Below, in pieces: positions 1 through 62,063 of a stretch of DNA of 62,063 nucleotides (within the stretch, counting starts at the first letter, position 1; each line of letters begins with the position of its first letter). The stretch comes from an uncultured Sphingomonadaceae bacterium (lineage in GTDB: Bacteria > Pseudomonadota > Alphaproteobacteria > Sphingomonadales > Sphingomonadaceae), in assembly GCA_903871605.1 (NCBI GenBank), contig CAIQHF010000032.1, forward strand, positions 1-62,063, written 5' to 3'. The translations under genes were made by a program, and so were the position numbers. The notes below the pieces were generated by a model, which was not told the DNA's origin, ran no database searches, and saw nothing but the letters and a program-made list of their open reading frames with translations.

Positions 1-494
1 AGACCCCCAAGCCCCGCCCGGTGGCCGCCGAGCCGCGCGCCGCGCCGCGCCCCGAGCCGCTCGCGCCGTCCGTCCCGGCCTCGGCCGATGCCGCGTCCGA
101 CGACGACGACGGCGCAGACGAGGATGTCGTGATTGCCGCGGCACCCGCCGCCCCGGCCCAGGTCTATCGCTCGATCGGCCCCGGCGGCTTCCAGCGCCAG
201 CAGCCCGGCGAGCAGCAGTCGCCGATCCCGCCCGCGCCCCCGCGTCGCCTCGTGCCGGCCAAGCCCGCCGCCGAGATCGCCGACAAGACCTCGCTGCTCG
301 ATCTCAACGATCGCATCTGCAAATGGCCGCTGGGTCACCCCGGCGAGCCCGACTTCCACTTCTGCGGCGACCAGGTGAATCCCGGCTTCCCCTATTGCGT
401 CGCGCATTGCGGCCTCGCCTACCAGGCGCAGATGCCGCGCCGCGATCGCCGCCCGCCGCCGCCGCTGCCCTATGGCGGGCCGCGGGTGCGGTGA
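1..494 (+). CDS. gcrA: GcrA cell-cycle regulator, C-terminal part (5' truncated by window edge)
   Basis: The frame is open from base 3 and stops at 492-494, so the N-terminal helix-turn-helix domain of GcrA lies outside the window. What remains is a Pro/Ala-rich linker with an acidic stretch (DDDDGADED), then the conserved C-terminal domain: LLDLNDRICKWPLGHP, a further Cys pair in FHFCG and YCVAHC, and a basic Pro-rich end. This Cys/His pattern is typical of the GcrA C-terminus, which in Caulobacter binds sigma-70 and activates CcrM-methylated promoters. The GTG at 21 is probably an internal Val codon. A type-B palindromic repeat follows the stop directly. Confidence 0.85.
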   Translation, partial: TPKPRPVAAEPRAAPRPEPLAPSVPASADAASDDDDGADEDVVIAAAPAAPAQVYRSIGPGGFQRQQPGEQQSPIPPAPPRRLVPAKPAAEIADKTSLLDLNDRICKWPLGHPGEPDFHFCGDQVNPGFPYCVAHCGLAYQAQMPRRDRRPPPPLPYGGPRVR

Positions 495-501
495 CCTTTT
501 T

Positions 502-595
502 TTCGTCATCCTGACGAAGGTCAGGATCTAGACACGCTACGCCCGACGGCGCAGCGCGGCGCGTCTGGATCCTGAACCAAGTTCAGGATGACGAA
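502..595. repeat. Type-B palindromic repeat (copy 1)
   Basis: The outer arms TTCGTCATCCTGA and TCAGGATGACGAA are perfect reverse complements. Each half also contains its own hairpin (TCCTGA..TCAGGA and TCCTGAAC..GTTCAGGA). It lies between gcrA and parE. Related copies are at 35272 and 43048. Confidence 0.8.
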
Positions 596-691
596 GGTGG
601 GGACGCAGCGTGCGCCTCTGCCGCGGAACGGGAGTAAGAACAGGTACGGAACGCTTTACCTGGGCGCCCCAGACCCGCTAGGCTCGCCGCG

Positions 692-2674
692 ATGGCCAAC
701 GACGACCTCTTCGCATCCCCCCGCCCCGGCAGTTCCGAAACCTACGACGCCGCCTCGATCGAGGTGCTCGAGGGGCTCGAACCGGTGCGCCGGCGCCCCG
801 GCATGTATATCGGCGGCACCGACGAGCGCGCGCTGCACCATCTCGCCGCCGAAGTGCTCGACAATGCGATGGACGAGGCGGTCGCGGGCCATGCCAATCG
901 CATCGAGGTGACGCTGGGTGCCGACAACCGCCTGACCATCACCGACAATGGCCGCGGCATGCCGGTCGACGAGCATCCGCGCTTCCCGGGCAAGTCGGCG
1001 CTCGAGGTGATCCTCACCATGCTGCATTCAGGCGGCAAGTTCAGCGACAAGGCCTATCAGACCTCGGGCGGGCTGCACGGCGTCGGCATCTCGGTGGTCA
1101 ACGCGCTGTCGGTCGACACCGTGATCGAGGTCGCGCGCAACAAGGAACTCTACCAACAGCGCTTCAGCAAGGGGCTGCCGACGAGCACGCTCGAAAAGGT
1201 CGGCGCCGCACCCAATCGCCGTGGCACCGCGGTCGCCTTCACCCCCGACCACGAGATCTTCGCCGAGCTCCGCTTCAAGCCGCAGCGGCTCTATCGGCTC
1301 GCGCGCTCGAAGGCCTATCTGTTCGCGGGCGTCGAGATACGCTGGCGCTGCGACCCGTCGGTGATCACCGACGACACGCCCGCCGAGGCGGTGTTTCAAT
1401 TCCCCGGCGGCCTCGCCGATCATCTGAGGGAGCAGATCGGCACACGCGAATGCGCCACCGCCGACTTCTTCGCGGGGCGGCAGGACTTCCCCAATGCACA
1501 AGGCTCGGTCGAGTGGGCGGTGGCGTGGCCGCTCTATTCGGACGGTTCGTACAGCTATTATTGCAACACCATCCCGACCCCCGACGGCGGCACGCACGAA
1601 CAGGGTCTGCGCGCCGCGCTGGTGAAGGGGATACGCGCGTTCGCCGACCAGGTCGGGCAGAAGCGGGCCAAGGATCTCGCCGCCGAGGACATCATGGTCG
1701 GCTCCGAGCTGATGCTCTCCGTCTTCGTGCGCGAGCCGCAGTTCCAGAGCCAGACCAAGGACCGGCTCACCTCGCCCGATGCCGCGCGGCTGGTCGAGGC
1801 GGGGGTGCGCGACCATTTCGACCATTTCCTCAGCCAGAATATGGAGCGCGGCAAGGCGCTGCTGGGCTATGTGCTCGATCGGATGGACGAGCGGCTGCGG
1901 CGCAAGGCCGAACGCGATGTCAAAAGAAAGACAGCGACATCCGGGCGCAAGCTCAGACTTCCCGGCAAGCTCACCGATTGCGCGTCGGACAGCCCGGAGG
2001 GCACCGAGATGTTCATCGTCGAAGGCGATTCGGCGGGCGGCTCGGCCAAGCAGGCGCGCGACCGCAAGACGCAGGCGGTGCTGCCGATCCGCGGCAAGAT
2101 CCTCAACGTCGCCTCGGCAACCTCCGCCAAGATATTGGCGAACCAGGAGATTGCCGATCTGATCCAGGCACTCGGCTGCGGCACGCGCGAACGCTGCGAC
2201 GCCGCCGCACTACGCTACGAGCGGATCGTGATCATGACCGACGCCGACGTCGACGGCGCGCATATCGCGACGCTGCTGATGACCTTCTTCTTCCAGGAGA
2301 TGCCCGATGTCGTGCGCCGCGGGCATCTCTATCTCGCCCAGCCGCCGCTCTATCGGCTGACCTCGGGCGCGAAGTCTCTCTATGCGCGCGACGATGCGCA
2401 GCGCGCCGAGATCGAGGCGACCCAGTTCAAGGGCAAGAAGGTCGAGGTCGCGCGCTTCAAGGGCCTCGGCGAGATGAACCCCCAGCAGCTGCGCGAGACG
2501 ACGATGGACCCGAAGACGCGTGGCATGATCCGCGTCACCCTGCCGCAGGAATATGAGGAGCGCGCGCTGGTCCGCGATCTGGTCGATCGGCTGATGGGCA
2601 AGGAGGCGCACCACCGCTACAGCTTCATCCAGGAGAATGCCGCGCGCGTGACCGAGGAGGAGATCGACGCATGA
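692..2674 (+). CDS. parE: DNA topoisomerase IV subunit B (ParE)
   Basis: This is the ATPase subunit of topoisomerase IV, which decatenates replicated chromosomes together with ParC. The 660-residue protein has the GHKL ATPase N-terminus (EVLDNAMDEAV, DNGRGMPVD, GLHGVGISVVNALS), a transducer domain and a C-terminal TOPRIM domain with Glu444 in IVEGDSAGGSAKQ and the acidic motif D517-A-D-V-D. The short N-terminus, the overall length and the stretch QAVLPIRGKILNV point to ParE rather than the longer GyrB. The ATG at 692 follows the type-B repeat and a gene-free leader. The stop overlaps the next start as ATGA, indicating coupling to the small membrane protein. Confidence 0.95.
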   Translation: MANDDLFASPRPGSSETYDAASIEVLEGLEPVRRRPGMYIGGTDERALHHLAAEVLDNAMDEAVAGHANRIEVTLGADNRLTITDNGRGMPVDEHPRFPGKSALEVILTMLHSGGKFSDKAYQTSGGLHGVGISVVNALSVDTVIEVARNKELYQQRFSKGLPTSTLEKVGAAPNRRGTAVAFTPDHEIFAELRFKPQRLYRLARSKAYLFAGVEIRWRCDPSVITDDTPAEAVFQFPGGLADHLREQIGTRECATADFFAGRQDFPNAQGSVEWAVAWPLYSDGSYSYYCNTIPTPDGGTHEQGLRAALVKGIRAFADQVGQKRAKDLAAEDIMVGSELMLSVFVREPQFQSQTKDRLTSPDAARLVEAGVRDHFDHFLSQNMERGKALLGYVLDRMDERLRRKAERDVKRKTATSGRKLRLPGKLTDCASDSPEGTEMFIVEGDSAGGSAKQARDRKTQAVLPIRGKILNVASATSAKILANQEIADLIQALGCGTRERCDAAALRYERIVIMTDADVDGAHIATLLMTFFFQEMPDVVRRGHLYLAQPPLYRLTSGAKSLYARDDAQRAEIEATQFKGKKVEVARFKGLGEMNPQQLRETTMDPKTRGMIRVTLPQEYEERALVRDLVDRLMGKEAHHRYSFIQENAARVTEEEIDA

Positions 2675-2979
2675 ACCAGATGCTGGGCTATGTGCTGAGC
2701 TTCGTCGCGGGCGCCTTGCTGTGCAACGGCATTCCGCACCTGCTGAGCGGGCTGCGCGGCGATCCCTTCCCCTCGCCCTTCGCCACGCCGTCGGGCGTCG
2801 GCAATTCGCGTCCGGTGGTCAACGTCCTGTGGGGCTTCGGCAACGGGCTCGCCGGCGCGCTGCTCGCGCTCCACTGGATGCCGCATTATGTCTCGCCGCG
2901 CGAGGATGCGCTGTTCGTCGCGGGGTTTCTGGCGATGGCGCTGTTCTGCGCGCATCACTTCGGCAAGGTGCGCGGCTAG
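2671..2979 (+). CDS. Small conserved membrane protein
   Basis: A 102-residue protein whose start overlaps the parE stop by four bases (ATGA). It has a hydrophobic N-terminal segment (about residues 3-20), a loop with PSPFATPSGVGNSRPVVNVLWG, a second hydrophobic segment around residues 48-65 and a third around 80-95, so it is probably a three-helix inner-membrane protein. I do not recognise a named family. The coupling to parE suggests co-expression but does not show a role in topoisomerase function. Confidence 0.75.
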   Translation: MNQMLGYVLSFVAGALLCNGIPHLLSGLRGDPFPSPFATPSGVGNSRPVVNVLWGFGNGLAGALLALHWMPHYVSPREDALFVAGFLAMALFCAHHFGKVRG

Positions 2980-3145
2980 GAAGGTTTGCGGCTGGGCCGG
3001 ATCGGCAACGCCGAGCACGCATACGCCGTGCGCCTGCACCACAAGGTTCGCTGCCAGCGGCGGCGGGCGAGGATCGTACGGATCAAACGGTTGCTCCCCG
3101 GCGATCGGATCGATAGCGGCGGCGGTGTCGTTTGAAGGAACCGCC

Positions 3146-4372
3146 ATGTCCGATGCCGTCTCCCCGCTCGCCGTCCCCTTCCCCGTCCTGCCGCCGATCG
3201 CGGGCGTGCGGATCGCGACGGTGCGCGCGGGCTACAAGAGCTGGGACCGCGACGATCTGACGCTGGTGACGCTCGACGCCGGCACCAGCGTCGCTGGCGT
3301 CATGACGCAATCGAAATGCCCGTCACCCGAGGTCGAATGGTGCCGGCAGGTGCTGCCGCTCGGCGCTGCGCGCGCGCTCGTCGTCAACGCCGGCAACAGC
3401 AATGCCTTCACCGGCAATCGCGGCCGCGCGGCGGTCGAGGCGATCGCGGCGCGGGTGGCGCTGGGCACGCGCGGGCTGCCCTCGGACGTGTTCGTCGCCT
3501 CGACCGGGGTGATCGGCGTGCCGCTGCCGATCCCCGTCGCCGAGGCGGGGATCGATGCGGCGCTGGATGCGCCTGCGACCGACTGGCGGGCGATGGCGGC
3601 GGCGATCTCGACCACCGACACCTTCCCCAAGGGGGCGATGGCCAAGGCGGTGATCGGCGACCGCAGCGTCACCCTCGTCGGCGTGATCAAGGGCTCGGGG
3701 ATGATCGCGCCCGACATGGCGACGATGCTCGGTTTCCTGTTCACCGACGCCGCGGTCGAGCCCGGCTTCCTCCAGCGGTCGCTCGACGCCGCGAACAGCA
3801 AGAGCTTCTCCTGCATCACGGTCGACGGCGACACCTCGACCTCGGACACCGTGCTCGCCTTCGCGACGGGCCAGGCAGGCAATGCGCCGCTCGCCTCGCT
3901 CGACGATCCCGGCGCCGACGCCTTCGCCGCCGCGCTGTCCGACGTCTGTCTCCAGCTCGCGCATCTGGTCGTCCGCGACGGCGAGGGCGCGAGCAAGTTC
4001 ATCGAGATCGAGGTGGCAGGCGCCGCGTCGGACATGAGCGCGCGGACGGTCGCGCTGTCGATCGCCAATTCGCCGCTGGTCAAGACCGCGATCGCGGGCG
4101 AGGACGCCAATTGGGGCCGCGTCGTGATGGCGGTGGGCAAGGCGGGCGAACCCGCCGAACGCGACCGGCTCGCGATCCGCTTCGGCGACACGCCGGTCGC
4201 CGAGGCGGGGCTTGCGGTCGAGGGCTATGACGAGGCGCCTGTCGCCGCGCATCTGAAGGGGCAGGATGTGCGGATCGGCGTCGATCTCGGTATCGGCGAC
4301 GGCCGCGCGACGGTGTGGACCTGCGACCTCACGCATGGCTACATCGCGATCAACGCGGACTATCGGTCCTGA
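3146..4372 (+). CDS. argJ: Bifunctional glutamate N-acetyltransferase / amino-acid acetyltransferase (ArgJ)
   Basis: ArgJ recycles the acetyl group between N-acetylornithine and glutamate in arginine biosynthesis. It is made as one chain that cleaves itself before a threonine. Here the cleavage motif KGSGMIAPDMATMLGF is intact with Thr193 as the expected nucleophile, and the C-terminal INADYRS ending is typical. The ATG at 3146 is preceded by AAGGAA and gives 408 residues, the normal size. The frame extends upstream but that part is unlike the family. The stop overlaps the next gene by one base (TGATG), so the phosphatase is probably translationally coupled. Confidence 0.94.
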   Translation: MSDAVSPLAVPFPVLPPIAGVRIATVRAGYKSWDRDDLTLVTLDAGTSVAGVMTQSKCPSPEVEWCRQVLPLGAARALVVNAGNSNAFTGNRGRAAVEAIAARVALGTRGLPSDVFVASTGVIGVPLPIPVAEAGIDAALDAPATDWRAMAAAISTTDTFPKGAMAKAVIGDRSVTLVGVIKGSGMIAPDMATMLGFLFTDAAVEPGFLQRSLDAANSKSFSCITVDGDTSTSDTVLAFATGQAGNAPLASLDDPGADAFAAALSDVCLQLAHLVVRDGEGASKFIEIEVAGAASDMSARTVALSIANSPLVKTAIAGEDANWGRVVMAVGKAGEPAERDRLAIRFGDTPVAEAGLAVEGYDEAPVAAHLKGQDVRIGVDLGIGDGRATVWTCDLTHGYIAINADYRS

Positions 4373-5166
4373 TGCACGCGCTCCATGCCGCGGTCGAGGC
4401 GACGATGCGCCGGATCGGGCGCGAGGTGCTGATGCCGCGCTTCCGCAACCTCGATGCCGCCGAGATCGAGGAGAAGGCACCCAACGACTATGTCACCGTC
4501 GTCGACAAGGAATCCGAGCGGCAGCTGAGCGCGGCGCTGATCGCGTTGCTGCCGGGGAGCCATGTCGTCGGCGAGGAGGGCGTCGCGGCCGACCCCTCGC
4601 TGGTCGATCGCATCGCGGACGGCCGCGCCTGGATCGTCGATCCGCTCGACGGCACCGGCAATTACACCGCGGGCAAGACGCCGTTCGCGATGATGGTCGC
4701 GCTGGCCGACGACGGCGTCGTACAGGCGGGCTGGATCCTCGATCCGGTGACCGGGCGGATGTGCCACGCGGTGCGGGGCGGCGGCGCCTATATCGACAAT
4801 CGCCGGATCGTGGCAACGGCCACCGGCGCGGCCCGCCCGATCGGCGCGCTGGCGACGCGCTATCTGCCCGACGACGTCCGCGCCGACATCAGCGCGCGTG
4901 CCGAAGGACGGATCGCGATCGCCGACATCCCCAATTGCGCGGGCGAGCAATATCCGCGGCTGGTGCTCGGCACCAACGACCTCGCGCTGTTCTGGCGCAC
5001 CAAGCCCTGGGACCACGCGCCGGGCGCGCTGTTCGTCGAGGAAGCCGGCGGCAAGGTGGCGCGGCCCGATGGCGGTGCGTATCGGCTCGGCGACGAGCGC
5101 ACCGGGTTGCTCGCGGCCGCCTCGCCCACGCTTTGGGACGACTCGGCAAAGATATTGTTCGGCTAG
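4372..5166 (+). CDS. Inositol monophosphatase family protein
   Basis: A 264-residue metal-dependent phosphatase. The Li-sensitive phosphatase signatures are present in order: EEKAPNDYVTVVDKESE near the N-terminus, the metal-binding GEEG, the core motif WIVDPLDGTGNYTAG, and WDHAPGALFVEEAGG near the C-terminus. Members hydrolyse inositol-1-phosphate, PAP or histidinol phosphate, and sequence alone does not decide which. Its overlap with argJ makes a role in amino-acid metabolism, such as histidinol phosphatase, possible but unproven. The start chosen is the TGATG-overlapping ATG. The in-frame extension upstream lies inside argJ. Confidence 0.85.
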   Translation: MHALHAAVEATMRRIGREVLMPRFRNLDAAEIEEKAPNDYVTVVDKESERQLSAALIALLPGSHVVGEEGVAADPSLVDRIADGRAWIVDPLDGTGNYTAGKTPFAMMVALADDGVVQAGWILDPVTGRMCHAVRGGGAYIDNRRIVATATGAARPIGALATRYLPDDVRADISARAEGRIAIADIPNCAGEQYPRLVLGTNDLALFWRTKPWDHAPGALFVEEAGGKVARPDGGAYRLGDERTGLLAAASPTLWDDSAKILFG

Positions 5167-5191
5167 AGCGACGTCAGCGCTCCGCCTAGAG

Positions 5192-5302
5192 CCCTCTCTC
5201 TTGAGGGAGAGGGTTGGGTGAGGGGTCGTAACCTCGAAGGTGGGACGCGACGCTGACGCGTCGCTCCCCCTTACCCCGACCCTCTCCCCGCCGGGGAGAG
5301 GG
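5192..5302. repeat. Type-C palindromic repeat (copy 1)
   Basis: A 111-bp element. The left end carries CCCTCTC..GAGGGAGAGGG-TTGGGTGAGGGG, the core AACCTCGAAGGTGGGACGCG, and the right end CCCTCTCCCCGCCGGGGAGAGGG. It fills the space between two convergent genes (phosphatase and trxA) and could fold into transcript-ending hairpins. Its closest relative, also 111 bp, is at 28900. Confidence 0.8.
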
Positions 5303-5313
5303 AGATCGCGTGA

Positions 5314-5658
5314 TCAGACCGCGGCGCGCGCTCCGTCGTCGAGCGCGCCTTCGATGAACGCCTTGAGCTTGCTCTTGGGCGCGGCGCCGACCTGCGTCGC
5401 CGCCGGCGCACCGTCCTTGAACAGGATCATCGTCGGAATGCCGCGCACGCCATATTTGCCCGGCGCGTCGGGATTATCGTCGATGTTGAGCTTGACGATC
5501 GTGACCTTGCTCCCGAGCTCGTCGGACAGCTCCTCGAGCGCCGGCCCGATCATCTTGCAGGGCCCGCACCACTCCGCCCAGAAATCGACGAGAACGGGGC
5601 CGTCGGCCGACAGTACGTCGGCATTGAAGCTCTGATCGGTGACGGTCTTGGTAGCCAT
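5314..5658 (-). CDS. trxA: Thioredoxin
   Basis: A 114-residue cytoplasmic dithiol reductant. The active site WCGPC is at residues 30-34 (context [19 protein letters not shown]), and the cis-proline loop [14 protein letters not shown] is intact. The ATG at 5658 has a strong AGGAG nine bases upstream. It is the last gene of the divL-to-addA transcription unit, 53 bases beyond the addA stop, and is probably also transcribed separately. Normal family length; nothing unusual. Confidence 0.95.
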
Positions 5659-5711
5659 GTGCGAAACTCCTGTTCGACTTGAACGCGATGTAGGCCGCCG
5701 GGGGCTCCGCC

Positions 5712-8700
5712 TCAACCGGCGGGGACCAAACTTTGCTCCGCATCCGCGAAGCCCGGCTTGTGCGCCGCGAGCGTGGCGGCGGGAAGCGCGATCAGCGCAG
5801 GGCCCGCGGTATAGAGCAGCGCCGCCTCGATCGCGCGATCGGGGAAGATCGCGCTGAGCGCCGCGGCATAGGCGCCCATCTGCGCGAGATGATGCGCGGG
5901 CACCTGCGCAAGCCCCGCGGGCACGCGCCGCCCGGTCTTGAAATCGACGATGGTGACGCGATCGGGCTCGACCAGCAGCCGGTCGACGGTGCCCGCGATC
6001 ACGCGACCGTCGACCACCGCGGCGATCGGCGCCTCGGCGAGCGCGTGCGGAGAGAAGATGCCGGCGTGCGCCGGATCGGCGATGATCGCGCAGGCGTCGG
6101 TGACCAGCGCGTCGCGCAGCGCCGCATCGGCCAGCCCGGCGGACTGTGCGAGCCAGCGATCGGCGGCGGCCGCGCGCGCCTCGGGCGCAAGCGCCGGCAG
6201 CCGCTCGAACAGCGCGTGCAGCAGCCGGCCGCGCTCGGCCGCCCAGCGCGTCTCGGGCCCCGGCGGCGGATTGGCCACCGTGTCCGATCCGATCGCCGAC
6301 GGCGCCAGCGGGCGGGGCGGACGGCTCTCCTGCGGCGCCGGGGTCCACAGCCAGTCGGGCGGCGACGATATCGGCGCGGGCGGGCGCACCGGCCGCGCCG
6401 CGCCGCGCGGCCCCTCCTCGGCATGGACGCGCATCGTCCCCCACAGCGGATCGTCGACGGCCGGCGCGTCGAGCCCGTCGAGCGCGGCCGCGAGCGCGGC
6501 ATACCAGCTGCGCGGCGGGGGCACGCCCTTCGCCATCGGCCCGAGCGCGCCGCCGATCGCCAGCCATTCCTCGGCGCGCGTCGCCGCGACATAGAGCAGC
6601 CGCCAATGCTCCTCGAGATCGCGTTTCTCGCCGATCGCCATCAGCTCGGCAAAGGGCGGGAAGCGCTCGTGGCTGCGCGGGCGGATGATCGGCACGGGGT
6701 CGGCGCCCTCCTCGGCCGGCCAGCCCAGCCCGCCGCCCGGCGAGCGATCGGGATCGCCGGTCGCGTCGGCCAGCACCACCAGCGGCGCCTGCAGCCCCTT
6801 GGAGCCGTGCGCGGTCATCACGCGCACCGCGTCGAGCGGCGCGGAGGGATCGCGCTTGATCTGCACCTCGCCGCGATCGAACCAGTCGAGAAACAGCTGC
6901 ATCGACGGCGCACCGCTCTCCTCGAACAGCAAAGCCGCGTTGAGCAGCTCCTCGATCGGATCGCGCGCCTCCTCGCCCAGCCGGCGCAGCAGCTTGCGCC
7001 GCCCGTCGAGCGCGCCCGACAGCAGCTCCTCGAAGAAACGATAGGGGGTGACGAGATCGGCGCTTGCCAGAATGCGGCCGAGCGCGTCGCGCGTCGCGGT
7101 AAGCGCGGGGTCGGCGGTGACGGCGGCAAGCAGTCCGCCCTTGCGCTCGAAGGCGACGGCGAACAGCTGCTGCTGGCTCAGCCCGAAGAGCGGCGAGACG
7201 AGCAGCGAGGCGAGATTGAGATCGTCGCCCGGCTGCAGCGCGAAGCGCGCGGCGGCGAGCAGATCTTTCACGGCCAGCGGCGCGTCGAGCCGCAACCGGT
7301 CGATCCCCGCCACCGGCACGCCGTGCGCGTGCAGCCGCGCGACGAGCAGCGCCGCGAGCTCGCCGCGCTTGCGCACCAGGATCATCACGTCCTCGGGGCG
7401 CAGCGGGCGGCCCTTGGTGGAGATCCACGGCGCCGCGTCGATCCACGCCTTGACCTGCCGCGCGAGCCTATCGGCGAACAGCCGCGTGGCGTCGTCGAGC
7501 CACCCCTCCTCGCCCGCCGCGATCTCGTCCGCCGCGATCGCGGAGACCGGCGGCCACAGCATGACGCGCCCCGACCCTTTCTTCGCCGCCTCGTGCGGCG
7601 GAACGTCGTCGGGAAGCCCGAGCGCCGCGGCGCCGAGATGCGCGATCAGCCGGTCGACCACCGCGAGCACCGGCGGCGTCGAGCGGAAGGAGCGATCGAG
7701 CGAGAGGCGGGTGATCGGCTCGTCATGCTCGCCGGCCATGCGCGTGAACGCGAGCTCGGCTGCGGTGAACGCCTGCGGATCGGTGCCCTGGAAGCCGAAG
7801 ATCGCCTGCTTGAAGTCGCCGACGGTGAAGATCGTGCGCAGCACGCCGCTCCGCGCGCCTTCGCCCGCGAAGAATTCGCCCGCCAACGCCGCGACGATCC
7901 GCCACTGGTCGACATTGGTGTCCTGCGCCTCGTCGACGAGGATATGATCGGTGCGCTGGTCGAGCTTGTAGCGCACCCATTCGCCCATCCCCGGCGTCTC
8001 GAGCAGGCGGACAGTCAGCCGGATCAGGTCGTCGAAATCGACCCCGCCCGCGGCGCGCTTGGCCTCGACATGGGCGCGCGCATAGGCCTGGCCTGCGCGC
8101 AGGCCCGCCGCGAGCGAGGCGGCATAGGCCGCCTTGACGCGCATCGCGAGCAGCTCGCCGCATGCCACGTGGAGCTTGGCGGCATCGGCGCCATAGGCGT
8201 CGTCCTGCGGCGCCTGCCCCTTGGCGAGCGAGCGCGGATCGCCGCTCTTCGTCGCCCACACCTCGTGCAGCGCCTGCAGCCCGGCGGCGCGCTCGGCGGG
8301 CGATCCGGCGAGCCAGCGTGCGATCACGTCCGCGCGATCGAGCCCGCGGGCTGTGCCCCACGCCGCGTTGGCCGCCGCGATCCGTTCGAGCGTGCGGCGA
8401 TCGAAGGTTTCGTCCGAGCAGGCCTCGCCGAGCGCCTCCTCGATGTCGCCATCGGGCACGCCCATCGCGCGGCGCAGCTTCGCCTCGATCCCGCCGCCCA
8501 GCCCTGCCATCGCGTCGGGCGCGCGCGCGCAGGCGCGCAGGAAGCGTTCCGCCCCCTCTTCGCCCAGTCGCCGGCTGAGCGCCTGCACGTCGTGCACCAG
8601 CGGCAGATCGCCGCCGCGCTCGGCCGTGACGAGCAGCTCGGCGAGCGTCGCATAGGCGAGCGCCTGCTCCTCGCGCTCCTCGAGCGGGCGGAAGCCGGGC

Positions 8701-9134
8701 ACCAGCCCCGCCTCGGCCGGGAAGCCGGCGAGCAGCGTCTGGCAGAAGGCGTGGATCGTCTGGATGCGCAGGCCGCCGCCGGTCGCCTCGAGCACGCGCG
8801 CGAACAGCGTGCGCGCCCGGGCGACCGCCTCGGGCGCGACATCCTCGCCGAGCGCGGCGAGTTCGCCTGCGAGCAGCGCGCTCTTCATCCGCACCCAGCT
8901 CGCCAGCCGGGCATGGATACGATCGGCCATCTCGGCGGCGCCCGCCTTGGTGAAGGTGAGGCACAGGATCGCGGCGGGATCATTGCCCGCGAGCAGCAGC
9001 CGGATCACCCGCGCGGTGAGCACGTGCGTCTTGCCGGTGCCGGCGGACGCCGACAGCCATACCAGCTGCCGCGGATCCGACGCCGCGGCCTGCGCGCCCT
9101 CGAGCGGGCGCAGCGGAGACGGGCGACGACTCAT
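5712..9134 (-). CDS. addA: Double-strand-break repair helicase-nuclease AddA
   Basis: AddA is the UvrD-like helicase and one nuclease of the AddAB complex, the alphaproteobacterial counterpart of RecBCD. The 1140-residue protein shows Walker [10 protein letters not shown] at residues 28-36, motif [15 protein letters not shown], later helicase motifs ([26 protein letters not shown]) and a C-terminal RecB-type nuclease with GTVDRLL and VDFKTGR. The ATG at 9134 overlaps the addB stop (ATGA), which fixes the start over an upstream in-frame extension. Function requires AddB. Confidence 0.93.
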
Positions 9135-12103
9135 GTCGCATCCCCGGGGTCGGCTGCGCGCTCCTGCCGGCCATACCATTCGTCGAGCCGCATCAGCTGG
9201 TCATAATCGCCATAAGGCGCGAGCTCGGGATGCAGCTTGGCGACGAACGGCGCGTCGCCGGTCAGCCAGCGTTGCGCGGCCTCGGTGAAGTTGCGGTGTG
9301 CGAGCGCGGTGAAGTCGGCGGGATCGATGCCCGCGCGCTTGCCCGTTGCGGGCGCGACATGGCCGAGCTGTCCGTCCTTTTGCGCTAGCGACCAATATTC
9401 GAAGGCCGCGGCCTTGCCGTCGATGCCCTTGAAGCCACCGCGCTCGGCGATCAGCCCGAGCAGCCCGAGCTGCATCGCATAGCCCGCCGCGACCTGCTTG
9501 GGGCCGGGCGGCTGGCCGGTCTTGTAGTCGACGATCGCGAGGCTGCCATCGGCGAGCCGGTCGATACGATCGACCTTGCCGTAGAGCCGGATGCCATCGA
9601 GCACCGCCTCGCCGAAAATCTCGGCGACGAGCGGCTTGCGCCCGCTCGCCAGCAGTCCGAGCATCTCGTCGGCGATCCAGCCCAGCGCCTCGCGCAGCCG
9701 CGGCGTCCACAGCGCGCGCAGCACGGGATGCGCCGCGATCCCGTCGAGCATCGTCTCCGCGCGGGCCGCCAGCCTGGAGGGATCGCAGCCATCCTCCTTC
9801 GCCCATTCCTCAAGCACGGCATGCACCGCGTTGCCCCGCCACGCCGGGCTGGGCTCGGCATCGACCGGATCGAGCGCGGACAGGCGGAGCATTTCCTGCG
9901 CGTAGAAGGCGTAAGGGTCGGCCTTGAGCCGGTCGAGCCGCGTCACCGCCAGCTTGCGCGGCCTGAGCGCGGCGGGCGGCGCCGGGCGTGGCCGATCGGC
10001 GGGCGCGAAGTCGAGGGGGCGGTCGATCGCCGTCGCCCAGCGGCGCAGCTCGGGCGCGCGCGCGATTCCGCCGGTCATCGCCTCGAGCCTGAGCCAGAAG
10101 CGCGAGGCGATCGTCGGTGCGCGCGCGTCGCGGCGCGCACGCGTGACGAGCACGTTCGGGCTGCCCAGCGCGCCGACGAAGTCGTGCGCGGCGAGCCCGA
10201 TCCGCCTTTCGAGCCCGGGCAAACCCAGCGCGCGGCGGACGCGCGGGCTCAGCCATGGATCGGGGCTCGGCAGCGCGGGCCACACCCCCTCGTTGAGCCC
10301 GCCCGCGACGACCAGATCGGCATGCTGGAGGCGCTGCTCGATCAGCCCCCAGATCGAGACGCGCGGATGTCCGCCCTGCGGCGGTCGCACCGCGACCTCG
10401 TCCATCAGACGCCCGAGCAACGGCGCGACCGCGTGCGGCGCGAGATCGGCCGGCCCGAGCGGGGCTGCCGCCTCGACCGCCGTGAAGAGATCGGCGGCGG
10501 CGCGCCCGGTCGGCCCCGCCCAGATCGCGTCACCCGACAGCGCGGAGGCGACCTCGCGGATCGTCGCGAGGATCGCGGGCAGCGCGATCCGCGCGGCGAA
10601 CCCCGTCTCGAGCGGCGCCAGCAAGGCGGCGACAGTTGCCCAGCCGTCGTCGCCCGGCCGCAATGCGCCGATCCCCGCCAGCCCCGGCGCCGGCCGAGGC
10701 CCGCGCAGCGCGAGATCGAGCGTCCGCACCATCGCCAGCCAGTCGGCGCGCCGCTCGCCCGCGCGCACCAGCGGATGCTTGAGCAGCGTTAGCAGCTCGA
10801 CAGGCGCGAAGCCGCTCGCCGCGGCGGCCGCGATCGCGGTGATCAGGGTCCCCGGCGGCGTCGCCGACAGCGGACGCCCCGCCGAATCGTCGGCGGCGAT
10901 CCCCCAGCGCGCGAGATGCGCCGAGACGCGCCGCGCCAGCGCGCGATCGGGGGTGACCAGCGCCGCGGTGCGCCCGGGTTGCTCGATCGCACGGCGGATC
11001 GCGATCGCGATCGCCTGCGCTTCCTCGGCCGGCGTCGCGCATTCGATCGCATGCACGCCGCCCAGCCGCCGCTCGGCGGCCGGAAGATCCTGCCACTTGC
11101 CGGTGAAGCGCGCGGGCGCCATCGCATGGGCGGCCGCGCGGCCGCGCGCCGCGGGCGCCGACGGCGCGTCGGGGCCGCCACCCCAGCGCCAACGCGTCAC
11201 CTCGTCGCGCGCGACCCCCATGCGATCGAGCAGCAGCTTGAGCGCGAACTGCGGATGCGTCTCGATCCCGCGGCCGTCGTCGTCGGGGCCGAGCGCGTCC
11301 CATTCGTCGCGCGCCATTGCGAGATCGAGCCCAGGCAGCAGCACCACCCCATCCGCCAGCCGCGCGACGGCACGCAGCAATCCGGCGACCGCGGGCGCGG
11401 TGTCGGTGATCCCGGCGGCGACGACGAAGCCCGCCAGCGGCCGCGCGCGCCAGGCGGCGGCGGCACGGTCGAGCAGCTGGTTGCGACGATCGGCCGGATC
11501 GATCCGCCCGAGCCGCCGCAGCGCCTCCGGCCAGCGCCGCAGCACCGCCGCCATCACGCCGAGCGCGCGCTGCCAGTGATCGGACAATTCCTCCGCCACC
11601 GCGAGCGCGCCCAGCGCGCGGATCGGCACCGCCTCGACGATCATCTGGTCGAGCGTGCGCGCCAGCGCCTGCGCGAGCCGCACCGCCTCGGCCGCGTCGA
11701 CCGGCTCGCCCGCCAGCGCGCGCTCCTCGGCGACGATCCGCGCGAGCATCATCCGCCGCACCATCGGCTCGATCGCCGGCGGCGGCGGATCGTCGTCGGC
11801 GGCGCCGACGGCGGGGTCGAACGCCTGGCCCAGCGTCTCGTCGAGATCGGGATCGCCGATCGCCACCAGCCGCGGCAGCAGCAGACCGCCCTCGGCGCGG
11901 CGCACGAACGCGTCGGTGACCGCGCGTAGCGCGCGGTTGTTGGGCACCAGCACGAGGCCGCGGGCGAGCGCCATGCGATCGCCGCCGCTGCGCGCGACCA
12001 GCCCCTCGGCCAGCGCGTCGGCGAACGGCCGGTGCGCCGGTACGCTGTAGACCGCCGGCGCGGCCGGCACCCCACCAAGGCCCGGCGCGCCGCGTTCAGC
12101 CAC
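9131..12103 (-). CDS. addB: Double-strand-break repair protein AddB
   Basis: The partner subunit of AddA, 990 residues: an inactive helicase-like N-terminal half (for example GLVLVPNNRALRAV) and a C-terminal nuclease domain with GKVDRIDRL and IVDYKTG. It starts with GTG at 12103, overlapping the murU stop by eight bases. The four-cysteine iron-sulphur pattern described in Bacillus AddB is not visible: I see no C-terminal CxxC. This fits a divergent alphaproteobacterial type. Translation is coupled on both sides (8-base overlap upstream, ATGA with addA). Confidence 0.9.
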   Translation of the reverse strand: MAERGAPGLGGVPAAPAVYSVPAHRPFADALAEGLVARSGGDRMALARGLVLVPNNRALRAVTDAFVRRAEGGLLLPRLVAIGDPDLDETLGQAFDPAVGAADDDPPPPAIEPMVRRMMLARIVAEERALAGEPVDAAEAVRLAQALARTLDQMIVEAVPIRALGALAVAEELSDHWQRALGVMAAVLRRWPEALRRLGRIDPADRRNQLLDRAAAAWRARPLAGFVVAAGITDTAPAVAGLLRAVARLADGVVLLPGLDLAMARDEWDALGPDDDGRGIETHPQFALKLLLDRMGVARDEVTRWRWGGGPDAPSAPAARGRAAAHAMAPARFTGKWQDLPAAERRLGGVHAIECATPAEEAQAIAIAIRRAIEQPGRTAALVTPDRALARRVSAHLARWGIAADDSAGRPLSATPPGTLITAIAAAAASGFAPVELLTLLKHPLVRAGERRADWLAMVRTLDLALRGPRPAPGLAGIGALRPGDDGWATVAALLAPLETGFAARIALPAILATIREVASALSGDAIWAGPTGRAAADLFTAVEAAAPLGPADLAPHAVAPLLGRLMDEVAVRPPQGGHPRVSIWGLIEQRLQHADLVVAGGLNEGVWPALPSPDPWLSPRVRRALGLPGLERRIGLAAHDFVGALGSPNVLVTRARRDARAPTIASRFWLRLEAMTGGIARAPELRRWATAIDRPLDFAPADRPRPAPPAALRPRKLAVTRLDRLKADPYAFYAQEMLRLSALDPVDAEPSPAWRGNAVHAVLEEWAKEDGCDPSRLAARAETMLDGIAAHPVLRALWTPRLREALGWIADEMLGLLASGRKPLVAEIFGEAVLDGIRLYGKVDRIDRLADGSLAIVDYKTGQPPGPKQVAAGYAMQLGLLGLIAERGGFKGIDGKAAAFEYWSLAQKDGQLGHVAPATGKRAGIDPADFTALAHRNFTEAAQRWLTGDAPFVAKLHPELAPYGDYDQLMRLDEWYGRQERAADPGDAT

Positions 12104-12863
12104 CCTTGAGCATCTCCTCGGCGACCGCGATCGCCGCCGGCGTGCCGACGTCGCACCACAGACCCTGATGGACGACGCCGAAGGCGCGGTCGGCGGCGAT
12201 CGCGCGGTCCCACAACAGGTTCATCGAGAAGGCGCCGGCGGGCGCGTCGGCGAGCAGCCGCGGCGACACCAGCTGGACGCCGGTATAGACGAACGGCGCA
12301 ACGCGGCGCGGCTGGCGGCGCGAGAGCCGCCCCTCGGCATTCATGTGGAAATCGCCCTGGCCGTGATGCGCGGTCGCCCTCGCCAGCGGCACGACGAGCA
12401 GCAGCGCGTCCATCGCCGAATCGTCCCAGCGGTTGGCGAGCAGCCGCAGCGTGTCGATCGGGCCGTCGACCCAGAAATTGTCGCTGTTGATGACGTAGAA
12501 GGGCCGGTCGCCGAGCAGCGGCAGCGCGTGGACGACGCCGCCGCCGGTCTCGAGCAGCGTCGCGCGCTCGTCGGAGATCGCGATGTCGAGCCCGTGCGCA
12601 TGGCGGCGGACATGCGCCTCGAGCGCGTCGGCGAGATAATGGACGTTGACGACGACGCGCCCGATGCCGGCGGCACGCACCCGGTCGAGCGCATGATCGA
12701 GCAGCGACCGTCCCGCGACCTCGACCAGCGGCTTGGGCCGGGTCGCGGTCAGCGGGCGCATCCGCTTGCCGAGGCCGGCGGCGAGCAGCATCGCGGTCTC
12801 GGGCAGCGCCTGCGCGCCGTGCGGATCGGGGCGCAGCGACAGCGTCTTGGCGAAGCGGCTCAT
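12096..12863 (-). CDS. murU: N-acetylmuramate alpha-1-phosphate uridylyltransferase (MurU type)
   Basis: A 255-residue nucleotidyltransferase that would make UDP-MurNAc from MurNAc-1-phosphate in cell-wall recycling. Signatures: AMLLAAGLGKRMRPLT (nucleotide loop, about residues 24-39), KPLVEVAGRSLLDHAL, VINSDNFW with the metal-binding Asp, and a C-terminal WCDVGTP. The ATG at 12863 overlaps the amgK stop (ATGA). Pairing with amgK immediately upstream supports MurU rather than a sugar-1-phosphate guanylyltransferase, a related alternative. Confidence 0.85.
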   Translation of the reverse strand: MSRFAKTLSLRPDPHGAQALPETAMLLAAGLGKRMRPLTATRPKPLVEVAGRSLLDHALDRVRAAGIGRVVVNVHYLADALEAHVRRHAHGLDIAISDERATLLETGGGVVHALPLLGDRPFYVINSDNFWVDGPIDTLRLLANRWDDSAMDALLLVVPLARATAHHGQGDFHMNAEGRLSRRQPRRVAPFVYTGVQLVSPRLLADAPAGAFSMNLLWDRAIAADRAFGVVHQGLWCDVGTPAAIAVAEEMLKGG

Positions 12864-13849
12864 GCGATCGTCTCTCTCCAGGCGGCGGCGCGCATCGCAG
12901 CGGGCACGTTGGCGGCGAACCAGTCCGCGACGGGCGCGAGCGCGGGATGTGCGAGATTGCGTTCGAGATAGCCCCATACGCGCGGCTGCAACGGCAGATA
13001 GCTGCGCTTGCCGTCGCGCTTCCACAGCCGGGTGAAGATTCCCAATATCTTGGTGTTGCGCTGCGCGCCGAGGATCTCGTAGTCGGCACGGAAGCCGTCG
13101 ATGTCGGCGATCCCCGCCTCGGCGACATAGGCGTCGAGCATCTCGGCCTCGAGCGCCGGCGCGACATCGCGCCGCGCATCCTGCAGCAGCGAAACCAGAT
13201 CGTAGGCGGGGTGGCCGGCAAGCGCGTCCTGGAAATCGAGCAGGCCGAGGCGCTTGATCCCTGCACGGTCGAGCAGGATGATGTTGTCGACATGATAGTC
13301 GCGCAGCACCAGCACCGGCGGCGTCGGCGCGCAGACGCGCGACAGCACCGTCTCCCAGGCGCTGGTCCATCCGTCAGCGTCGGCGGCGAGGCCGACCGCG
13401 GGCGCATACCATTCGGGGAACAGCCCGATCTCGCGATGCATGACCGCGGCGTCATAGCGCGGCAGGCCGGCGGGCACCGGCTGTTCGGCGAGCCGCGCGA
13501 GCAGCGTCACCGCGTCGCGGTAGATCGGCGCCTCCGGCGCCTCGCCGGCGCGCAGCAGCGGCCCGACCAGCCGGTCGCCGAAATCCTCGAGCAGCAGCAG
13601 CCCGCCGGCATGGTCGACCGCATAGCTCTGCGGCGACGACAGGCCGAGCGTCCCGAGATGCCCGGCGATCGCGAGGAACGGCGTCAATTCCTCCTGCTCG
13701 GGCGGCGCGTCCATCAGCACCGCGGTGCGGCCGTCGAGCACGACGCGGAAATAGCGCCGGAACGACGCGTCGCCGGCGAGCGGCAGGATCGTCGCGCCCG
13801 CCCAGCCATTGGCGGCGAGGAAGGCGGGAGCGTGCGGGGGCGGAATCAT
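12860..13849 (-). CDS. amgK: N-acetylmuramate/N-acetylglucosamine kinase (AmgK type)
   Basis: A 329-residue aminoglycoside-phosphotransferase-fold sugar kinase, expected to phosphorylate the anomeric position of MurNAc for the recycling route that bypasses GlcN-6-P. Key residues are in VLVLRDYHVDNIILLD (catalytic Asp and Asn) and GLLDFQDALAGHPAYDL (Mg-binding Asp). The N-terminal GDASFRRYFRV is family-typical. The ATG at 13849 forms an ATGA overlap with tsaE. An ATG eight codons upstream at 13873 is possible but less consistent with the operon pattern. Downstream murU completes the pathway. Confidence 0.87.
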   Translation of the reverse strand: MIPPPHAPAFLAANGWAGATILPLAGDASFRRYFRVVLDGRTAVLMDAPPEQEELTPFLAIAGHLGTLGLSSPQSYAVDHAGGLLLLEDFGDRLVGPLLRAGEAPEAPIYRDAVTLLARLAEQPVPAGLPRYDAAVMHREIGLFPEWYAPAVGLAADADGWTSAWETVLSRVCAPTPPVLVLRDYHVDNIILLDRAGIKRLGLLDFQDALAGHPAYDLVSLLQDARRDVAPALEAEMLDAYVAEAGIADIDGFRADYEILGAQRNTKILGIFTRLWKRDGKRSYLPLQPRVWGYLERNLAHPALAPVADWFAANVPAAMRAAAWRETIA

Positions 13850-14316
13850 CGCGCCAAGTCCGGTGGAGGCCATCGGCCCTCCCATGCCGCCGGTGCCGCC
13901 CAAGTCAAGCGGCGGCCGCCCGACGCGTCGGGCGCGAGCGCCAGGCGGAGCGCGTGGGGCCACAGCGCGTCGCCGAGCCGATCGGGCCATTCGATCAGCA
14001 GCGCGCCATCCTCGATCAGATCGTCCAGCCCGAGTTCGTCGGCGTCCTCGGGCGCGCCCAGCCGGTAGAGATCGACATGCGCGACCGGGAGCGCGAGCTC
14101 GGGCGGCGCATAGGGCTGGACGATCGCGAAGGTCGGGCTCGGCGCTTCCCCGACGAGGCCGAGCGCGGCGAGCACGCCGCGCGCAAGGCTGGTCTTGCCG
14201 GCGCCCAGATCCCCGAACAGCGCGACGACATCGCCCGGCTGCAGCAGCGGCCCCAGCGCGCGACCGAGCACCTCGGTCGCCGCCGCGTCGGGCAACGTCA
14301 GCACGCCCTCGCTCAT
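13846..14316 (-). CDS. tsaE: tRNA t6A37 threonylcarbamoyladenosine biosynthesis ATPase TsaE
   Basis: The small ATPase of the TsaB-TsaD-TsaE complex that makes t6A at tRNA position 37. The 156-residue protein has Walker A GDLGAGKT at residues 35-42, the signature SPTFAIVQPY and HVDLYRLG, then DDGALLIEWPDRL (conserved E-W). Start and stop overlap the neighbours as ATGA on both sides. It also modifies the same nucleotide region of tRNA as MtaB, encoded at 39731, though the two are not linked here. Confidence 0.92.
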   Translation of the reverse strand: MSEGVLTLPDAAATEVLGRALGPLLQPGDVVALFGDLGAGKTSLARGVLAALGLVGEAPSPTFAIVQPYAPPELALPVAHVDLYRLGAPEDADELGLDDLIEDGALLIEWPDRLGDALWPHALRLALAPDASGGRRLTWAAPAAWEGRWPPPDLAR

Positions 14317-16661
14317 GCCCCGGCCCGCGGCAGGCACAGCGACACCGTCGTCCCCTGCCCGCGCTGCGACTGCAGCGACACGGTGCCGCCATGCGCCTCG
14401 ACATAATGGCGCGTCAGCGGCAGCCCGAGCCCGATCGAACCCTCGCGGCGCGTGCCGCGCGCGCTCGCGCGGTGGAAGGGATCGAAGATATGTTCCTGAT
14501 CCTCGGCGGCGATGCCCTCGCCATTGTCCGAGACGATGATCGTCGCCTGCTCGACGTCGCCGCTGGCGTGGAAGAAGATGCGGCCGCCCTCGGGCGTGTA
14601 GTCGACCGCGTTGCGCAGCACATGGTCGACCGCCTGGCGCAGCCGCCGCATATCGCCGCGCACGACCCCCGAGGACGGCTCGATCGACGCGATCAGCTCG
14701 AGCCTGCGCGCCGCGATCTGCGGCGCCATCTCGTCGGCCAGCCCGTGGCACAACGTCGACAATTCGATCGGCACCTGTTCGAGATCGAGCCGCCCGGCGG
14801 CGCTGCGCGTGAGATCGAGCACCTCGTCGACCAGTTGCCCGAGCCGCGCCGAGGCGGTCAGGATCGAGCCGACATAATCCTCCGCGCGCGCGCTGAGCGG
14901 CCCCGCAAACCCCGCCGCGAGCATCTCGGCAAAGCCCCCGATCGAGGTCAGCGGGGTCTTGAGCTCGTAGCTCATCGTCGCGACGAACGCCGACTTGACG
15001 CGATCGCCCTCCTCGAGCGCGACGGCGCGATCGCGAAGCGCCTGCTCGGCGCGCCGGCTGTCGGTGATGTCGAGCAGCGTGAACAGCGCGTTGCCGTCGG
15101 GCAAGGGCACCGCGGCGAACTGGAAATGACGACCATCGGCAAAGGCGATGCGGCCGGTCCTGCTCTGCCGCTCGGTCGTCGCCAGCCGCACCAGCTCGCG
15201 GATCAGCCCGGCGCGCGCCGGATTGGCGAGCCGCGGCCCGACCATCGCGACGAGCGCGTCGACGCGGGGATGCCGCGCAAGCTCCTCCTCCTCGAGCGCC
15301 CACACCTCGCGAAAGCGGTTGTTCCACAGATGCAGTCGGCCGTCGGCGGCGAACACGCCGACCGCCTCGTTGAGGTTGTTGAACGTCGCGGTGCGCACGC
15401 GCAACAGCGTGTCGGCCTCCGAGCGCAGCCGCACCTGCTCGGTGCGGTCCTCGAAGATCATCAGCATCCCGCCATCGGGCAGCGGCTGGCCGACGACGCG
15501 CAGATGCGTGCCGGAGGGCAGCTGCCACGCCTCCTCCTGCGCGGTTTCGGAAAGGAACCAGCGCCGCCGTTCGGCCTTCCAGCCGGGAAAGTCGCGGCTC
15601 GCGGGAAGCCGGTCGGCCTCGCGCATCCGTTCGAGCACGCGGTCGAATTCGGGGCGGTCGGCAAGCCATTCGGGGAGCATCGCGAACAGCCGCTGGAACG
15701 CTGAGTTGGAAAAGACCAGATGCCGGTCGGCGGCGAATTGCGCGACGCCCGCGGACAGCCTGTCGAGCATGTCGCGCTGCGCCTCCTCGAAGCGGACGAG
15801 ATCGGCCTTGCCGCGCTCAATCTCCTCGATGTCGATCGCATAGCCGGCGATCCCGCTCGCGCCGAGCGGAACGTCGACGACGCGCAGCGTGCGGCGCTCG
15901 CCGCCGATCGTGGCGGGCATCGTGCGGACCGTCATCTCGCCTTCGTCGCGCGCGATCGCCGCGGAGGCGATCGGCCCCGCGGGGCCCACCGCCTCGATCA
16001 GTTCGAGCCCGCGCTCGATCACGTCGTGCGCATTGGCGCCGTCGACCGCGTGGACATAGGCCGAATTGACGAGGCTGAGCCGCAGGTCGGCGCCGCGATG
16101 CCACATCGGGATCGGCGCGGCCTCGATCAGCCCCGCCAGCGCGTCGATCGCCCCCGCCTGGCGATCGCGTTCGGCGCCGAGCCGGGCGATCTCCTCCTCG
16201 CTCTCGGTGGCGTCGAACAGCCACAGCAGCGCGGCACCCTCGCCAAGCGCGGGCGCGGCGGGGCGGCCGCGCACCATCAGCACGCGCCCCGCGCCGAGCG
16301 GCCTGAGCGCCCGCGCGAAGGCGGCGCCGCTCCGCTGCACCGCCAGCACGTCGCCGGCCAGCGCCTCGGCATCGTGCGGCGCGAGACAGGCGGACAGGTC
16401 GGCGAGCGTGCGGGGTATGCGATCGAGACCGAGCCAGTCCGCCGCCTGCTGGTGCGCACGCAGCCGGCCGTCCGCCGAGACGAGGATCGGCAGCGCCGGC
16501 GCGCCCGCCAGCATCGTCCGCAGTCGCGCGAGCTCGGCCACCGATGCCTTGGCGGCATGCTGGCGCCGCCAGGCGAAGGTGACGGTGACCACCGCCGCGG
16601 CGAGCCAGATCGCGAGGATCAGCCCGGCCAGCGTCGCGTGCAGGGGATCGAGCTGGATCAT
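14313..16661 (-). CDS. divL: DivL-type tyrosine-containing histidine-kinase homologue, cell-cycle regulator
   Basis: A 782-residue protein with one N-terminal membrane helix (about residues 12-32), several PAS-like modules (about 40-530), a DHp helix and a GHKL ATPase domain (NAVDYTPEGG, SDNGEGI, GSIGLGLPLT). In the H-box the usual His is replaced: MSYELKTPL carries Tyr565 where kinases have SHELRTPL. This is the hallmark of DivL, which in Caulobacter (Tyr550) binds DivK and controls the CckA-ChpT-CtrA relay. It opens the tsaE-amgK-murU-addB-addA operon, with an ATGA overlap onto tsaE. GcrA and ChpT genes are in the same window. Confidence 0.88.
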   Translation of the reverse strand: MIQLDPLHATLAGLILAIWLAAAVVTVTFAWRRQHAAKASVAELARLRTMLAGAPALPILVSADGRLRAHQQAADWLGLDRIPRTLADLSACLAPHDAEALAGDVLAVQRSGAAFARALRPLGAGRVLMVRGRPAAPALGEGAALLWLFDATESEEEIARLGAERDRQAGAIDALAGLIEAAPIPMWHRGADLRLSLVNSAYVHAVDGANAHDVIERGLELIEAVGPAGPIASAAIARDEGEMTVRTMPATIGGERRTLRVVDVPLGASGIAGYAIDIEEIERGKADLVRFEEAQRDMLDRLSAGVAQFAADRHLVFSNSAFQRLFAMLPEWLADRPEFDRVLERMREADRLPASRDFPGWKAERRRWFLSETAQEEAWQLPSGTHLRVVGQPLPDGGMLMIFEDRTEQVRLRSEADTLLRVRTATFNNLNEAVGVFAADGRLHLWNNRFREVWALEEEELARHPRVDALVAMVGPRLANPARAGLIRELVRLATTERQSRTGRIAFADGRHFQFAAVPLPDGNALFTLLDITDSRRAEQALRDRAVALEEGDRVKSAFVATMSYELKTPLTSIGGFAEMLAAGFAGPLSARAEDYVGSILTASARLGQLVDEVLDLTRSAAGRLDLEQVPIELSTLCHGLADEMAPQIAARRLELIASIEPSSGVVRGDMRRLRQAVDHVLRNAVDYTPEGGRIFFHASGDVEQATIIVSDNGEGIAAEDQEHIFDPFHRASARGTRREGSIGLGLPLTRHYVEAHGGTVSLQSQRGQGTTVSLCLPRAGA

Positions 16662-16887
16662 CCTCCCCTCACGACCGGCAAACCCTGATTTTCCTTCACC
16701 GCCTCGGCTTAGATGTTGGCCGATTCAGATGGAAGCCATTTGACGCCGCGCCGGCGACACACTGTTGCCGTTCGATGACACTCGTCGGGCGATCCGCCTC
16801 GCCACGACCCGATATATTGACGCAAGCTGAACGATGCGTGTGCTGTTGCGCAGCAATCCGAAACCGGATGCGGAACAGGGGTATTGT

Positions 16888-19800
16888 ATGCGCACTCATC
16901 GTAGGGACGACATCGCCGCACCATTTCCTTCCAGACTCGATTTCGCCCGGGCGACGCTGCTGGCCGGCGCCTCTGCCTGCCTGATCGTCGGCGCGACCGC
17001 GGCTGCAGCACAGACTGCCCCTTCCGATACGCAGACGGCCGCGCTGCCGAGCGCGCAGACGAAACCCGACACCACCACGCCTGACGACGCGATCGTCGTC
17101 ACCGGCTCGCGCATCGTCCGATCGAAGGTTGCGGCGCAGCCCGTCGAGGTGCTCGATTCGCAGCAGATTGAGAAGCTCGGCTACACCAACCTCGGCAATG
17201 CGCTGCAGGAACTGCCGGCGTTCAGCATTCCGGGCAACAGCCCGATCGGTTCGCAGGGTTCGTTCAGCGCCGGCCAGACCTTCGTCAACCTCTACAATCT
17301 TGGTTCGCAGCGCACGCTCAGCCTGGTCAATGGGCACCGCTTCGTCAGCGGTGCGAGCTCGTCCATATTCGGCCCGGTCGCGGGCAGCCCCGTCGACTTC
17401 TCGGAAATCCCGAGCGATCTCGTCGACCGCGTCGACGTGCTGTCCGTCGGCGGCGCGCCGATCTATGGCTCGGACGCGATCGCCGGCACCGTCAACGTCA
17501 TCCTCAAGAAGAATTTCGAGGGCTTCCAGCTCAACGCGCAGACCGGCCTTTCACAGCATGGCGACGGCGCGGACTATAATATCTCGGGTCTCGCCGGCTA
17601 TAATTTCGCCGGAGGGCGGGGCAACATCACGCTCAACGTGACCTATGACAAGCAGACGGGCCTCACGACTGCAGACCGCTTCGACCTGGGCGGCAGCTCG
17701 CCGTTCTTCGGAAGCGCGCTGTCGAGCGACTCCTTTCTCGAGCGCCTCTATTCCGGTGGCATTCGCTATAACGTCTTCACCAACACCGGCATGCCCGTAC
17801 TGGTCGACACCGTGCCCGTGTACGGCGGGGAGAATTACGCGGCCCCATCGAACGCCGCCGGTCAACCGCTCTACTTCAACAATAGCGGGCATCTCGTGCC
17901 GTTCCAGAACGGCACTCTGACCGGCAATCCGCTGTACCAAGCAGGTGGCGACGGCTTCAGGATCGGCGACTACGGCAACTTCCTGACCGACAGCAATCGC
18001 ATTCAGGGCACGGCACTCGGCCATTACGACATCACCGATCATGTCCATTTCTCGGGCGAGGCATGGGTCGGTCGCGATACCGGGCGCAATCTCAGCGACC
18101 AGCCCTATTACAGCACGGCGCTGTTCAACGATGCCGGCCAGATCAACGGCAATCTCATCCTTTCCACGAGCAACCCGTACCTGAGTGCGGCCGACCGGGC
18201 GACGCTCATCAGCAATCTCACGGAAAACGGCCTCGATCCGAGCACCTTCTATCTCGCGCGCGCCAACACGGATCTTGAGACGGGCAGCTTCGCTTCGCGC
18301 ACAGACCTCTATCGCTTCGTCGGATCGCTCACCGGCGACTTCTCGGTCGGCGCACATCCGTTGAACTGGGAAGTGACCGCCAATTATGGCCACCTCCAGA
18401 CGGACACCACACAGCGCGAACTCGTCACGCAGAACTTCTACAACGCGCTCGACGCCACGCTCGACTCCAGCGGCAATATCGTCTGCGCGCCGGGCTATAC
18501 CAATGCCGCGATCGCGACGCTGAGCAGCACCTGCGCGCCACTGGATATCTTCGGCGTCAACCAGGAAAGCCAGGCTTCGCTCGACTATGTCACGGCGATC
18601 GCCAAGACCAAGCAGGTCAACACGCAGCTCGACATCGTCGCCGACATCACCGGATCGCTGTTCACGCTGCCGGCCGGCGACGTGAAGTTCTCAATCGGAT
18701 ACGAGCATCGCCGCGAGGCCACCAATTTCGATCCGGGCACCTTCTATGCCGGCCAGCTCAATGCGGACGGCACGCGCTCGCAATATGGCAATTCGATTCC
18801 GATCACGCCGGTCTCGGGTGCCTATCATACCGACGAAGGCTTCGGCGAACTCGACGTCCCGCTCGTTTCGCCGACCATGAATGTCCCGTTGGTTCACAGC
18901 CTCAACCTCCAGGCCTCCGGCCGTTATGTTCATAACAGCCTGACCGGCGGCTTCTGGACCTATACCGGCGGCGGCGCCTATGCGCCGATTGAAGACATCA
19001 CGTTCCGCGGCAACTATACCCGCTCGCTTCGCGCTCCAGCGATCACCGAGGCCTATGCGCCGACCGGATCGGTATTCGACACCGCCGACGATCCCTGCGA
19101 CTCGCATTACATCACGGGCGGCCCCAATCCGAGCCGTCGGGCCGCGAACTGCGCTGCAGCAGGCATCACCCAGCCGTTCATGTCCAACGTGGTCAGCTTC
19201 ACCACGGAAGGCACGTTCGGCGGCAATCCCAATCTCAAGAACGAGGTCGCCAACAGCTGGACCGCGGGTGGCGTCATCACGCCGCGTTTCCTGCCGGGCT
19301 TCAAGGCGACCGTCGACTATGTCGCGATCGACGTCAGCAACGAGATCACGTCGCTCAGCCTGACCGATCTGATGGATGCCTGCTACGACGCGACCAACTA
19401 CCCGTCGAGCCCGTTCTGCTCGACCTTCACGCGTGACTCGAGCGGCCAGGTGACCAGCTTCGCCGAAGGCGATTACAACATCGGCATCGAGCATTTCCGC
19501 GCGCTGCAGGCCGAAGTCGATTACCAATTCTCACTCAGCAAGCTCGGCCTGCCGGAGGACGCGGGCTCCATCCTGCTTACCGCAAACTACCTGCACACCT
19601 TCTCGCATTACACCAAGGTCGGCGAGGGCGATAAGCAATATTCGGTCGGCACCTCGCAGGAGCCTGCAGACAACGTCACCGTCAATTTCAATTACAACAA
19701 TGGCGGCTTCAATTTCCTGTGGCAGACCCAATATTATGGACCAACCAAGATCGACGTGAATGTGCCGACATCGAATTATGAATATCCGAAGATCAAGCAA

Positions 19801-19977
19801 TATTTCATGTATAACGCATCGATCGGCTATGATCTTGGCAAGCACTACACGATCCGGCTTGTCGTCAACAATGTTCTCAACAAGAGCGTCCCTTTCCCTT
19901 ACGACGTGAGCGAGACGCGCTATTTCGACGCGCTGATGGGCCGTTATTTCAAGATGAACATCGGCGTCAAATTCTGA
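16888..19977 (+). CDS. TonB-dependent outer-membrane receptor
   Basis: A 1029-residue outer-membrane transporter. A signal peptide with a hydrophobic core near residues 22-40 ends at AAAAQ, followed by a Thr/Pro-rich spacer, a TonB-box-like DDAIVVTGSRI, the plug domain (LGNALQELPAF, SLVNGHRF, PIYGSDAIAGTVNVILKK), a long beta-barrel and a terminal Phe (MNIGVKF), as in Omp85-inserted proteins. The ATG at 16888 has ACAGGGG upstream; an earlier in-frame ATG at 16834 would bury the signal peptide. Substrate is not evident, and no transporter or hydrolase partner is adjacent. It shares a bidirectional terminator with ahcY. Confidence 0.9.
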   Translation: MRTHRRDDIAAPFPSRLDFARATLLAGASACLIVGATAAAAQTAPSDTQTAALPSAQTKPDTTTPDDAIVVTGSRIVRSKVAAQPVEVLDSQQIEKLGYTNLGNALQELPAFSIPGNSPIGSQGSFSAGQTFVNLYNLGSQRTLSLVNGHRFVSGASSSIFGPVAGSPVDFSEIPSDLVDRVDVLSVGGAPIYGSDAIAGTVNVILKKNFEGFQLNAQTGLSQHGDGADYNISGLAGYNFAGGRGNITLNVTYDKQTGLTTADRFDLGGSSPFFGSALSSDSFLERLYSGGIRYNVFTNTGMPVLVDTVPVYGGENYAAPSNAAGQPLYFNNSGHLVPFQNGTLTGNPLYQAGGDGFRIGDYGNFLTDSNRIQGTALGHYDITDHVHFSGEAWVGRDTGRNLSDQPYYSTALFNDAGQINGNLILSTSNPYLSAADRATLISNLTENGLDPSTFYLARANTDLETGSFASRTDLYRFVGSLTGDFSVGAHPLNWEVTANYGHLQTDTTQRELVTQNFYNALDATLDSSGNIVCAPGYTNAAIATLSSTCAPLDIFGVNQESQASLDYVTAIAKTKQVNTQLDIVADITGSLFTLPAGDVKFSIGYEHRREATNFDPGTFYAGQLNADGTRSQYGNSIPITPVSGAYHTDEGFGELDVPLVSPTMNVPLVHSLNLQASGRYVHNSLTGGFWTYTGGGAYAPIEDITFRGNYTRSLRAPAITEAYAPTGSVFDTADDPCDSHYITGGPNPSRRAANCAAAGITQPFMSNVVSFTTEGTFGGNPNLKNEVANSWTAGGVITPRFLPGFKATVDYVAIDVSNEITSLSLTDLMDACYDATNYPSSPFCSTFTRDSSGQVTSFAEGDYNIGIEHFRALQAEVDYQFSLSKLGLPEDAGSILLTANYLHTFSHYTKVGEGDKQYSVGTSQEPADNVTVNFNYNNGGFNFLWQTQYYGPTKIDVNVPTSNYEYPKIKQYFMYNASIGYDLGKHYTIRLVVNNVLNKSVPFPYDVSETRYFDALMGRYFKMNIGVKF

Positions 19978-19998
19978 CAATCTGAACAACTGGAAAAA

Positions 19999-20035
19999 AA
20001 ACCCGGCGGACCATAAGTCCGCCGGGTTTCTTTTT
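19999..20035. terminator. Bidirectional Rho-independent terminator
   Basis: A 13-bp perfect stem, AAACCCGGCGGAC with GTCCGCCGGGTTT, and a CATAA loop. On the + strand it is followed by CTTTTTG; on the - strand the T-tract is eight long. It lies between the convergent TonB receptor and ahcY genes and can serve both. Confidence 0.9.
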
Positions 20036-20098
20036 GACCTCAACGCGTCAGGACACGCAAACGGGCGGCCGCCTAGCGCCGCCGCCCTTCTTCACTCA

Positions 20099-21520
20099 TC
20101 AGTAGCGGTAATGGTCGGGCTTGAACGGGCCTTCGGTCGAGACGCCGATATAGCCCGCCTGCTTGGGCGTCAGCTTCGACAGCTTGACGCCGAGCTTGTC
20201 GAGGTGGAGCGCGGCGACCTTCTCGTCGAGATGCTTGGGGAGCACATAGACCTGGTTCGAGTAGTTCTCGCCCTTGGTCCACAGCTCGATCTGCGCGAGC
20301 GTCTGGTTGGTGAACGACGCCGACATCACGAACGACGGGTGGCCGGTGGCGCAGCCGAGATTCACCAGGCGGCCCTTGGCGAGAACGATGATCTGCTTGC
20401 CGTCGGGGAACCTGACCAGATCGGTGCCGGGCTTGACCTCGGTCCAGGCGTAGTTGGAGAGCGCCGCGATCTGGATCTCGCTGTCGAAATGGCCGATGTT
20501 GCAGACGATCGACATCGGCTTCATCGCCGCCATGTGATCGGCGGTGATGACGTCGGCATTGCCCGTTGCCGTCACGAAGATGTCGGCGCGCTCGACCGCC
20601 TCTTCCATCGTCACGACCTCGAAACCCTCCATCGCCGCCTGCAGCGCGCAGATCGGATCGATCTCGGTGACCATCACGCGCGCGCCGCCGTTGCGCAGCG
20701 ACTGCGCCGAGCCCTTGCCGACGTCGCCGAAGCCCGCGACGCAAGCGACCTTGCCGGCGAGCATCACGTCGGTGGCGCGGCGGATCGCGTCGACCAGCGA
20801 TTCCTTGCAGCCGTAGAGGTTGTCGAACTTCGACTTGGTGACCGAGTCGTTGACGTTGATCGCGGGGAAGGGAAGCTCGCCCTTCTTGGCGATCTCGTAC
20901 AGGCGGTGAACGCCCGTCGTGGTCTCTTCGGAGACGCCCTTGAGGTTCTTGACGGTCTCGGTCAGGTAGCCGGGCTTCTTGATCAGGAACGCTTTCAGCG
21001 CGCGCTGGAATTCGACCTCTTCGTCATTCTCGGGCTCGCCCAGCGTCGCGCCGGCCTCGATCTTGGCGCCCCACAGCGCGAACATCGTGGCGTCGCCGCC
21101 GTCGTCGAGGATGATGTTTGCGGTCTGGCCGCTGCCGTCGACGTCCCAGTCGAAGATCGAGCCGACATAATCCCAATAATCGGCGAGGCTCTCGCCCTTG
21201 ATCGCGAACACGGGGACGCCGGTCGCGGCGATCGCGGCGGCGGCATGGTCCTGCGTCGAGAAGATGTTGCACGTCGCCCAGCGGACGTCGGCGCCCAATG
21301 CGGTCAGCGTCTCGATCAGCACGGCGGTCTGGATCGTCATGTGCAGCGAGCCAGTGATGCGCGCGCCCTTCAGGGGCTGCGCCGCGCCGAATTCCTCGCG
21401 CAGCGCCATCAGGCCCGGCATCTCGGTCTCGGCGATGTTGATCTCGGCGCGGCCGAAATCGGCGAGGCCGATGTCGGCGACTACATAGTCGTGGGCGGCG
21501 GTCTGGATGGCAGTGGCCAC
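20099..21520 (-). CDS. ahcY: S-adenosylhomocysteine hydrolase (adenosylhomocysteinase)
   Basis: Reversibly splits S-adenosylhomocysteine to adenosine and homocysteine, relieving product inhibition of methyltransferases. The 473-residue protein has NAD-binding [36 protein letters not shown] and the C-terminal KPDHYRY. The proposed start is GTG at 21520 ([16 protein letters not shown]) with GGGAG upstream; the frame extends further but that part is not family-like. About 90-110 bases upstream is an AT-rich palindrome that may be an operator. Transcription ends at the shared terminator at 19999. Confidence 0.94.
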
Positions 21521-21607
21521 GAAGGGGGGCTCCCGATATTTGGGGTCGGCCCAGCGACGTGCGGCCGACGATGCCGGCGATCTAGCCGCCGGCCGGCACA
21601 AATGCAA

Positions 21608-21627
21608 ATATAAAGATATCCTTATAT
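21608..21627. promoter_or_regulatory. AT-rich palindrome upstream of ahcY, candidate operator
   Basis: ATATAAAGATATCCTTATAT is a 20-bp inverted repeat with a single mismatched pair, in a strongly AT-rich patch inside very GC-rich DNA. It is centred about 97 bases upstream of the ahcY start codon. ArsR-family SahR regulators are known to control SAH-recycling genes in Proteobacteria through palindromes; whether this matches their motif I cannot verify. Confidence 0.45.
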
Positions 21628-21677
21628 GTGTCGCGCGCGCGTCATGCGCCCGTCACGCCAGCGCGCTGCGGAGCGCG

Positions 21678-22238
21678 TCAGGCGTGGCCGCTGACCGCCG
21701 ACAACATGCGCGTATCGACACCGGCCGCGGCATAGCCCGCACTCCAGCGCCGCGCGACGTCCTGGTCGAATATCAGCGCGGTATCGCCCGGCACGGCGAA
21801 CCAGCCGTGGCGCGCCATCTCCTCGTCGAGCTGGCCGGCCGCCCAACCGGCATAGCCCAGCGCCGCCAGCCAGCGGCTCGGCCCACGGCCCTCGGCGAGC
21901 GCGCGCAATATGTCGAGCGTCGAGGTCAGCCGCCAGCGGCCGGCGACGTCGATGCTGCCCTCGCCGCCCCAATCGTCGCTGTGGAGCACGAAGCCGCGAT
22001 GAGGCTCGACCGGCCCGCCCTGGTGCAGCGGCGCGTCGGGCGCCTGCCCCGGATCGATGTCAAGCTGGCGCATCAGCGCGTGGAGGCGGATGTCGGGGAG
22101 ATGCGACCCGACTCCGATGCCCAGCGCGCCGCCCTCGTCATGGCTGCATATCGCGATCACCGCATGCTCGAACCGCGGATCGCCGATGCCCGGCATGGCG
22201 AGCAGCAACTGACCGGTGAGAAAGGGCGGGCTGTGCAT
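21678..22238 (-). CDS. YqgE/AlgH family protein (UPF0301)
   Basis: A 186-residue cytoplasmic protein of the widespread YqgE family, whose biochemical role is not established. Family features are FLTGQLLLAMPGIGDPRFEHAVIAICSH at the N-terminus (hydrophobic strand, then DPRF) and GPVEPHRGFVLHS in the middle, followed by GYAGWAAGQLDEE near the C-terminus. I chose the ATG at 22238 because the conserved part begins there; an ATG eight codons upstream at 22262 is also possible, and neither has a strong ribosome site. Divergent from the glycosyltransferase, with a roughly 100-base shared upstream region. Confidence 0.87.
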   Translation of the reverse strand: MHSPPFLTGQLLLAMPGIGDPRFEHAVIAICSHDEGGALGIGVGSHLPDIRLHALMRQLDIDPGQAPDAPLHQGGPVEPHRGFVLHSDDWGGEGSIDVAGRWRLTSTLDILRALAEGRGPSRWLAALGYAGWAAGQLDEEMARHGWFAVPGDTALIFDQDVARRWSAGYAAAGVDTRMLSAVSGHA

Positions 22239-22339
22239 GGCTTCGTCTAGCCGATGTGCCATTCGGGGTCCAATATCGCGCGGACGACCACTCTATTCAC
22301 GGACGCGCCAGCAAAGCCGCGCTATGGCGACTCGCAGCC

Positions 22340-23299
22340 ATGACCGTCTCCCTGCCCGCCATATCCGTGATCATCCCCGCCTGGGGTGCCGCCCATCTTG
22401 TCGGCGAGGCGCTCGCGTCGCTGCAGGCGCAGGACCTCACCGACTGGGAGGCGATCGTCGTCGACGACGGTGCGCCAGACGACGTGGCGGGCGCGGTCGC
22501 GCCTTTCGCGGCCGTCGATCCGCGCATCCGCTTCCTCGCCACCCCGCATGGCGGCGTATCGGCGGCGCGCAATCATGCGATCGCCGCGGCCCGCGCGCCG
22601 CTGATCGCGCTGCTCGACGGCGACGACGTCTATCGCGAGGGCTATCTCGCGACGATGGCCGCGGCGATCGGCGCCGACCCGACGCTCGGGCTGGTGACCT
22701 GCGACGCGGTGTTCACCGGCCAGCTCGCCCGCGAGGGACGCCGCTTCTCCGAATATCTGCCGCAGGCGGAGGAGCCGACGCTCGACGCCGTGATCGCGCG
22801 GCGATCGAACATCTTCATCGCATGCCTCGTCCGGCGTGAGGCGCTGGCCGCCGTCGGCGGGTTCGACGAGACGCTGGCGTCGAGCGAGGATCTCGACCTG
22901 TGGATCCGCATTCTCGAGACGGGGTGGCGCGCGGCGATCGTCGCACGGCCGCTGGTCACCTATCGTCGCCGGCCGGGGTCGCTCTCCTCGGCGACGCTCA
23001 GGCTGCGCCGCGATACGCAGCGGATGTACGAAGTGGCGGCGGTGCGGCTCGCCGGTCGACCCGAGGCCGAGACCGCCGCGGCGATGGCGACGCGGATGCG
23101 CGACGAGGCCGCCTGGGTGGAGGGCGAGAATCTGGTGATCGCGGGCGATGTCGCGAACGGCATGGACGTGCTGCGCGACGCGCACGCCGAACGCCGCTCG
23201 CCGCGCTGGCGCACGATGATGCGCGTCTTCGGCGCGCTGCCCGTGATCGCGCGACCGGTGCTCGCCTGGCGGCGGCGGCGCGAGGAGGCGGAGATCTGA
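22340..23299 (+). CDS. Family 2 glycosyltransferase
   Basis: A 319-residue GT-A-fold inverting glycosyltransferase. The N-terminus SVIIPAWGAAHLVGEALASL is the nucleotide-sugar strand, VVDDGAPDD the first Asp motif, and IALLDGDDVY the DxD-type metal site. GFDETLASSEDLDLWIR supplies the catalytic-base region (ED). There are no membrane helices. Donor and acceptor cannot be deduced, and no polysaccharide or lipid-glycan genes flank it. The ATG at 22340 begins right before the conserved strand; the frame continues upstream through yqgE's leader. Confidence 0.87.
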   Translation: MTVSLPAISVIIPAWGAAHLVGEALASLQAQDLTDWEAIVVDDGAPDDVAGAVAPFAAVDPRIRFLATPHGGVSAARNHAIAAARAPLIALLDGDDVYREGYLATMAAAIGADPTLGLVTCDAVFTGQLAREGRRFSEYLPQAEEPTLDAVIARRSNIFIACLVRREALAAVGGFDETLASSEDLDLWIRILETGWRAAIVARPLVTYRRRPGSLSSATLRLRRDTQRMYEVAAVRLAGRPEAETAAAMATRMRDEAAWVEGENLVIAGDVANGMDVLRDAHAERRSPRWRTMMRVFGALPVIARPVLAWRRRREEAEI

Positions 23300-23409
23300 T
23301 TCCGGCCGGATCGCGCGACACGGCAAGGGCGGTTGGCGACGACGCCGGGCTGGGCTAGGTGCGCACCACCCCTCCACGGCCGAAAGCGGCCAAGCCTAGG
23401 ATGCCAGAG

Positions 23410-23886
23410 ATGACGATCAAGATCGGCGACACGCTTCCCGACGCCACCTTCTCGACGATGACCGACCATGGCCCCGAGCCGGTCGGCAAGGAGTTTTTCG
23501 CGGGCAAGACGGTCGCGCTGTTCGCGCTGCCCGGCGCGTTCACGCCGACCTGCTCGGCCAAGCATCTGCCGGGCTTCATCGACAAGGCGGCCGATCTCAA
23601 GGCAAAGGGCGTCGACGCGATCGCCTGCACCTCGGTCAACGACGTGTTCGTGATGGGCGCCTGGGCCAAGGCCAACGACGCCGAGGACATCACCATGCTC
23701 GCCGACGGCAATGGCGACTTCGCCAAGGCGGTCGACCTCACCATGGACGGATCGAAGTTCGGCATGGGCACGCGCAGCCAGCGCTATTCGATGCTGGTCG
23801 TCGACGGCGTGGTCAAGCAGCTCAACGTCGAGGCGCCCGGCGAATTCAAGGTCAGCGCAGCGGACTATCTGCTCGGCCAGCTCTGA
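23410..23886 (+). CDS. Peroxiredoxin, Prx5 type
   Basis: A 158-residue thiol peroxidase. The peroxidatic Cys48 is in ALPGAFTPTCSAKHLPGF, the usual Prx5 signature with the Thr/Pro pocket, and MLVVDGVVKQLNVE is the typical strand near the C-terminus. No fused glutaredoxin domain is present, so an external thiol donor is needed. The ATG at 23410 is placed eight bases after AGGA; an ATG three codons upstream at 23401 is less well spaced. Convergent with the downstream GGDEF gene, with a perfect palindrome between. Confidence 0.9.
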   Translation: MTIKIGDTLPDATFSTMTDHGPEPVGKEFFAGKTVALFALPGAFTPTCSAKHLPGFIDKAADLKAKGVDAIACTSVNDVFVMGAWAKANDAEDITMLADGNGDFAKAVDLTMDGSKFGMGTRSQRYSMLVVDGVVKQLNVEAPGEFKVSAADYLLGQL

Positions 23887-23896
23887 AAGGCACGCG

Positions 23897-23922
23897 GCGG
23901 CCGGGTCGCGCGACCCGGCCGC
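23897..23922. terminator. Perfect 26-bp GC palindrome between convergent genes
   Basis: GCGGCCGGGTCGC followed without a spacer by its exact reverse complement. It begins 11 bases after the peroxiredoxin stop and ends immediately before the stop codon of the opposing GGDEF gene. There is no T-tract, so it may be a Rho-assisted stop or an RNA-stabilising hairpin rather than an intrinsic terminator. Confidence 0.45.
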
Positions 23923-25116
23923 TCAGGCCGCCGCCTTGCGCGGCACGACCGGCTGCGCCGCCATGGCGGGCGCCTCCGCCAGCGTGACCCGGTCGCGGCC
24001 GGCAATCTTCGAGCAATAGAGCGCGTCGTCGGCGCGCTGCATCGCGTCGGCGAGCGTGCCGCCGCGCGGATCGAGCATCGCGACACCGAAGCTGGCGCTG
24101 ATCGCCGCCGACGGGACGAACTCGCTCACCGCGACGGCGAGCCCTCGGCGCAGGCGCTCCATGACTTCGACCGCCTCGTCGGCGCCGGTCTCCGGGAGCA
24201 TCAGCACGAACTCCTCGCCGCCAAGCCGCCCGAACAGGTCGCATTGGCGGACCGTACCCCCGACATACTGCGCGAAACATTGCAGGACCGCGTCGCCGAT
24301 GCAGTGTCCGAAGCGATCGTTGATCGCCTTGAACCGGTCGAGGTCGGCGATCACGACGGCGAGCGGGCGGCCGTGACGCTGGCATTGCGCGACAAGCGGC
24401 GCCGCCGCCTGCTCGACGCCGCGACGGTTGAGGATCCCCGTCAGCGGATCCAACGCCGCGACCTGCCGCATCGCCTCCGCAAGGTCGGCGGCGAGCAGGA
24501 ACATGGCGAACAGGCCGAGCCCGAACAGCCCGGTCGGCAGGCCCATCAGGAACAGCATCTTGTAGACGCGGTAGCTCGGGTCGCCGGTGACGCACAGGGC
24601 GAGGACGCCGAGCGCGAGATCGTAGCTGGCGAACAGTGCCAGCATCCAGAACGCCGCGCCGCCGGTGAGACGGTGACCACCACGCCGCTCGGCGCGAAGC
24701 GACATCGCCGAAGCGATCAGCATTGCCGCGCAGAAGAACAGCACGAGCGCGCGCGAGATCCCGATGTCGGCCGCCGAGACCACCGCCGTCCCCGCGAAGA
24801 TGATGGTGACGCCGCCGACCGCGGCCACGATATCGAGCCGCTCCGGCAGGCCGGCACGGCGGCGGAAACCGAGCGCGATCAGCGCGAAGCTCGCGACCGA
24901 CAGGATCACCGTCGCGAGCGTGATCGGCATATCGGCCTGCGGCGTCCACAGCGCGAGCAGGCTGAGCGCCCATTTGGCGGCAGACAGGCCGAACGCGGCC
25001 GACCACAAGGCGGCATGGCGCTCTCGCCCGAAGGTCTGCCAAGCGACCGCCAGCGCGATGCACAAGAGCATGCTGGTCGTCGTCAGGCCGAACAGAGTAA
25101 TGGCCGCGGGATTCAT
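23923..25116 (-). CDS. Membrane-bound diguanylate cyclase (GGDEF domain)
   Basis: A 397-residue protein with about six N-terminal membrane helices (residues about 5-210) and a C-terminal GGDEF domain (about 220-375). The active motif is GGEEF, within FGRLGGEEFVLMLPE; the domain start ALDPLTGILNRRG and DRFKAINDRFGH are intact, so cyclase activity is likely. A product-inhibition site RQCD sits exactly five residues ahead of GGEEF, matching the RxxD I-site. It probably makes cyclic di-GMP in response to an unknown membrane signal. Monocistronic by context. Confidence 0.9.
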   Translation of the reverse strand: MNPAAITLFGLTTTSMLLCIALAVAWQTFGRERHAALWSAAFGLSAAKWALSLLALWTPQADMPITLATVILSVASFALIALGFRRRAGLPERLDIVAAVGGVTIIFAGTAVVSAADIGISRALVLFFCAAMLIASAMSLRAERRGGHRLTGGAAFWMLALFASYDLALGVLALCVTGDPSYRVYKMLFLMGLPTGLFGLGLFAMFLLAADLAEAMRQVAALDPLTGILNRRGVEQAAAPLVAQCQRHGRPLAVVIADLDRFKAINDRFGHCIGDAVLQCFAQYVGGTVRQCDLFGRLGGEEFVLMLPETGADEAVEVMERLRRGLAVAVSEFVPSAAISASFGVAMLDPRGGTLADAMQRADDALYCSKIAGRDRVTLAEAPAMAAQPVVPRKAAA

Positions 25117-25181
25117 CGGCCCTATATCGGTCCGAGGCGGTGAACGAATTGCTAATTCGGCGCCAGTTCAGCGCGACATCT

Positions 25182-25961
25182 TCACGCGCCGAGAAATGCC
25201 GCTATCGCGGCGCCGAACTCGGGCTTGGTCACCGCGCTCATATGATTGCCGGGAACGGCGACATAGTCGCCCCGCGGCAATGCGTCGGCGAGCGCCTGCG
25301 CCGAGCCATTGTCGTCGTCGTCGATCCCGGCGACCACCAGCACCGGACGATCGATCGCAGCGACGTCGGCAAGCGGCGTGTCGACGAACGTGTCGAGCAC
25401 GTTGAGCAGCGCCACCGGATCGCCGCCGACCGTCTTGAGAAAGGCCTCGGCCATCCATTCGTTCGAGCCACGCTCGAACTGGCCGAGATGGGTGAGGATA
25501 TTGCGGAAATGCCCGCCGCGTCCGGCGGTATGGACGATGCCGTCGAGCCCCATGCCGCCGACGATCGCGCGTCCCGGCGTGGCGCCGCGTGCCAGCATGC
25601 GCATCGTCGTGCGGCCGCCGAGCGAATAGCCGCCGAGATCATAATCGGTGAGCCCAAGATGCGCGATCAGCGCGAAACCGTCGTCGGCAAGCGCGTCGCG
25701 CGGATAGGCGGCCGGATCATGCGGCCTGGCGCTGTCGCCGTGACCGCGCAGGTCGGGCATGATCACCCGATAACCCTGCGCGGCGATGTGGGCGGCGTGG
25801 CCATAGCGGACCCAGTTGACCGTGGCGGTCGAGAAATAGCCATGGATCAGAATGAGCGGGCGACCGCCGCCGGCCGCGGGGCCGAGCTCGCGATAGGCCA
25901 TGGGTCGACCGTCGAAACCCGGAAAGAACTGGACGGGAAGATCAGTCGGGAAGCTTGCCAA
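25182..25961 (-). CDS. Alpha/beta-fold hydrolase
   Basis: A 259-residue serine hydrolase from the proposed TTG start. LILIHGYFS is the oxyanion region, GGYSLGGRTT the nucleophile elbow (Ser113), VVAGIDDDDNG carries the acid and VPGNHMSAV the catalytic His240. It could be an enol-lactonase or esterase; the substrate is unknown. The start is uncertain: TTG at 25961 keeps the family-like VQFFPGFDGRPMAYRELG and has AAAGG just upstream, overlapping the GFA gene by 20 bases, while the first ATG at 25901 would remove that strand. Coupled to the GFA gene. Confidence 0.82.
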   Translation of the reverse strand: MASFPTDLPVQFFPGFDGRPMAYRELGPAAGGGRPLILIHGYFSTATVNWVRYGHAAHIAAQGYRVIMPDLRGHGDSARPHDPAAYPRDALADDGFALIAHLGLTDYDLGGYSLGGRTTMRMLARGATPGRAIVGGMGLDGIVHTAGRGGHFRNILTHLGQFERGSNEWMAEAFLKTVGGDPVALLNVLDTFVDTPLADVAAIDRPVLVVAGIDDDDNGSAQALADALPRGDYVAVPGNHMSAVTKPEFGAAIAAFLGA

Positions 25962-26388
25962 GGGCCTTTTTCCATCTGTCGGCGACGGGTGCGTGATCGG
26001 CGAGCCGCTGGCCGGGCAGATGCGACACATCCATCCAGGCGGGCAGCGCCGTCTCGGTCGCAAAGTTCGAGGTCGGGCGGAAACGCGTCGGGTCGTCGAA
26101 CGAGCCGACGGTGAGGTCCATAGCGTCGCCGTCGAGGAACTGGAAGCCCAGCGGCGTGCCGCACGCCGCGCAAAACGGCCGCTTGGCGATCGGCGAGGAT
26201 TGGTAATAATCGGGCGGCGCCGCGGTCCAGGTCACGTCCGCCAGCTTGACGCCCTTATACGCGATCGAGACGCCGCCGGTCGCGTGGCGGCACATCCCGC
26301 AATGGCAGAGATAGGCGTCGTCGTCCGCGATCAGCGCCGCATAGCGCACGCGCCCGCATTGGCAACCGCCGGTCATCGTCCTGGTCAC
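25942..26388 (-). CDS. GFA family zinc protein (glutathione-dependent formaldehyde-activating type)
   Basis: A 148-residue protein with the full zinc-ligand set of the GFA/CENP-V fold: C9 and C11 in GGCQCGRVRY, C28, C30 and C33 in CHCGMCRHATGG, and C73 and C76 in FCAACGTPLGF. Members are annotated as formaldehyde-activating enzymes, but most homologues have no proven reaction. The start is the GTG at 26388 because GGGAGG lies about six bases upstream; the ATG four codons later is too far from it. Overlaps the downstream hydrolase. Confidence 0.88.
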   Translation of the reverse strand: MTRTMTGGCQCGRVRYAALIADDDAYLCHCGMCRHATGGVSIAYKGVKLADVTWTAAPPDYYQSSPIAKRPFCAACGTPLGFQFLDGDAMDLTVGSFDDPTRFRPTSNFATETALPAWMDVSHLPGQRLADHAPVADRWKKALGKLPD

Positions 26389-26517
26389 GCCCGCCTCCCT
26401 GCCTGCGACCAGCCCCGCTGGTCGTTGATCGGCGCTGTTGTACGCAACGCCGGTCCGAAAGGGCAGTGTCCGCGATCCGGGGTGGCGGATGCAAGCCCGC
26501 TGCGGCGGGTCGGCCGA

Positions 26518-27015
26518 TCAGGCCGGTGCCTTGCCCGTGAAGATGGCCTCTCGGATGGCCCAGGCTTCCTGTGCATAATTGGCGGGCGCAAGCGGCGCTC
26601 TGGGGCTCGGCTGGACCGGAAGATAGCTGTACACGCCGCGTTCCTCGGCGAACAGCCGGTCACGGATACGCGCCATCAGCGCAGTCGTGGCACGCGTATA
26701 GGTCGGCCATTCCGCCTCGCCGGCCAATCCCGCCCAGCGCTGGACATGCGCCTTGAACGCCTCGACGAGTTCCGCGAGATCGGCGCGCGAGCGCACGGCG
26801 TCGGCCGCGACATTCGGGCGACGGTCGGTCGTCATCGGTCGCAGGATCTGCGCGTCGTCGCGGGCGCAATGAAGCAGAAATTCGCGGGCGAAGGTCCACC
26901 GCCGGCCCGCCATCGCATCGAAATTGTCGGGCCGCGGACCCGAGATCATGCGCAAGTTCGCGTCGACCGCAGCCATGATGCGGGCGTGATCGTCGAGCAA
27001 GGCTTGTTTCGGCAT
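26518..27015 (-). CDS. Hypothetical, possibly hemerythrin-like helical protein
   Basis: A 165-residue, mostly helical soluble protein. LLDDHARIMAAVDANLRM near the N-terminus, FAREFLLHCARDDAQILRPM and the later RDRLFAEERGVYSYLPV recall a four-helix hemerythrin (HHE) bundle with H and E ligands, but several canonical His are not visible, so metal binding is doubtful. The ATG at 27015 follows GGGA. It lies alone between the GFA gene and the MarR gene. I do not recognise a specific family. Confidence 0.6.
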   Translation of the reverse strand: MPKQALLDDHARIMAAVDANLRMISGPRPDNFDAMAGRRWTFAREFLLHCARDDAQILRPMTTDRRPNVAADAVRSRADLAELVEAFKAHVQRWAGLAGEAEWPTYTRATTALMARIRDRLFAEERGVYSYLPVQPSPRAPLAPANYAQEAWAIREAIFTGKAPA

Positions 27016-27160
27016 CGATCCCAGTCTCCCGGTGCGACGGTAGCGCCGCAGGGTGAAGAGATCGGTACAGGGCGCTTACGGAATTCTCCGTAGCACGCCG
27101 ATCGGCAGCGGCGCGGCCCGGTCGCCGACGAAGCGACCCGGCGCGCTGCATCGCCTCCCG

Positions 27161-27619
27161 CTAGGCGCGCGTTGCCCGCCGCATGTCGATCAGCGTCGCC
27201 AGCGTGCGGCGGGTACGCGCGACATCGTCGGCACCGACGATCCCCGCGAGCGTGGCATCGATCGCCTCGCGGGCGGCGGTCTGCGTCGCCGCCGCCCCGC
27301 GGCCGCGCTCGGTGAGCGTCACGATCAATTGGCGACGATCGGTGTCGCTCGGCGTACGCTCAAGATAGCCGCGCAGCACCAGCGCATCGACGAGTTGCCC
27401 CGCGCCCTGTTTGGTGATGCCCAGCTCGCGCACCAGTCGGCCGATCGGCACGCCGCCATCGCCGAGCGCGAGCCCACCGATGACGTAGAGACCATTGCCC
27501 GGAATGTCGTCGTAGCCGGCCTCGTCGAGAGCGTGGCGCATCGCGTCGGCATAGGTGGTGCGCGCATGGCGGAGCAATGCGGGGAGCGAGACGGTCTCGT
27601 GCCAGGGCGCGTCGGTCAT
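27161..27619 (-). CDS. MarR-family transcriptional regulator
   Basis: A 152-residue winged-helix regulator. The core is visible as LRHARTTYADAMRHALD (dimer helix), VPIGRLVRELGITKQGAGQLVDALVLRGYLER (HTH with recognition helix) and PSDTDRRQLIVTLTERGR (wing). An inverted repeat about 25-50 bases upstream of the start is a plausible self-operator. The ligand is unknown. The hemerythrin-like gene 145 bases downstream may be co-transcribed. Confidence 0.88.
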   Translation of the reverse strand: MTDAPWHETVSLPALLRHARTTYADAMRHALDEAGYDDIPGNGLYVIGGLALGDGGVPIGRLVRELGITKQGAGQLVDALVLRGYLERTPSDTDRRQLIVTLTERGRGAAATQTAAREAIDATLAGIVGADDVARTRRTLATLIDMRRATRA

Positions 27620-27643
27620 GCCGGCTCGCTACGATAGCACGCG

Positions 27644-27670
27644 TTGATAGTCAATCTATTTTACTATCAA
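27644..27670. promoter_or_regulatory. Inverted repeat in the MarR promoter region
   Basis: TTGATAGT and ACTATCAA, an 8-bp perfect inverted repeat around an 11-base AT-rich spacer. The first arm is also the end of a smaller palindrome, TTGATAGTCAA. It lies 25 bases upstream of the MarR gene, where such proteins usually bind their own promoter. Confidence 0.5.
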
Positions 27671-27766
27671 GCAGAGCGACAGTCACCACCCTGCGAGCGG
27701 GTGGCACGCGGGGCGACCCACCGCGCGCCACGGCTTCGGCTTCGGCTTCGGCTCCGGGCTGGGCCT

Positions 27767-28795
27767 TCAGGCGGCCTTCTGCAGATGACGCCGCCCGAGC
27801 AGCTCGGCGATCTGCACCGCGTTCAACGCCGCGCCCTTGCGCAGATTGTCGCTGACGCACCACAGCACCAGTCCGTTCTCGACGGTCGGATCCTCGCGGA
27901 CGCGGCTGACAAAGGTGGCGAACTCGCCGACGCACTCGATCGGCGTCGTATAGCCGCCATCCTCGCGCTTATCGATCAGCATGATACCGGGCGCCTCGCG
28001 CAGGATGTCCTGCGCCTCCTTGGCGCTGATCTCGTTCTCGAACTCGATGTTGATCGCCTCGCTATGCCCGACGAACACCGGCACGCGCACGCAGGTCGCG
28101 ACCACCTTGATCTTGGGATCGAGGATCTTCTTGGTCTCGACCACCATCTTCCACTCTTCCTTGGTGAAGCCGTCGTCGAGGAAGCTATCGATGTGCGGGA
28201 TCACGTTGAACGCGATCTGCTTGGTGAACTTTTTCGGCTCGGCCGAATCGCCGACGAAGATGTTGCGGCTCTGCTCGAACAGTTCGTCCATGCCCGCCTT
28301 GCCCGCGCCCGACACCGACTGGTAGGTCGAGACGACGACGCGCGTGATCTTGGCAGCATCATGCAGCGGCTTGAGCGCCACCACCATCTGCGCGGTCGAG
28401 CAGTTGGGGTTGGCGATGATGTTCTTCCTGAGATAGCCGTCGATCGCTTCGGGGTTCACCTCGGGGACGATCAACGGGATGTCCGGGTCCATCCGGTAGA
28501 GCGACGAATTGTCGATCACCGTGCAGCCCGCCTTGGCGAAGCGCGGTGCGTGGATCTTGGTCGCCTCCGAGCCGATCGCGAACAGCGCCATGTCCCATCC
28601 CGCCGGATCGAAATGGTCGATATTCTTGATCGTCAGCATCTTGCCGGTGTCGCCGAACTCGACCTGCGTGCCCTGCGACCGGCCGCTCGCGAGCACCGCG
28701 ATCTCGTCGATCGGGAACTCGCGCTCGGCGAGGATCGCGAGCATCTCGCGCCCGACATTGCCGGTGGCTCCCGCCACGACGACCCGATACCCCAT
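27767..28795 (-). CDS. asd: Aspartate-semialdehyde dehydrogenase
   Basis: Reduces aspartyl phosphate to aspartate semialdehyde for lysine/diaminopimelate, threonine and methionine. The 342-residue protein begins with the Rossmann loop VVVAGATGNVGREML; the catalytic Cys132 is in IIANPNCSTAQM; VSTYQSVSGAGKAGMDEL is the family signature and VRVPVFVGHSE holds the catalytic His region. The ATG at 28795 starts right at the nucleotide-binding strand. Monocistronic: no other lysine gene is adjacent, though dapF is at 38916. Confidence 0.95.
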   Translation of the reverse strand: MGYRVVVAGATGNVGREMLAILAEREFPIDEIAVLASGRSQGTQVEFGDTGKMLTIKNIDHFDPAGWDMALFAIGSEATKIHAPRFAKAGCTVIDNSSLYRMDPDIPLIVPEVNPEAIDGYLRKNIIANPNCSTAQMVVALKPLHDAAKITRVVVSTYQSVSGAGKAGMDELFEQSRNIFVGDSAEPKKFTKQIAFNVIPHIDSFLDDGFTKEEWKMVVETKKILDPKIKVVATCVRVPVFVGHSEAINIEFENEISAKEAQDILREAPGIMLIDKREDGGYTTPIECVGEFATFVSRVREDPTVENGLVLWCVSDNLRKGAALNAVQIAELLGRRHLQKAA

Positions 28796-28899
28796 GTCAA
28801 AACTCCAAGCTCGAATATTGCGTGGTCGCGCATAGTCGCTTGGCGCTTGTTGTCCAAGGGGTCTGGGCTTGAGAGTGGCGAAGCTCGGCTTGCTTCAAG

Positions 28900-29010
28900 C
28901 CCTCTCCCTCAGGGAGAGGGTTGGGTGAGGGTGTCCAACCTCAGAGGTGGGACGCGCCGGCTGCGCCGCCGCTCCCCCTCACCCCAACCCTCTCCCCGCC
29001 GGGGAGAGGG
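28900..29010. repeat. Type-C palindromic repeat (copy 2)
   Basis: A 111-bp element with the same plan as the one at 5192: CCCTCTCCC..GGGAGAGGG-TTGGGTGAGGG, a core with AACCTC..AGGTGGGACGCG, and CCCTCACCCCAACCC plus CTCCCCGCCGGGGAG. It lies between the DPP IV-like peptidase and asd, both on the - strand. Confidence 0.8.
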
Positions 29011-29029
29011 GGTGGCGCCGGTCTAAGCC

Positions 29030-31267
29030 TTACTGCCCGCCCCTCCCGAGCACCTTCTCGTCGAGGAACCGCTCGATCGTCTTCTCGACATGCGCCTGCC
29101 GGCCCTCGCCCGCAATATGATGCGTCTGGCCGACATACAGCATCATCTCGAATGGCGTGTCGGTCTCCTGCAACCGGTTGATCAGCGCGGCCGAATTCTC
29201 GAACACGACATTGTCGTCGGAAAGCCCGTGCATCAGCAGCATCGGCGTCTTGATCGACGGCGCCTCGGCGATTGCGTCCGACGACGCATAGACCTGCGGC
29301 ACGGTCGCCGGATTGCCGAGGAAGCGCTCGGTATAGTGCGTGTCGTACAGCTCCCAGCGCGTCACCGGCGCCCCCGCGACGCCCGCGGCATACAGCCCCG
29401 GCGGCGCCGCCTCGAGCATCTTGAGCGTCATATAGCCGCCATAGGACCAGCCGAAGATCGCGATCTTCCTGGGGTCGACATATTTCTGCTGCTGCAGCCA
29501 GCGCGCGCCGGTCGCCTGGTCGGCGACCTCGACGCTGCCCATCGCGTGATAGATCTGGTCGCCGAAGGCGGTGCCGCGATTGGCCGAGCCGCGATTGTCG
29601 ATCTGGACGTAGATCCAGCCCTTCGACACCCAATATTGCGGCAGCGGCCCCATCCACGCGCGCTTGACCTGTTGCGCGCCCGGCCCGCCATAATGTTCGA
29701 AGAACACCGGATAGCGCTTGCCGGGCACCAGCCGGGGGGTGATCATCTCATAATGGAGGTCGCTGCCGTCGGCGGCCTTGATCGTGCCGTAGGTGACGGG
29801 GCGGTGTGCCGCGAGATAGGGCGCATAGGGGTGCGCGGCGTCGAGCTTGTTCTCCTCGATCCACGACACGCGCTTGCCCGTCGCGTCGGCGAGATAGACC
29901 TGCGGCGGCTGGCTCGGGCTCGATCGCGTGACGAGCAGATGCGTTGCCGCCTTGTCCATCACCGCGTCGTTCCAATAGCCGCGCTCGGTCAGGCGCTGCG
30001 GCTCGCCCGGGTGGAGATAGTCGACCGCGTAGATCTGGCTTTCGAGAACGTCGTCCTTGTTGGCGGCGAAATAGACGCGGTGCAGCGCCTCGTCGACGCC
30101 GATCACGCCAGTCGGGTGCGACTGGGCATTGGTCTCGACCGTCCAGTCGCCGTGCGTGAGCTGCGTCCACTGGCCGCCGACATAGCGGTAGAGGTGGAGG
30201 AAGCCGGTGCGCTCCGAGCCCCAGATCAGGCTGCCGTCCGAGAGCGGGCGGAAGTCGTCGTTGAGCGTGATCCAGGTCTTCGAGGTCTCGGTGATCAGCA
30301 CTTTCGCCGCGCCCGTCGCAGGATCGGCCGCGAGCAGGTCGAGCGTCTTCTGGTCGCGGCTTTCGCGCTGGACGTAGAGCGTGCGCCCATCCTTCGACCA
30401 GTCGACGCGCGCGAGGTAGATGTCGGGATCGCTGCCGAGATCGACCTTTTCGCGATGCGATCCATCGGCGGCCATCACCGTTAGCGACACCGCGACATTG
30501 GGGCTGCCGGCGGCGGGATAGCGCTGGTCGAAGGTCCTGGTGCCGTCGGCGCCGATCGCGGCGCGGGTCACCGTCTTGACGGAGGCTTCATCATAGCATT
30601 CGACCGCGACATGACCGTCGCCCGGCGCCCACCAGGTGCCGGTGGTGCGGTCCATTTCCTCTTGGGCGGCGAACTCGGCGGTGCCGCAGGTGACGGTGCC
30701 CCCGCCCTCCTTGGTGAGCGGCTTCTCCTTGCCGGTCGCGAGATCGAGCGCGACCAGATTCTGGTCGCGCACGAAGCTGACATAGCGGCCGCCTTCGGAG
30801 ACGTGCGCGTCGATCTCGGACTGCGGCGTATCGGTCAGCCGGCGGACTTGGCCGTCAAGCGAGGCCAGATAGAGGTCGCCGTCGATCGGCACGAGGATGG
30901 TCTTGCCGTCGGGCGCCCAGTCGTAATCGACGATGCCCTTGGTGCCGCCGACGCGCGCGCGTTCGCGACGCATCTTCTCGGCCTCCGATATCTCGGCGCC
31001 CGAGCCGACCTTCTTGCTGTCGACGAGCATGCGCTCAGCGCCGCTGGCCGTGTCGACCGCCCACAGATCGTAGCGCTCGCGCTCGTCCGCGCGCGGCTTG
31101 AGCAGCGTCGCAAGCTTGCCGTCGGGCGACAGTTGGACGTCGCGCGGCGTCGGGCCGGACAGCGACGGGCTCGCATAGATGCGATCGATGGTGAGCGGCT
31201 TCTGCGGGACGCCCGGTGGCGGAGCGGCGGCGAGGAGCAGCGGGAGGGCGAGGAGGATGTGGCGCAT
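29030..31267 (-). CDS. S9 family (dipeptidyl peptidase IV type) exported serine peptidase
   Basis: A 745-residue enzyme with an N-terminal signal sequence (hydrophobic core HILLALPLLLAAAP), a beta-propeller domain (about 40-500) and a C-terminal alpha/beta-hydrolase domain. The nucleophile is Ser608 in FGWSYGGYM; the acid is in HGLSDDNV and the His in GQTHHI. FAAQEEMDR provides the paired Glu that bind the substrate amino terminus in DPP IV, so it likely removes X-Pro dipeptides in the periplasm. The start at 31267 is preferred; an ATG 12 codons upstream sits at the edge of a repeat. Confidence 0.9.
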   Translation of the reverse strand: MRHILLALPLLLAAAPPPGVPQKPLTIDRIYASPSLSGPTPRDVQLSPDGKLATLLKPRADERERYDLWAVDTASGAERMLVDSKKVGSGAEISEAEKMRRERARVGGTKGIVDYDWAPDGKTILVPIDGDLYLASLDGQVRRLTDTPQSEIDAHVSEGGRYVSFVRDQNLVALDLATGKEKPLTKEGGGTVTCGTAEFAAQEEMDRTTGTWWAPGDGHVAVECYDEASVKTVTRAAIGADGTRTFDQRYPAAGSPNVAVSLTVMAADGSHREKVDLGSDPDIYLARVDWSKDGRTLYVQRESRDQKTLDLLAADPATGAAKVLITETSKTWITLNDDFRPLSDGSLIWGSERTGFLHLYRYVGGQWTQLTHGDWTVETNAQSHPTGVIGVDEALHRVYFAANKDDVLESQIYAVDYLHPGEPQRLTERGYWNDAVMDKAATHLLVTRSSPSQPPQVYLADATGKRVSWIEENKLDAAHPYAPYLAAHRPVTYGTIKAADGSDLHYEMITPRLVPGKRYPVFFEHYGGPGAQQVKRAWMGPLPQYWVSKGWIYVQIDNRGSANRGTAFGDQIYHAMGSVEVADQATGARWLQQQKYVDPRKIAIFGWSYGGYMTLKMLEAAPPGLYAAGVAGAPVTRWELYDTHYTERFLGNPATVPQVYASSDAIAEAPSIKTPMLLMHGLSDDNVVFENSAALINRLQETDTPFEMMLYVGQTHHIAGEGRQAHVEKTIERFLDEKVLGRGGQ

Positions 31268-31303
31268 GCGTTTGGTGTTAACGCGCGTTTTCGCGCTCGT
31301 CAT

Positions 31304-31404
31304 CCTCCCCTCCCCTTCAGGGGAGGGGCCGGGGGTGGGGCGTCGCTACAATCGCCGCGTCTGAAGAGAGGCCCCACCCCAACCCCTCCCCTGAAGGGGA
31401 GGGG
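31304..31404. repeat. Type-C-like palindromic repeat (copy 3, variant)
   Basis: The left half is CCCCTCCCCTTCAGGGGAGGGG with GGGGGTGGGGC, the right half GGCCCCACCCCAACCCC with CTCCCCTGAAGGGGAG. The architecture is the same as the elements at 5192 and 28900 but with a different core and length. It lies between rplS and the peptidase gene. Confidence 0.7.
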
Positions 31405-31476
31405 CTTCAGACAAGAAAAGGGCGCCAGCGGCTTCCGCCACCGACGCCCTCATCAGTCCGCGAGGACCGAAAGGCG

Positions 31477-31857
31477 TTACGCCTTGGCCTTCTCGCGATT
31501 GTCCTTGCGCTCGGCGATGCGCGCCGACTTGCCGGTGCGGCCGCGCAGATAATAGAGCTTGGCGCGACGCACGACGCCGCGGCGCACGACCTCGATCGAA
31601 TCGACGTTGGGCGAATAGAGCGGGAAGACGCGCTCGACGCCCTCGCCGAACGAGATCTTGCGCACGGTGAAGCTCGAACCCATGCCGCGGTTGGCGCGCG
31701 CGATGCACACGCCCTCGAACGCCTGGACGCGGGTGCGCTCGCCTTCGACGACCTTGACGCCGACCTTGATCGTGTCGCCGGGGCGGAATTCGGGGATCTT
31801 CTTGGTTTCGTTGAAATGCGCGATGGCCTCGGCCTCGAGCGTCTGGATCAGGTTCAT
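31477..31857 (-). CDS. rplS: 50S ribosomal protein L19
   Basis: A 126-residue ribosomal protein at the 30S-50S interface. [29 protein letters not shown] and [26 protein letters not shown] are typical, and the C-terminal [18 protein letters not shown] is the L19 signature. It is about ten residues longer than E. coli L19. Its ATG overlaps the trmD stop as ATGA, the classical trmD-rplS junction. Last gene of the ffh-rpsP-rimM-trmD-rplS group. Confidence 0.96.
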
Positions 31858-32600
31858 GACTTCGTCGTCCCGTCTTCGTGCCGCGCGCCAGAGGGCGACC
31901 GACCCGGCGCGCCACCGTGGCGCTCCCAAAGGTCCGGCCGCCTTAGCCGTGTGATGGTCTCGGCCTCGGCTTTGCGCCAGGCGTCGATCCTCGCATGATC
32001 CCCCGATCGCAGCACCTGCGGGATCGTGCGCCCTTCCCATGTCGTGGGTCGGGTATAATGCGGATATTCGAGCAGCCCCGTCTCGAAGCTTTCGTCATCC
32101 CCGCTGGAAGCCGCGCCCATTACGCCGGGAAGCAGCCGGATGCAAGCGTCGAGCAGCGTCAGCGCCGCCATCTCGCCGCCGGAGAGGATATAGTCGCCGA
32201 TCGACACTTCCTCGATCGACCGCGCGTCGAACAGGCGCTGGTCGATCCCCTCGAATCGGCCGCACAGGATGAGCGCGCCGGGGCCGTCCGCGAGGCTGCG
32301 GACGCGGGCCTGGGCGAGCGGCGTTCCGCGCGGCGTCATCGCCAGGATCGGCAGGTCGGGTCGGCGCGCAGCGGTGGCGTCGAGCGCGCTCGCCAGCACG
32401 TCGGCGCGCATCACCATGCCCGCGCCCCCACCCGCCGGCGTGTCGTCGACCGAGCGGTGCCGGTCGGTGGCGAAGTCGCGAATCTGGACCGCGTCGAGCG
32501 TCCACTTGCCCTCGGCGAGCGCGCGGCCGGCGAGGCTGGTGCCGAGCGGTCCCGGAAACATCTCGGGATAGAGGGTGAGGATCGCGGCGGTGAAGCTCAT
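31854..32600 (-). CDS. trmD: tRNA (guanine37-N1)-methyltransferase
   Basis: Methylates G37 of tRNAs reading CNN codons, preventing +1 frameshifts. The 248-residue SPOUT enzyme has the N-terminal [19 protein letters not shown], the AdoMet-binding trefoil-knot motif [13 protein letters not shown], and [33 protein letters not shown] is a further TrmD block, and a C-terminal tRNA-binding segment with YPHYTRP follows. It overlaps rplS by ATGA. It is separated from rimM by two extra genes, unlike the compact operon of most bacteria. Confidence 0.95.
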
Positions 32601-32690
32601 ATGTCAGACGCGGTCATACACCGACACACCCGGCGTCGTGCCGAGACTTCACGCTTCGATAAGGCAGCGGATCGAGCAGCCCGGGAAATT

Positions 32691-32753
32691 TTAACCCGCG
32701 CCGCCGCCGCCGGGCATCTTGATCGCAATAGGAGCTGAAGCAAATAGGGTCAT
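32691..32753 (-). CDS. Possible 20-residue microprotein ending in a Gly run
   Basis: A short frame with ATG at 32753 and TAA at 32691-32693, coding for 20 residues that begin MTLFASAP and end KMPGGGGAG. The ribosome site is excellent: AAGGAGATCGAT directly before the ATG, the strongest in this neighbourhood. The 190 bases around it hold no other gene. It lies downstream of the 339-residue membrane protein and upstream of trmD on the same strand. I know no family for it; it could also be a leader peptide or a chance frame. Confidence 0.45.
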   Translation of the reverse strand: MTLFASAPIAIKMPGGGGAG

Positions 32754-32790
32754 ATCGATCTCCTTCGCCGATGTAGGCAATCCGACCAAC

Positions 32791-33810
32791 TCAAGCAACC
32801 CCCGTGCCCAGCGTATCCGTTTGCGAGGGCGCGTCGGCCGGCGCGTGCGGGCGCCATCCCAATTCGATAGTCGTATAAGGCAGCAACGGTGTAAATATCT
32901 CGATAACGACGCGGCGACCGTCGGTTTCCTGCGGGCGATCGTTTTGGCGGGCCGGCGTCTTGGCCTGCGCGTAGACCTGATATCCCTTGGGATGATTGAC
33001 CGTGAACAGTAAACGATCGGATGGACGCATCCCGCACCAGCTGGTCGTGTCGCGCGCAAATTTGCAGTTGCGCACCTTCGACATCACGAACACCTTGCCA
33101 CCGGGCGCAATCTCGATTTCCTTGGGAAAACTATACCAGCGCTGGAAGGTGGAATCGGTCGCATTCTCCTGCGCATTGGCGATCTGAGCCGCATCGAGCT
33201 CCACTTTCCCGATCTTCCAGCTGAGCAGCTGCGGCGGCTGGTTGTTCCAGTCAGCATCGAGGAACAGGCGTGGTTTCAGAAACTTCGTGTCGGCGCTGAT
33301 GTTGAGCACGCTGTAGCTGATCGTCTGCTCGTAGACGATCGCGTCCCCGTCCGCCGATCCGCCGGGTTTCTCGTCGATGAGGTCGATGACGACGTTGGTG
33401 CCCAGCCAGAGGAATTCGGCGGTCTGAAGCATGTCCTCGATCATCGCGGTATAGGTGTCGGGATAGCGCTTGAGATAGGCCGCGTTGATCACGCTCTTCT
33501 CCACCTCGTGGATTTCGCTCTTGATCTCGTCCTGAAAGCGTTGCCGGGAAATCCGCTCGATGCCCAGCGACACGACGCCGCCGACGATGAAGGCGATGCC
33601 AAGATCGCGAACCAGATCGAGGACGAGTCGCGCCGGCCAGAACGGCACGAGCTTTCCCTCCTCCATATGACCCATGATCACGCTATATATCAGCAGCAGC
33701 AGCGTTCCGCCGATGAGCACGACACGGCCGTCGTCTAGCTGCAGGACCCGCGCCGGCGCCTTCGCCGGCTTGGGGTCTAAGCTCTCCTGCTTGTCCTCGC
33801 TGTCCGACAC
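32791..33810 (-). CDS. Hypothetical membrane protein inserted between rimM and trmD
   Basis: A 339-residue protein with GTG start. An acidic cytoplasmic N-terminus leads to two membrane helices (about residues 32-46 and 66-86), then a helical segment (RISRQRFQDEIKSEIHEVEK) and a large soluble, strand-rich domain. I recognise no family. Its DNA looks less GC-rich and less strongly codon-biased than the neighbouring ribosomal genes, and an AT-richer spacer at 33811-33886 precedes it. It interrupts an otherwise conserved translation operon, so acquisition by transfer is likely. A sensor or defence role is possible but unsupported. Confidence 0.75.
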   Translation of the reverse strand: MSDSEDKQESLDPKPAKAPARVLQLDDGRVVLIGGTLLLLIYSVIMGHMEEGKLVPFWPARLVLDLVRDLGIAFIVGGVVSLGIERISRQRFQDEIKSEIHEVEKSVINAAYLKRYPDTYTAMIEDMLQTAEFLWLGTNVVIDLIDEKPGGSADGDAIVYEQTISYSVLNISADTKFLKPRLFLDADWNNQPPQLLSWKIGKVELDAAQIANAQENATDSTFQRWYSFPKEIEIAPGGKVFVMSKVRNCKFARDTTSWCGMRPSDRLLFTVNHPKGYQVYAQAKTPARQNDRPQETDGRRVVIEIFTPLLPYTTIELGWRPHAPADAPSQTDTLGTGVA

Positions 33811-33886
33811 GGCGCCCCCGATCGATCAGTACTAATCACGCCATTTCCTACCAGTCCAGCGTCGCGAAGACGCGAACGTCGGGCGT

Positions 33887-34210
33887 CTATCGCCGCGTCC
33901 AGCGGATCACCGCGCTCGCGATCGCGACTCCGATCAGCCACAGCACCGCATAGGCCAGGAAGATGCGGGCGAGCGGCGACAGCATCGCGGCGTCGAACGG
34001 CAGCTTGTTGGCCTCGCGGAACTGGTCATAGGAGGCGAGGAACGACGAGGCGACCATCGCGAACATCAGCAGCGGCACGCCTGCCGGCGCCACGAAGCGA
34101 TAGACCCGCAGCCGCCGCGGGAAACGCCGCGCGACCAGCCACACCATCGTGCCGGTGAAGCTCGCCTGCACCAGCAGCAGCAGCAGGAAGAAGAGCGACG
34201 GGCCGTCCAT
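33887..34210 (-). CDS. Small membrane protein after rimM
   Basis: A 107-residue protein with three predicted membrane helices: residues about 4-24, 40-58 and 80-103. The ATG at 34210 follows the rimM stop with one base between, suggesting translational coupling; a longer version starting inside rimM at 34234 would add eight residues. Basic loops (RRFPRRLRVYR) place the helix ends near the cytoplasm. Function unknown. Confidence 0.72.
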   Translation of the reverse strand: MDGPSLFFLLLLLVQASFTGTMVWLVARRFPRRLRVYRFVAPAGVPLLMFAMVASSFLASYDQFREANKLPFDAAMLSPLARIFLAYAVLWLIGVAIASAVIRWTRR

Positions 34211-34211
34211 C

Positions 34212-34688
34212 TCAGCCGTCCACGAATTCGACATGGACGCGGATCGGCGGCCCGAGATCGTCGACGCCGGCCGCGACGGGGACGAGGAAGCGTTTGCCGT
34301 CGGGGCGCTCGATCTCGATCAGGTCGCCCGCGCCGTAATTCTCGACCGCGACGATGCGGCCGAGCGCGGCGCCGTCGGTCGAGACCGCTTGGCTGTCGAG
34401 CAGGTCGGCATGATAATATTCACCCTCGGCGAGCGGCGGCAGCGCGTCGCGCGGGATGGTGAGCGGGGTGCCGCGCAGCGCCTCGGCGGCGGTGCGGTCG
34501 GTCACCTCGGCGAAGCGCGCGACCGCGCCATTGGGGCCGGGGCGCACCGACTTGAGCGTCAGCGTGGTGGCGCCCGCCTGGAGCCGCGGGTAGTGCGCGA
34601 GGTCGTCGGTGAACAGCTTGAGGCGGAGTTCGCCCTGGATGCCGTGCGCGCCGACGACGGCGGCGAGGGTGACCGACTTCTCGCTCAT
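34212..34688 (-). CDS. rimM: Ribosome maturation factor RimM
   Basis: Assists late assembly of the 30S head by binding S19. The 158-residue protein has the N-terminal VVGAHGIQGELRLKLFTD (signature G-x-x-G-E-x-x-V/L) and a PRC-barrel second half with VENYGAGDLIEIERPDGKRFLVP. The ATG at 34688 has GAGG nine bases upstream. A type-A palindromic repeat lies between rpsP and rimM, so the two may have different mRNA stability despite sharing the operon. Confidence 0.94.
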   Translation of the reverse strand: MSEKSVTLAAVVGAHGIQGELRLKLFTDDLAHYPRLQAGATTLTLKSVRPGPNGAVARFAEVTDRTAAEALRGTPLTIPRDALPPLAEGEYYHADLLDSQAVSTDGAALGRIVAVENYGAGDLIEIERPDGKRFLVPVAAGVDDLGPPIRVHVEFVDG

Positions 34689-34701
34689 CTGCGCAACCTC
34701 T

Positions 34702-34779
34702 CCGTTCGTGTCGAGCGAAGTCGAGACACGCTCACGCGGCGCCTGCAACACGTCCCTCGACTACGCTCGGGACGAACGG
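34702..34779. repeat. Type-A palindromic repeat between rpsP and rimM
   Basis: The arms CCGTTCGTGTCGAGCGAAG and the complementary CTACGCTCGGGACGAACGG enclose a short variable core. It belongs to the same family as the copies at 40031, 40139, 43906, 48978 and 51102. It is placed inside a translation operon, where a stable hairpin could modulate the relative expression of flanking genes. Confidence 0.8.
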
Positions 34780-34809
34780 GGAGAGGAATGAGCCCCCTCC
34801 CCACTACGA

Positions 34810-35244
34810 TCACGCCTCGTTGGTCTCTTCCGCGGGCGTCTCGGCCGGAGCCTCTTCCTTCGGCGCGGCGGCTGCGGCCGCAGCCGCCTCGGCCGCTTCG
34901 TTCGCCGCGGTCACCTTGGCGGCACGCTCCTCGGCGCGCTCCTTGGCCTTGTCGCCGGCTTCGCCCTTCTTGAGGTTCGAGCGCGCGGCGCGCTCCTTGA
35001 TGCCGGCGGCGTCGAGGAAGCGGGCGACGCGATCGGTCGGCTGCGCGCCGACCGACAGCCAATGCTTGGCGCGCTCGCCGTCGAGGATCACGCGCTTCTC
35101 GTCGCCCTTGGGGAGCATCGGGTTGTAGGTGCCGATCTTCTCGAGGAAGGCGCCATCGCGCGGCGCGGTCGAGTTGGCGACGACGATGCGATAATAGGGA
35201 CGCTTCTTGGCACCACCACGCGACAGACGGATCGAAACGGACAT
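34810..35244 (-). CDS. rpsP: 30S ribosomal protein S16 with C-terminal extension
   Basis: The first 80 or so of 144 residues are a normal S16 ([49 protein letters not shown]). The remaining 60 form an Ala/Glu/Lys-rich low-complexity tail, much longer than the 82-residue E. coli protein; such tails are common in alphaproteobacterial S16. The ATG at 35244 is preceded by AAGGA. Order ffh-rpsP-rimM is the usual one. Confidence 0.95.
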
Positions 35245-35271
35245 TCTGGTATTCCTTCTACTGATTTGATC

Positions 35272-35354
35272 CGTCATCCCGGACTTGATCCGGGATCCAG
35301 CGCTTCGGGCGGTATCGCCTGAGGCCCTGGATCCTGACTTTCGTCAGGATGACG
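35272..35354. repeat. Type-B palindromic repeat (copy 2)
   Basis: CGTCATCCCGGACTTGATC...GGATCC at the left and GGATCCTGACTTTCGTCAGG ATGACG at the right; each half forms a hairpin and the outer ends are complementary. It lies between ffh and rpsP on their shared transcript. Confidence 0.8.
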
Positions 35355-35371
35355 ACGGTTGTTCAACTAAC

Positions 35372-36856
35372 TCACTTCTTCTTCATGAAATTCTCGAAGC
35401 CGGGCGGGAGCCCCTGCCCACCGGGCAAGCCCGGCAGACCACCAAGGCCGCCACCACCCCCCGGCGGCATCCCGCCTCCGGGTCCGCCCAGACCGCCGAG
35501 GCCACCCATGCCCCCGCCGCCCTTGCCGAACATGGCGGCGAGCCCCTTGAGGCCGCCCATCTTCTTCATCTTCTTCATCATCGTCGCCATTTCCTGATGC
35601 ATCTTCAGGATCTTGTTGACGTCCTGCACCGTGGTGCCGGAACCCTTGGCGACGCGGATCTTGCGCTTGGCGTTGAGCAGCTCGGGCTTGGCCCGCTCCT
35701 TGGGGGTCATCGAGCCGATGATCGCGTCCATGTGGATCAGGATCTTGTCGTCGACCTGCCCGTTGGCCATCGCGTTCTTCACCTTGGCGATGCCGGGCAG
35801 CATCGAGGCGAGCGCGCCGAGGCCGCCCATCTTGCGCATCTGCGCGAGCTGGCCGCGCAGGTCGTTGAGGTCGAACTGCCCCTTCGACATGCGATCGGCG
35901 AGCTTCTCGGCATCCTCCGCCTTGATGCTCTCGGCAGCACGCTCGACCAGCGACACGACGTCGCCCATGCCGAGGATGCGGCCCGCGACGCGCGACGGCT
36001 GGAACAGCTCGAGCCCGTCGAGCTTCTCGCCGGTGCCGACGAACTTGATCGGCTTGCCGGTCACCGCGCGCATCGACAGCGCCGCGCCGCCGCGCGCGTC
36101 GCCGTCCATCCGGGTCAGCACGACACCGGTGAGCGGCACCTGGTCGGAGAAGTTCTTGGCGACGTTGACCGCGTCCTGGCCGGTCAGCGCATCGACGACG
36201 AGCAGGATTTCCTGAGGCCTGGTGACGTCGGCGACCGCCTTCATCTCGTCCATCAGCGCCTGGTCGACATGCAGTCGGCCCGCCGTATCGAGGATCAGCA
36301 CGTCGAAGCCCTGCAGCTTGGCGGCATTGAGCGCGCGGCGCGCAATATCGACCGGCTGCTGACCCGCGACGATCGGCAGCGTCGCGACCTCGGCCTGGAC
36401 GCCGAGCACCGCGAGCTGCTCCTGCGCCGCGGGACGATTGACGTCGAGCGAGGCGAGCAGGACCTTCTTGCGACCGCGCTCGCGCAGGCGCTTGGCGATC
36501 TTGGCGGTGGTCGTCGTCTTGCCCGAGCCCTGCAGGCCGACCATCATCACGATCGCGGGCGGGGTGACGTCGAGCTCGAGATCGGATGCTTCCGAGCCGA
36601 GCATCTCGGTCAGCGCATCGTTGACGATCTTGACGACCTGCTGGCCGGGCGTGATCGAGCGCAGCACCGACTGGCCGATCGCCGCCTCGGTCACCTTGTC
36701 GACGAAATCGCGTACCACGGGCAGCGCGACGTCGGCCTCGAGCAGCGCGATGCGCACCTCGCGCAGCGCCGCGCGCACGTCCGCCTCATTGAGCGCACCA
36801 CGACCGCGCAGGCGGTCGAAGACCCCACCCAGCCTTTCGCTCAGACTCTCGAACAT
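35372..36856 (-). CDS. ffh: Signal recognition particle protein Ffh
   Basis: The SRP GTPase that binds signal sequences and 4.5S RNA. The 494-residue protein has an N domain (SLSERLGGVFDRLRGRGAL), G domain with GLQGSGKTT (residues 107-115), DTAGRLHVD and TRMDGDARGG, and a Met-rich M domain with the RNA-binding VAKGSGTTVQDVN. It ends in an unusual tail of about 60 residues made largely of Gly, Met and Pro. The ATG at 36856 has AGGAG nine bases upstream. Its receptor FtsY is at 41283. Confidence 0.96.
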   Translation of the reverse strand: MFESLSERLGGVFDRLRGRGALNEADVRAALREVRIALLEADVALPVVRDFVDKVTEAAIGQSVLRSITPGQQVVKIVNDALTEMLGSEASDLELDVTPPAIVMMVGLQGSGKTTTTAKIAKRLRERGRKKVLLASLDVNRPAAQEQLAVLGVQAEVATLPIVAGQQPVDIARRALNAAKLQGFDVLILDTAGRLHVDQALMDEMKAVADVTRPQEILLVVDALTGQDAVNVAKNFSDQVPLTGVVLTRMDGDARGGAALSMRAVTGKPIKFVGTGEKLDGLELFQPSRVAGRILGMGDVVSLVERAAESIKAEDAEKLADRMSKGQFDLNDLRGQLAQMRKMGGLGALASMLPGIAKVKNAMANGQVDDKILIHMDAIIGSMTPKERAKPELLNAKRKIRVAKGSGTTVQDVNKILKMHQEMATMMKKMKKMGGLKGLAAMFGKGGGGMGGLGGLGGPGGGMPPGGGGGLGGLPGLPGGQGLPPGFENFMKKK

Positions 36857-37123
36857 ACGCCCAAACTCCTGTGTCCTGAGGTAGCGCGACGGGCCCAACG
36901 CACAAAACGCCGGCGGGCGAAACTCGCCGGCCGGCGGGCGCGCGGTTTAGGACCGGGCGCTGGAGCCATCACGAACCTGTCGGAACGATCGCGGGCCGGA
37001 TAGACGAGGCGGTGGCCAAAAGCAACCTTCCGCCGAGCGCGGGATATTTACGGCTTCTACATATTTGCGCGCGCAAAATGGCGATGCGCCGATATTGAGG
37101 GCCGAACACAGGGATGGGCATCG

Positions 37124-38791
37124 ATGTCTGTTGAGCCCGGCCCGCAAGGCGAGGCGCGCGCCGCCAAGCCGATGTCCCGGGCGCGCCGCGACACGATCGT
37201 CGGCGGCAGCGGCGTCGCCGCGCTCGTTCTTCTCCTCACCATCGGCTGGCGTTCGGCCGCGGCGCTCGAACGGCTGCTCGGTCGCAGCAGCCATGCCGCG
37301 GGGCTCGCCACCAGCGACCGGTTGCTGATCACCGCGCTGCTGCTCAACCTCGCACTGATCCTGTTCGGCTGGCGCCGCTACCGCGACCTCGCGACCACGA
37401 CCAGCGAGCGCGACGCGGCGCGCGCCCGCGCGCGCCTGCTCGCCCGTCACGACGACCTGACCGGCCTGCTCAATCGCGGAGCGTTCGTCGCGGACGGCGG
37501 CGCGACGATCACCCAGATGCTCCGCCGCGGCAAAGCGGCGGCGCTGCTCGTCGTCAATCTCGATCATTTCAAGTCGGTCAACGAGATCCACGGTCATCTC
37601 GCGGGCGACGTCGTGCTGCGCGCCGCGACCGACCTGATCCGCCGCGCGCTGCCCGGCTCGGCGATCGCCGGACGCCTCGATGGCGACGAGTTCGCGCTGC
37701 TCCTCCCCTTCGACCCGCGCCATGCGGGGACGATCGACGCGATCGCCAACTATATCATCGGCGGACTCGGCCAGCCGATCGTCACGCGCACGGTCACCGC
37801 GCATGTCGGCGCCTCGATCGGAATCGCGCGGTCGGAACCCGACTGCCAGAATGTGGAGGCGCTCCTGCGGCGCGCCCATATCGCGATGCGCGCGGCCAAG
37901 CAGGCTGGTCGCGGCCATTCGGTGTGGTTCGATGCGACGATGGAGCGCGAGCTGCTCTCGCGCACCACGATCGAGGCGGGGATCCGCGAAGGCATACCGC
38001 TCGGCCAGTTCGTCCCCTATTACGAACCGCAGGTCGATCTCGCGACGGGCGCCGTGATCGGCTTCGAAATGCTCGCGCGCTGGAACCATCCGACGCGCGG
38101 CGTGATGATGCCCGACGGCTTCATACCGGTTGCCGAGGAATGCGGACTGATCGCCGAACTGTCCGCGTCGGTGATGCGCCGCGCGCTTGCCGAAGCGCGC
38201 GATTGGGACGCCTCGATCACCTTGTCGGTCAATATCTCACCCGCGCAGCTCAAGGATCCGTGGCTCGCGCAGAAGATCGTCAAGCTGCTCATCGAGACGG
38301 GATTTCCCGCCAGCCGGCTCGAGATCGAGATCACCGAAAGCGCGCTGTTCGAGAATCTCAGCCTCGCGCAATCGATCGTCGGCAGCCTCAAGAACCAGGG
38401 GATCCGCCTCGCGCTCGACGATTTCGGCACAGGCTATTCGAGCCTGGCGCATCTGCGCGCGCTGCCGTTCGATCGGATCAAGATCGACAAGAGCTTCATC
38501 GTCGCCATGGGCAAGGATCGGGAATCCGCGGCGATCGTCGACGCCATCTCGAAGCTCGGCGACAGCCTCAACCTGCCCGTCACCGCCGAGGGGGTCGAGA
38601 CCGCCGCGATCCACGATCAGCTGCGCGCGATCGGCTGCGCCAAGGGTCAGGGCTGGCACTTCGGCAAGCCGCTTCCGATCGCGGGGACGCGCCGGCTGCT
38701 GGCCGAGCGCGGGCTGTTGCCGTCCGCGCGCGCGGGGGCGCCGATCGATCGACCGCTCGGTGACGAGACGCCTGCCGCATTGCGTGCGTGA
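37124..38791 (+). CDS. Tandem GGDEF/EAL cyclic-di-GMP protein with degenerate GGDEF
   Basis: A 555-residue protein with two membrane helices (about 27-42 and 67-83), a GGDEF domain (about 105-265) and an EAL domain (about 275-530). The cyclase motif reads LDGDEF instead of GGDEF, so synthesis is doubtful and GTP binding may be regulatory. The EAL signature reads EMLARW; the catalytic Glu is kept, as are EITES, DDFGTGYSS, IDKSFI and TAEGVET, so phosphodiesterase activity is plausible. No partner gene is adjacent. Confidence 0.9.
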   Translation: MSVEPGPQGEARAAKPMSRARRDTIVGGSGVAALVLLLTIGWRSAAALERLLGRSSHAAGLATSDRLLITALLLNLALILFGWRRYRDLATTTSERDAARARARLLARHDDLTGLLNRGAFVADGGATITQMLRRGKAAALLVVNLDHFKSVNEIHGHLAGDVVLRAATDLIRRALPGSAIAGRLDGDEFALLLPFDPRHAGTIDAIANYIIGGLGQPIVTRTVTAHVGASIGIARSEPDCQNVEALLRRAHIAMRAAKQAGRGHSVWFDATMERELLSRTTIEAGIREGIPLGQFVPYYEPQVDLATGAVIGFEMLARWNHPTRGVMMPDGFIPVAEECGLIAELSASVMRRALAEARDWDASITLSVNISPAQLKDPWLAQKIVKLLIETGFPASRLEIEITESALFENLSLAQSIVGSLKNQGIRLALDDFGTGYSSLAHLRALPFDRIKIDKSFIVAMGKDRESAAIVDAISKLGDSLNLPVTAEGVETAAIHDQLRAIGCAKGQGWHFGKPLPIAGTRRLLAERGLLPSARAGAPIDRPLGDETPAALRA

Positions 38792-38799
38792 CCGAGGCT

Positions 38800-38864
38800 C
38801 GTGTTCCTGCGCAGGCAGGAGCGCAGCGTTTGCAATCCTGCGCGCCTGCCCGCGCAGGAGCACG
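38800..38864. repeat. Type-D-like palindromic repeat (variant)
   Basis: CGTGTTCCTGCGCAGGCAGGAG ends the first hairpin and CCTGCCCGCGCAGGAGCACG the second, mirroring the two-hairpin plan of the elements at 41205 and 47967 with a different stem. It lies between the GGDEF/EAL gene and dapF. Confidence 0.65.
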
Positions 38865-38915
38865 GCAGACCGCATATGGTGGACTTGGGACGGCCCACTG
38901 CCTAGATCGCCCGCG

Positions 38916-39734
38916 ATGGCGCAGCGTTTTCACAAGATGCACGGATTGGGCAACGACTTCGTCGTGTTCGACGCGCGTCAGGACGCGGTCGCGATCACGC
39001 CGGCGCGCGCGCAAGCGATCGCCGACCGACACATGGGGATCGGCTGCGACCAGCTGATTGTCGTCGAGCGCTCGTCGATCGCCGACGCGCGGATGCGCAT
39101 CTGGAATCCCGACGGCAGCGAGGTCGAGGCATGCGGCAACGCGACGCGCTGTGTGGCGACACTGCTCGGCGGCGCGCCCTCGATCGAGACGCTGGGCGGC
39201 ATATTGTCGAGCGCCGCGACCGCCGGCGGCGCCAGCGTCGACATGGGCGCGCCGCGCTTCGACTGGGATTCGGTGCCGCTCGCCTATGCCATGGATACCG
39301 CGGCGCTGCCGCTGGCGTGGGACGGGCTCGATCCGATCGCACCACCGATCGCGCTCAGCATCGGCAATCCGCATGTCGTGTTTTTCGTGCGTGACATCGA
39401 CGCGCTCGACCTCGCCGCGATCGGCCCGGCGATCGAGCACGACCCGGTCTTCCCCGAGCGCGTCAACGTCAGCGTCGCGACGATCGAGAGCTCCGCACGC
39501 ATCCGCCTGCGCGTCTGGGAGCGCGGCGCAGGGCTCACGCTCGCCTGCGGCACCGGCGCGTGCGCGACCGCGGTCGCCGCGATCCGCGCCGGCCGCGCCG
39601 AGAGCGGGGTCACCGTGGCGCTGCCCGGCGGCGATCTCGTCATCGACTGGCGACCCGGCGGCACGATCCGCATGACCGGGCCCGCGACGCACGTCTTCTC
39701 GGGCGATCTCGACCTGGACGCGTTTCCGGCATGA
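38916..39734 (+). CDS. dapF: Diaminopimelate epimerase
   Basis: Converts LL- to meso-diaminopimelate for lysine and peptidoglycan. The 272-residue protein has the N-terminal FHKMHGLGNDFVVFD, the first catalytic Cys73 in EACGNATRC, and the second in LACGTGACATAVAA. NPHVVFF and RVWERGAGLT are conserved. The frame runs on upstream but nothing there resembles DapF; the ATG at 38916 begins the family block. The stop overlaps mtaB by ATGA, so the two are coupled. Confidence 0.95.
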   Translation: MAQRFHKMHGLGNDFVVFDARQDAVAITPARAQAIADRHMGIGCDQLIVVERSSIADARMRIWNPDGSEVEACGNATRCVATLLGGAPSIETLGGILSSAATAGGASVDMGAPRFDWDSVPLAYAMDTAALPLAWDGLDPIAPPIALSIGNPHVVFFVRDIDALDLAAIGPAIEHDPVFPERVNVSVATIESSARIRLRVWERGAGLTLACGTGACATAVAAIRAGRAESGVTVALPGGDLVIDWRPGGTIRMTGPATHVFSGDLDLDAFPA

Positions 39735-41197
39735 GCGGCCCAGAGTTGATCACTTTGGGGTGCCGGCTCAACGCCGCCGAGAGCGAGGCGATGCGCGGGC
39801 TGGCGGCGGATCAGGCCGATCTGGTCATCGTCAACAGCTGCGCGGTGACCGGCGAGGCGGTGCGCCAGGCGCGCAAGGCGATCCGCGCGGCGGCGAAGCG
39901 GCGGCCGGACGCGCGGATCGTGGTGACGGGCTGCGCGGCGCAGATCGATCCGGGCATGTTCGCCGCGATGCCCGAGGTGAGCGCGGTGCTGGGGAACCGG
40001 GAGAAGCGCGAGGCGGGCTCGTTCCTCTCTCCGTTCGTCCCGAGCGAAGTCGAGGGACAAGATGCAAACGCAATGCCCGAAGCCGGTCCCTCGACTACGC
40101 TCGGGACGAACGGAACACGGGGTGCCACCTCCCCCTCCCCGTTCGCACTGAGCGCAGTCGAAGTGCGTGTCGCGGACGCTGCGCCCGGAGCACGTCCTTC
40201 GACTGCGCTCAGGACGAACGGGGGGAGGGATGCGGACAAGATCCGCGTTTCCGACATCCTCGCCTCGACCGACACCGCACCCCACCTCGCATTCGGCTTC
40301 GGCACCCGCGCGCGCGCGTTCGTCGAGGTGCAGACCGGGTGCGACCACCGCTGCACCTTCTGCATCATCCCCTTCGCGCGCGGCCCGAGCCGATCGGTCC
40401 CCGCCGGCAGCGTGGTCGAGCGGATCCGGTCTCTCGTCGCCGAGGGTTATAGGGAGGTCGTGCTGACCGGCGTCGACACCACCAGCTACGGCCCCGACCT
40501 CCCCGGCCGACAGACGCTGGGAGCGCTGGTCGAGCGCGTGCTGACGCTGGTGCCCGACCTACCGCGGCTGCGCCTGTCGTCGCTCGATTCGATCGAGATC
40601 GACGACCATCTGTTCGCTCTACTGACACAGGAACCCCGCCTCCAGCCGCATCTGCACCTCTCGCTCCAGGCCGGCGACGACATGGTGCTCAAGCGGATGA
40701 AGCGCCGCCATACCCGCGCGCAATCGGTCGCGATCGTCGAGCGGCTCAAGCGCGCGCGCCCCGAGATCGCGATCGGCGCCGACCTGATCGCCGGCTTCCC
40801 GACCGAGACCGAGCAGCAGGCGCAGAACACGCTCGCGCTGCTGGGCGACTGCGACATCGTGCTCGGGCACGTCTTCCCCTATTCGCCGCGGCCCGGCACC
40901 CCCGCCGCGCGGATGCCGCAGCACGACGCCGCGACGGTCCGCGCGCGCGCCGCGCGGCTGCGCGAGGCGGCCGACGCTCGGCGCTCGGCGTGGCTGGACG
41001 GATTAGTCGGGAGTACGCAATCGGTGCTGGTCGAACGGCTCGACGGCCGCGGCCATGCCGGCAACTACGCCCCCATCCGCCTCGCCTCCGGTGCGGCGCC
41101 GTGGGGAGCGATGACCAACCGCATCCGGCGTGGCGATGTTGCGGCAATGCGCGTTACGCATGTCGAAGACGGCATGCTGGTCGGAGAGACGATTTGA
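39731..41197 (+). CDS. mtaB: tRNA t6A37 methylthiotransferase MtaB with repeat-derived insertion
   Basis: Radical-SAM enzyme that adds a methylthio group to t6A37, giving ms2t6A. N-terminal MTTase domain (TLGCRLNAAESEAM, VNSCAVTGEAVRQ, VTGCAAQ), radical-SAM cluster C204-x3-C208-x2-C211 (GCDHRCTFCIIPFARGPSRS) and a C-terminal TRAM-like segment. At 488 residues it is about 65 longer than usual. The excess (residues about 101-164) sits between the two domains and is encoded by two type-A palindromic repeats in frame. The insertion lies at a domain boundary, so activity may survive. Starts by ATGA overlap with dapF. Confidence 0.92.
   Translation: MSGPELITLGCRLNAAESEAMRGLAADQADLVIVNSCAVTGEAVRQARKAIRAAAKRRPDARIVVTGCAAQIDPGMFAAMPEVSAVLGNREKREAGSFLSPFVPSEVEGQDANAMPEAGPSTTLGTNGTRGATSPSPFALSAVEVRVADAAPGARPSTALRTNGGRDADKIRVSDILASTDTAPHLAFGFGTRARAFVEVQTGCDHRCTFCIIPFARGPSRSVPAGSVVERIRSLVAEGYREVVLTGVDTTSYGPDLPGRQTLGALVERVLTLVPDLPRLRLSSLDSIEIDDHLFALLTQEPRLQPHLHLSLQAGDDMVLKRMKRRHTRAQSVAIVERLKRARPEIAIGADLIAGFPTETEQQAQNTLALLGDCDIVLGHVFPYSPRPGTPAARMPQHDAATVRARAARLREAADARRSAWLDGLVGSTQSVLVERLDGRGHAGNYAPIRLASGAAPWGAMTNRIRRGDVAAMRVTHVEDGMLVGETI
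40031..40113. repeat. Type-A palindromic repeat inside mtaB (first)
   Basis: An 83-bp element. Left arm CCGTTCGTCCCGAGCGAAG followed by TCGAGGGA; right arm TCCCTCGACTACGCTCGGG followed by ACGAACGG. It is read in frame as PFVPSEVEG...PSTTLGTNG within MtaB. Confidence 0.9.
40139..40221. repeat. Type-A palindromic repeat inside mtaB (second)
   Basis: Also 83 bp, starting 26 bases after the first copy. Left arm CCGTTCGCACTGAGCGCAG, right arm CTGCGCTCAGGACGAACGG. It is read as PFALSAVEVRV...RPSTALRTNG. Same orientation and same reading frame as the first. Confidence 0.9.
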
Positions 41198-41204
41198 GCA
41201 TTAT

Positions 41205-41273
41205 CGTTCCCCGGCGGACGCCGGGGTCCAGTCGACCGCGCGGGCCTGGGCCCCGGCGTTCGCCGGGGAACAG
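41205..41273. repeat. Type-D palindromic repeat (mtaB-ftsY)
   Basis: CGTTCCCCGGCGGACGCCGG then GGTCCAG at the left, GGGCCTGGGCCCCGGCGTTC then GCCGGGGAACAG at the right. Its right end runs directly into AGGAAGATC and the ftsY ATG, so the repeat edge forms part of the ftsY ribosome-binding region. Confidence 0.85.
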
Positions 41274-41282
41274 GAAGATCAG

Positions 41283-42236
41283 ATGACCGACAAGCGCGTC
41301 CCGCACACCGTAATCTGGCACGACAAGCTCGCCGCCGGCTTTCGCCGCACGACCGAAAAACTCGGCGGCAATCTCGCGGGCCTGCTCACCAAGGAGAAGC
41401 TCGACCGGCAGACGCTCGACGAGATCGAGGAGGCGCTGATCGCCTCCGATCTCGGCCCCGTCACCGCCGCGCGCATCCGCGAACGGCTCGAGGACGAGCG
41501 CTACGACAAGGGCATCGACGAAGCCGGCATCCGCGCGGTGGTGGCGGAAGAGGTGGCGAAAGTGCTGCGCCGCGTCGCCAAGCCGCTCGAGATCGAGGCG
41601 TTTCCGCGCCCGCAGGTGATCCTGGTGATCGGCGTCAATGGATCGGGCAAGACCACGACGATCGCCAAGCTCGCGCACCTGCTCCAGGAGCAGGACTATC
41701 AGGTGATGCTCGTCGCGGGCGACACCTTCCGCGCCGCCGCGATCGGGCAGCTGAAAGTGTGGGCGGAGCGGATCGGGGTGCCGATCATTGCGGGCAAGGA
41801 AGGCGGCGATGCGGCGAGCCTCGTCTGGGAAGGCGTCAAGCAGGGCACCGCGATCGGCACCGACGTACTGATCGTCGACACCGCCGGCCGCCTCCAGAAC
41901 AAGGCCGGGCTGATGGACGAGCTGTCGAAAATCCGGCGCGTGCTGGGGCGGCTCAACCCGGCGGCACCGCATGACGTAGTGCTCGTACTCGACGCGACCA
42001 CCGGCCAGAACGCGCTCAACCAGATCGAGATTTTCGGGCGCGACGCGGGCGTCACCGGGCTGGTGATGACCAAGCTCGACGGCACCGCCAAGGGGGGCAT
42101 GCTGGTCGCGGCGGCGGAGAAATTCGGCATGCCGATCCACGCGATCGGCGTCGGCGAGACGCTCGAGGATTTCCGGCCGTTCGATCCCGACGAGGTGGCC
42201 GGGCTGATCGCGGGGGTGACCACGCGGGTAAAGTGA
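41283..42236 (+). CDS. ftsY: Signal recognition particle receptor FtsY
   Basis: Membrane-associated SRP receptor GTPase. The 317-residue protein consists of N and G domains only, without the long acidic A domain of E. coli FtsY. GVNGSGKTT is at 117-125, then DTFRAAAIGQL, DTAGRLQNK, TKLDGTAKGG and the closing GVGETLEDFRPFD. The ATG at 41283 has AGGAAG upstream, created at the junction with a type-D repeat. Follows mtaB by 85 bases. Partner Ffh is encoded at 35372. Confidence 0.96.
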   Translation: MTDKRVPHTVIWHDKLAAGFRRTTEKLGGNLAGLLTKEKLDRQTLDEIEEALIASDLGPVTAARIRERLEDERYDKGIDEAGIRAVVAEEVAKVLRRVAKPLEIEAFPRPQVILVIGVNGSGKTTTIAKLAHLLQEQDYQVMLVAGDTFRAAAIGQLKVWAERIGVPIIAGKEGGDAASLVWEGVKQGTAIGTDVLIVDTAGRLQNKAGLMDELSKIRRVLGRLNPAAPHDVVLVLDATTGQNALNQIEIFGRDAGVTGLVMTKLDGTAKGGMLVAAAEKFGMPIHAIGVGETLEDFRPFDPDEVAGLIAGVTTRVK

Positions 42237-42285
42237 GCGGCGTTCATCGCCTGTCAGGGGACGATGCGCTAGGAAACAGATAACA

Positions 42286-42364
42286 GTGCTCCCGCGAACG
42301 CGGGAGTCCAGAGCTGCAAGCGCCGCGCTTGCTTCACCTGGGCTCCCGCATACGCGGGAGAACG
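42286..42364. repeat. Type-D-like palindromic repeat (ftsY-yciB)
   Basis: GCTCCCGCGAACGCGGGAGT with CCAG, then CTGGGCTCCCGCATACGCGG with GAGAACG. Two hairpins in the type-D arrangement but with a CCCGCG stem. As at ftsY, the next gene's ribosome site follows the repeat closely. Confidence 0.75.
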
Positions 42365-42381
42365 AAGAAGAGAGGACGCGC

Positions 42382-43038
42382 TTGACCACCCCCACCGCCC
42401 CCCGGAGCGAAGCCGGGCCGATGCTGCGCCTGGCGCTCGATCTCGGGCCGCTCGCGGTCTATTTCGCCGCCTATGCGCTGCTCAAGCGCCATTATCCGAC
42501 CGCGCCCGGTGCGGCGGTCTCGGCGCAGGTCATCTACGCCTCGACCGCGGTGTTCATGGCGGCGACCGCGGGTGCGATGCTCTTTTCCTTCGCGCGGTTC
42601 GGCCGGGTGTCGCCGATGCAATGGTTCTCCGCGATCATGGTGTTCGTGCTCGGCGGGCTGACCCTGGTGTTCCAGAAGCCCTGGTTCATCCAGGTCAAGC
42701 CGACGCTCTATTATCTGATGGTCTCGGGGATTCTGTGGTTCGGGCTGTGGACGGGCAAGCCGACGCTCAAGCTCGCGCTCGGTACCGCCTATCCGGGGCT
42801 CGACGCGCGCGGCTGGACGCTGCTGTCGCGCAACTGGGCGCTGTTCTTCATCGCGATGGCGGTCGCCAACGAGATCGTCTGGCGCCATTCGAGCTTCGAT
42901 TTCTGGCTCGGCTACAAGCTGTGGGGCGCGGTGCCCGCGACGATGATCTTCGCGATGGCGAACATTCCGATGCTGATGAAGCATGGATTGGGCGAGACGC
43001 CGGCCGAGGCGATCGCGGACGGGCCGCCGACGGAATAA
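42382..43038 (+). CDS. YciB/IspZ family inner-membrane septation protein A
   Basis: A 218-residue protein with about five membrane helices. DLGPLAVYFAAYAL, FVLGGLTLVFQKPWFIQVKPTLYYL and RNWALFFIAMAVANEIVWR are typical of the YciB family, linked in other bacteria to envelope integrity and septation. The start is taken as TTG at 42382 because AGAGGA lies seven bases upstream; the first ATG (42421) lacks a ribosome site and would give 205 residues. Convergent with sodB across a type-B repeat. Confidence 0.87.
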   Translation: MTTPTAPRSEAGPMLRLALDLGPLAVYFAAYALLKRHYPTAPGAAVSAQVIYASTAVFMAATAGAMLFSFARFGRVSPMQWFSAIMVFVLGGLTLVFQKPWFIQVKPTLYYLMVSGILWFGLWTGKPTLKLALGTAYPGLDARGWTLLSRNWALFFIAMAVANEIVWRHSSFDFWLGYKLWGAVPATMIFAMANIPMLMKHGLGETPAEAIADGPPTE

Positions 43039-43047
43039 TTCTTCAAC

Positions 43048-43130
43048 CGTCATCCCGCACGCGATGCGGGATCCAGGGCTACAGACGACGCCGCTTGCAG
43101 CCCGGGATCCCGGCTTTCGTCAGGATGACG
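43048..43130. repeat. Type-B palindromic repeat (copy 3)
   Basis: CGTCATCCCGCACGCGATGC with GGGATCC, then GGGATCCCGGCTTTCGTCAG with GATGACG. It fills the gap between the convergent yciB-like and sodB genes. Confidence 0.8.
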
Positions 43131-43144
43131 AGGACGTCAGGCGA

Positions 43145-43771
43145 TCAGGCCGGCTCCTGATCCGCACGGCTGGCGCCTTCGCCGTCGAGATTCTGCGACA
43201 CGAAGTCCCAGTTGATCACGTTCTTGAGCACCTTCTCGGCGAAGTCGGGCCGCGCGTTGCGATAGTCGATGTAATAGGCATGCTCCCACACATCGAGCGT
43301 GAGCAGCGGCTTCATGCCCTCGTGCACCACCGGCGTGTCGGCGTCGTGCAGCGAGGTCACCTTGAGCGCGCCGCCGTCGAGCACCAGCCACGCCCAGCCG
43401 CTGGCGAAATGGCCGACCGCCTCTTCCTTGAGCTTGGCGATCAGCGCGTCCTGGCCGCCGAACTGATCGATCAATCCGGCCAGCTTCTCGCTCGGCTTGG
43501 TCGAGCCGGCGGGGGCGAGGCACTGCCAGAAGAAGCTGTGGTTCCAGATCTGCGCGGCATTGTTGAACAGGCCCTTGTCGCCGGTGTCCTTGGCGAGCTT
43601 GGTGACCTCGAGCAGCGTCTTGCCGCCGAGATTCTTCTCGGCCTCCCAGCCATTGACCTTCTGGACATAGGCATTGTGGTGCTTGCCATGGTGATAGTCG
43701 AAGGTCTCGGCCGACATGATCGGATCGAGCGCGGTCTTCTCGAAGGGCAGCGGGGGAAGGACGAAGGCCAT
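43145..43771 (-). CDS. sodB: Superoxide dismutase (iron type)
   Basis: A 208-residue cytoplasmic superoxide dismutase. Metal ligands are H27 (in DYHHGKHHNAYV), H78 (IWNHSFFW), D160 and H164 (LDVWEHAYY), all present. The NNAAQIWNH stretch, with Gln on this helix, favours the iron rather than manganese subfamily. No signal peptide. The ATG at 43771 is preceded by AGGAG. Monocistronic, with repeats on both sides. Confidence 0.95.
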   Translation of the reverse strand: MAFVLPPLPFEKTALDPIMSAETFDYHHGKHHNAYVQKVNGWEAEKNLGGKTLLEVTKLAKDTGDKGLFNNAAQIWNHSFFWQCLAPAGSTKPSEKLAGLIDQFGGQDALIAKLKEEAVGHFASGWAWLVLDGGALKVTSLHDADTPVVHEGMKPLLTLDVWEHAYYIDYRNARPDFAEKVLKNVINWDFVSQNLDGEGASRADQEPA

Positions 43772-43905
43772 GCGGCATCTCCTGGTATCGGGGTTGAAAG
43801 CTCGTCGGCCCTAACGCCTCCCACGCGCAAAAGTGCAGCGAAAACGCCTGTTGCGAGCCATTATCAGAGAACGGAGCCGAAACGGTTGGATGAACCTGCC
43901 CCAAC

Positions 43906-43988
43906 CCGTTCGCACTGAGCGAAGTCGAAGTGCGTGTTGCAGGCGGCGCGTTTGGAGCATGTCCTTCGACTTCGCTCAGGACGAACGG
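43906..43988. repeat. Type-A palindromic repeat (sodB-pspF)
   Basis: CCGTTCGCACTGAGCGAAGT with CGAAGTGCG, and GTCCTTCGACTTCGCTCAGG with ACGAACGG; 83 bp, the same length as the copies inside mtaB. It ends seven bases before the pspF stop codon. Confidence 0.85.
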
Positions 43989-43995
43989 GGCGGGA

Positions 43996-45027
43996 TTAGT
44001 TCGCCGCCGCCTTCTCGAGCAGATTGTGCCGTCGCAGCGCATGGCGCAGCTGGTCGTAGCTCAGCGCCAGCGCCGCCGCGGTCGTCCGCTGGTTGAACCG
44101 GCAGCGCTTGAGCGCCTCCTCCAGCAGCCGCTTCTCATAGGCGTCGCACGCCGCGCGCAGATCGGTGACCTCGGGCTGCTCGACCACCGCGATCGTCTGC
44201 GCGGGGCCCGGCTCGGCGGTCATCGCGGGCTTGGCGCCCTGCCCCTGCGGCCGGTAGGGCGAGGCGAAGGGATCGAACTCGATCGAATCGATCGGCCGGT
44301 CGGGCTCGTCCCAGCGATAGACCGCGCGCTCGACGACGTTGCGCAGCTCGCGTACGTTGCCCGGCCAGTCATGGCCGACCAGCGCCGCCATCGCCTTCGG
44401 CCCGAACCCCGGAAATTGCCGCCATTCGAGCTCGGCCGCCATCCGCCGCGCGAAATGATCGGCGAGCACGGGCACGTCGCCCTCGCGGTGACGCAAGGGG
44501 GGCAGCGTGATCACCTCGAACGACAGCCGGTCGAGCAGATCGGCGCGGAAGCGGCCGTCGTCGACCAACGCGGGCAGATGCTCGTTGGTCGCGGCCACGA
44601 TCCGCACGTCGACGCGGATCGCCTTGGACGATCCGATCCGCGTCACCTCGCCATATTCGACCGCGCGGAGCAACCGTTCCTGCGCGCCCGACGACAGCGT
44701 CGCGAGCTCGTCGAGAAACAAGGTGCCGCCGTCCGCCTCCTCGAAGCGCCCGACCCGCGCCTTGGTGGCACCGGTGAAGGCGCCCGCCTCGTGGCCGAAC
44801 AGCTCGGCCTCGATCAGCGTCTCGGGCATCGCCGCGCAGTTGAGCGTGACCAGCGACCCCGCCCAGCGCGGCGACAGATGGTGGAGGCGCTCGGCGATCA
44901 GCTCCTTGCCCGTGCCGCGCTCGCCGATCACCAGCACCGGACGGTTGAGCGCCGCGGCGCGGCTGGCGCGCTCGACCGCGTCGAGGAAGGCCGACGATTC
45001 GCCGATGAATTTCTGGTCGCGATCCAT
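43996..45027 (-). CDS. pspF: Phage-shock operon sigma-54 activator PspF
   Basis: A 343-residue bacterial enhancer-binding protein with no receiver domain, as in PspF. The AAA+ domain starts near the N-terminus: Walker A GERGTGKE at 35-42, the sigma-54-contacting GAFTGA at 82-87, Walker B GGTLFLDELA, and RFRADLLDRLSFEVITLPPLR. A linker and a Fis-type HTH (RFNQRTTAAALALSYDQLRHALRRH) end the protein. It is divergent from the psp operon and is expected to be held inactive by PspA until membrane stress. Confidence 0.94.
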   Translation of the reverse strand: MDRDQKFIGESSAFLDAVERASRAAALNRPVLVIGERGTGKELIAERLHHLSPRWAGSLVTLNCAAMPETLIEAELFGHEAGAFTGATKARVGRFEEADGGTLFLDELATLSSGAQERLLRAVEYGEVTRIGSSKAIRVDVRIVAATNEHLPALVDDGRFRADLLDRLSFEVITLPPLRHREGDVPVLADHFARRMAAELEWRQFPGFGPKAMAALVGHDWPGNVRELRNVVERAVYRWDEPDRPIDSIEFDPFASPYRPQGQGAKPAMTAEPGPAQTIAVVEQPEVTDLRAACDAYEKRLLEEALKRCRFNQRTTAAALALSYDQLRHALRRHNLLEKAAAN

Positions 45028-45048
45028 GGGCGGGAAATGGGACTATTC

Positions 45049-45061
45049 GCCAACATTTGGC
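45049..45061. promoter_or_regulatory. Candidate PspF upstream activating site
   Basis: GCCAA-CAT-TTGGC, a perfect inverted repeat in the intergenic region between pspF and the psp operon. It lies about 70 bases upstream of the -24 element, a usual enhancer distance. Binding by PspF is inferred from position. Confidence 0.5.
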
Positions 45062-45126
45062 AAGCGCGGCGATTGCCATGCGCCGGACTTCGCCACGAAA
45101 CCCGCAGAACAGGGCGCTTTCGAAAA

Positions 45127-45143
45127 TTGGCACGACATCTGCA
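45127..45143 (+). promoter_or_regulatory. Sigma-54 (-24/-12) promoter of the psp operon
   Basis: TTGGCACGACATCTGCA matches the sigma-54 consensus: GG at 45129-45130 and GC at 45141-45142, exactly ten bases apart, with the full TTGGCACG -24 block. It faces the psp genes, about 55 bases upstream of the small ORF at 45199, and is paired with a divergent PspF gene. Confidence 0.88.
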
Positions 45144-45198
45144 AAGCTCTTTCCGTCACCGCTCCGGCGGTCCACAAGTTCAGGTACGGAGACACGTC

Positions 45199-45306
45199 AT
45201 GTCCTATGCTTTTGCCACCCCGCGCAGCCCGGTCGTGACCGTGCTCGCCACGCTGTTCGCGACGGCCGCCTGCCTGGCCGCCGCGGTCGGTCCGGCGCTC
45301 GCCTGA
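45199..45306 (+). CDS. 35-residue hydrophobic peptide, first gene of the psp operon (putative)
   Basis: ATG at 45199 with GGAGA eight bases upstream and TGA at 45304. The peptide starts MSYAFATPRSPVV and continues with a hydrophobic Ala/Leu-rich segment (TVLATLFATAACLAAAVG) ending in ALA, so it resembles a signal peptide or a single membrane helix. It lies between the sigma-54 promoter and pspA and would be on the same transcript. No known family; it could be a stress microprotein or a leader. Confidence 0.55.
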   Translation: MSYAFATPRSPVVTVLATLFATAACLAAAVGPALA

Positions 45307-45371
45307 TCGACCAGGCCGGGCGGCGCCCCCCTTCCCGCCCGGCCATCCCCCCTTCCCCAGGAGTACCGAAA

Positions 45372-46052
45372 ATGGGCATTTTCTCCCGCACCCGCGACAT
45401 CATCGCCGCCAACGTCACCGACCTGCTCGACAAGGCGGAGGACCCCGCGAAGATGATCCGCATGATCGTCATGGAGATGGAGGAGACGTTGATCGAAGTC
45501 CGTGCCTCCGCCGCGCGCACGATCGCCGACCAGAAGGAGATGCGCCGCCACATCGCCAAGCTCGACAAGCTCCAGGAGAACTGGACCGAGAAGGCCGAGC
45601 TGGCGCTTTCCAAGAACCGCGACGATCTCGCCAAGGCGGCGCTGCTCGAGAAGCAGAAGGCCGGCGACATGGCCGACCGCCTGCGCGAGGAGATCGGCGT
45701 GCTCGACGACGCGCTGAGCGCGTCCGAGGCGGACATCACCAAGCTGCAGAACAAGCTGCGCGAGGCGCGCGCGCGCCAGAGCTCGATCGTCGCCCGGCTG
45801 GAGAGCGCGCACAACCGCTACAAGCTGCGCGAGATGACCAACGGCCCCAAGATCGACGAGGCGTTCGCGCGCTTCGAAACGCTCGAGCGCCGCGTCGACT
45901 TCGCCGAAGGCCGTGCGGATGCCGCCGGCATGGGCGGTCCGGCCAAGACGCTCGACGAGGAGATCGCCGAGCTGCGCAGCTCCGAGAAGGTCGATGCCGA
46001 GCTCGAGGCGCTGAAGGCGCGGATGGGCCGCTCCGCAGGCCAGGAGGGCTGA
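45372..46052 (+). CDS. pspA: Phage shock protein A
   Basis: A 226-residue ESCRT-III-like protein that coats damaged inner membrane and inhibits PspF. The N-terminal amphipathic helix is MGIFSRTRDIIAANVTDLLD; DPAKMIRMIVMEMEETL is the family signature, followed by long coiled-coil helices (about 30-185). The ATG at 45372 follows CCAGGAG. The frame is open far upstream, but the family begins with MGIFSR. Second gene after the sigma-54 promoter. Confidence 0.96.
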   Translation: MGIFSRTRDIIAANVTDLLDKAEDPAKMIRMIVMEMEETLIEVRASAARTIADQKEMRRHIAKLDKLQENWTEKAELALSKNRDDLAKAALLEKQKAGDMADRLREEIGVLDDALSASEADITKLQNKLREARARQSSIVARLESAHNRYKLREMTNGPKIDEAFARFETLERRVDFAEGRADAAGMGGPAKTLDEEIAELRSSEKVDAELEALKARMGRSAGQEG

Positions 46053-46057
46053 TCGTC

Positions 46058-46345
46058 ATGGACGCGCTCATCCCGATGGTGGTGTGCGGCATGCTCTTCA
46101 TCGGGTTGCCGTGGATCATCTTCCACTATGTCACCCAGTGGAAGCGCGCCCGCGGCCTCTCGATCGAGGACGAGAACCTCCTCGACGGGCTGCACGATCT
46201 CGCCCGCCGCCTCGACGACCGGCTCGCCACCATTGAGCGCATCGTCGCCGCCGACGATCCCAATTGGCGCCCGTCCGTCCCCGATCGCTCCGAGCGCACG
46301 CGCGAGACAAGCCGCGACGCCGACGATTGGCAGGGCCGCGCCTGA
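46058..46345 (+). CDS. pspB: Phage shock protein B
   Basis: A 95-residue bitopic membrane protein. One helix (about residues 5-24, PMVVCGMLFIGLPWIIFHYV) is followed by a cytoplasmic amphipathic coiled coil with LARRLDDRLATIERIVAADDPNWR, the PspB signature. In enterobacteria PspB and PspC signal membrane stress to PspA. It starts five bases after pspA. It is longer than the usual 75 residues, with a charged Arg/Asp-rich tail. Confidence 0.93.
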   Translation: MDALIPMVVCGMLFIGLPWIIFHYVTQWKRARGLSIEDENLLDGLHDLARRLDDRLATIERIVAADDPNWRPSVPDRSERTRETSRDADDWQGRA

Positions 46346-46374
46346 CACGACAAGATAGCTAGGGAGTAACCTCG

Positions 46375-46758
46375 ATGCCTGCTCGCTACACCAAATTCTA
46401 TCTCGACAAGCGCAACCGCAAATGGCTCGGCGTCTGTTCGGGGATCGCGGATTATACCGGCCTCGACATCACGCTGGTGCGCGTCGCCGCCGTCCTGCTC
46501 ACCGTGATCGGCGGCTTCCCCTGGACGCTGTTCGCCTACTGGATCACCGCCTGGCTCGCCACCGACAAGCCGCTCGAGCTCGAGGATATGAGCCGCGAGG
46601 ACCAGCGCTTCTGGCAGAAGGCGCGCGTGACCCCCGGCCACAGCGTCCGTGACGTCCGCTCGAGCTTCCGCGACATCGATCGTCGCTTGAGCGATCTCGA
46701 AGTCTATTACACCAGCCACAATCGCCGGCTCGCCGACGAGATCGACAGCCTGCGCTGA
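46375..46758 (+). CDS. pspC: Phage shock protein C (PspC domain)
   Basis: A 127-residue protein with the PspC domain: KFYLDKRNRKWLGVCSGIADYTGLD then a membrane helix (VRVAAVLLTVIGGFPWTLFAYWITAWL). The C-terminal half is a soluble helix ending RLSDLEVYYTSHNRRLADEIDSLR. That ending resembles the tails of the three following small proteins (EI..LR). It has its own ribosome site (AGGGAG). Confidence 0.94.
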   Translation: MPARYTKFYLDKRNRKWLGVCSGIADYTGLDITLVRVAAVLLTVIGGFPWTLFAYWITAWLATDKPLELEDMSREDQRFWQKARVTPGHSVRDVRSSFRDIDRRLSDLEVYYTSHNRRLADEIDSLR

Positions 46759-46785
46759 AGACGCGGCTCGATAAGGGGAAACAGC

Positions 46786-47100
46786 ATGTCAGGGTTCGCC
46801 GAAGCCATCGTTCCGCTCGTCGCCTTTCCGACGATTTTCATCGCCCCAGCCTGGGTGATCGTGACGCGGATGAAGATCAAGAACGGCTATCCGCTCGGCA
46901 CGCGCTGGGGCGAGCCGATCTACCCGCACTCGTCCGACGTCGCCGAGGAGCGGGTGCGGCTGGTGACGCAGGAGAATGCGCAGCTTCGCGCCGAACTCGG
47001 CGCGGTCAAGGATCGGCTCGCGACGATCGAGCGGATCGTCACCGATGGCGCCTTCCGGCTCGACCGCGAGATCGAGACGCTGCGCGGCCAGGTGAACTGA
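46786..47100 (+). CDS. PspB-like small membrane protein 1
   Basis: A 104-residue protein: an N-terminal membrane helix (about 6-28, IVPLVAFPTIFIAPAWVIV), a short loop (NGYPLGTRWGEPIYP) and a coiled coil (VRLVTQENAQLRAELGAVKD) leading to RLATIERIVTDGAFRLDREI and ETLR. RLATIERIV is identical to the PspB core. It has GGGGAAA before its ATG. Likely a PspB paralogue acting in the same membrane-stress module; the exact role is unknown. Confidence 0.82.
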   Translation: MSGFAEAIVPLVAFPTIFIAPAWVIVTRMKIKNGYPLGTRWGEPIYPHSSDVAEERVRLVTQENAQLRAELGAVKDRLATIERIVTDGAFRLDREIETLRGQVN

Positions 47101-47114
47101 GAGGAGTATCGGAC

Positions 47115-47378
47115 ATGGATATCGGCATACTCGTTCCCATCATCGGCGTCTCGATCCCGATCGTCGCGCTCGCCCGCAGCCCGTTCATGGCATGGGTCGC
47201 CGCCAAGGAGCGGATCGCGCAGGCCTCGACCGACGCCACCGCCGAGAAAGCCGCGCAATATGCCGCCAAGACCGAGCGGCTCGAACAGCGCGTCGCGGTG
47301 CTCGAACGCATCCTCACCGATCGCTCGAGCAATCTCGCCGACGAGATCGACCGGCTTCGCGACACCCCGCTCAACTGA
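47115..47378 (+). CDS. PspB-like small membrane protein 2
   Basis: An 87-residue protein: a short N-terminal membrane helix (ILVPIIGVSIPIVALA), an Ala-rich helix (AKERIAQASTDATAEKAAQY), then LEQRVAVLERILTDRSSNLA and DEIDRLR, matching the tail of the preceding protein (ERI-x-TD...L-x-x-EI-x-x-LR). It starts 14 bases after its neighbour with GAGGAG upstream. Member of a tandem series. Confidence 0.8.
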   Translation: MDIGILVPIIGVSIPIVALARSPFMAWVAAKERIAQASTDATAEKAAQYAAKTERLEQRVAVLERILTDRSSNLADEIDRLRDTPLN

Positions 47379-47408
47379 GCACCCCCTCTTGCTTGAAGGA
47401 ATCTTGCG

Positions 47409-47672
47409 ATGAACCACGGAGAATGGATGGTCGTCGTGATCGTCGGGATGGTGCTGGCGGCGCGGATCTACCGCGACCGCTGCGGGATCGGCGGCAAGGG
47501 CCGCAACCCGTTCGACGCGATGACGCCCCGCCCCGCCGACGACGCCGAAGCGCGCCGGCTGCGCGACGAGGTCCGCGCGCTCAAGGAGCGGATCGCGGTG
47601 CTCGAGCGGATCGCCACCGATCATTCCACCTCGCTCGACCGCGAGATCGAATCGCTGCGCGACCGGCCCTGA
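47409..47672 (+). CDS. PspB-like small membrane protein 3
   Basis: An 87-residue protein: N-terminal membrane helix (WMVVVIVGMVLAARIY), a charged loop with CGIGGKGRNPFD, then a coiled coil RRLRDEVRALKERIAVLERI followed by ATDHSTSLDREIESLRD. The tail is again the shared motif. AAGGAA precedes the ATG at 47409. Same strand and spacing as the other psp genes. Confidence 0.8.
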   Translation: MNHGEWMVVVIVGMVLAARIYRDRCGIGGKGRNPFDAMTPRPADDAEARRLRDEVRALKERIAVLERIATDHSTSLDREIESLRDRP

Positions 47673-47709
47673 GCCGGCTGCGCCTGCCATCAGCCGAAGG
47701 ACAGCCCCG

Positions 47710-47943
47710 ATGACCGACATCCTTCCCCTGCTCACCGTTTCGATCGCCGCGCTCGGCGGGCTGGCGATGCTGACCGCCGCCGCGCTCGCCGGCTGGCGCG
47801 GCTGGCTCGATCTCCAGCGCAGCGGGCTGGCGCACGCGCACGACATGCCGCCGCCGACCACCGCCGGCGCGCGCATCGAACTTGCCGACCTGCGCGAGCG
47901 CATCCGCAAACTCGAGGCGATCGCGGCGGGGATCGATCTGTAG
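47710..47943 (+). CDS. PspB-like small membrane protein 4
   Basis: A 77-residue protein: membrane helix (about 5-29, LLTVSIAALGGLAMLTAAAL), a Pro-rich spacer and a shorter coiled coil ADLRERIRKLEAIAAGIDL. It keeps the ER(I)xxLExI register of its neighbours but lacks the EIxxLR end. Probably the last gene of the operon, followed by a type-D repeat. Confidence 0.7.
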   Translation: MTDILPLLTVSIAALGGLAMLTAAALAGWRGWLDLQRSGLAHAHDMPPPTTAGARIELADLRERIRKLEAIAAGIDL

Positions 47944-47966
47944 GCGGACCGGCGGTCGATACAGAC

Positions 47967-48087
47967 CGTTCCCCGGCGAAAGCCGGGGACCAGGCCCGCA
48001 GCACGTAGCGGGCGCGACGTGTGTACCGGGACGTGGGGCCTGGGCCCCGGCCTTTGCCGGGGAACAAGAATTCGCCGGGGAACAAGA
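47967..48087. repeat. Type-D palindromic repeat after the psp operon
   Basis: CGTTCCCCGGCGAAAGCCGG with GGACCAGG at the left, GGGGCCTGGGCCCCGGCC with TTTGCCGGGGAACAAG at the right. The end CGCCGGGGAACAAGAA is present twice in tandem. It separates the psp operon from sufE and may stop or stabilise the psp transcript. Confidence 0.85.
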
Positions 48088-48135
48088 AGGTGCAACGGTC
48101 TTCCTTGCAACGGCTCCCCCTGCTAATCGCCCCCC

Positions 48136-48549
48136 ATGTCCACCACGCTCGACGCCGTCCGCGACGAATATGAGTTTCTCGACGCCGACGATCGCTACCG
48201 CCTGCTGATCGACCTCGGCCGCGCGCTCGAGCCGATGCCCGAGGCGCTCAAGACCGATGCGACACTGGTGCGCGGCTGCTCGGCATCGGTGTGGGTCTAT
48301 CCGACGCAGCCCGTGGATGGCCGCCTCCACTTCGTCGCCGATTCGAACGCGGCGATCACCAAGGGGATCATCGCGCTGGTGCTGAAGACGGTGCAGGACC
48401 GCCCCGCCGCCGAGATCGCCGCCGCCGACATCGAGGGCGCGCTCGCCCCGTTCGACCTCAAGAACCAGCTGAGCTCGAACCGCACGCAGGGCATCCCCAA
48501 CATGATCGCGCTGATCCGCGACACCGCGGCGCGCTACGCAGGCGTGTGA
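48136..48549 (+). CDS. sufE: Cysteine desulfuration protein SufE
   Basis: Accepts sulfur from SufS for iron-sulfur cluster assembly. The 137-residue protein has the acceptor Cys48 in LVRGCSASVWVYP, upstream YRLLIDLGRALEPMP and the C-terminal LSSNRTQGIPNMIALIRDTA, all characteristic. No suf operon is adjacent. The stop overlaps the next gene by one base (TGATG), implying coupling. Confidence 0.94.
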   Translation: MSTTLDAVRDEYEFLDADDRYRLLIDLGRALEPMPEALKTDATLVRGCSASVWVYPTQPVDGRLHFVADSNAAITKGIIALVLKTVQDRPAAEIAAADIEGALAPFDLKNQLSSNRTQGIPNMIALIRDTAARYAGV

Positions 48550-48968
48550 TGCGCAAGCGTCTCCTCGTCGCGCTGGGCGCCGCGCTGCTGCTGAGCGGCA
48601 GCGCGCTCGCCGCACCCGCGACCAAGCCGGTCGCCAAGACCTATCCGACCGGCGCGTTCGTCGTCGCGGGACACCCGGTCAAGCCGACCGACATCCTCGA
48701 CGCGCGCGCGATTCCCGACATGGCGGGCAAGCCCTCGCTGATGGTGACGCTGACGCCCGCCGCTGCCGCCGCGATCATGCCGCCGGCGGATGGCAAGCTC
48801 GCCTGCACGCTCGACGGCAAGCCGCTGGGGGCGAGCCCGGCGGGCGCGATGACCAGCGATCATGTTCTGCAACTGTCGGGCGAATTCGGCGACTATGCCG
48901 CGACGGCCGCGCTCGCGCGGCGCATCTCGGGGCGCGATCCGCTGCCCGACGCCGAGAGCGACGAGTAG
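48549..48968 (+). CDS. Exported protein, possible SecD-head-like fold
   Basis: A 139-residue protein with a clear signal peptide (RKRLLVALGAALLLSGSALA, then AP). The mature part has LMVTLTPAAAAAIMP, then GKLACTLDGKPLGA and VLQLSGEF, a pattern reminiscent of the SecD periplasmic head (substrate loop plus 'LDG'). It ends ALARRISGRDPLPDAESDE. Without a search I cannot confirm the family. Its start overlaps sufE by one base, an unusual pairing of a cytosolic sulfur carrier with a periplasmic protein. Confidence 0.72.
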   Translation: MRKRLLVALGAALLLSGSALAAPATKPVAKTYPTGAFVVAGHPVKPTDILDARAIPDMAGKPSLMVTLTPAAAAAIMPPADGKLACTLDGKPLGASPAGAMTSDHVLQLSGEFGDYAATAALARRISGRDPLPDAESDE

Positions 48969-48977
48969 CGAATAACC

Positions 48978-49057
48978 CCGTTCGTCCTGAGCGACGAAGG
49001 ACGGGCTTCAAACGCGACGCCCGATGACACGCACGTCGACGTCGCTCAGTGCGAACG
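48978..49057. repeat. Type-A palindromic repeat overlapping the ferredoxin 3' end
   Basis: CCGTTCGTCCTGAGCGACG with AAGGACG on the left and CGTCGACGTCGCTCAGTGCG with AACG on the right. The last 12 bases overlap the end of the ferredoxin gene on the - strand, whose TGA is part of the repeat sequence CTGAGCGAC. Confidence 0.8.
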
Positions 49058-49390
49058 AATCGGAGGGTAAGGCGTGTCTTCGGCGCCGGAACTGGCCGCC
49101 AGCCCCAGCCGCCCGGCCAGCTGATCCTCCGGCGTCCCCGCCGCGATCAGCTGCCAGCGCCCGGGATGCGCGGCGTCGACCACCGTGACCGCACCCTTCG
49201 GGCAGACGCCGAGGCATTTGGTCTCGATCACCCCGAATGCGGATTTGCGCTTCTTGCCGCCGCCGAACCGGCGCAGCAGCTTGGCCAGCGACGTCTTGCG
49301 CTTCTCGCCGAACCCGCCACCCAGCTTCTTCGAACATTTGCCGCACACCAGCACCGTCTTGGACCAGTGCGAGCGGACCAGCATCTTCAT
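49046..49390 (-). CDS. (2Fe-2S) thioredoxin-like ferredoxin family protein
   Basis: A 114-residue protein with four Cys in two pairs: C16 and C19 (LVCGKCSKKLGGG) and C59 and C63 (ETKCLGVCPKGAVTV), the pattern of thioredoxin-fold [2Fe-2S] ferredoxins. A Lys/Arg-rich loop separates them. Its ATG overlaps the stop of the upstream J-domain gene (ATGA), so the two are made together. The final residues and stop codon come from a type-A palindromic repeat. Confidence 0.85.
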   Translation of the reverse strand: MKMLVRSHWSKTVLVCGKCSKKLGGGFGEKRKTSLAKLLRRFGGGKKRKSAFGVIETKCLGVCPKGAVTVVDAAHPGRWQLIAAGTPEDQLAGRLGLAASSGAEDTPYPPIRSH

Positions 49391-49923
49391 GCGATTCCCT
49401 GCCGGCGCTCCTCGGCGGTCCGCAGCACCTCCCAGGCCGCCTGAACCTTGCGGAAGCGTTCGGCCGCAGCCGCGTCGCCCGGCCTGACGTCGGGATGGTT
49501 GGCCTTGGCCAGCCGCCGCCATGCCGCCTTGGCCTCCTCAATCCCCGCATCGCTCTCGAGCTCAAGCGCATCGAGCGCGCGCATCTCGTCGCGCGAGCGG
49601 CTGCCATCGCCGGGGCCGGCCCAGGCATTGTGCGACGACTCGCGATAACCCGCCGAGGTGCGACGCTCGTCCTGCTCGCGCGCGGCGGCTTCCTCGGCCG
49701 ACAGACCCTGAAAATAATCCCAGTTTCGATTATACTCGCCGGCATGCTCCTCGCAGAAATACCAGCGTTCGGGGCTGTTGGGCGATTTGGGCGCCGGCCG
49801 GTCGCCCGGCTTGTCGCAGCCATGGCGGTCGCAGACCCGCACGCGCGTCGCCGCCGTCTCGCTGCCGTAGCTGCGCCAGCGGGGAAATCCCCAGTCGTCG
49901 GATCGCGTCTGCCGTCTCGTCAT
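49387..49923 (-). CDS. J-domain (DnaJ-like) protein with N-terminal Cys/His motif
   Basis: A 178-residue protein. The J domain is at the C-terminus (about 115-175), with the essential HPD at 143-145 in KANHPDVRPGD, so it should stimulate a DnaK ATPase. The N-terminal half has CDRHGCDKPGDRPAP and WYFCEEHAGEYNRNWDYF, a C-x2-H-x-C...C-x2-H arrangement that could bind zinc. It is coupled to a [2Fe-2S] ferredoxin-like gene. The client is unknown. Confidence 0.88.
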   Translation of the reverse strand: MTRRQTRSDDWGFPRWRSYGSETAATRVRVCDRHGCDKPGDRPAPKSPNSPERWYFCEEHAGEYNRNWDYFQGLSAEEAAAREQDERRTSAGYRESSHNAWAGPGDGSRSRDEMRALDALELESDAGIEEAKAAWRRLAKANHPDVRPGDAAAAERFRKVQAAWEVLRTAEERRQGIA

Positions 49924-49978
49924 CGCGCCCCATCTAGGGCCTGGACGGCGATTAGGCGACTGCGCCGCCGGATATTTT

Positions 49979-50629
49979 TCAGAGCGGACGGCGCCGGGTC
50001 AGCACGAGATCGACCAGGCCGAGCGCGAGCAGTGCGCCGACCGGCACGAGCAGCACCGTGGCACCCAGCCGCAACTGCCCGATCGCGCCGAGCATCCCGC
50101 CTGCGAGCAGCGCCAGCCACATCGCCGCATAGCGCAGCACGTCCTGCAGCCGCGTCTCGCGCCCGAGCCCCGCAATCGCCACGCCGAGCTTGACCAGCGC
50201 GCCGGTGGCATAGGTCGTGCCCGGGCTGGAACCGCCGTTGCGCAGCGTGACGATATTGGCGAGCCCCATCGCGACGGGAAGCAGGATCACGCCGACCATT
50301 GGCCGCAGCGTCCCCAGCCCCCACCAGGCCAATGCCAGCAACCCCGCCTCGACGAGCAGCAGCGCCGCGGCCGCGCGCCGCCCGGTCGCCTCGACGACAA
50401 GCGTGCCCAGAGTCGCGCCGCCGGTGAACAGCGCGACCAGCCCGATCGGCATCAGCGCGGCGGCATAGTCGTGATAGGCGAGCAGCTGCCCCAGCTGCGT
50501 CGTGTTGCCGCTCATGTAGGAAACGAAATAGCGCCCGGTCTCGCCGAGACCGACCACGTCGACACAGCCCGCGATCGCAAGCAACAACAAAACGGTAGCG
50601 TTACGATCCGGCGTCGGGCTTTCGAGCAT
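49979..50629 (-). CDS. DUF1275 (YoaK) family membrane protein
   Basis: A 216-residue inner-membrane protein with about six helices. Family features are IAGCVDVVGL near the N-terminus, FVSYMSGNTTQLGQLL (the strongly conserved MSGNT) and LRNGGSSPGTTYATGALVKLG. The role of the family is not established. The ATG at 50629 has no strong ribosome site. It lies downstream of the RNase P RNA on the same strand. Confidence 0.87.
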   Translation of the reverse strand: MLESPTPDRNATVLLLLAIAGCVDVVGLGETGRYFVSYMSGNTTQLGQLLAYHDYAAALMPIGLVALFTGGATLGTLVVEATGRRAAAALLLVEAGLLALAWWGLGTLRPMVGVILLPVAMGLANIVTLRNGGSSPGTTYATGALVKLGVAIAGLGRETRLQDVLRYAAMWLALLAGGMLGAIGQLRLGATVLLVPVGALLALGLVDLVLTRRRPL

Positions 50630-50676
50630 CGCCGCCCTTGCTAGGGCATGGCCTAGAAAAGCAAAGAGGGAAAAAT

Positions 50677-51058
50677 GCCAGAGGGTCTGTAAGCCGGGTT
50701 CTGTCCACCGCGCGCCGGACGAATCCGGGGCGCGGATGGGCGACCATTCCTCTAGGGCCGGGATCGCTCCCGGCCTCCAGCAACCAACCCGGATCGCGAG
50801 GCGGAAGCAGCCCCCTATGCGATCCCTATTCGGTCTTGCTCCCGGTGGGGTTTGCCGTGCCGCCCTCGTTACCGAGGCCGCGGTGCGCTCTTACCGCACC
50901 GTTTCGCCCTTACCCTGTCGAGACAGGGCGGTCTGTTTTCTGTGGCACTGTCCCTGGGGTCGCCCCCGCCGGGCGTTACCCGGCACCGTGCTTTCCGTGG
51001 AGCCCGGACTTTCCTCGCCCCCGCTTGCGCGAGGGCGCGGCCGCCCGACCCTCTGGCT
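50677..51058 (-). ncRNA. rnpB: RNase P RNA, bacterial type A
   Basis: The catalytic RNA of RNase P, which removes tRNA 5' leaders. On the - strand the 5' part contains GAGGAAAGTCCGGGCTCC and the 3' part ACAGAACCCGGCTTACAG, the two conserved blocks that pair in the core. GGTAACGCCCGG and AAACCCCACCGG lie between them, and GGTAAGGGCGAAACGGTG is also typical. The ends GCCAGAGGGTC and GACCCTCTGGC pair to form P1. ATTTTTCCC follows the 3' end, a plausible terminator tail. Ends are estimated to within a few bases. Confidence 0.93.
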
Positions 51059-51063
51059 TGGGT

Positions 51064-51090
51064 GGGAGTAGCGGAATGAGCGGGGTGTGC
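51064..51090 (-). promoter_or_regulatory. Possible rnpB promoter
   Basis: On the - strand TTGCAC (about 51085-51090) is followed after 16 bases by TACTCC, seven bases before the inferred RNA 5' end. The -35 is good and the -10 weak. Confidence 0.35.
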
Positions 51091-51101
51091 AACCCAAAAC
51101 C

Positions 51102-51183
51102 CCGTTCGTGCTGAGCGAAGTCGAAATACCTATTGCAGGCGCTACGTTCGAAGCACGTCCTTCGACGGCGCTCAGGACGAACC
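51102..51183. repeat. Type-A palindromic repeat (rnpB-ampD)
   Basis: CCGTTCGTGCTGAGCGAAGT with CGAAATACC and the interior ATTGCAGGCGCTACG, then CGTCCTTCGACGGCGCTCAG with GACGAACC. It lies between the amidase stop codon and the RNase P RNA promoter region. Confidence 0.8.
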
Positions 51184-51193
51184 CCGGTAGTGG

Positions 51194-51904
51194 CTAGCTT
51201 ACGCCTGCCCTGAGCGCCGCGCCCTTGTCGCCGCCGGTCAGCAGCGACAGCAGGATCGCGCGGCACTGGCCATCGATCACGCCGTCGAGATTGTCGGGGC
51301 GGAAGCGCCGCTGGAAGGCGCGCACCGCGGCCTCCTGGTCGACGATGTCGTAGCCGAAGCGCTCGAGCGCGAGCAGGAAGCCGCCATCGGTCCATAGCGG
51401 ATCGGTCAGATATTTCGCCGGCCGGGGCAGCGCCAGCCGCAGTCTCGCGAGGCGCTCCCAGTCGAACAGCTCGCCGGGATCCTCCTTGCGCGCGGGCGCG
51501 ATGTCCGAATGACCCACGATGTTGCCGCGCGTGATCGCGTAGCGCGGCACGATCCCCATCATCAGCGTGACGAGCGCCGCCATCTGCTCCTCGGCGAACG
51601 GGCGATAGCCGAACTCGTGGCCGGGATTGACCAGCTCGATCCCGATGCTCGCCGAATTGACGTCGGTGATCCCGCGCCAATAGCTCTTGCCGGCATGCCA
51701 GGCGCGCTTGTCCTCGTCGACGAGGCGGATCACCTGCCCGTCCTCGGCGATCATATAATGCGCCGAGACCTTGGCATCGGGATCGCTCAGCCGCCGGAAC
51801 GCGGACTGCGCATCCTCCATGCCGGTATAATGCAGCACGACCATCGAGACCGGCAGCACACGCTCGTCGAAATTGGGCGATGGGCAATCGATGATAGCGG
51901 ACAT
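51194..51904 (-). CDS. AmpD-type N-acetylmuramoyl-L-alanine amidase
   Basis: A 236-residue zinc amidase. Ligands are H25 (VVLHYTG), H132 and D142 (GHSDIAPARKEDPG); Glu90 in SIGIELVNPG is the expected catalytic residue. There is no signal peptide, so it likely acts in the cytoplasm on anhydro-muropeptides, feeding the AmgK/MurU recycling route encoded at 12096-13849. A C-terminal peptidoglycan-binding-like segment (AAVRAFQRRFRPDNLDGVID) makes it AmiD-like, so the location is not certain. The start at 51904 has GCGAGG nine bases upstream. Confidence 0.87.
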   Translation of the reverse strand: MSAIIDCPSPNFDERVLPVSMVVLHYTGMEDAQSAFRRLSDPDAKVSAHYMIAEDGQVIRLVDEDKRAWHAGKSYWRGITDVNSASIGIELVNPGHEFGYRPFAEEQMAALVTLMMGIVPRYAITRGNIVGHSDIAPARKEDPGELFDWERLARLRLALPRPAKYLTDPLWTDGGFLLALERFGYDIVDQEAAVRAFQRRFRPDNLDGVIDGQCRAILLSLLTGGDKGAALRAGVS

Positions 51905-51944
51905 GGCCATGACCTCGCGCCGTGCGGGTCCGGCGTCAAGCCGT

Positions 51945-52802
51945 TCAGCTTTCGTCGGCGATCGGTGCCAGCGCCGGGCGGGGATCCTCGACGCGCTTGC
52001 GGTAGCAGCCGCGGCATTCATAGTCGGAGACGAACCGATCGGTATGGCCGATCACGGTTTCGCCCGCGCCGAGCATCAGCAGGCCGTCGGCGGGCATCGC
52101 GCTCGCGATCCGGCCGAAGACGAGGCCACGCACGTCGGCCGAGAAATAGAGCAGCACGTTGCGGCACAAGACGACGTCGAACAGCCCTGCGGGCGGGACG
52201 GCGAGCAGGTTGTGGACGCGGAAACGAACCGTATCGCGAAGCGCCTGGGAGGCCTGCCATTCGTCGCTCTGCTGATCGAAGCAGCGAAGCATGTGACCGA
52301 TCGGCAGGCCGCGCTGGATCTCGAATTGCGAATAGCGCCCCGCGCGCGCGCGCGCGACCGCGGTGGGCGACAGATCGGTGCCGAGAATGTCGATCGTCCA
52401 GCCGGCCCAGCGCTCCGGCCGATCGGCGAAGATCATCGCCAGCGTATAGGCCTCCTGCCCCGTCGAGCATCCCGCCGACCAGACGCGCAGGCGCTTGGAC
52501 TCGGCGCGCGCGGCATGCAGCCGGCCGAGCCCCTGAGTCTCGAGCTGCCGAAATGCGGCGAGATCGCGGAAGAAGAAGGTCTCGTGATTGAGCAGCGCCT
52601 CGATCGCCTCGTCGGCGAGCTGCGGCACCTCGCCCGAGACGATCTTTCCGACGAGCAGATCGAGCGTCGGCATCGCGTAGCGGACGAGCAAGGGCCGCAA
52701 GGCGGTCTCGACGCGCCAGCGACGGCCGACCGAGAGCTGCTGCCCGGTGCGAGCGGTCAGCAGGCCGGCGAGGATGCGTACCGCGCCGTCGCTTATCTCC
52801 AT
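51945..52802 (-). CDS. cheR: Chemotaxis-type protein-glutamate methyltransferase CheR
   Basis: A 285-residue AdoMet-dependent enzyme. The N-terminal helical domain is followed by NHETFFFRD (the CheR substrate-binding signature), AdoMet motif LRVWSAGCSTGQEAYTLAM, DILGTDLSPTAVARARAGRY and VLCRNVLLYFS. It overlaps cheB by ten bases. A C-terminal Cys pair (YECRGCYRK) is an unusual addition. There is no chemoreceptor gene in the window, so its substrate is encoded elsewhere. Confidence 0.93.
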   Translation of the reverse strand: MEISDGAVRILAGLLTARTGQQLSVGRRWRVETALRPLLVRYAMPTLDLLVGKIVSGEVPQLADEAIEALLNHETFFFRDLAAFRQLETQGLGRLHAARAESKRLRVWSAGCSTGQEAYTLAMIFADRPERWAGWTIDILGTDLSPTAVARARAGRYSQFEIQRGLPIGHMLRCFDQQSDEWQASQALRDTVRFRVHNLLAVPPAGLFDVVLCRNVLLYFSADVRGLVFGRIASAMPADGLLMLGAGETVIGHTDRFVSDYECRGCYRKRVEDPRPALAPIADES

Positions 52803-53914
52803 GAAGCGCGGCGCAGGCTGCGCCCCTCGAGCCGCTCGACGATCCGCTGGGCGATCATCGTCGGCGTCGCGATGGTCGCGGCGAGCCCGGCCCGCGCGAC
52901 GCTGCCCGGCATCCCCCAGACCACCGAACTGGCGTGGTCCTGCGCGGCGACCTCGCCGCCCGCCTCGGTGATCGCGCGCGCACCGATGGTGCCGTCGCGA
53001 CCCATGCCGCTCAGGATCACCGCGAAGGCACGGTCGCCATAATGTTCGGCGACCGATTCGAGCATCGGATCGACCGACGGCAGGCAGCTCGAGGGCGCCG
53101 GCTCACGACTGAGCATGACCCGCGGATGGCCGCCGATCGACCGCAGCCGGATATGCGCGTCGCCCGGCGCGATCATCAGCTGGCCGCGCAGCAGATTGAC
53201 GCCGTCACGCGCGACGACCGCCGGCCGCCCGGTGATCTCGGTCATCTGCGCGGCAAAATAGGGCATGAACGAGGTCGGCAGATGCTGCGTGATCAGGATC
53301 GGCATGTCGCATGACGCGGGCAGCGCGGCGAACAGCGCGGACAGCGCATGCAGTCCGCCGGTCGATGCGCCGATCGCGAGGCAATCGATCCGGCCCGCGA
53401 CCAGCGGACCGGTCGCGAGCTCGGCGCCGGGCACGATTGCCGGCGACGTCTCGCGCAGCGCGTCGCCGTCGGGCACGCGCGAATCGCCGCCGATGCGGCG
53501 CAGCTTGTCGATCAGATCGGCCTGGAACTGGCCGCTGAAGCTGCCCGCGACGGGCTTTTCGAGCGTATCGGCGGCGCCGAGCGTCATCGCGCGCACACAG
53601 GCATCCGCGCCGGCCCCTGCCGATGCCGAGACGATCAGCACGCGTGCGCCGCGCCCGCGGCGGATGATCTCGGGAAGCGCGGTGAGCCCGTGCGGCCCCG
53701 GCATGGCGAGATCGAGCAGGACGATGTCGACGGTCACGCGATCGAGACGGGCCAGCGCCTGGTTCGCGTTGCTCACGCTCGCGACGATCTCGAATTCGGG
53801 CAGCGGCGCGATGATCGTCTGGAAGACCGACCGCGCGACGATCGAATCGTCGACGATCATCAACCGGATCGGCCGAACCTCCGCCTTGCGCCCATAAGAT
53901 GGGGAGGTAGGCAT
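52793..53914 (-). CDS. cheB: Chemotaxis-type methylesterase/response regulator CheB
   Basis: A 373-residue two-domain protein. The receiver has D22-D23 (MIVDDSIVARS) and phospho-acceptor Asp68 (VLLDLAMPG). The esterase domain has Ser in IGASTGGLHAL, His in LITQHLP and Asp in SGMGRDGTIGA, the full catalytic triad. It starts ten bases downstream of the cheY stop and overlaps cheR. It would demethylate receptors after phosphorylation by the adjacent CheA. Confidence 0.93.
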   Translation of the reverse strand: MPTSPSYGRKAEVRPIRLMIVDDSIVARSVFQTIIAPLPEFEIVASVSNANQALARLDRVTVDIVLLDLAMPGPHGLTALPEIIRRGRGARVLIVSASAGAGADACVRAMTLGAADTLEKPVAGSFSGQFQADLIDKLRRIGGDSRVPDGDALRETSPAIVPGAELATGPLVAGRIDCLAIGASTGGLHALSALFAALPASCDMPILITQHLPTSFMPYFAAQMTEITGRPAVVARDGVNLLRGQLMIAPGDAHIRLRSIGGHPRVMLSREPAPSSCLPSVDPMLESVAEHYGDRAFAVILSGMGRDGTIGARAITEAGGEVAAQDHASSVVWGMPGSVARAGLAATIATPTMIAQRIVERLEGRSLRRASWR

Positions 53915-53924
53915 CGGACGAGGA

Positions 53925-54290
53925 TCAGGCGACGCCGACGAGTTCGAACTTGCTCTGCAGCGTCTCGCGATCGAACGGCTTCATGACATATTCGTCGGCG
54001 CCCGCATCGATCGCCGCGCGGATGTGCGCGATGCCGTTCTCGGTGGTGCAGAAGATGATCTTCGGGCGCTGCGTGAATTCCTCCTGGCCGAGCGCGCGGA
54101 GAAATTCGATCCCGCTCATCACCGGCATGTTCCAGTCGAGCAACACGACATCGGGCGCGTCGGCGCGGCACGCGTCGAGCGCCTCCTGGCCGTCGCCGGC
54201 TTCGGAAACGGCGAAATCAAGCGTTTCGAGGATATGCCGCGCGACCTTCCGGATCACCTTGGAGTCGTCGACCACCAAACACGTCTTCAT
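53925..54290 (-). CDS. cheY: CheY-like single-domain response regulator
   Basis: A 121-residue receiver domain. Acidic pocket D8-D9 (LVVDDSKVIRK), phospho-acceptor Asp52 (VVLLDWNMPVMSG), Thr in IIFCTTENG and Lys in EYVMKPFD are all present. With a ChpT gene in the same cluster it may be a cell-cycle or stress output rather than a flagellar-motor ligand. Two adjacent ATG codons are possible; the second (54290) has better spacing to AGGAAG. Located between cheW and cheB. Confidence 0.9.
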   Translation of the reverse strand: MKTCLVVDDSKVIRKVARHILETLDFAVSEAGDGQEALDACRADAPDVVLLDWNMPVMSGIEFLRALGQEEFTQRPKIIFCTTENGIAHIRAAIDAGADEYVMKPFDRETLQSKFELVGVA

Positions 54291-54362
54291 CATCACTTCC
54301 TCGATACACATGATGTCACCGCCGGTTTAGCCGGCCAAGGTAAGCGTCGCGTTAACGGCGCA

Positions 54363-54797
54363 TCAGGCCGCGACCGCGATCGGGCCGGCGACGATCCGCG
54401 CCGGATCGACCTGAAGCAGCGCCTGGCCGTCATGCTCGATGATCCCCATCGCGGCGCTCGCCCAGCCGCGCGACAGGCCAGCATGGAGCGGATCGGGATC
54501 GCCTGGAATCTCGACGACATCGACCACTTCGTCGACGAGCAGCCCGTAAAGATGGTGGTCGATCGTGACGACGATCGCATGGAGCACGCCGTCGCGCGGC
54601 GATCGGCCCATCTCGAGCGCGGCATAGGTGTCGATGATTGTCAGCACGCGGCTGCGCAGCGCGGCGAGCCCGGCGATGTGCGGCGCGGCGAGCGGAACCG
54701 GGGTGATCGCGTCGATTTCGACCACCGATTCGACCAGATCGGCCGATATCGCGATCTGCTGGTCGCCGATCCGCGCGATGAGCTTGAGCGCGTCCAT
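54363..54797 (-). CDS. cheW: CheW-like coupling protein
   Basis: A 144-residue protein of the CheW fold (LKLIARIGDQQIAISADLVESVVE at the start, HIAGLAALRSRVLTIIDTYAAL in the middle, LYGLLVDEVVDVVEIP later). It bridges CheA to receptors. The ATG at 54797 is one base beyond the cheA stop, so translation is coupled. The extended frame upstream lies within cheA. Confidence 0.88.
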   Translation of the reverse strand: MDALKLIARIGDQQIAISADLVESVVEIDAITPVPLAAPHIAGLAALRSRVLTIIDTYAALEMGRSPRDGVLHAIVVTIDHHLYGLLVDEVVDVVEIPGDPDPLHAGLSRGWASAAMGIIEHDGQALLQVDPARIVAGPIAVAA

Positions 54798-54798
54798 G

Positions 54799-57156
54799 TC
54801 AGCGGCCTCCCTGCGCGGCGGCAAGCGCGGCGATCAGCCCGCGCCGGTCGTAACGATAGATGCTGCCCTTCGAACCGGCGCCTTCCTCGGCTGCGGCACG
54901 CAGCCTGATGACGGGCGCGGACGACCGCATGTCGGGCGAGGGTCGATCGGCGGACAGGATCATCACCGCGGCCTCGCGATCGCTCGCGTCGCCATTGCTC
55001 GCGTCGCCACTATAGGCGACCCGATAGCCGGCCTGCTCGACGATCGGGCGCAGCACGTCGCGCATCCACGGATCGTCATTGTCGAGCAGGCACAGCGGGC
55101 GCTGCGTCGACCGATTCGATGCGCCCGCCTGCGCGAACAGCCAGAAACAGTCGACCAGCTCGACCTGGACGTCGTCGACCAGCATCACGCCGGCGATCGG
55201 GCCGGGCTCGGCGTTCGGCAGGCAATCGGGCGAGAGCGCATGAATGTCGATCACCGCGGCGATGGCATAGGCGATCTCGGCGGTGCCGTCGCCGAGCAGC
55301 AGCACGCGCACACGATCATATTTGTCGGGCACGATGGCGTCGCAGCCGAACAGCGGCAGGATGCGCCCGTCATGCGACAGCCGCAACCGGCCGCCGACAT
55401 TGGCGACCGCGCTCGACGGCACATCCTCGATCCGCTCGACCAGGCCGAGCCGGATCGCACGGGTCGCGCCATCGACCGCGCGGAACAGCAGCGTCGGCAC
55501 GGTCTCGACCTCGTCTTCGACGACGTCGGACCTGGCGGGGATCGCCGCGTCGGGCGCGCGCACGCCGGCGACATGCGCAACCCCGGCGGGGTTGATGAGC
55601 AGCATCGGACGGCCATTGTCGGGCAGGGTCGTCCCCGCATAGACGCCGGTCGCCATGATCGCGGGGGCGGCCGGCTTGACGACCAGCTCCTCATGATCCT
55701 GCACGCTGTCGACCGAGAGCGCGTAGCGTTCGCCGCTCGACGCGCGCACGACGACGAGTATCTGCCGCGCCGGCGCGATGTGGCTCGCCACGCCGAGCAG
55801 CGTGCCGAGCTCGACGACGGGGACGCGCTCGCCGCGGATGCGCGCGACGGGCGCGCTGCCGACGCGTTCGACGACGACCGAGCCACCGCTCGCGCGCACG
55901 ATCTCGTCGATCGCGCCGCGCGGGATCGCGAACAGCTCGTCGCCCACCGAAAAGGTGAGCGCGGGAATGATCGTCAGCGTCATCGGCACGCGCAGCGTCA
56001 GCCGGCAGCCCCGGCCGAGCTGGGTGTCGATCTCGACGGTTCCGCCGATCCGCTCGACATTGGCGCGCACGACATCCATCCCGACGCCGCGTCCCGAGAT
56101 CGCCGTGACCTGGTCGGCGGTCGACAGCCCGGCGGAGAAGATCAGCTCGAGCCGCTCGCCGCGCGTCATCACGGCGGCGCGTTCGCGCGTCACGATGCCG
56201 GCGGCGATCGCCTTGTGGACAAGCCGCTCGTCGTCGATGCCGCGACCATCGTCGGCCACCTCGATGAGGATCTGGTTGCCCGATTGGCGCGCATCGACGC
56301 GCAGCGTGCCCGCGGTCGGCTTGGCCGCGCCGAGGCGTTCGGCCGGCAGCTCGATGCCATGATCGATCGCGTTGCGCACGATGTGCGTCAGCGGATCGCG
56401 GATCATCTCGATCATCTCGCGGTCGAGCTCGACATCGCCGCCGTCGATCACCAGAACGACCTGCTTGTTGAGTTCGCTCGACAGATCGCGAACCATCCGC
56501 GGCAGCGCCGAAAACAGCCCGTCGATGCGCTGCATCCGTGTCCGCGTGATCGCCTCGCGCATCTCGGCGACGCAGGTCGAAAGCCGCTCGAAGGCGGTGT
56601 CGACATTGCCGTTGCCGACGTGCTCGCGCAGCCGCCGCGACAGCTCGTTGCGCGCCAGCACCATGTCGGAGACACCCGCCATCATGCGGTCGAGCAGCTC
56701 GACCGGCAGGCGGATGCTGCGCGCGGGGGCGCGCGGGGCGGCCGCGGGCAGCGCCGCCTCGGCGGTCTCTACGATCTGCTGGGGCAAATGGCCGGGCTCG
56801 AGCGCGAGGATCAGCGCTTCGTCGCCGCCTTCGGGATAGGGTTCGCTCGCGGCCAGCGCCTCGACCAGTTCGCCGATGCGGTCGATGATCGCCAGCACGC
56901 CCGACACCAGCTGCCGGTCGGCGCGCCGCGTGCCGTCGCGCACCTCGGCGAGCGCGCCCTCGGCGGCATGGCTCAACCGTTCGAGCCGCGGCAGATCGAG
57001 GAAGCCGCAGCTTCCTTTCACCGTGTGGACGAAGCGAAAGATCGAATCGAGCCGCGCGCGATCGTCCGGCGCGATCTCCCAGGCGACGATCTCGCTCGCC
57101 AGCGGCTCCAGCGTCTCGCGCGTCTCCGCGATGAATTCGCTAAGAAGTTCGTCCAT
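54799..57156 (-). CDS. cheA: CheA-type histidine kinase with degenerate C-terminal receiver
   Basis: 785 residues. HPt domain with His44 (RFVHTVKGSCGFL), no recognisable P2 domain, dimerisation helices, GHKL kinase domain (HIVRNAIDHGIE, DDGRGIDDERL, SGRGVGMDVV), a CheW-like domain (about 400-530), a second partial CheW-like domain and a receiver-like tail (LCLLDNDDPWMRDVLRPIVE). In that tail the expected phospho-acceptor Asp is missing (AAVMILSADRPS), so it is probably non-phosphorylatable. The unusual layout separates it from standard flagellar CheA. The chpT gene is directly upstream on the same strand. Confidence 0.92.
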   Translation of the reverse strand: MDELLSEFIAETRETLEPLASEIVAWEIAPDDRARLDSIFRFVHTVKGSCGFLDLPRLERLSHAAEGALAEVRDGTRRADRQLVSGVLAIIDRIGELVEALAASEPYPEGGDEALILALEPGHLPQQIVETAEAALPAAAPRAPARSIRLPVELLDRMMAGVSDMVLARNELSRRLREHVGNGNVDTAFERLSTCVAEMREAITRTRMQRIDGLFSALPRMVRDLSSELNKQVVLVIDGGDVELDREMIEMIRDPLTHIVRNAIDHGIELPAERLGAAKPTAGTLRVDARQSGNQILIEVADDGRGIDDERLVHKAIAAGIVTRERAAVMTRGERLELIFSAGLSTADQVTAISGRGVGMDVVRANVERIGGTVEIDTQLGRGCRLTLRVPMTLTIIPALTFSVGDELFAIPRGAIDEIVRASGGSVVVERVGSAPVARIRGERVPVVELGTLLGVASHIAPARQILVVVRASSGERYALSVDSVQDHEELVVKPAAPAIMATGVYAGTTLPDNGRPMLLINPAGVAHVAGVRAPDAAIPARSDVVEDEVETVPTLLFRAVDGATRAIRLGLVERIEDVPSSAVANVGGRLRLSHDGRILPLFGCDAIVPDKYDRVRVLLLGDGTAEIAYAIAAVIDIHALSPDCLPNAEPGPIAGVMLVDDVQVELVDCFWLFAQAGASNRSTQRPLCLLDNDDPWMRDVLRPIVEQAGYRVAYSGDASNGDASDREAAVMILSADRPSPDMRSSAPVIRLRAAAEEGAGSKGSIYRYDRRGLIAALAAAQGGR

Positions 57157-57234
57157 CGGCTCCGGTCCAGGCTATACCGGACCCGCTATCGAGCAGATTT
57201 GGTTAAGAAGGCGTTTGTGGCGTTGAACGCAAGG

Positions 57235-57333
57235 CGTTCCCCGGCGAAAGCCGGGGCCCGGGCCTCAGGGCGCTGTACGGACGTTGCGCCCGCCAAATGC
57301 TCCGGGCCTGGGCCCCGGCCTTCGCCAGGTAAC
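57235..57333. repeat. Type-D palindromic repeat (chpT-cheA)
   Basis: CGTTCCCCGGCGAAAGCCGG with GGCCCGGG on the left, GGGCCTGGGCCCCGGCC with TTCGCCAGGTAACG on the right. It lies between chpT and cheA, where it may separate the two transcripts. Confidence 0.82.
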
Positions 57334-57342
57334 GAACAGGAG

Positions 57343-57990
57343 CTACCCCGCCGTCGGCAACGCCGCGCCGAGCAGCAGCACGCCGTCTTCGGGTTCCGAG
57401 ATCATCACGCTGCCGCCACGCTCGTCGGCGAGATGCCAGATCAGCCACGCAGCAGAGGCGCGCGGGCTCAGCGCGTCCTGTGCGGTGCCGCCGGTGAGCG
57501 CGGTGCGCAATTCGGGATCGAGCACGATCCGCGGCCCTTCGGCGCGCACGACGATCTCGGTCGACGTCGCGCCGTTCTCGACGCCGACGTCGAGCCGGCC
57601 GCCGCGCACCAGCGCATCGCCACCGATCAGCGCGAGGTTGAGCAAGATCTTGATCGCGCTCTTGCCGAGCGTCGCATCGCCCACCAACCAGCCGACCTGG
57701 ATACGCCGATCGCCGCCGAACAGCCCCTCGATCGCGGCGCGCACCTCGCGCGTATCGACCGAATCGCCGAAGCCGCCGGCCGCGCCGAACGCCAGGCGGA
57801 AGAATTTGAGCTTGTTGGCCGACGCCCGTGCGCTTTCCGCCAGCAGATCGAGGCAGCGCGCGCGCATCTCGGGATCATGCTCGTCGGCGAGCAGCTCGAT
57901 GCCGTTGTTGAGCGCGCCGACGGGAGACAGCAGGTCATGGCACAGGCGCGAGCAGAGCAGGCTCGCAAACTCGATGCCGTCTGCCGCCAT
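57343..57990 (-). CDS. chpT: Histidine phosphotransferase ChpT
   Basis: A 215-residue phosphotransferase with a histidine-kinase-like fold. The N-terminal helix carries the acceptor His18 in SRLCHDLLSPVGALNNGIELL, the diagnostic ChpT motif. The C-terminal half is a degenerate ATPase-like domain lacking the ATP lid motifs. In Caulobacter ChpT passes phosphate from CckA to CtrA and CpdR, with DivL upstream. Here it begins the chpT-cheA-W-Y-B-R cluster, although a type-D repeat separates it from cheA. Confidence 0.92.
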   Translation of the reverse strand: MAADGIEFASLLCSRLCHDLLSPVGALNNGIELLADEHDPEMRARCLDLLAESARASANKLKFFRLAFGAAGGFGDSVDTREVRAAIEGLFGGDRRIQVGWLVGDATLGKSAIKILLNLALIGGDALVRGGRLDVGVENGATSTEIVVRAEGPRIVLDPELRTALTGGTAQDALSPRASAAWLIWHLADERGGSVMISEPEDGVLLLGAALPTAG

Positions 57991-58210
57991 ATCCTCGTCC
58001 TCTTGTCATTACGCGCTTCAACCCCGGCCCTTGTGGCGATTGCCAAGGTCATGTGCAACCGCTTGTCGCCCGATCGACGACGAGCCGGACGGGCTCGGCG
58101 CCGTTGCGTGCCGCACAACCGCCGCGCTCGCGTCGATCCTGGACGGCGCCGTTGGCCACGATCGCGGCGATCGGCGCGCTTGCAATCCGCGCGTCCATTC
58201 CCACATCCGC

Positions 58211-59173
58211 ATGCGGATGATCCGGGGGTTTTGCAACATCGATGCCGTGGTGCCGGCGGATGCCGACGGCTGGCGGCTGGATCGCGCGCTGACCGCCGCG
58301 ATCCCCGACATGTCGCGCGAGCGCGTCAAGGCGCTGATCGCGTCGGGGGCGGTCGCCGCCGCCGACGGGCGTCTCGTCCACGACGCGTCCGCCAAGGCGC
58401 GGGCCGGCACGCTGTTCGTCGTCACCGTACCCGAGGCCGTGCCCGCCGAGGCGCAGGCGCAGGACATCCCGCTGGTCGTCGCCTATGAGGACGCGCATCT
58501 GATCGTCGTCGACAAGCCCGCCGGGTTGGTCGTCCACCCCGCCGCGGGCAATCTCGACGGCACACTGGTCAACGCGCTGCTGCATCATTGCGCGGGCCAA
58601 TTGTCGGGCATCGGCGGGGTCGCGCGGCCGGGCATTGTGCATCGCATCGACAAGGACACGTCGGGGCTGATCGTCGCCGCCAAGCATGACCGCGCGCACG
58701 AAGGCCTCGCGGCACAATTCGCCGCGCACAGCATCGACCGGCGCTACAAGGCGATCGTCGCGGGCGTGCCGCTGCGGCTGAGCGGCACCGTCGACGCCCC
58801 GCTCGCCCGCTCGCCTGTCGATCGCAAGAAAATGGCGATCGTCGAGGCACCGCATGCACGCCGCGCTGTAACCCACTGGGCGCTGGAGACGAAACTGCGG
58901 GCAGCGGCGCTGGTCGAGTGTCGGCTCGAAACCGGCCGCACGCATCAGGTTCGCGTCCACATGGCGTCGATCGGGCACGCTCTGCTCGGCGATCCGGTCT
59001 ATGGACGCGGCCGGTCGGGGCACGCTACACTGCTTCGCGAGTTGGGCTTTTCGAGACAGGCGTTGCACGCCGCACATCTCGGCTTCGTCCACCCGGTGAC
59101 AAGCCAGACTATCGCACTGCAAAGCAGCATTCCTGACGATATGCAGCACCTGTTAAGCGAGCTTCGTGTATAA
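58211..59173 (+). CDS. rluD: RluA/RluD family 23S rRNA pseudouridine synthase
   Basis: A 320-residue enzyme with an N-terminal S4-like segment (DGWRLDRALTAAIPDMSRERVKALIASGAV) and the catalytic domain with VDKPAGLVVHPA and catalytic Asp147 in GIVHRIDKDTSGLIVAAK, then RTHQVRVHMASIGHALLGDPVYG. The length and S4 domain favour RluD, which modifies helix 69. The ATGs at 58211 and 58217 are both possible, and neither has a good ribosome site. rpoH follows on the same strand. Confidence 0.88.
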   Translation: MRMIRGFCNIDAVVPADADGWRLDRALTAAIPDMSRERVKALIASGAVAAADGRLVHDASAKARAGTLFVVTVPEAVPAEAQAQDIPLVVAYEDAHLIVVDKPAGLVVHPAAGNLDGTLVNALLHHCAGQLSGIGGVARPGIVHRIDKDTSGLIVAAKHDRAHEGLAAQFAAHSIDRRYKAIVAGVPLRLSGTVDAPLARSPVDRKKMAIVEAPHARRAVTHWALETKLRAAALVECRLETGRTHQVRVHMASIGHALLGDPVYGRGRSGHATLLRELGFSRQALHAAHLGFVHPVTSQTIALQSSIPDDMQHLLSELRV

Positions 59174-59236
59174 AGGTTGCAAGTTGGAACCGACTTCCGA
59201 GTCGAACCGTTCCGCCACGTTCTGGGAGACATAATC

Positions 59237-60160
59237 ATGGCCGTTGCCAAGAGAACCTCAGGCGCCCGCGCTCCCGCGACCATTCCGGCGCTGGGCGGTG
59301 AGCAGAGCCTCAACCGCTACATGTCGGAAATCCGCCGCTTCCCGATCCTCGCGCCCGAGGAAGAATATATGCTCGCCAAGCGCTTTCAGGAGCATGGCGA
59401 CACCGAGGCCGCATCCAAGCTGGTCACCTCGCATCTGCGCCTCGTGGCGAAGATCGCGATGGGCTATCGCGGCTATGGCCTGCCGACCTCCGAGCTGATC
59501 TCGGAGGGCAATATCGGGCTCATGCAGGGCGTCAAGAAGTTCGAGCCCGAGCGCGGCTTCCGGCTGGCGACCTATGCGATGTGGTGGATCCGCGCCTCGA
59601 TCCAGGAATATATCCTGCGCTCGTGGAGCCTGGTGAAGATGGGCACCACCGCCGCGCAGAAGAAGCTGTTCTTCAACCTTCGCCGGATGAAGAGCCGCCT
59701 CGACGCGTTCGAGGATGGCGATCTGCGCCCCGAGCATGTCGCCAAGATCGCGCACGACCTCGGCGTCACCGCCGAGGAGGTGACCTCGATGAACCGCCGC
59801 ATGTCGATGGGCGGCGATTCGTCGCTCAACGCGCCGATGCGCGAGGATGGCGACGGCTCGTGGCAGGACTGGCTGGTCGACAACGGCCCGCTCCAGGACG
59901 AGTTGCTCGCCGAGGACGAGGAAAAGGGGCAGCGTCATGCGCTCCTCACCGAGGCGATGGACGACCTCAACGACCGCGAGAAGCACATCCTGGCCGAGCG
60001 CCGGCTTGCCGACGATCCCAAGACGCTCGAGGAGCTGAGCCAGGTGTATGGCGTATCGCGCGAGCGGGTGCGCCAGATCGAGGTCCGCGCCTTCGACAAG
60101 CTGCAGAAGGCGATGCTCCGCCTCGCCGGCGGCAAGGGACTGCTTCCCGCGATGGCGTGA
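59237..60160 (+). CDS. rpoH: Heat-shock sigma factor RpoH (sigma-32)
   Basis: A 307-residue alternative sigma factor. Region 2 is LISEGNIGLMQGVKKFEPER then FRLATYAMWWIRASIQEYIL. The RpoH box QKKLFFNLRR (141-150), absent from other sigma-70 proteins, is intact. Region 4.2 ends with the HTH TLEELSQVYGVSRERVRQIE. The ATG at 59237 has GGGAG nine bases upstream. A Rho-independent terminator follows at 60184. It directs chaperone and protease genes in response to heat or misfolding. Confidence 0.95.
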   Translation: MAVAKRTSGARAPATIPALGGEQSLNRYMSEIRRFPILAPEEEYMLAKRFQEHGDTEAASKLVTSHLRLVAKIAMGYRGYGLPTSELISEGNIGLMQGVKKFEPERGFRLATYAMWWIRASIQEYILRSWSLVKMGTTAAQKKLFFNLRRMKSRLDAFEDGDLRPEHVAKIAHDLGVTAEEVTSMNRRMSMGGDSSLNAPMREDGDGSWQDWLVDNGPLQDELLAEDEEKGQRHALLTEAMDDLNDREKHILAERRLADDPKTLEELSQVYGVSRERVRQIEVRAFDKLQKAMLRLAGGKGLLPAMA

Positions 60161-60183
60161 TCGGGTCGATCGGCTGAAGAATG

Positions 60184-60218
60184 GGGCGTCCGTCACCTTG
60201 GCGGGCGCCCTTTTTTTT
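60184..60218 (+). terminator. Rho-independent terminator of rpoH
   Basis: The stem GGGCGTCCG with CGGGCGCCC (one G-T wobble) and a nine-base loop are followed by eight T. It begins 24 bases after the rpoH stop. Confidence 0.88.
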
Positions 60219-60317
60219 GCGCCGGCGGCCTATGGATGGACGGTTAATCCAATCGCAACCTCCGGCGCGTAGCGTGACGATCGGCATACCCGGCCATCTC
60301 AACCGCGGAACGGCACC

Positions 60318-60443
60318 ATGAAGGCGATTGCCAGCATTCTTTGGTTGGGCGGAATCGTGACCCTTTGCATCGTCGCGTCGCAGAACACGTCCTCGGCACC
60401 GGCCAGATTTTCCGGCCCGAGCTGGATCCACGCGCACCTCTGA
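60318..60443 (+). CDS. 41-residue putative membrane or secreted peptide
   Basis: ATG at 60318 with GGAA upstream and TGA at 60441. The N-terminus is KAIASILWLGGIVTLCIVAS, a single hydrophobic helix or signal peptide, followed by a Ser/Pro-rich tail ending PSWIHAHL. It lies alone between the rpoH terminator and mtgA. No family known to me. It may be a chance frame, but the ribosome site and hydrophobic pattern make it worth listing. Confidence 0.4.
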   Translation: MKAIASILWLGGIVTLCIVASQNTSSAPARFSGPSWIHAHL

Positions 60444-60528
60444 TCCTTCTTATTCGTCGTCCCCCCCGATCGGTCCGGGACGAAGGGGGATTGTCCCGAC
60501 GTCCCGCCCCCCGCTAGCGTCCGCCGCG

Positions 60529-61239
60529 ATGGACGCCACCGCCACCCGCCCCCGCCGCTTCACGCTCGGTCGCCTGCTCCGCTGGCTTTTCAAGGCGATC
60601 CTCGGCTTCGTCCTGCTCTCGGTGCTGTGGGTCGCGATCTATCGCTTCGTGCCGCCGCCGGTCACCTTCACGATGCTCGCGGGCGCGATCGATGGGCGCG
60701 GCATCGACAAGCGGTGGATGCCGCTCTCCAGGATCGACCCGAATGTCGCGCGCGCTGCGATCGGTGCGGAGGATGCGCGCTTCTGCGCGCACCACGGCTT
60801 CGATTTCGGCGCGATCCAGCAAGCGATGAAGCATAACGAGCGCGCGAAACGCATCCATGGCGGCTCGACGATCAGCCAGCAGACCGCCAAGAACGTCTTC
60901 CTCTGGCAGGGCCGCTCCTATCTACGCAAGGGGCTCGAGGCGTGGTTCACGCTGCTGATCGAGACGATCTGGGGCAAGCACCGGATCATGGAGATGTATC
61001 TCAACGTCGCCGAGACCGGGATCGGCACCTATGGGGTCGACGCCGGCGCGCTGCGCTACTTCCACCACGACGCCAGCCGGATGAGCGCGACCGAGGCGGC
61101 ACGGCTGGTCGCGGTGTTCCCGCTGCCCAAGGTGCGCGGCGCGGTGGCGCCGGTCGGCGCGGTGCGCCGCTACGGCAACCGCATCGCGGCGCGGATAGGC
61201 ACGGTGCAGCACGGCGGATATGATCGCTGCATCCGCTGA
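60529..61239 (+). CDS. mtgA: Monofunctional peptidoglycan glycosyltransferase MtgA
   Basis: A 236-residue family-51 glycosyltransferase that polymerises lipid II. A basic N-terminus is followed by one membrane helix (about 22-40) and the catalytic domain: Glu81 in GAEDARFCAHHGFDF, GGSTISQQTAKNVF, and KHRIMEMYLNVAETG. No transpeptidase domain is present. Length is normal. The ATG at 60529 lies 86 bases after the preceding small ORF. Confidence 0.93.
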   Translation: MDATATRPRRFTLGRLLRWLFKAILGFVLLSVLWVAIYRFVPPPVTFTMLAGAIDGRGIDKRWMPLSRIDPNVARAAIGAEDARFCAHHGFDFGAIQQAMKHNERAKRIHGGSTISQQTAKNVFLWQGRSYLRKGLEAWFTLLIETIWGKHRIMEMYLNVAETGIGTYGVDAGALRYFHHDASRMSATEAARLVAVFPLPKVRGAVAPVGAVRRYGNRIAARIGTVQHGGYDRCIR

Positions 61240-61261
61240 ACGATAACAGGGAGAGACCATC

Positions 61262-62011
61262 ATGATCCGACACCCCCGCCTGCTCGTCGCGCTGGCGGCG
61301 ATGACGCTGCCGGTCGCCGCGCTCGCCGCACCGTCCTATACGGCCGCAGTCGCCGATCCCGCCCGCCCCGCCGACGACACCGCGCGCGACGCCGATCGCA
61401 AACCCGCCGAGATGCTCGCCTTCGCGAAGGTGAAGCCCGGCCAGACGATCGTCGACTATATGCCGGGCAAAGGCTATTTCACGCGGCTGTTCAGCGCCGC
61501 GGTCGGGCCGAAGGGCATGGTCTATGCCGACGTGCCGCAGATGATGATCGATCTGTTCGCCAAGAGCGGCCATGCGATGCCGGCATCGGTCTCGACCGAG
61601 CCCGGCCGCGGCAACGTCCACGACGTCGTCGCCCGGAACGGTTCGTTGAACCTGCCGACCAAGGTCGACCTGATCTGGACGTCGCAAAATTATCACGACG
61701 TCCACATCTTCGCGGGTGCGGCGGGCGCCGCGCAGCTCGACAAGGCGGTGTTCGACTCACTCAAGCCCGGCGGCCTCTTCGTCGTGCTCGACCATGCCGC
61801 GATGCCGGGGCTCGACGATGCGGGCATGAAGCAGCTGCACCGTATCGACGAGGCGCTGGTCAAGAAGGAGGTGCTCGCCGCGGGCTTCGTGCTCGACGGC
61901 GAATCGAAGGCGCTCGCCAACCCCGCCGACCCGCACAGCGCCAACGTGTTCGATCCCTCGATCCGCGGCCACACCGACCAGTTCATCCTGCGCTTCCGCA
62001 AGCCAGGGTGA
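61262..62011 (+). CDS. Exported methyltransferase-like protein
   Basis: A 249-residue protein with a clear signal peptide (LLVALAAMTLPVAALA, then AP). The mature part has a class I methyltransferase look: VKPGQTIVDYMPGKGYFTRLFSAAVG in place of the canonical glycine motif, VYADVPQM, VDLIWTSQNYHDVH, LKPGGLFVVLDHA. Export would take it away from cytosolic AdoMet, so the fold may serve another purpose. The ATG at 61262 follows AGGGAGAGACC. It starts 22 bases after mtgA, so it is probably co-transcribed. Confidence 0.82.
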   Translation: MIRHPRLLVALAAMTLPVAALAAPSYTAAVADPARPADDTARDADRKPAEMLAFAKVKPGQTIVDYMPGKGYFTRLFSAAVGPKGMVYADVPQMMIDLFAKSGHAMPASVSTEPGRGNVHDVVARNGSLNLPTKVDLIWTSQNYHDVHIFAGAAGAAQLDKAVFDSLKPGGLFVVLDHAAMPGLDDAGMKQLHRIDEALVKKEVLAAGFVLDGESKALANPADPHSANVFDPSIRGHTDQFILRFRKPG

Positions 62012-62035
62012 GGGGCACACATTATTGAAAGACAC

Positions 62036-62063
62036 CGTGCTCCGGCGAAGGCCGGAGCGTTGC
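62036..62063. repeat. Type-D-like palindromic repeat, cut by window end
   Basis: GTGCTCCGGCGAAGGCCGGA with GCG matches the first hairpin of the type-D plan. The second half would lie outside the window. Confidence 0.55.

Follow-up and report, generated by a model that had tools for sequence, protein, structure and literature searches.

The window analyzed here, a 62,063-nucleotide stretch from an uncultured Sphingomonadaceae bacterium (GenBank assembly GCA_903871605.1, contig CAIQHF010000032.1), contains a phage-shock (Psp) locus in which pspF and a sigma54-type promoter are followed by pspA, pspB and pspC and then by four co-directional small genes, here termed X1 to X4 (Table 1). PspF, PspA, PspB and PspC equivalogs score over their NCBIfam cut-offs and, together with the sigma54 promoter pattern, identify a pspF-pspABC system. 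All seven genes from pspA through X4 lie on the + strand with intergenic gaps of 5-37 nt. A codon-usage gene caller, trained partly on homologues of psp, X1, X2 and X4 but not X3, returned exactly these seven genes, in agreement with the original observation of four extra small genes on the same strand.

Table 1 Features of the psp locus in the window
Feature	Coordinates	Strand	Evidence
pspF, sigma54 enhancer-binding activator, divergent	43996..45027	-	NCBIfam TIGR02974 482.3 bits, cut-off 443.55
sigma54-type promoter TTGGCACGACATCTGCA	45127..45143	+	pattern match
short leader ORF of 35 aa with a single hydrophobic segment, located between the promoter and pspA	45199..45306	+	sequence
pspA	45372..46052	+	TIGR02977 276.7 bits, cut-off 242.95
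pspB	46058..46345	+	TIGR02976 75.2 bits, cut-off 51.7
pspC, C-terminal helix is the reference tail	46375..46758	+	TIGR02978 108.2 bits, cut-off 104
X1, 104 aa: membrane helix, GYPL...WG juxtamembrane motif, PspC-type tail	46786..47100	+	profiles, alignment, AF2 model
X2, 87 aa: IPI-type hydrophobic N-terminus, PspC/PspB-type tail	47115..47378	+	TIGR02976 23.3 bits, below cut-off 51.7; tail profiles
X3, 87 aa: hydrophobic N-terminus, PspC-type tail	47409..47672	+	tail profile, alignment
X4, 77 aa: hydrophobic N-terminus, short conserved tail RIE.ADL(K/R)ERIRKLEAIAAG	47710..47943	+	alignment; 66/70 family loci
large palindromic repeat pair between X4 and sufE	47968..48066	+	fold -93 kcal/mol, z -6.4

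Of 70 Sphingomonadaceae loci, 53 have a looser sigma54 pattern in the 600 nt 5' of pspA, compared to 27 of 1400 shuffled upstream sequences. Short hydrophobic ORFs were seen by eye, uncounted, at the place of the leader ORF in many family loci, and S. parapaucimobilis has an annotated 147-nt ORF there. The palindromic repeat pair 3' of X4, with exact arms at 47971-47988 and 48045-48062, may mark the end of the operon. A scan of positions 44900-48300 returned no sigma70 promoter; terminator-like sites in the same interval number four against 1.7 expected, one of them on the + strand inside X1. X1-X4 are probably made from the pspA sigma54 promoter as part of a single transcript.

X1-X4 are conserved as proteins, with dN/dS values between the window and another locus (L072) of 0.11, 0.23, 0.35 and 0.31, respectively. 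The AF2 model of X1 (mean pLDDT 81.5) consists of a helix at residues 2-33, a loop and a second helix at residues 51-103, with residues 61-100 in blocks of 90-97. Heptad hydrophobicity exceeds that of shuffled sequences in all four proteins (median z of 3.5, 2.3, 2.1 and 2.1 for X1 to X4, against a background of 0.1). The proposal that the extra proteins are membrane-anchored and helical is supported. Since basic residues come after the hydrophobic segment, the N-terminus is probably outside and the C-terminus cytoplasmic. The X1 profile matched no solved structure at E ≤ 0.1.

The recurring tails that had been read from the window are present: RLATIERIV occurs in PspB and X1, ERI(V/L/A)TD...L..EI..LR in X1-X3, and LADEIDSLR ends PspC. 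A profile of the PspC tail alone matched 307 of 486 X1-X3 proteins at E < 0.01 (X1 153/209, X2 75/124, X3 79/153), 1 of 178 PspA proteins, and none of 1129 other genes or 486 shuffled tails; in these counts, as in hhalign comparisons (92-96% for PspB or PspC to X1-X3, 2-9% for PspA to X1-X3), the scored loci are also those on which the profiles were trained. The shuffled sequences keep the true N-terminus and are void as a control when the X1-X4 profiles are the query; those profiles matched 206, 119, 148 and 6 of the 486, respectively. Within the window, the PspC-tail profile gave E-values of 1.5e-6 for X1, 2.3e-5 for X3, 7.6e-5 for X2, 0.048 for PspB and 2.2 for X4. A PspB-tail profile, built from the 57 of 176 PspB sequences to which the regular expression limited it, matched X1 in 15/209, X2 in 70/124 and X3 in 0/153. 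On these sequence comparisons, X1-X3 are one family whose tails are homologous to those of PspB and PspC. It is the tail, not the stalk, that X1, X2, X3 and PspC have in common by tail profile and hhalign; the stalk and juxtamembrane parts are family-specific.

A six-frame search of the window's genome (4.28 Mb) with the X1 profile, in which all 36 candidates were scored, gave X1, X3 and X2 as the only matches at E ≤ 0.001. With the full PspC profile (A4), X2, X3 and X1 of this genome came up only at E 0.016-0.23. In G021 and G094, both of which carry X genes, that profile matched no X gene at E ≤ 1, and G094, G047 and G046 each gave a single match, at E 0.18-0.32, to something other than a psp or PspC-domain gene. 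No gaps are needed to align the X1-X3 tails with that of E. coli PspC, and the alignment takes in V105, opposite V85 of X1, a residue that PspC-dependent signalling reportedly requires. The PspC C-terminus is reported to bind PspA on stress, and a V105D change to have abolished PspC-dependent signalling (PMC6003685). This position is alanine in 93 of 205 X1 tails and 91 of 147 X3 tails, and therefore not every tail need bind PspA. Greater tail similarity within than between genomes, which could point to co-evolution, was seen in three of six family pairs and not in the other three, and we make no claim of gene conversion between tails.

X4 stands apart, as it lacks the second half of the tail. 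By profile comparison it is linked only to X2 (hhalign 94.3%) and X3 (92.4%), without a direct link to PspB or PspC: neither the PspC-tail nor the PspB-tail profile matched any of 145 X4 proteins. Despite a score of 11.6 bits for the X4 profile on E. coli PspB, we do not claim a PspB-type tail for X4, on the basis of the PspB-tail result and an hhalign value of 3.9% for PspB-X4.

PspB (PF06667/TIGR02976) is, like the X proteins, a small single-pass membrane protein of the psp operon with a cytoplasmic helix, and an R-(L/I/V)-x-x-(L/I)-E core is common to both. PspB ends in ...PNWR, whereas X1-X3 instead carry T-D and a second L..EI..LR segment, and X4 ends after the core. Under these two models X2 scored 18.2 bits (cut-off 25.6) and 23.3 bits (cut-off 51.7) and X1 scored 11.3 and 14.0 bits; among the matches listed there was none for X3 or X4. 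Against PspC (PF04024/TIGR02978), the tails align as above with T-D where PspC has T-S, but the X proteins have one hydrophobic segment and no match to the PspC membrane domain (PF04024); TIGR02978 gave 20.6, 16.0 and 15.8 bits for X1, X3 and X2 (cut-off 104), over the C-terminal part. X1-X4 all stay below the PspB and PspC family cut-offs. E. coli PspD is likewise a small extra product of a psp operon, but X profiles score at most 0.9 bits on it. Passages of Ravi et al. 2024 (PMC11237479) note PspB duplicates and PspC-PspB fusions; the extra PspB-like copies in psp operons, a point in common with the X set, take up one line with accession AOL22920.1. Those passages make no mention of a set found across a whole family, of tails of the PspC type, of X4 or of unlinked relatives, and words beginning "Sphingo" are absent from the article's main text.

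The predicted conservation of the neighborhood is borne out. At least one X1-X3 gene occurs in 68 of 70 sampled Sphingomonadaceae loci and X4 in 66 of 70; the regions came from genomes with a listed PspB match, mostly one per genus and non-randomly chosen. The arrangement, which the window has, is pspA-pspB-pspC and then at least one X1-X3 gene plus X4, and the 80 named loci showing it are the best 80 of 466, picked by X4. The gene caller missed genes in low-GC loci (e.g. L027), and the search was repeated on ORFs. The X set is old in the Sphingomonadaceae. Among family genomes without PspB, all 11 that lack a PspA match also lack an X1-type match, and the three with a PspA match carry one, as expected if X genes accompany pspA; in one of these, G069, the PspA match is divergent and on another contig. 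Two PspB-less family genomes, G045 and G273, keep X2- and X3-like genes (assigned by eye), and PspC of G045 also lacks the tail.

Of 31 loci outside the family, 28 had no ORF for which an X profile was the best match. The second PspB of L083 and the two solo tail proteins of L091 have PspB or PspC as their best matches, and these loci are therefore not counted among the remaining three. Stalk-plus-tail relatives do occur in other Pseudomonadota as single genes far from pspA, and two f48 genomes hold two solo genes with a canonical PspC tail and a canonical PspB tail. Outside the family, all 32 genomes with a strong stalk-tail match encode PspA, versus 8 of 20 match-free genomes, the latter all of the window's class, to which 24 of the 32 do not belong; within that class the figures are 8/8 versus 8/20 (Fisher p 0.008). 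Since scoring in most genomes covered only the first 13 candidates, a match-free genome may hide a match. Thirteen outside-family genomes with weak matches (best E above 1e-7, some PspB itself) were dropped ahead of this count. For 18 of the 32 genomes the stalk-tail gene itself was read, and in three loci (L221, L225 and L226) it lies under a longer overlapping ORF. X1-X4 and eight unlinked relatives reached no Pfam or NCBIfam cut-off when scanned.

PspC-like tails in three of the four extra genes suggest additional membrane docking proteins in this stress system. Our preferred reading, held with about as much confidence as doubt, is that X1-X3, and less surely X4, would be additional single-pass inner-membrane Psp components, with the PspC-type tails of X1-X3 docking PspA. 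Each X protein would combine a membrane stalk with a cytoplasmic helix, ending in X1-X3 in a PspC-type tail, and the tails would dock PspA alone or in mixed bundles with PspB and PspC tails. A stressed membrane would thus offer several PspA docking proteins with different stalks, and presumably different inputs; docking would draw PspA off PspF and hold it at the membrane. Paralogues that keep the tail but vary the stalk would separate sensing from docking, so that both become testable, and the X set bears on how membrane stress reaches PspA. More tentatively, and with somewhat more doubt than belief, an unnamed and widespread "stalk plus Psp tail" family may comprise general PspA receptors in Pseudomonadota, working with PspA even when encoded elsewhere, which Sphingomonadaceae gathered and diversified into a psp-operon multi-receptor array, in which every stalk would sense a different state of the membrane. 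In bacteria where the count of Psp partners stops at PspA, PspB and PspC, the unlinked relatives would be a further class that has gone unrecognised.

A brake is an unlikely alternative role: X tails would pair with PspB and PspC tails and, in cells without stress, hold the PspC tail away from PspA, with copy number tuning the threshold. Tail homology, the heptad pattern, the X2 matches to the PspB-tail profile and the location of the X genes in the pspBC gene cluster are consistent with this, but the unlinked relatives would not obviously be co-regulated with pspBC. We consider it similarly improbable that X1-X4 are effectors that act on the membrane itself, stabilising it or countering specific insults much as PspBC reportedly protect against secretins, and take no part in signalling. 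Yersinia PspB and PspC do have effector roles (PMC3467454) and the X stalks are family-specific, but the part common to X1, X2, X3 and PspC is the tail. That the tails are alike only as amphipathic helices is very improbable: the segments are short and the whole-genome PspC E-values weak, but the tail profile all but ignores PspA coiled coils, other genes and shuffled tails, and the X1 profile finds only X genes in its own genome.

The origin proposed at first, a recent tandem duplication of pspB only, fares poorly and seems to us highly unlikely. X2 does match PspB (TIGR02976, 6e-5, below cut-off) and the PspB-tail profile, but the nearest tree neighbor lies in another genome for 223 of 225 X1-X3 proteins, indicating old orthogroups. 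This tree, the PspC-type tails of X1 and X3, the lack of a link from X4 to PspB or PspC, and the relatives far from pspA rule out PspB duplication as the whole origin. The original description of the genes is right, and the idea of a series of PspB-like proteins holds for the homology of the X1-X3 tails, but the label "PspB duplicates" is too restrictive: the tails of X1 and X3 are closer to the PspC type, and members of the family also occur outside the operon. In a tree of the unlinked relatives with X1-X3 (85 columns, too short to root), these orphans fall nearest X2 (15) or X3 (5). A mobile origin was rejected, as tblastn with X1 matched none of 50,697 phage records and a single one of 72,556 plasmid records. 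That one match is in an 880-kb Sphingomonas replicon that carries a psp cluster.

The four small genes X1-X4 are closely spaced and lie directly after pspC, in a window that makes up one contig of a 4.28-Mb genome. The gene order is divergent pspF, a sigma54-type promoter, a leader ORF, pspA, pspB, pspC, X1-X4, a palindromic repeat and sufE. The window's PspA, PspB, PspC and PspF score above their NCBIfam equivalog cut-offs, and X1-X4 exceed no cut-off in a profile scan of Pfam and NCBIfam. The original prediction, a tandem series of PspB-like proteins from gene duplication, had picked out a real and conserved feature: at least one X1-X3 gene was found in 68 of 70 Sphingomonadaceae loci (the window and 69 fetched ones; 67 by called genes and L027 by ORF search), and X4 in 66. 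The best reading is that the X genes encode additional membrane components of the Psp system whose tails are of PspC type; the set is old in this bacterial family and belongs to a wider unnamed protein family associated with PspA.

Features of the psp region and palindromes in the window
Feature	Position	Remark
sigma54-type promoter	45127-45143	pattern in sequence
Leader ORF	45199-45306	35 aa, hydrophobic; between sigma54 promoter and pspA
X1	46786-47100	
X2	47115-47378	
X3	47409-47672	
X4	47710-47943	
Large palindromic repeat	47968-48066	between X4 and sufE
CCCCGGC-NNNN-GCCGGGG palindromes	47968-48066, 41209-41268, 57239-57256	

The PspC-tail profile, built from the final 48 residues, matched (E<0.01) 153 of 209 X1, 75 of 124 X2 and 79 of 153 X3 proteins, together with 11/176 PspB and 1/178 PspA; at this threshold it matched none of 145 X4 proteins, 1129 other genes or 486 shuffled tails. 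With this profile the window's X1 scored 24.3 bits and E. coli PspC 23.5. The PspB-tail profile matched 70/124 X2 and 15/209 X1 proteins, and no X3 (0/153) or X4 (0/145). X1, X2 and X3 are one family, mutually at 99% in profile-profile comparison; they reached 92-96% with PspB or PspC and at most 9% with PspA, and PspB reached 70% with PspC. X4 compared best with X2 (94%) and X3 (92%), followed by X1 (58%) and PspB or PspC (about 4%). Against homology of the X tails to PspC we counted the weak or missing whole-genome matches of the full PspC profile. X2 (E 0.016), X3 (0.094) and X1 (0.23) ranked next below the PspC-domain proteins in the window's genome, and in genome G004 two X genes were matched (E 0.003 and 0.094). 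No X gene appeared at E<=1 in G021 or G094, and G047, G046 and G094 each gave one unrelated match (E 0.18-0.32).

The C-terminal end of E. coli PspC, RLREMERYVTSDTFTLRSRFRQL, corresponds to the X1 tail RLATIERIVTDGAFRLDREIETLR, and X1 V85 aligns with V105 of E. coli PspC. Under stress the PspC C-terminus interacts with PspA, and V105D abolishes PspC-dependent signal transduction in E. coli, according to excerpts of PMC6003685. Where the motif was found in X1-X3, this position holds V, A, I, L or T, with A common in X1 (93/205) and X3 (91/147). The AF2 model of X1 (48 rows) contains helices 2-33 and 51-103 at high confidence, joined by a loop with a conserved GYPL...WG motif; the model of PspC shows two helices towards the C-terminus, 87-115 and 117-126, with lower confidence. 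We infer that X proteins dock PspA.

X1-X4 are conserved as proteins. Between the window and locus L072, dN/dS was 0.11 for X1, 0.23 for X2, 0.35 for X3 and 0.31 for X4, alongside 0.11 for PspA, 0.25 for PspB and 0.12 for PspC. The highest X-gene value over five genome pairs was 0.56 (X1, window and L064); X1 was left out of the pair L066-L070.

Counted before L027 was added, X1-X3 copies per family locus were 0 in 3, 1 in 8, 2 in 5, 3 in 27, 4 in 14, 5 in 8 and 6 in 5. A tree of 225 X1-X3 proteins placed the nearest neighbour of 223 of them in another genome, indicating old paralogues that have been retained, apart from losses. Among the best 80 of 466 loci encoding an X4 relative, the commonest orders were A-B-C-X1-X2-X3-X4 (15/80), A-B-C-X1-X1-X3-X4 (15/80) and A-B-C-X1-X1-X2-X3-X4 (12/80); titles named Sphingomonas, Sphingobium, Stakelama, Hephaestia, Parasphingopyxis, Rhizorhabdus or unnamed Sphingomonadales/Sphingomonadaceae, with one exception titled only Proteobacteria bacterium. 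In 21 of these 80 loci, including L133, the X cluster contains an unclassified ORF of 37-43 aa, mostly located between X2 and X3 and built on a common pattern, a hydrophobic segment followed by (E/T)..DR(P/V).RR; it is possibly a further tiny psp-operon protein.

PspB matches were absent from 14 of 298 family genomes, 11 of which also had neither a PspA nor an X1 match, and three had both. One of these three, G069, has only a divergent PspA match; this lies on a different contig from the psp contig, which is truncated at its start and carries PspC and X genes. In G045 and G273, X2- and X3-like genes (assigned by eye) persist without PspB; the G045 psp locus (L190 2306-3907) has no PspB and a PspC that stops before its tail.

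Outside the family, 31 loci were read (17 of the order, 14 of the class), and an ORF was best matched by an X profile in three, all of order family f8. In three f8 loci (L081, L087, L089) one X-type gene comes after the gene for a second, short PspC-like protein of 78-84 aa, which has the membrane domain but lacks the tail; this layout may be an intermediate. L083 and L091 contain different additional genes of PspB- or PspC-like type. Of 241 class genomes, 10 were matched by the X1 profile, strongly in four from the family; the other six matched in the coiled-coil part only (E 1.4e-6 to 7.6e-4), and in one of them, G403, the match adjoins the PspB gene.

The X2 profile (E<=0.001) matched 66 of 397 phylum genomes, 21 in the family; 32 of the 45 others had a best match below 1e-7, spread over seven families. 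We fetched 20 loci from the phylum (X2 profile) and class searches. Of these, 19 (18 genomes) encode stalk-tail proteins of 73-99 aa (a single membrane stalk with a Psp-type tail), orphans with no psp gene within the roughly 5 kb read; the twentieth, L231, lies inside a psp operon. There (1554-3380; G581, family f19) pspA and pspB precede a short PspC that lacks the tail, and a stalk-tail protein and then a full PspC follow. The PspC-tail profile matched 17/20 orphan proteins at E<0.01, and none of eight orphans scanned passed a Pfam or NCBIfam cut-off. All 32 genomes with a strong stalk-tail match encode PspA (E<1e-30); in none of them is the best such match closer than 25 kb to a listed PspA hit on the same contig. 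PspA was found in 8 (two at E<1e-30) of 20 match-free genomes, and these 20 are all from the window's class; within that class the comparison is 8/8 stalk-tail genomes versus 8/20 match-free (Fisher p 0.008). In two f48 genomes pspC is followed by a solo canonical PspC-tail protein and then a solo canonical PspB-tail protein with similar IPIVA(L/I) stalks (L091 2663-3152, L194 2426-2914); the latter, PspB-tail protein scores above Pfam's cut-off for PspB.

We found no description of such psp paralogues in Sphingomonas or Sphingomonadales in the mostly open-access literature searched, in part through paper listings. Ravi et al. 2024 (PMC11237479) note PspB duplicates and PspC-PspB fusions. Zymomonas mobilis is placed in the window's group. 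Its pspA, pspB and pspC (ZMO1063-1065) are up under ethanol (PMC3495753), these genes and ZMO1062 are up in xylose media (PMC8645129), and a temperature table places ZMO1062 and ZMO1063 beside heat-shock genes (PMC8237431); the portions of these three texts consulted do not name the X genes. The survey PMC9239133 treats PspA and PspC paralogues, and the part of it consulted contains no word beginning 'Sphingo' or 'alphaproteobacteria'.

At one annotated relative locus, in S. parapaucimobilis, four co-directional genes, all 'hypothetical protein', lie between pspC and the SufE gene; the first matched X1 and was the sole one matched. A 147-nt ORF is annotated there at the leader-ORF position. 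By eye, many family loci have an ORF of 35-70 aa at this position, and L022, L027 and L045 have a longer, putatively TonB-C-like protein. ZMO1062 ('pspD') may be the leader ORF's counterpart. The window holds five exact and one near copy of the CCCCGGC-NNNN-GCCGGGG palindrome versus 0.18 expected, and the pair after X4 has a predicted fold of -93 kcal/mol.
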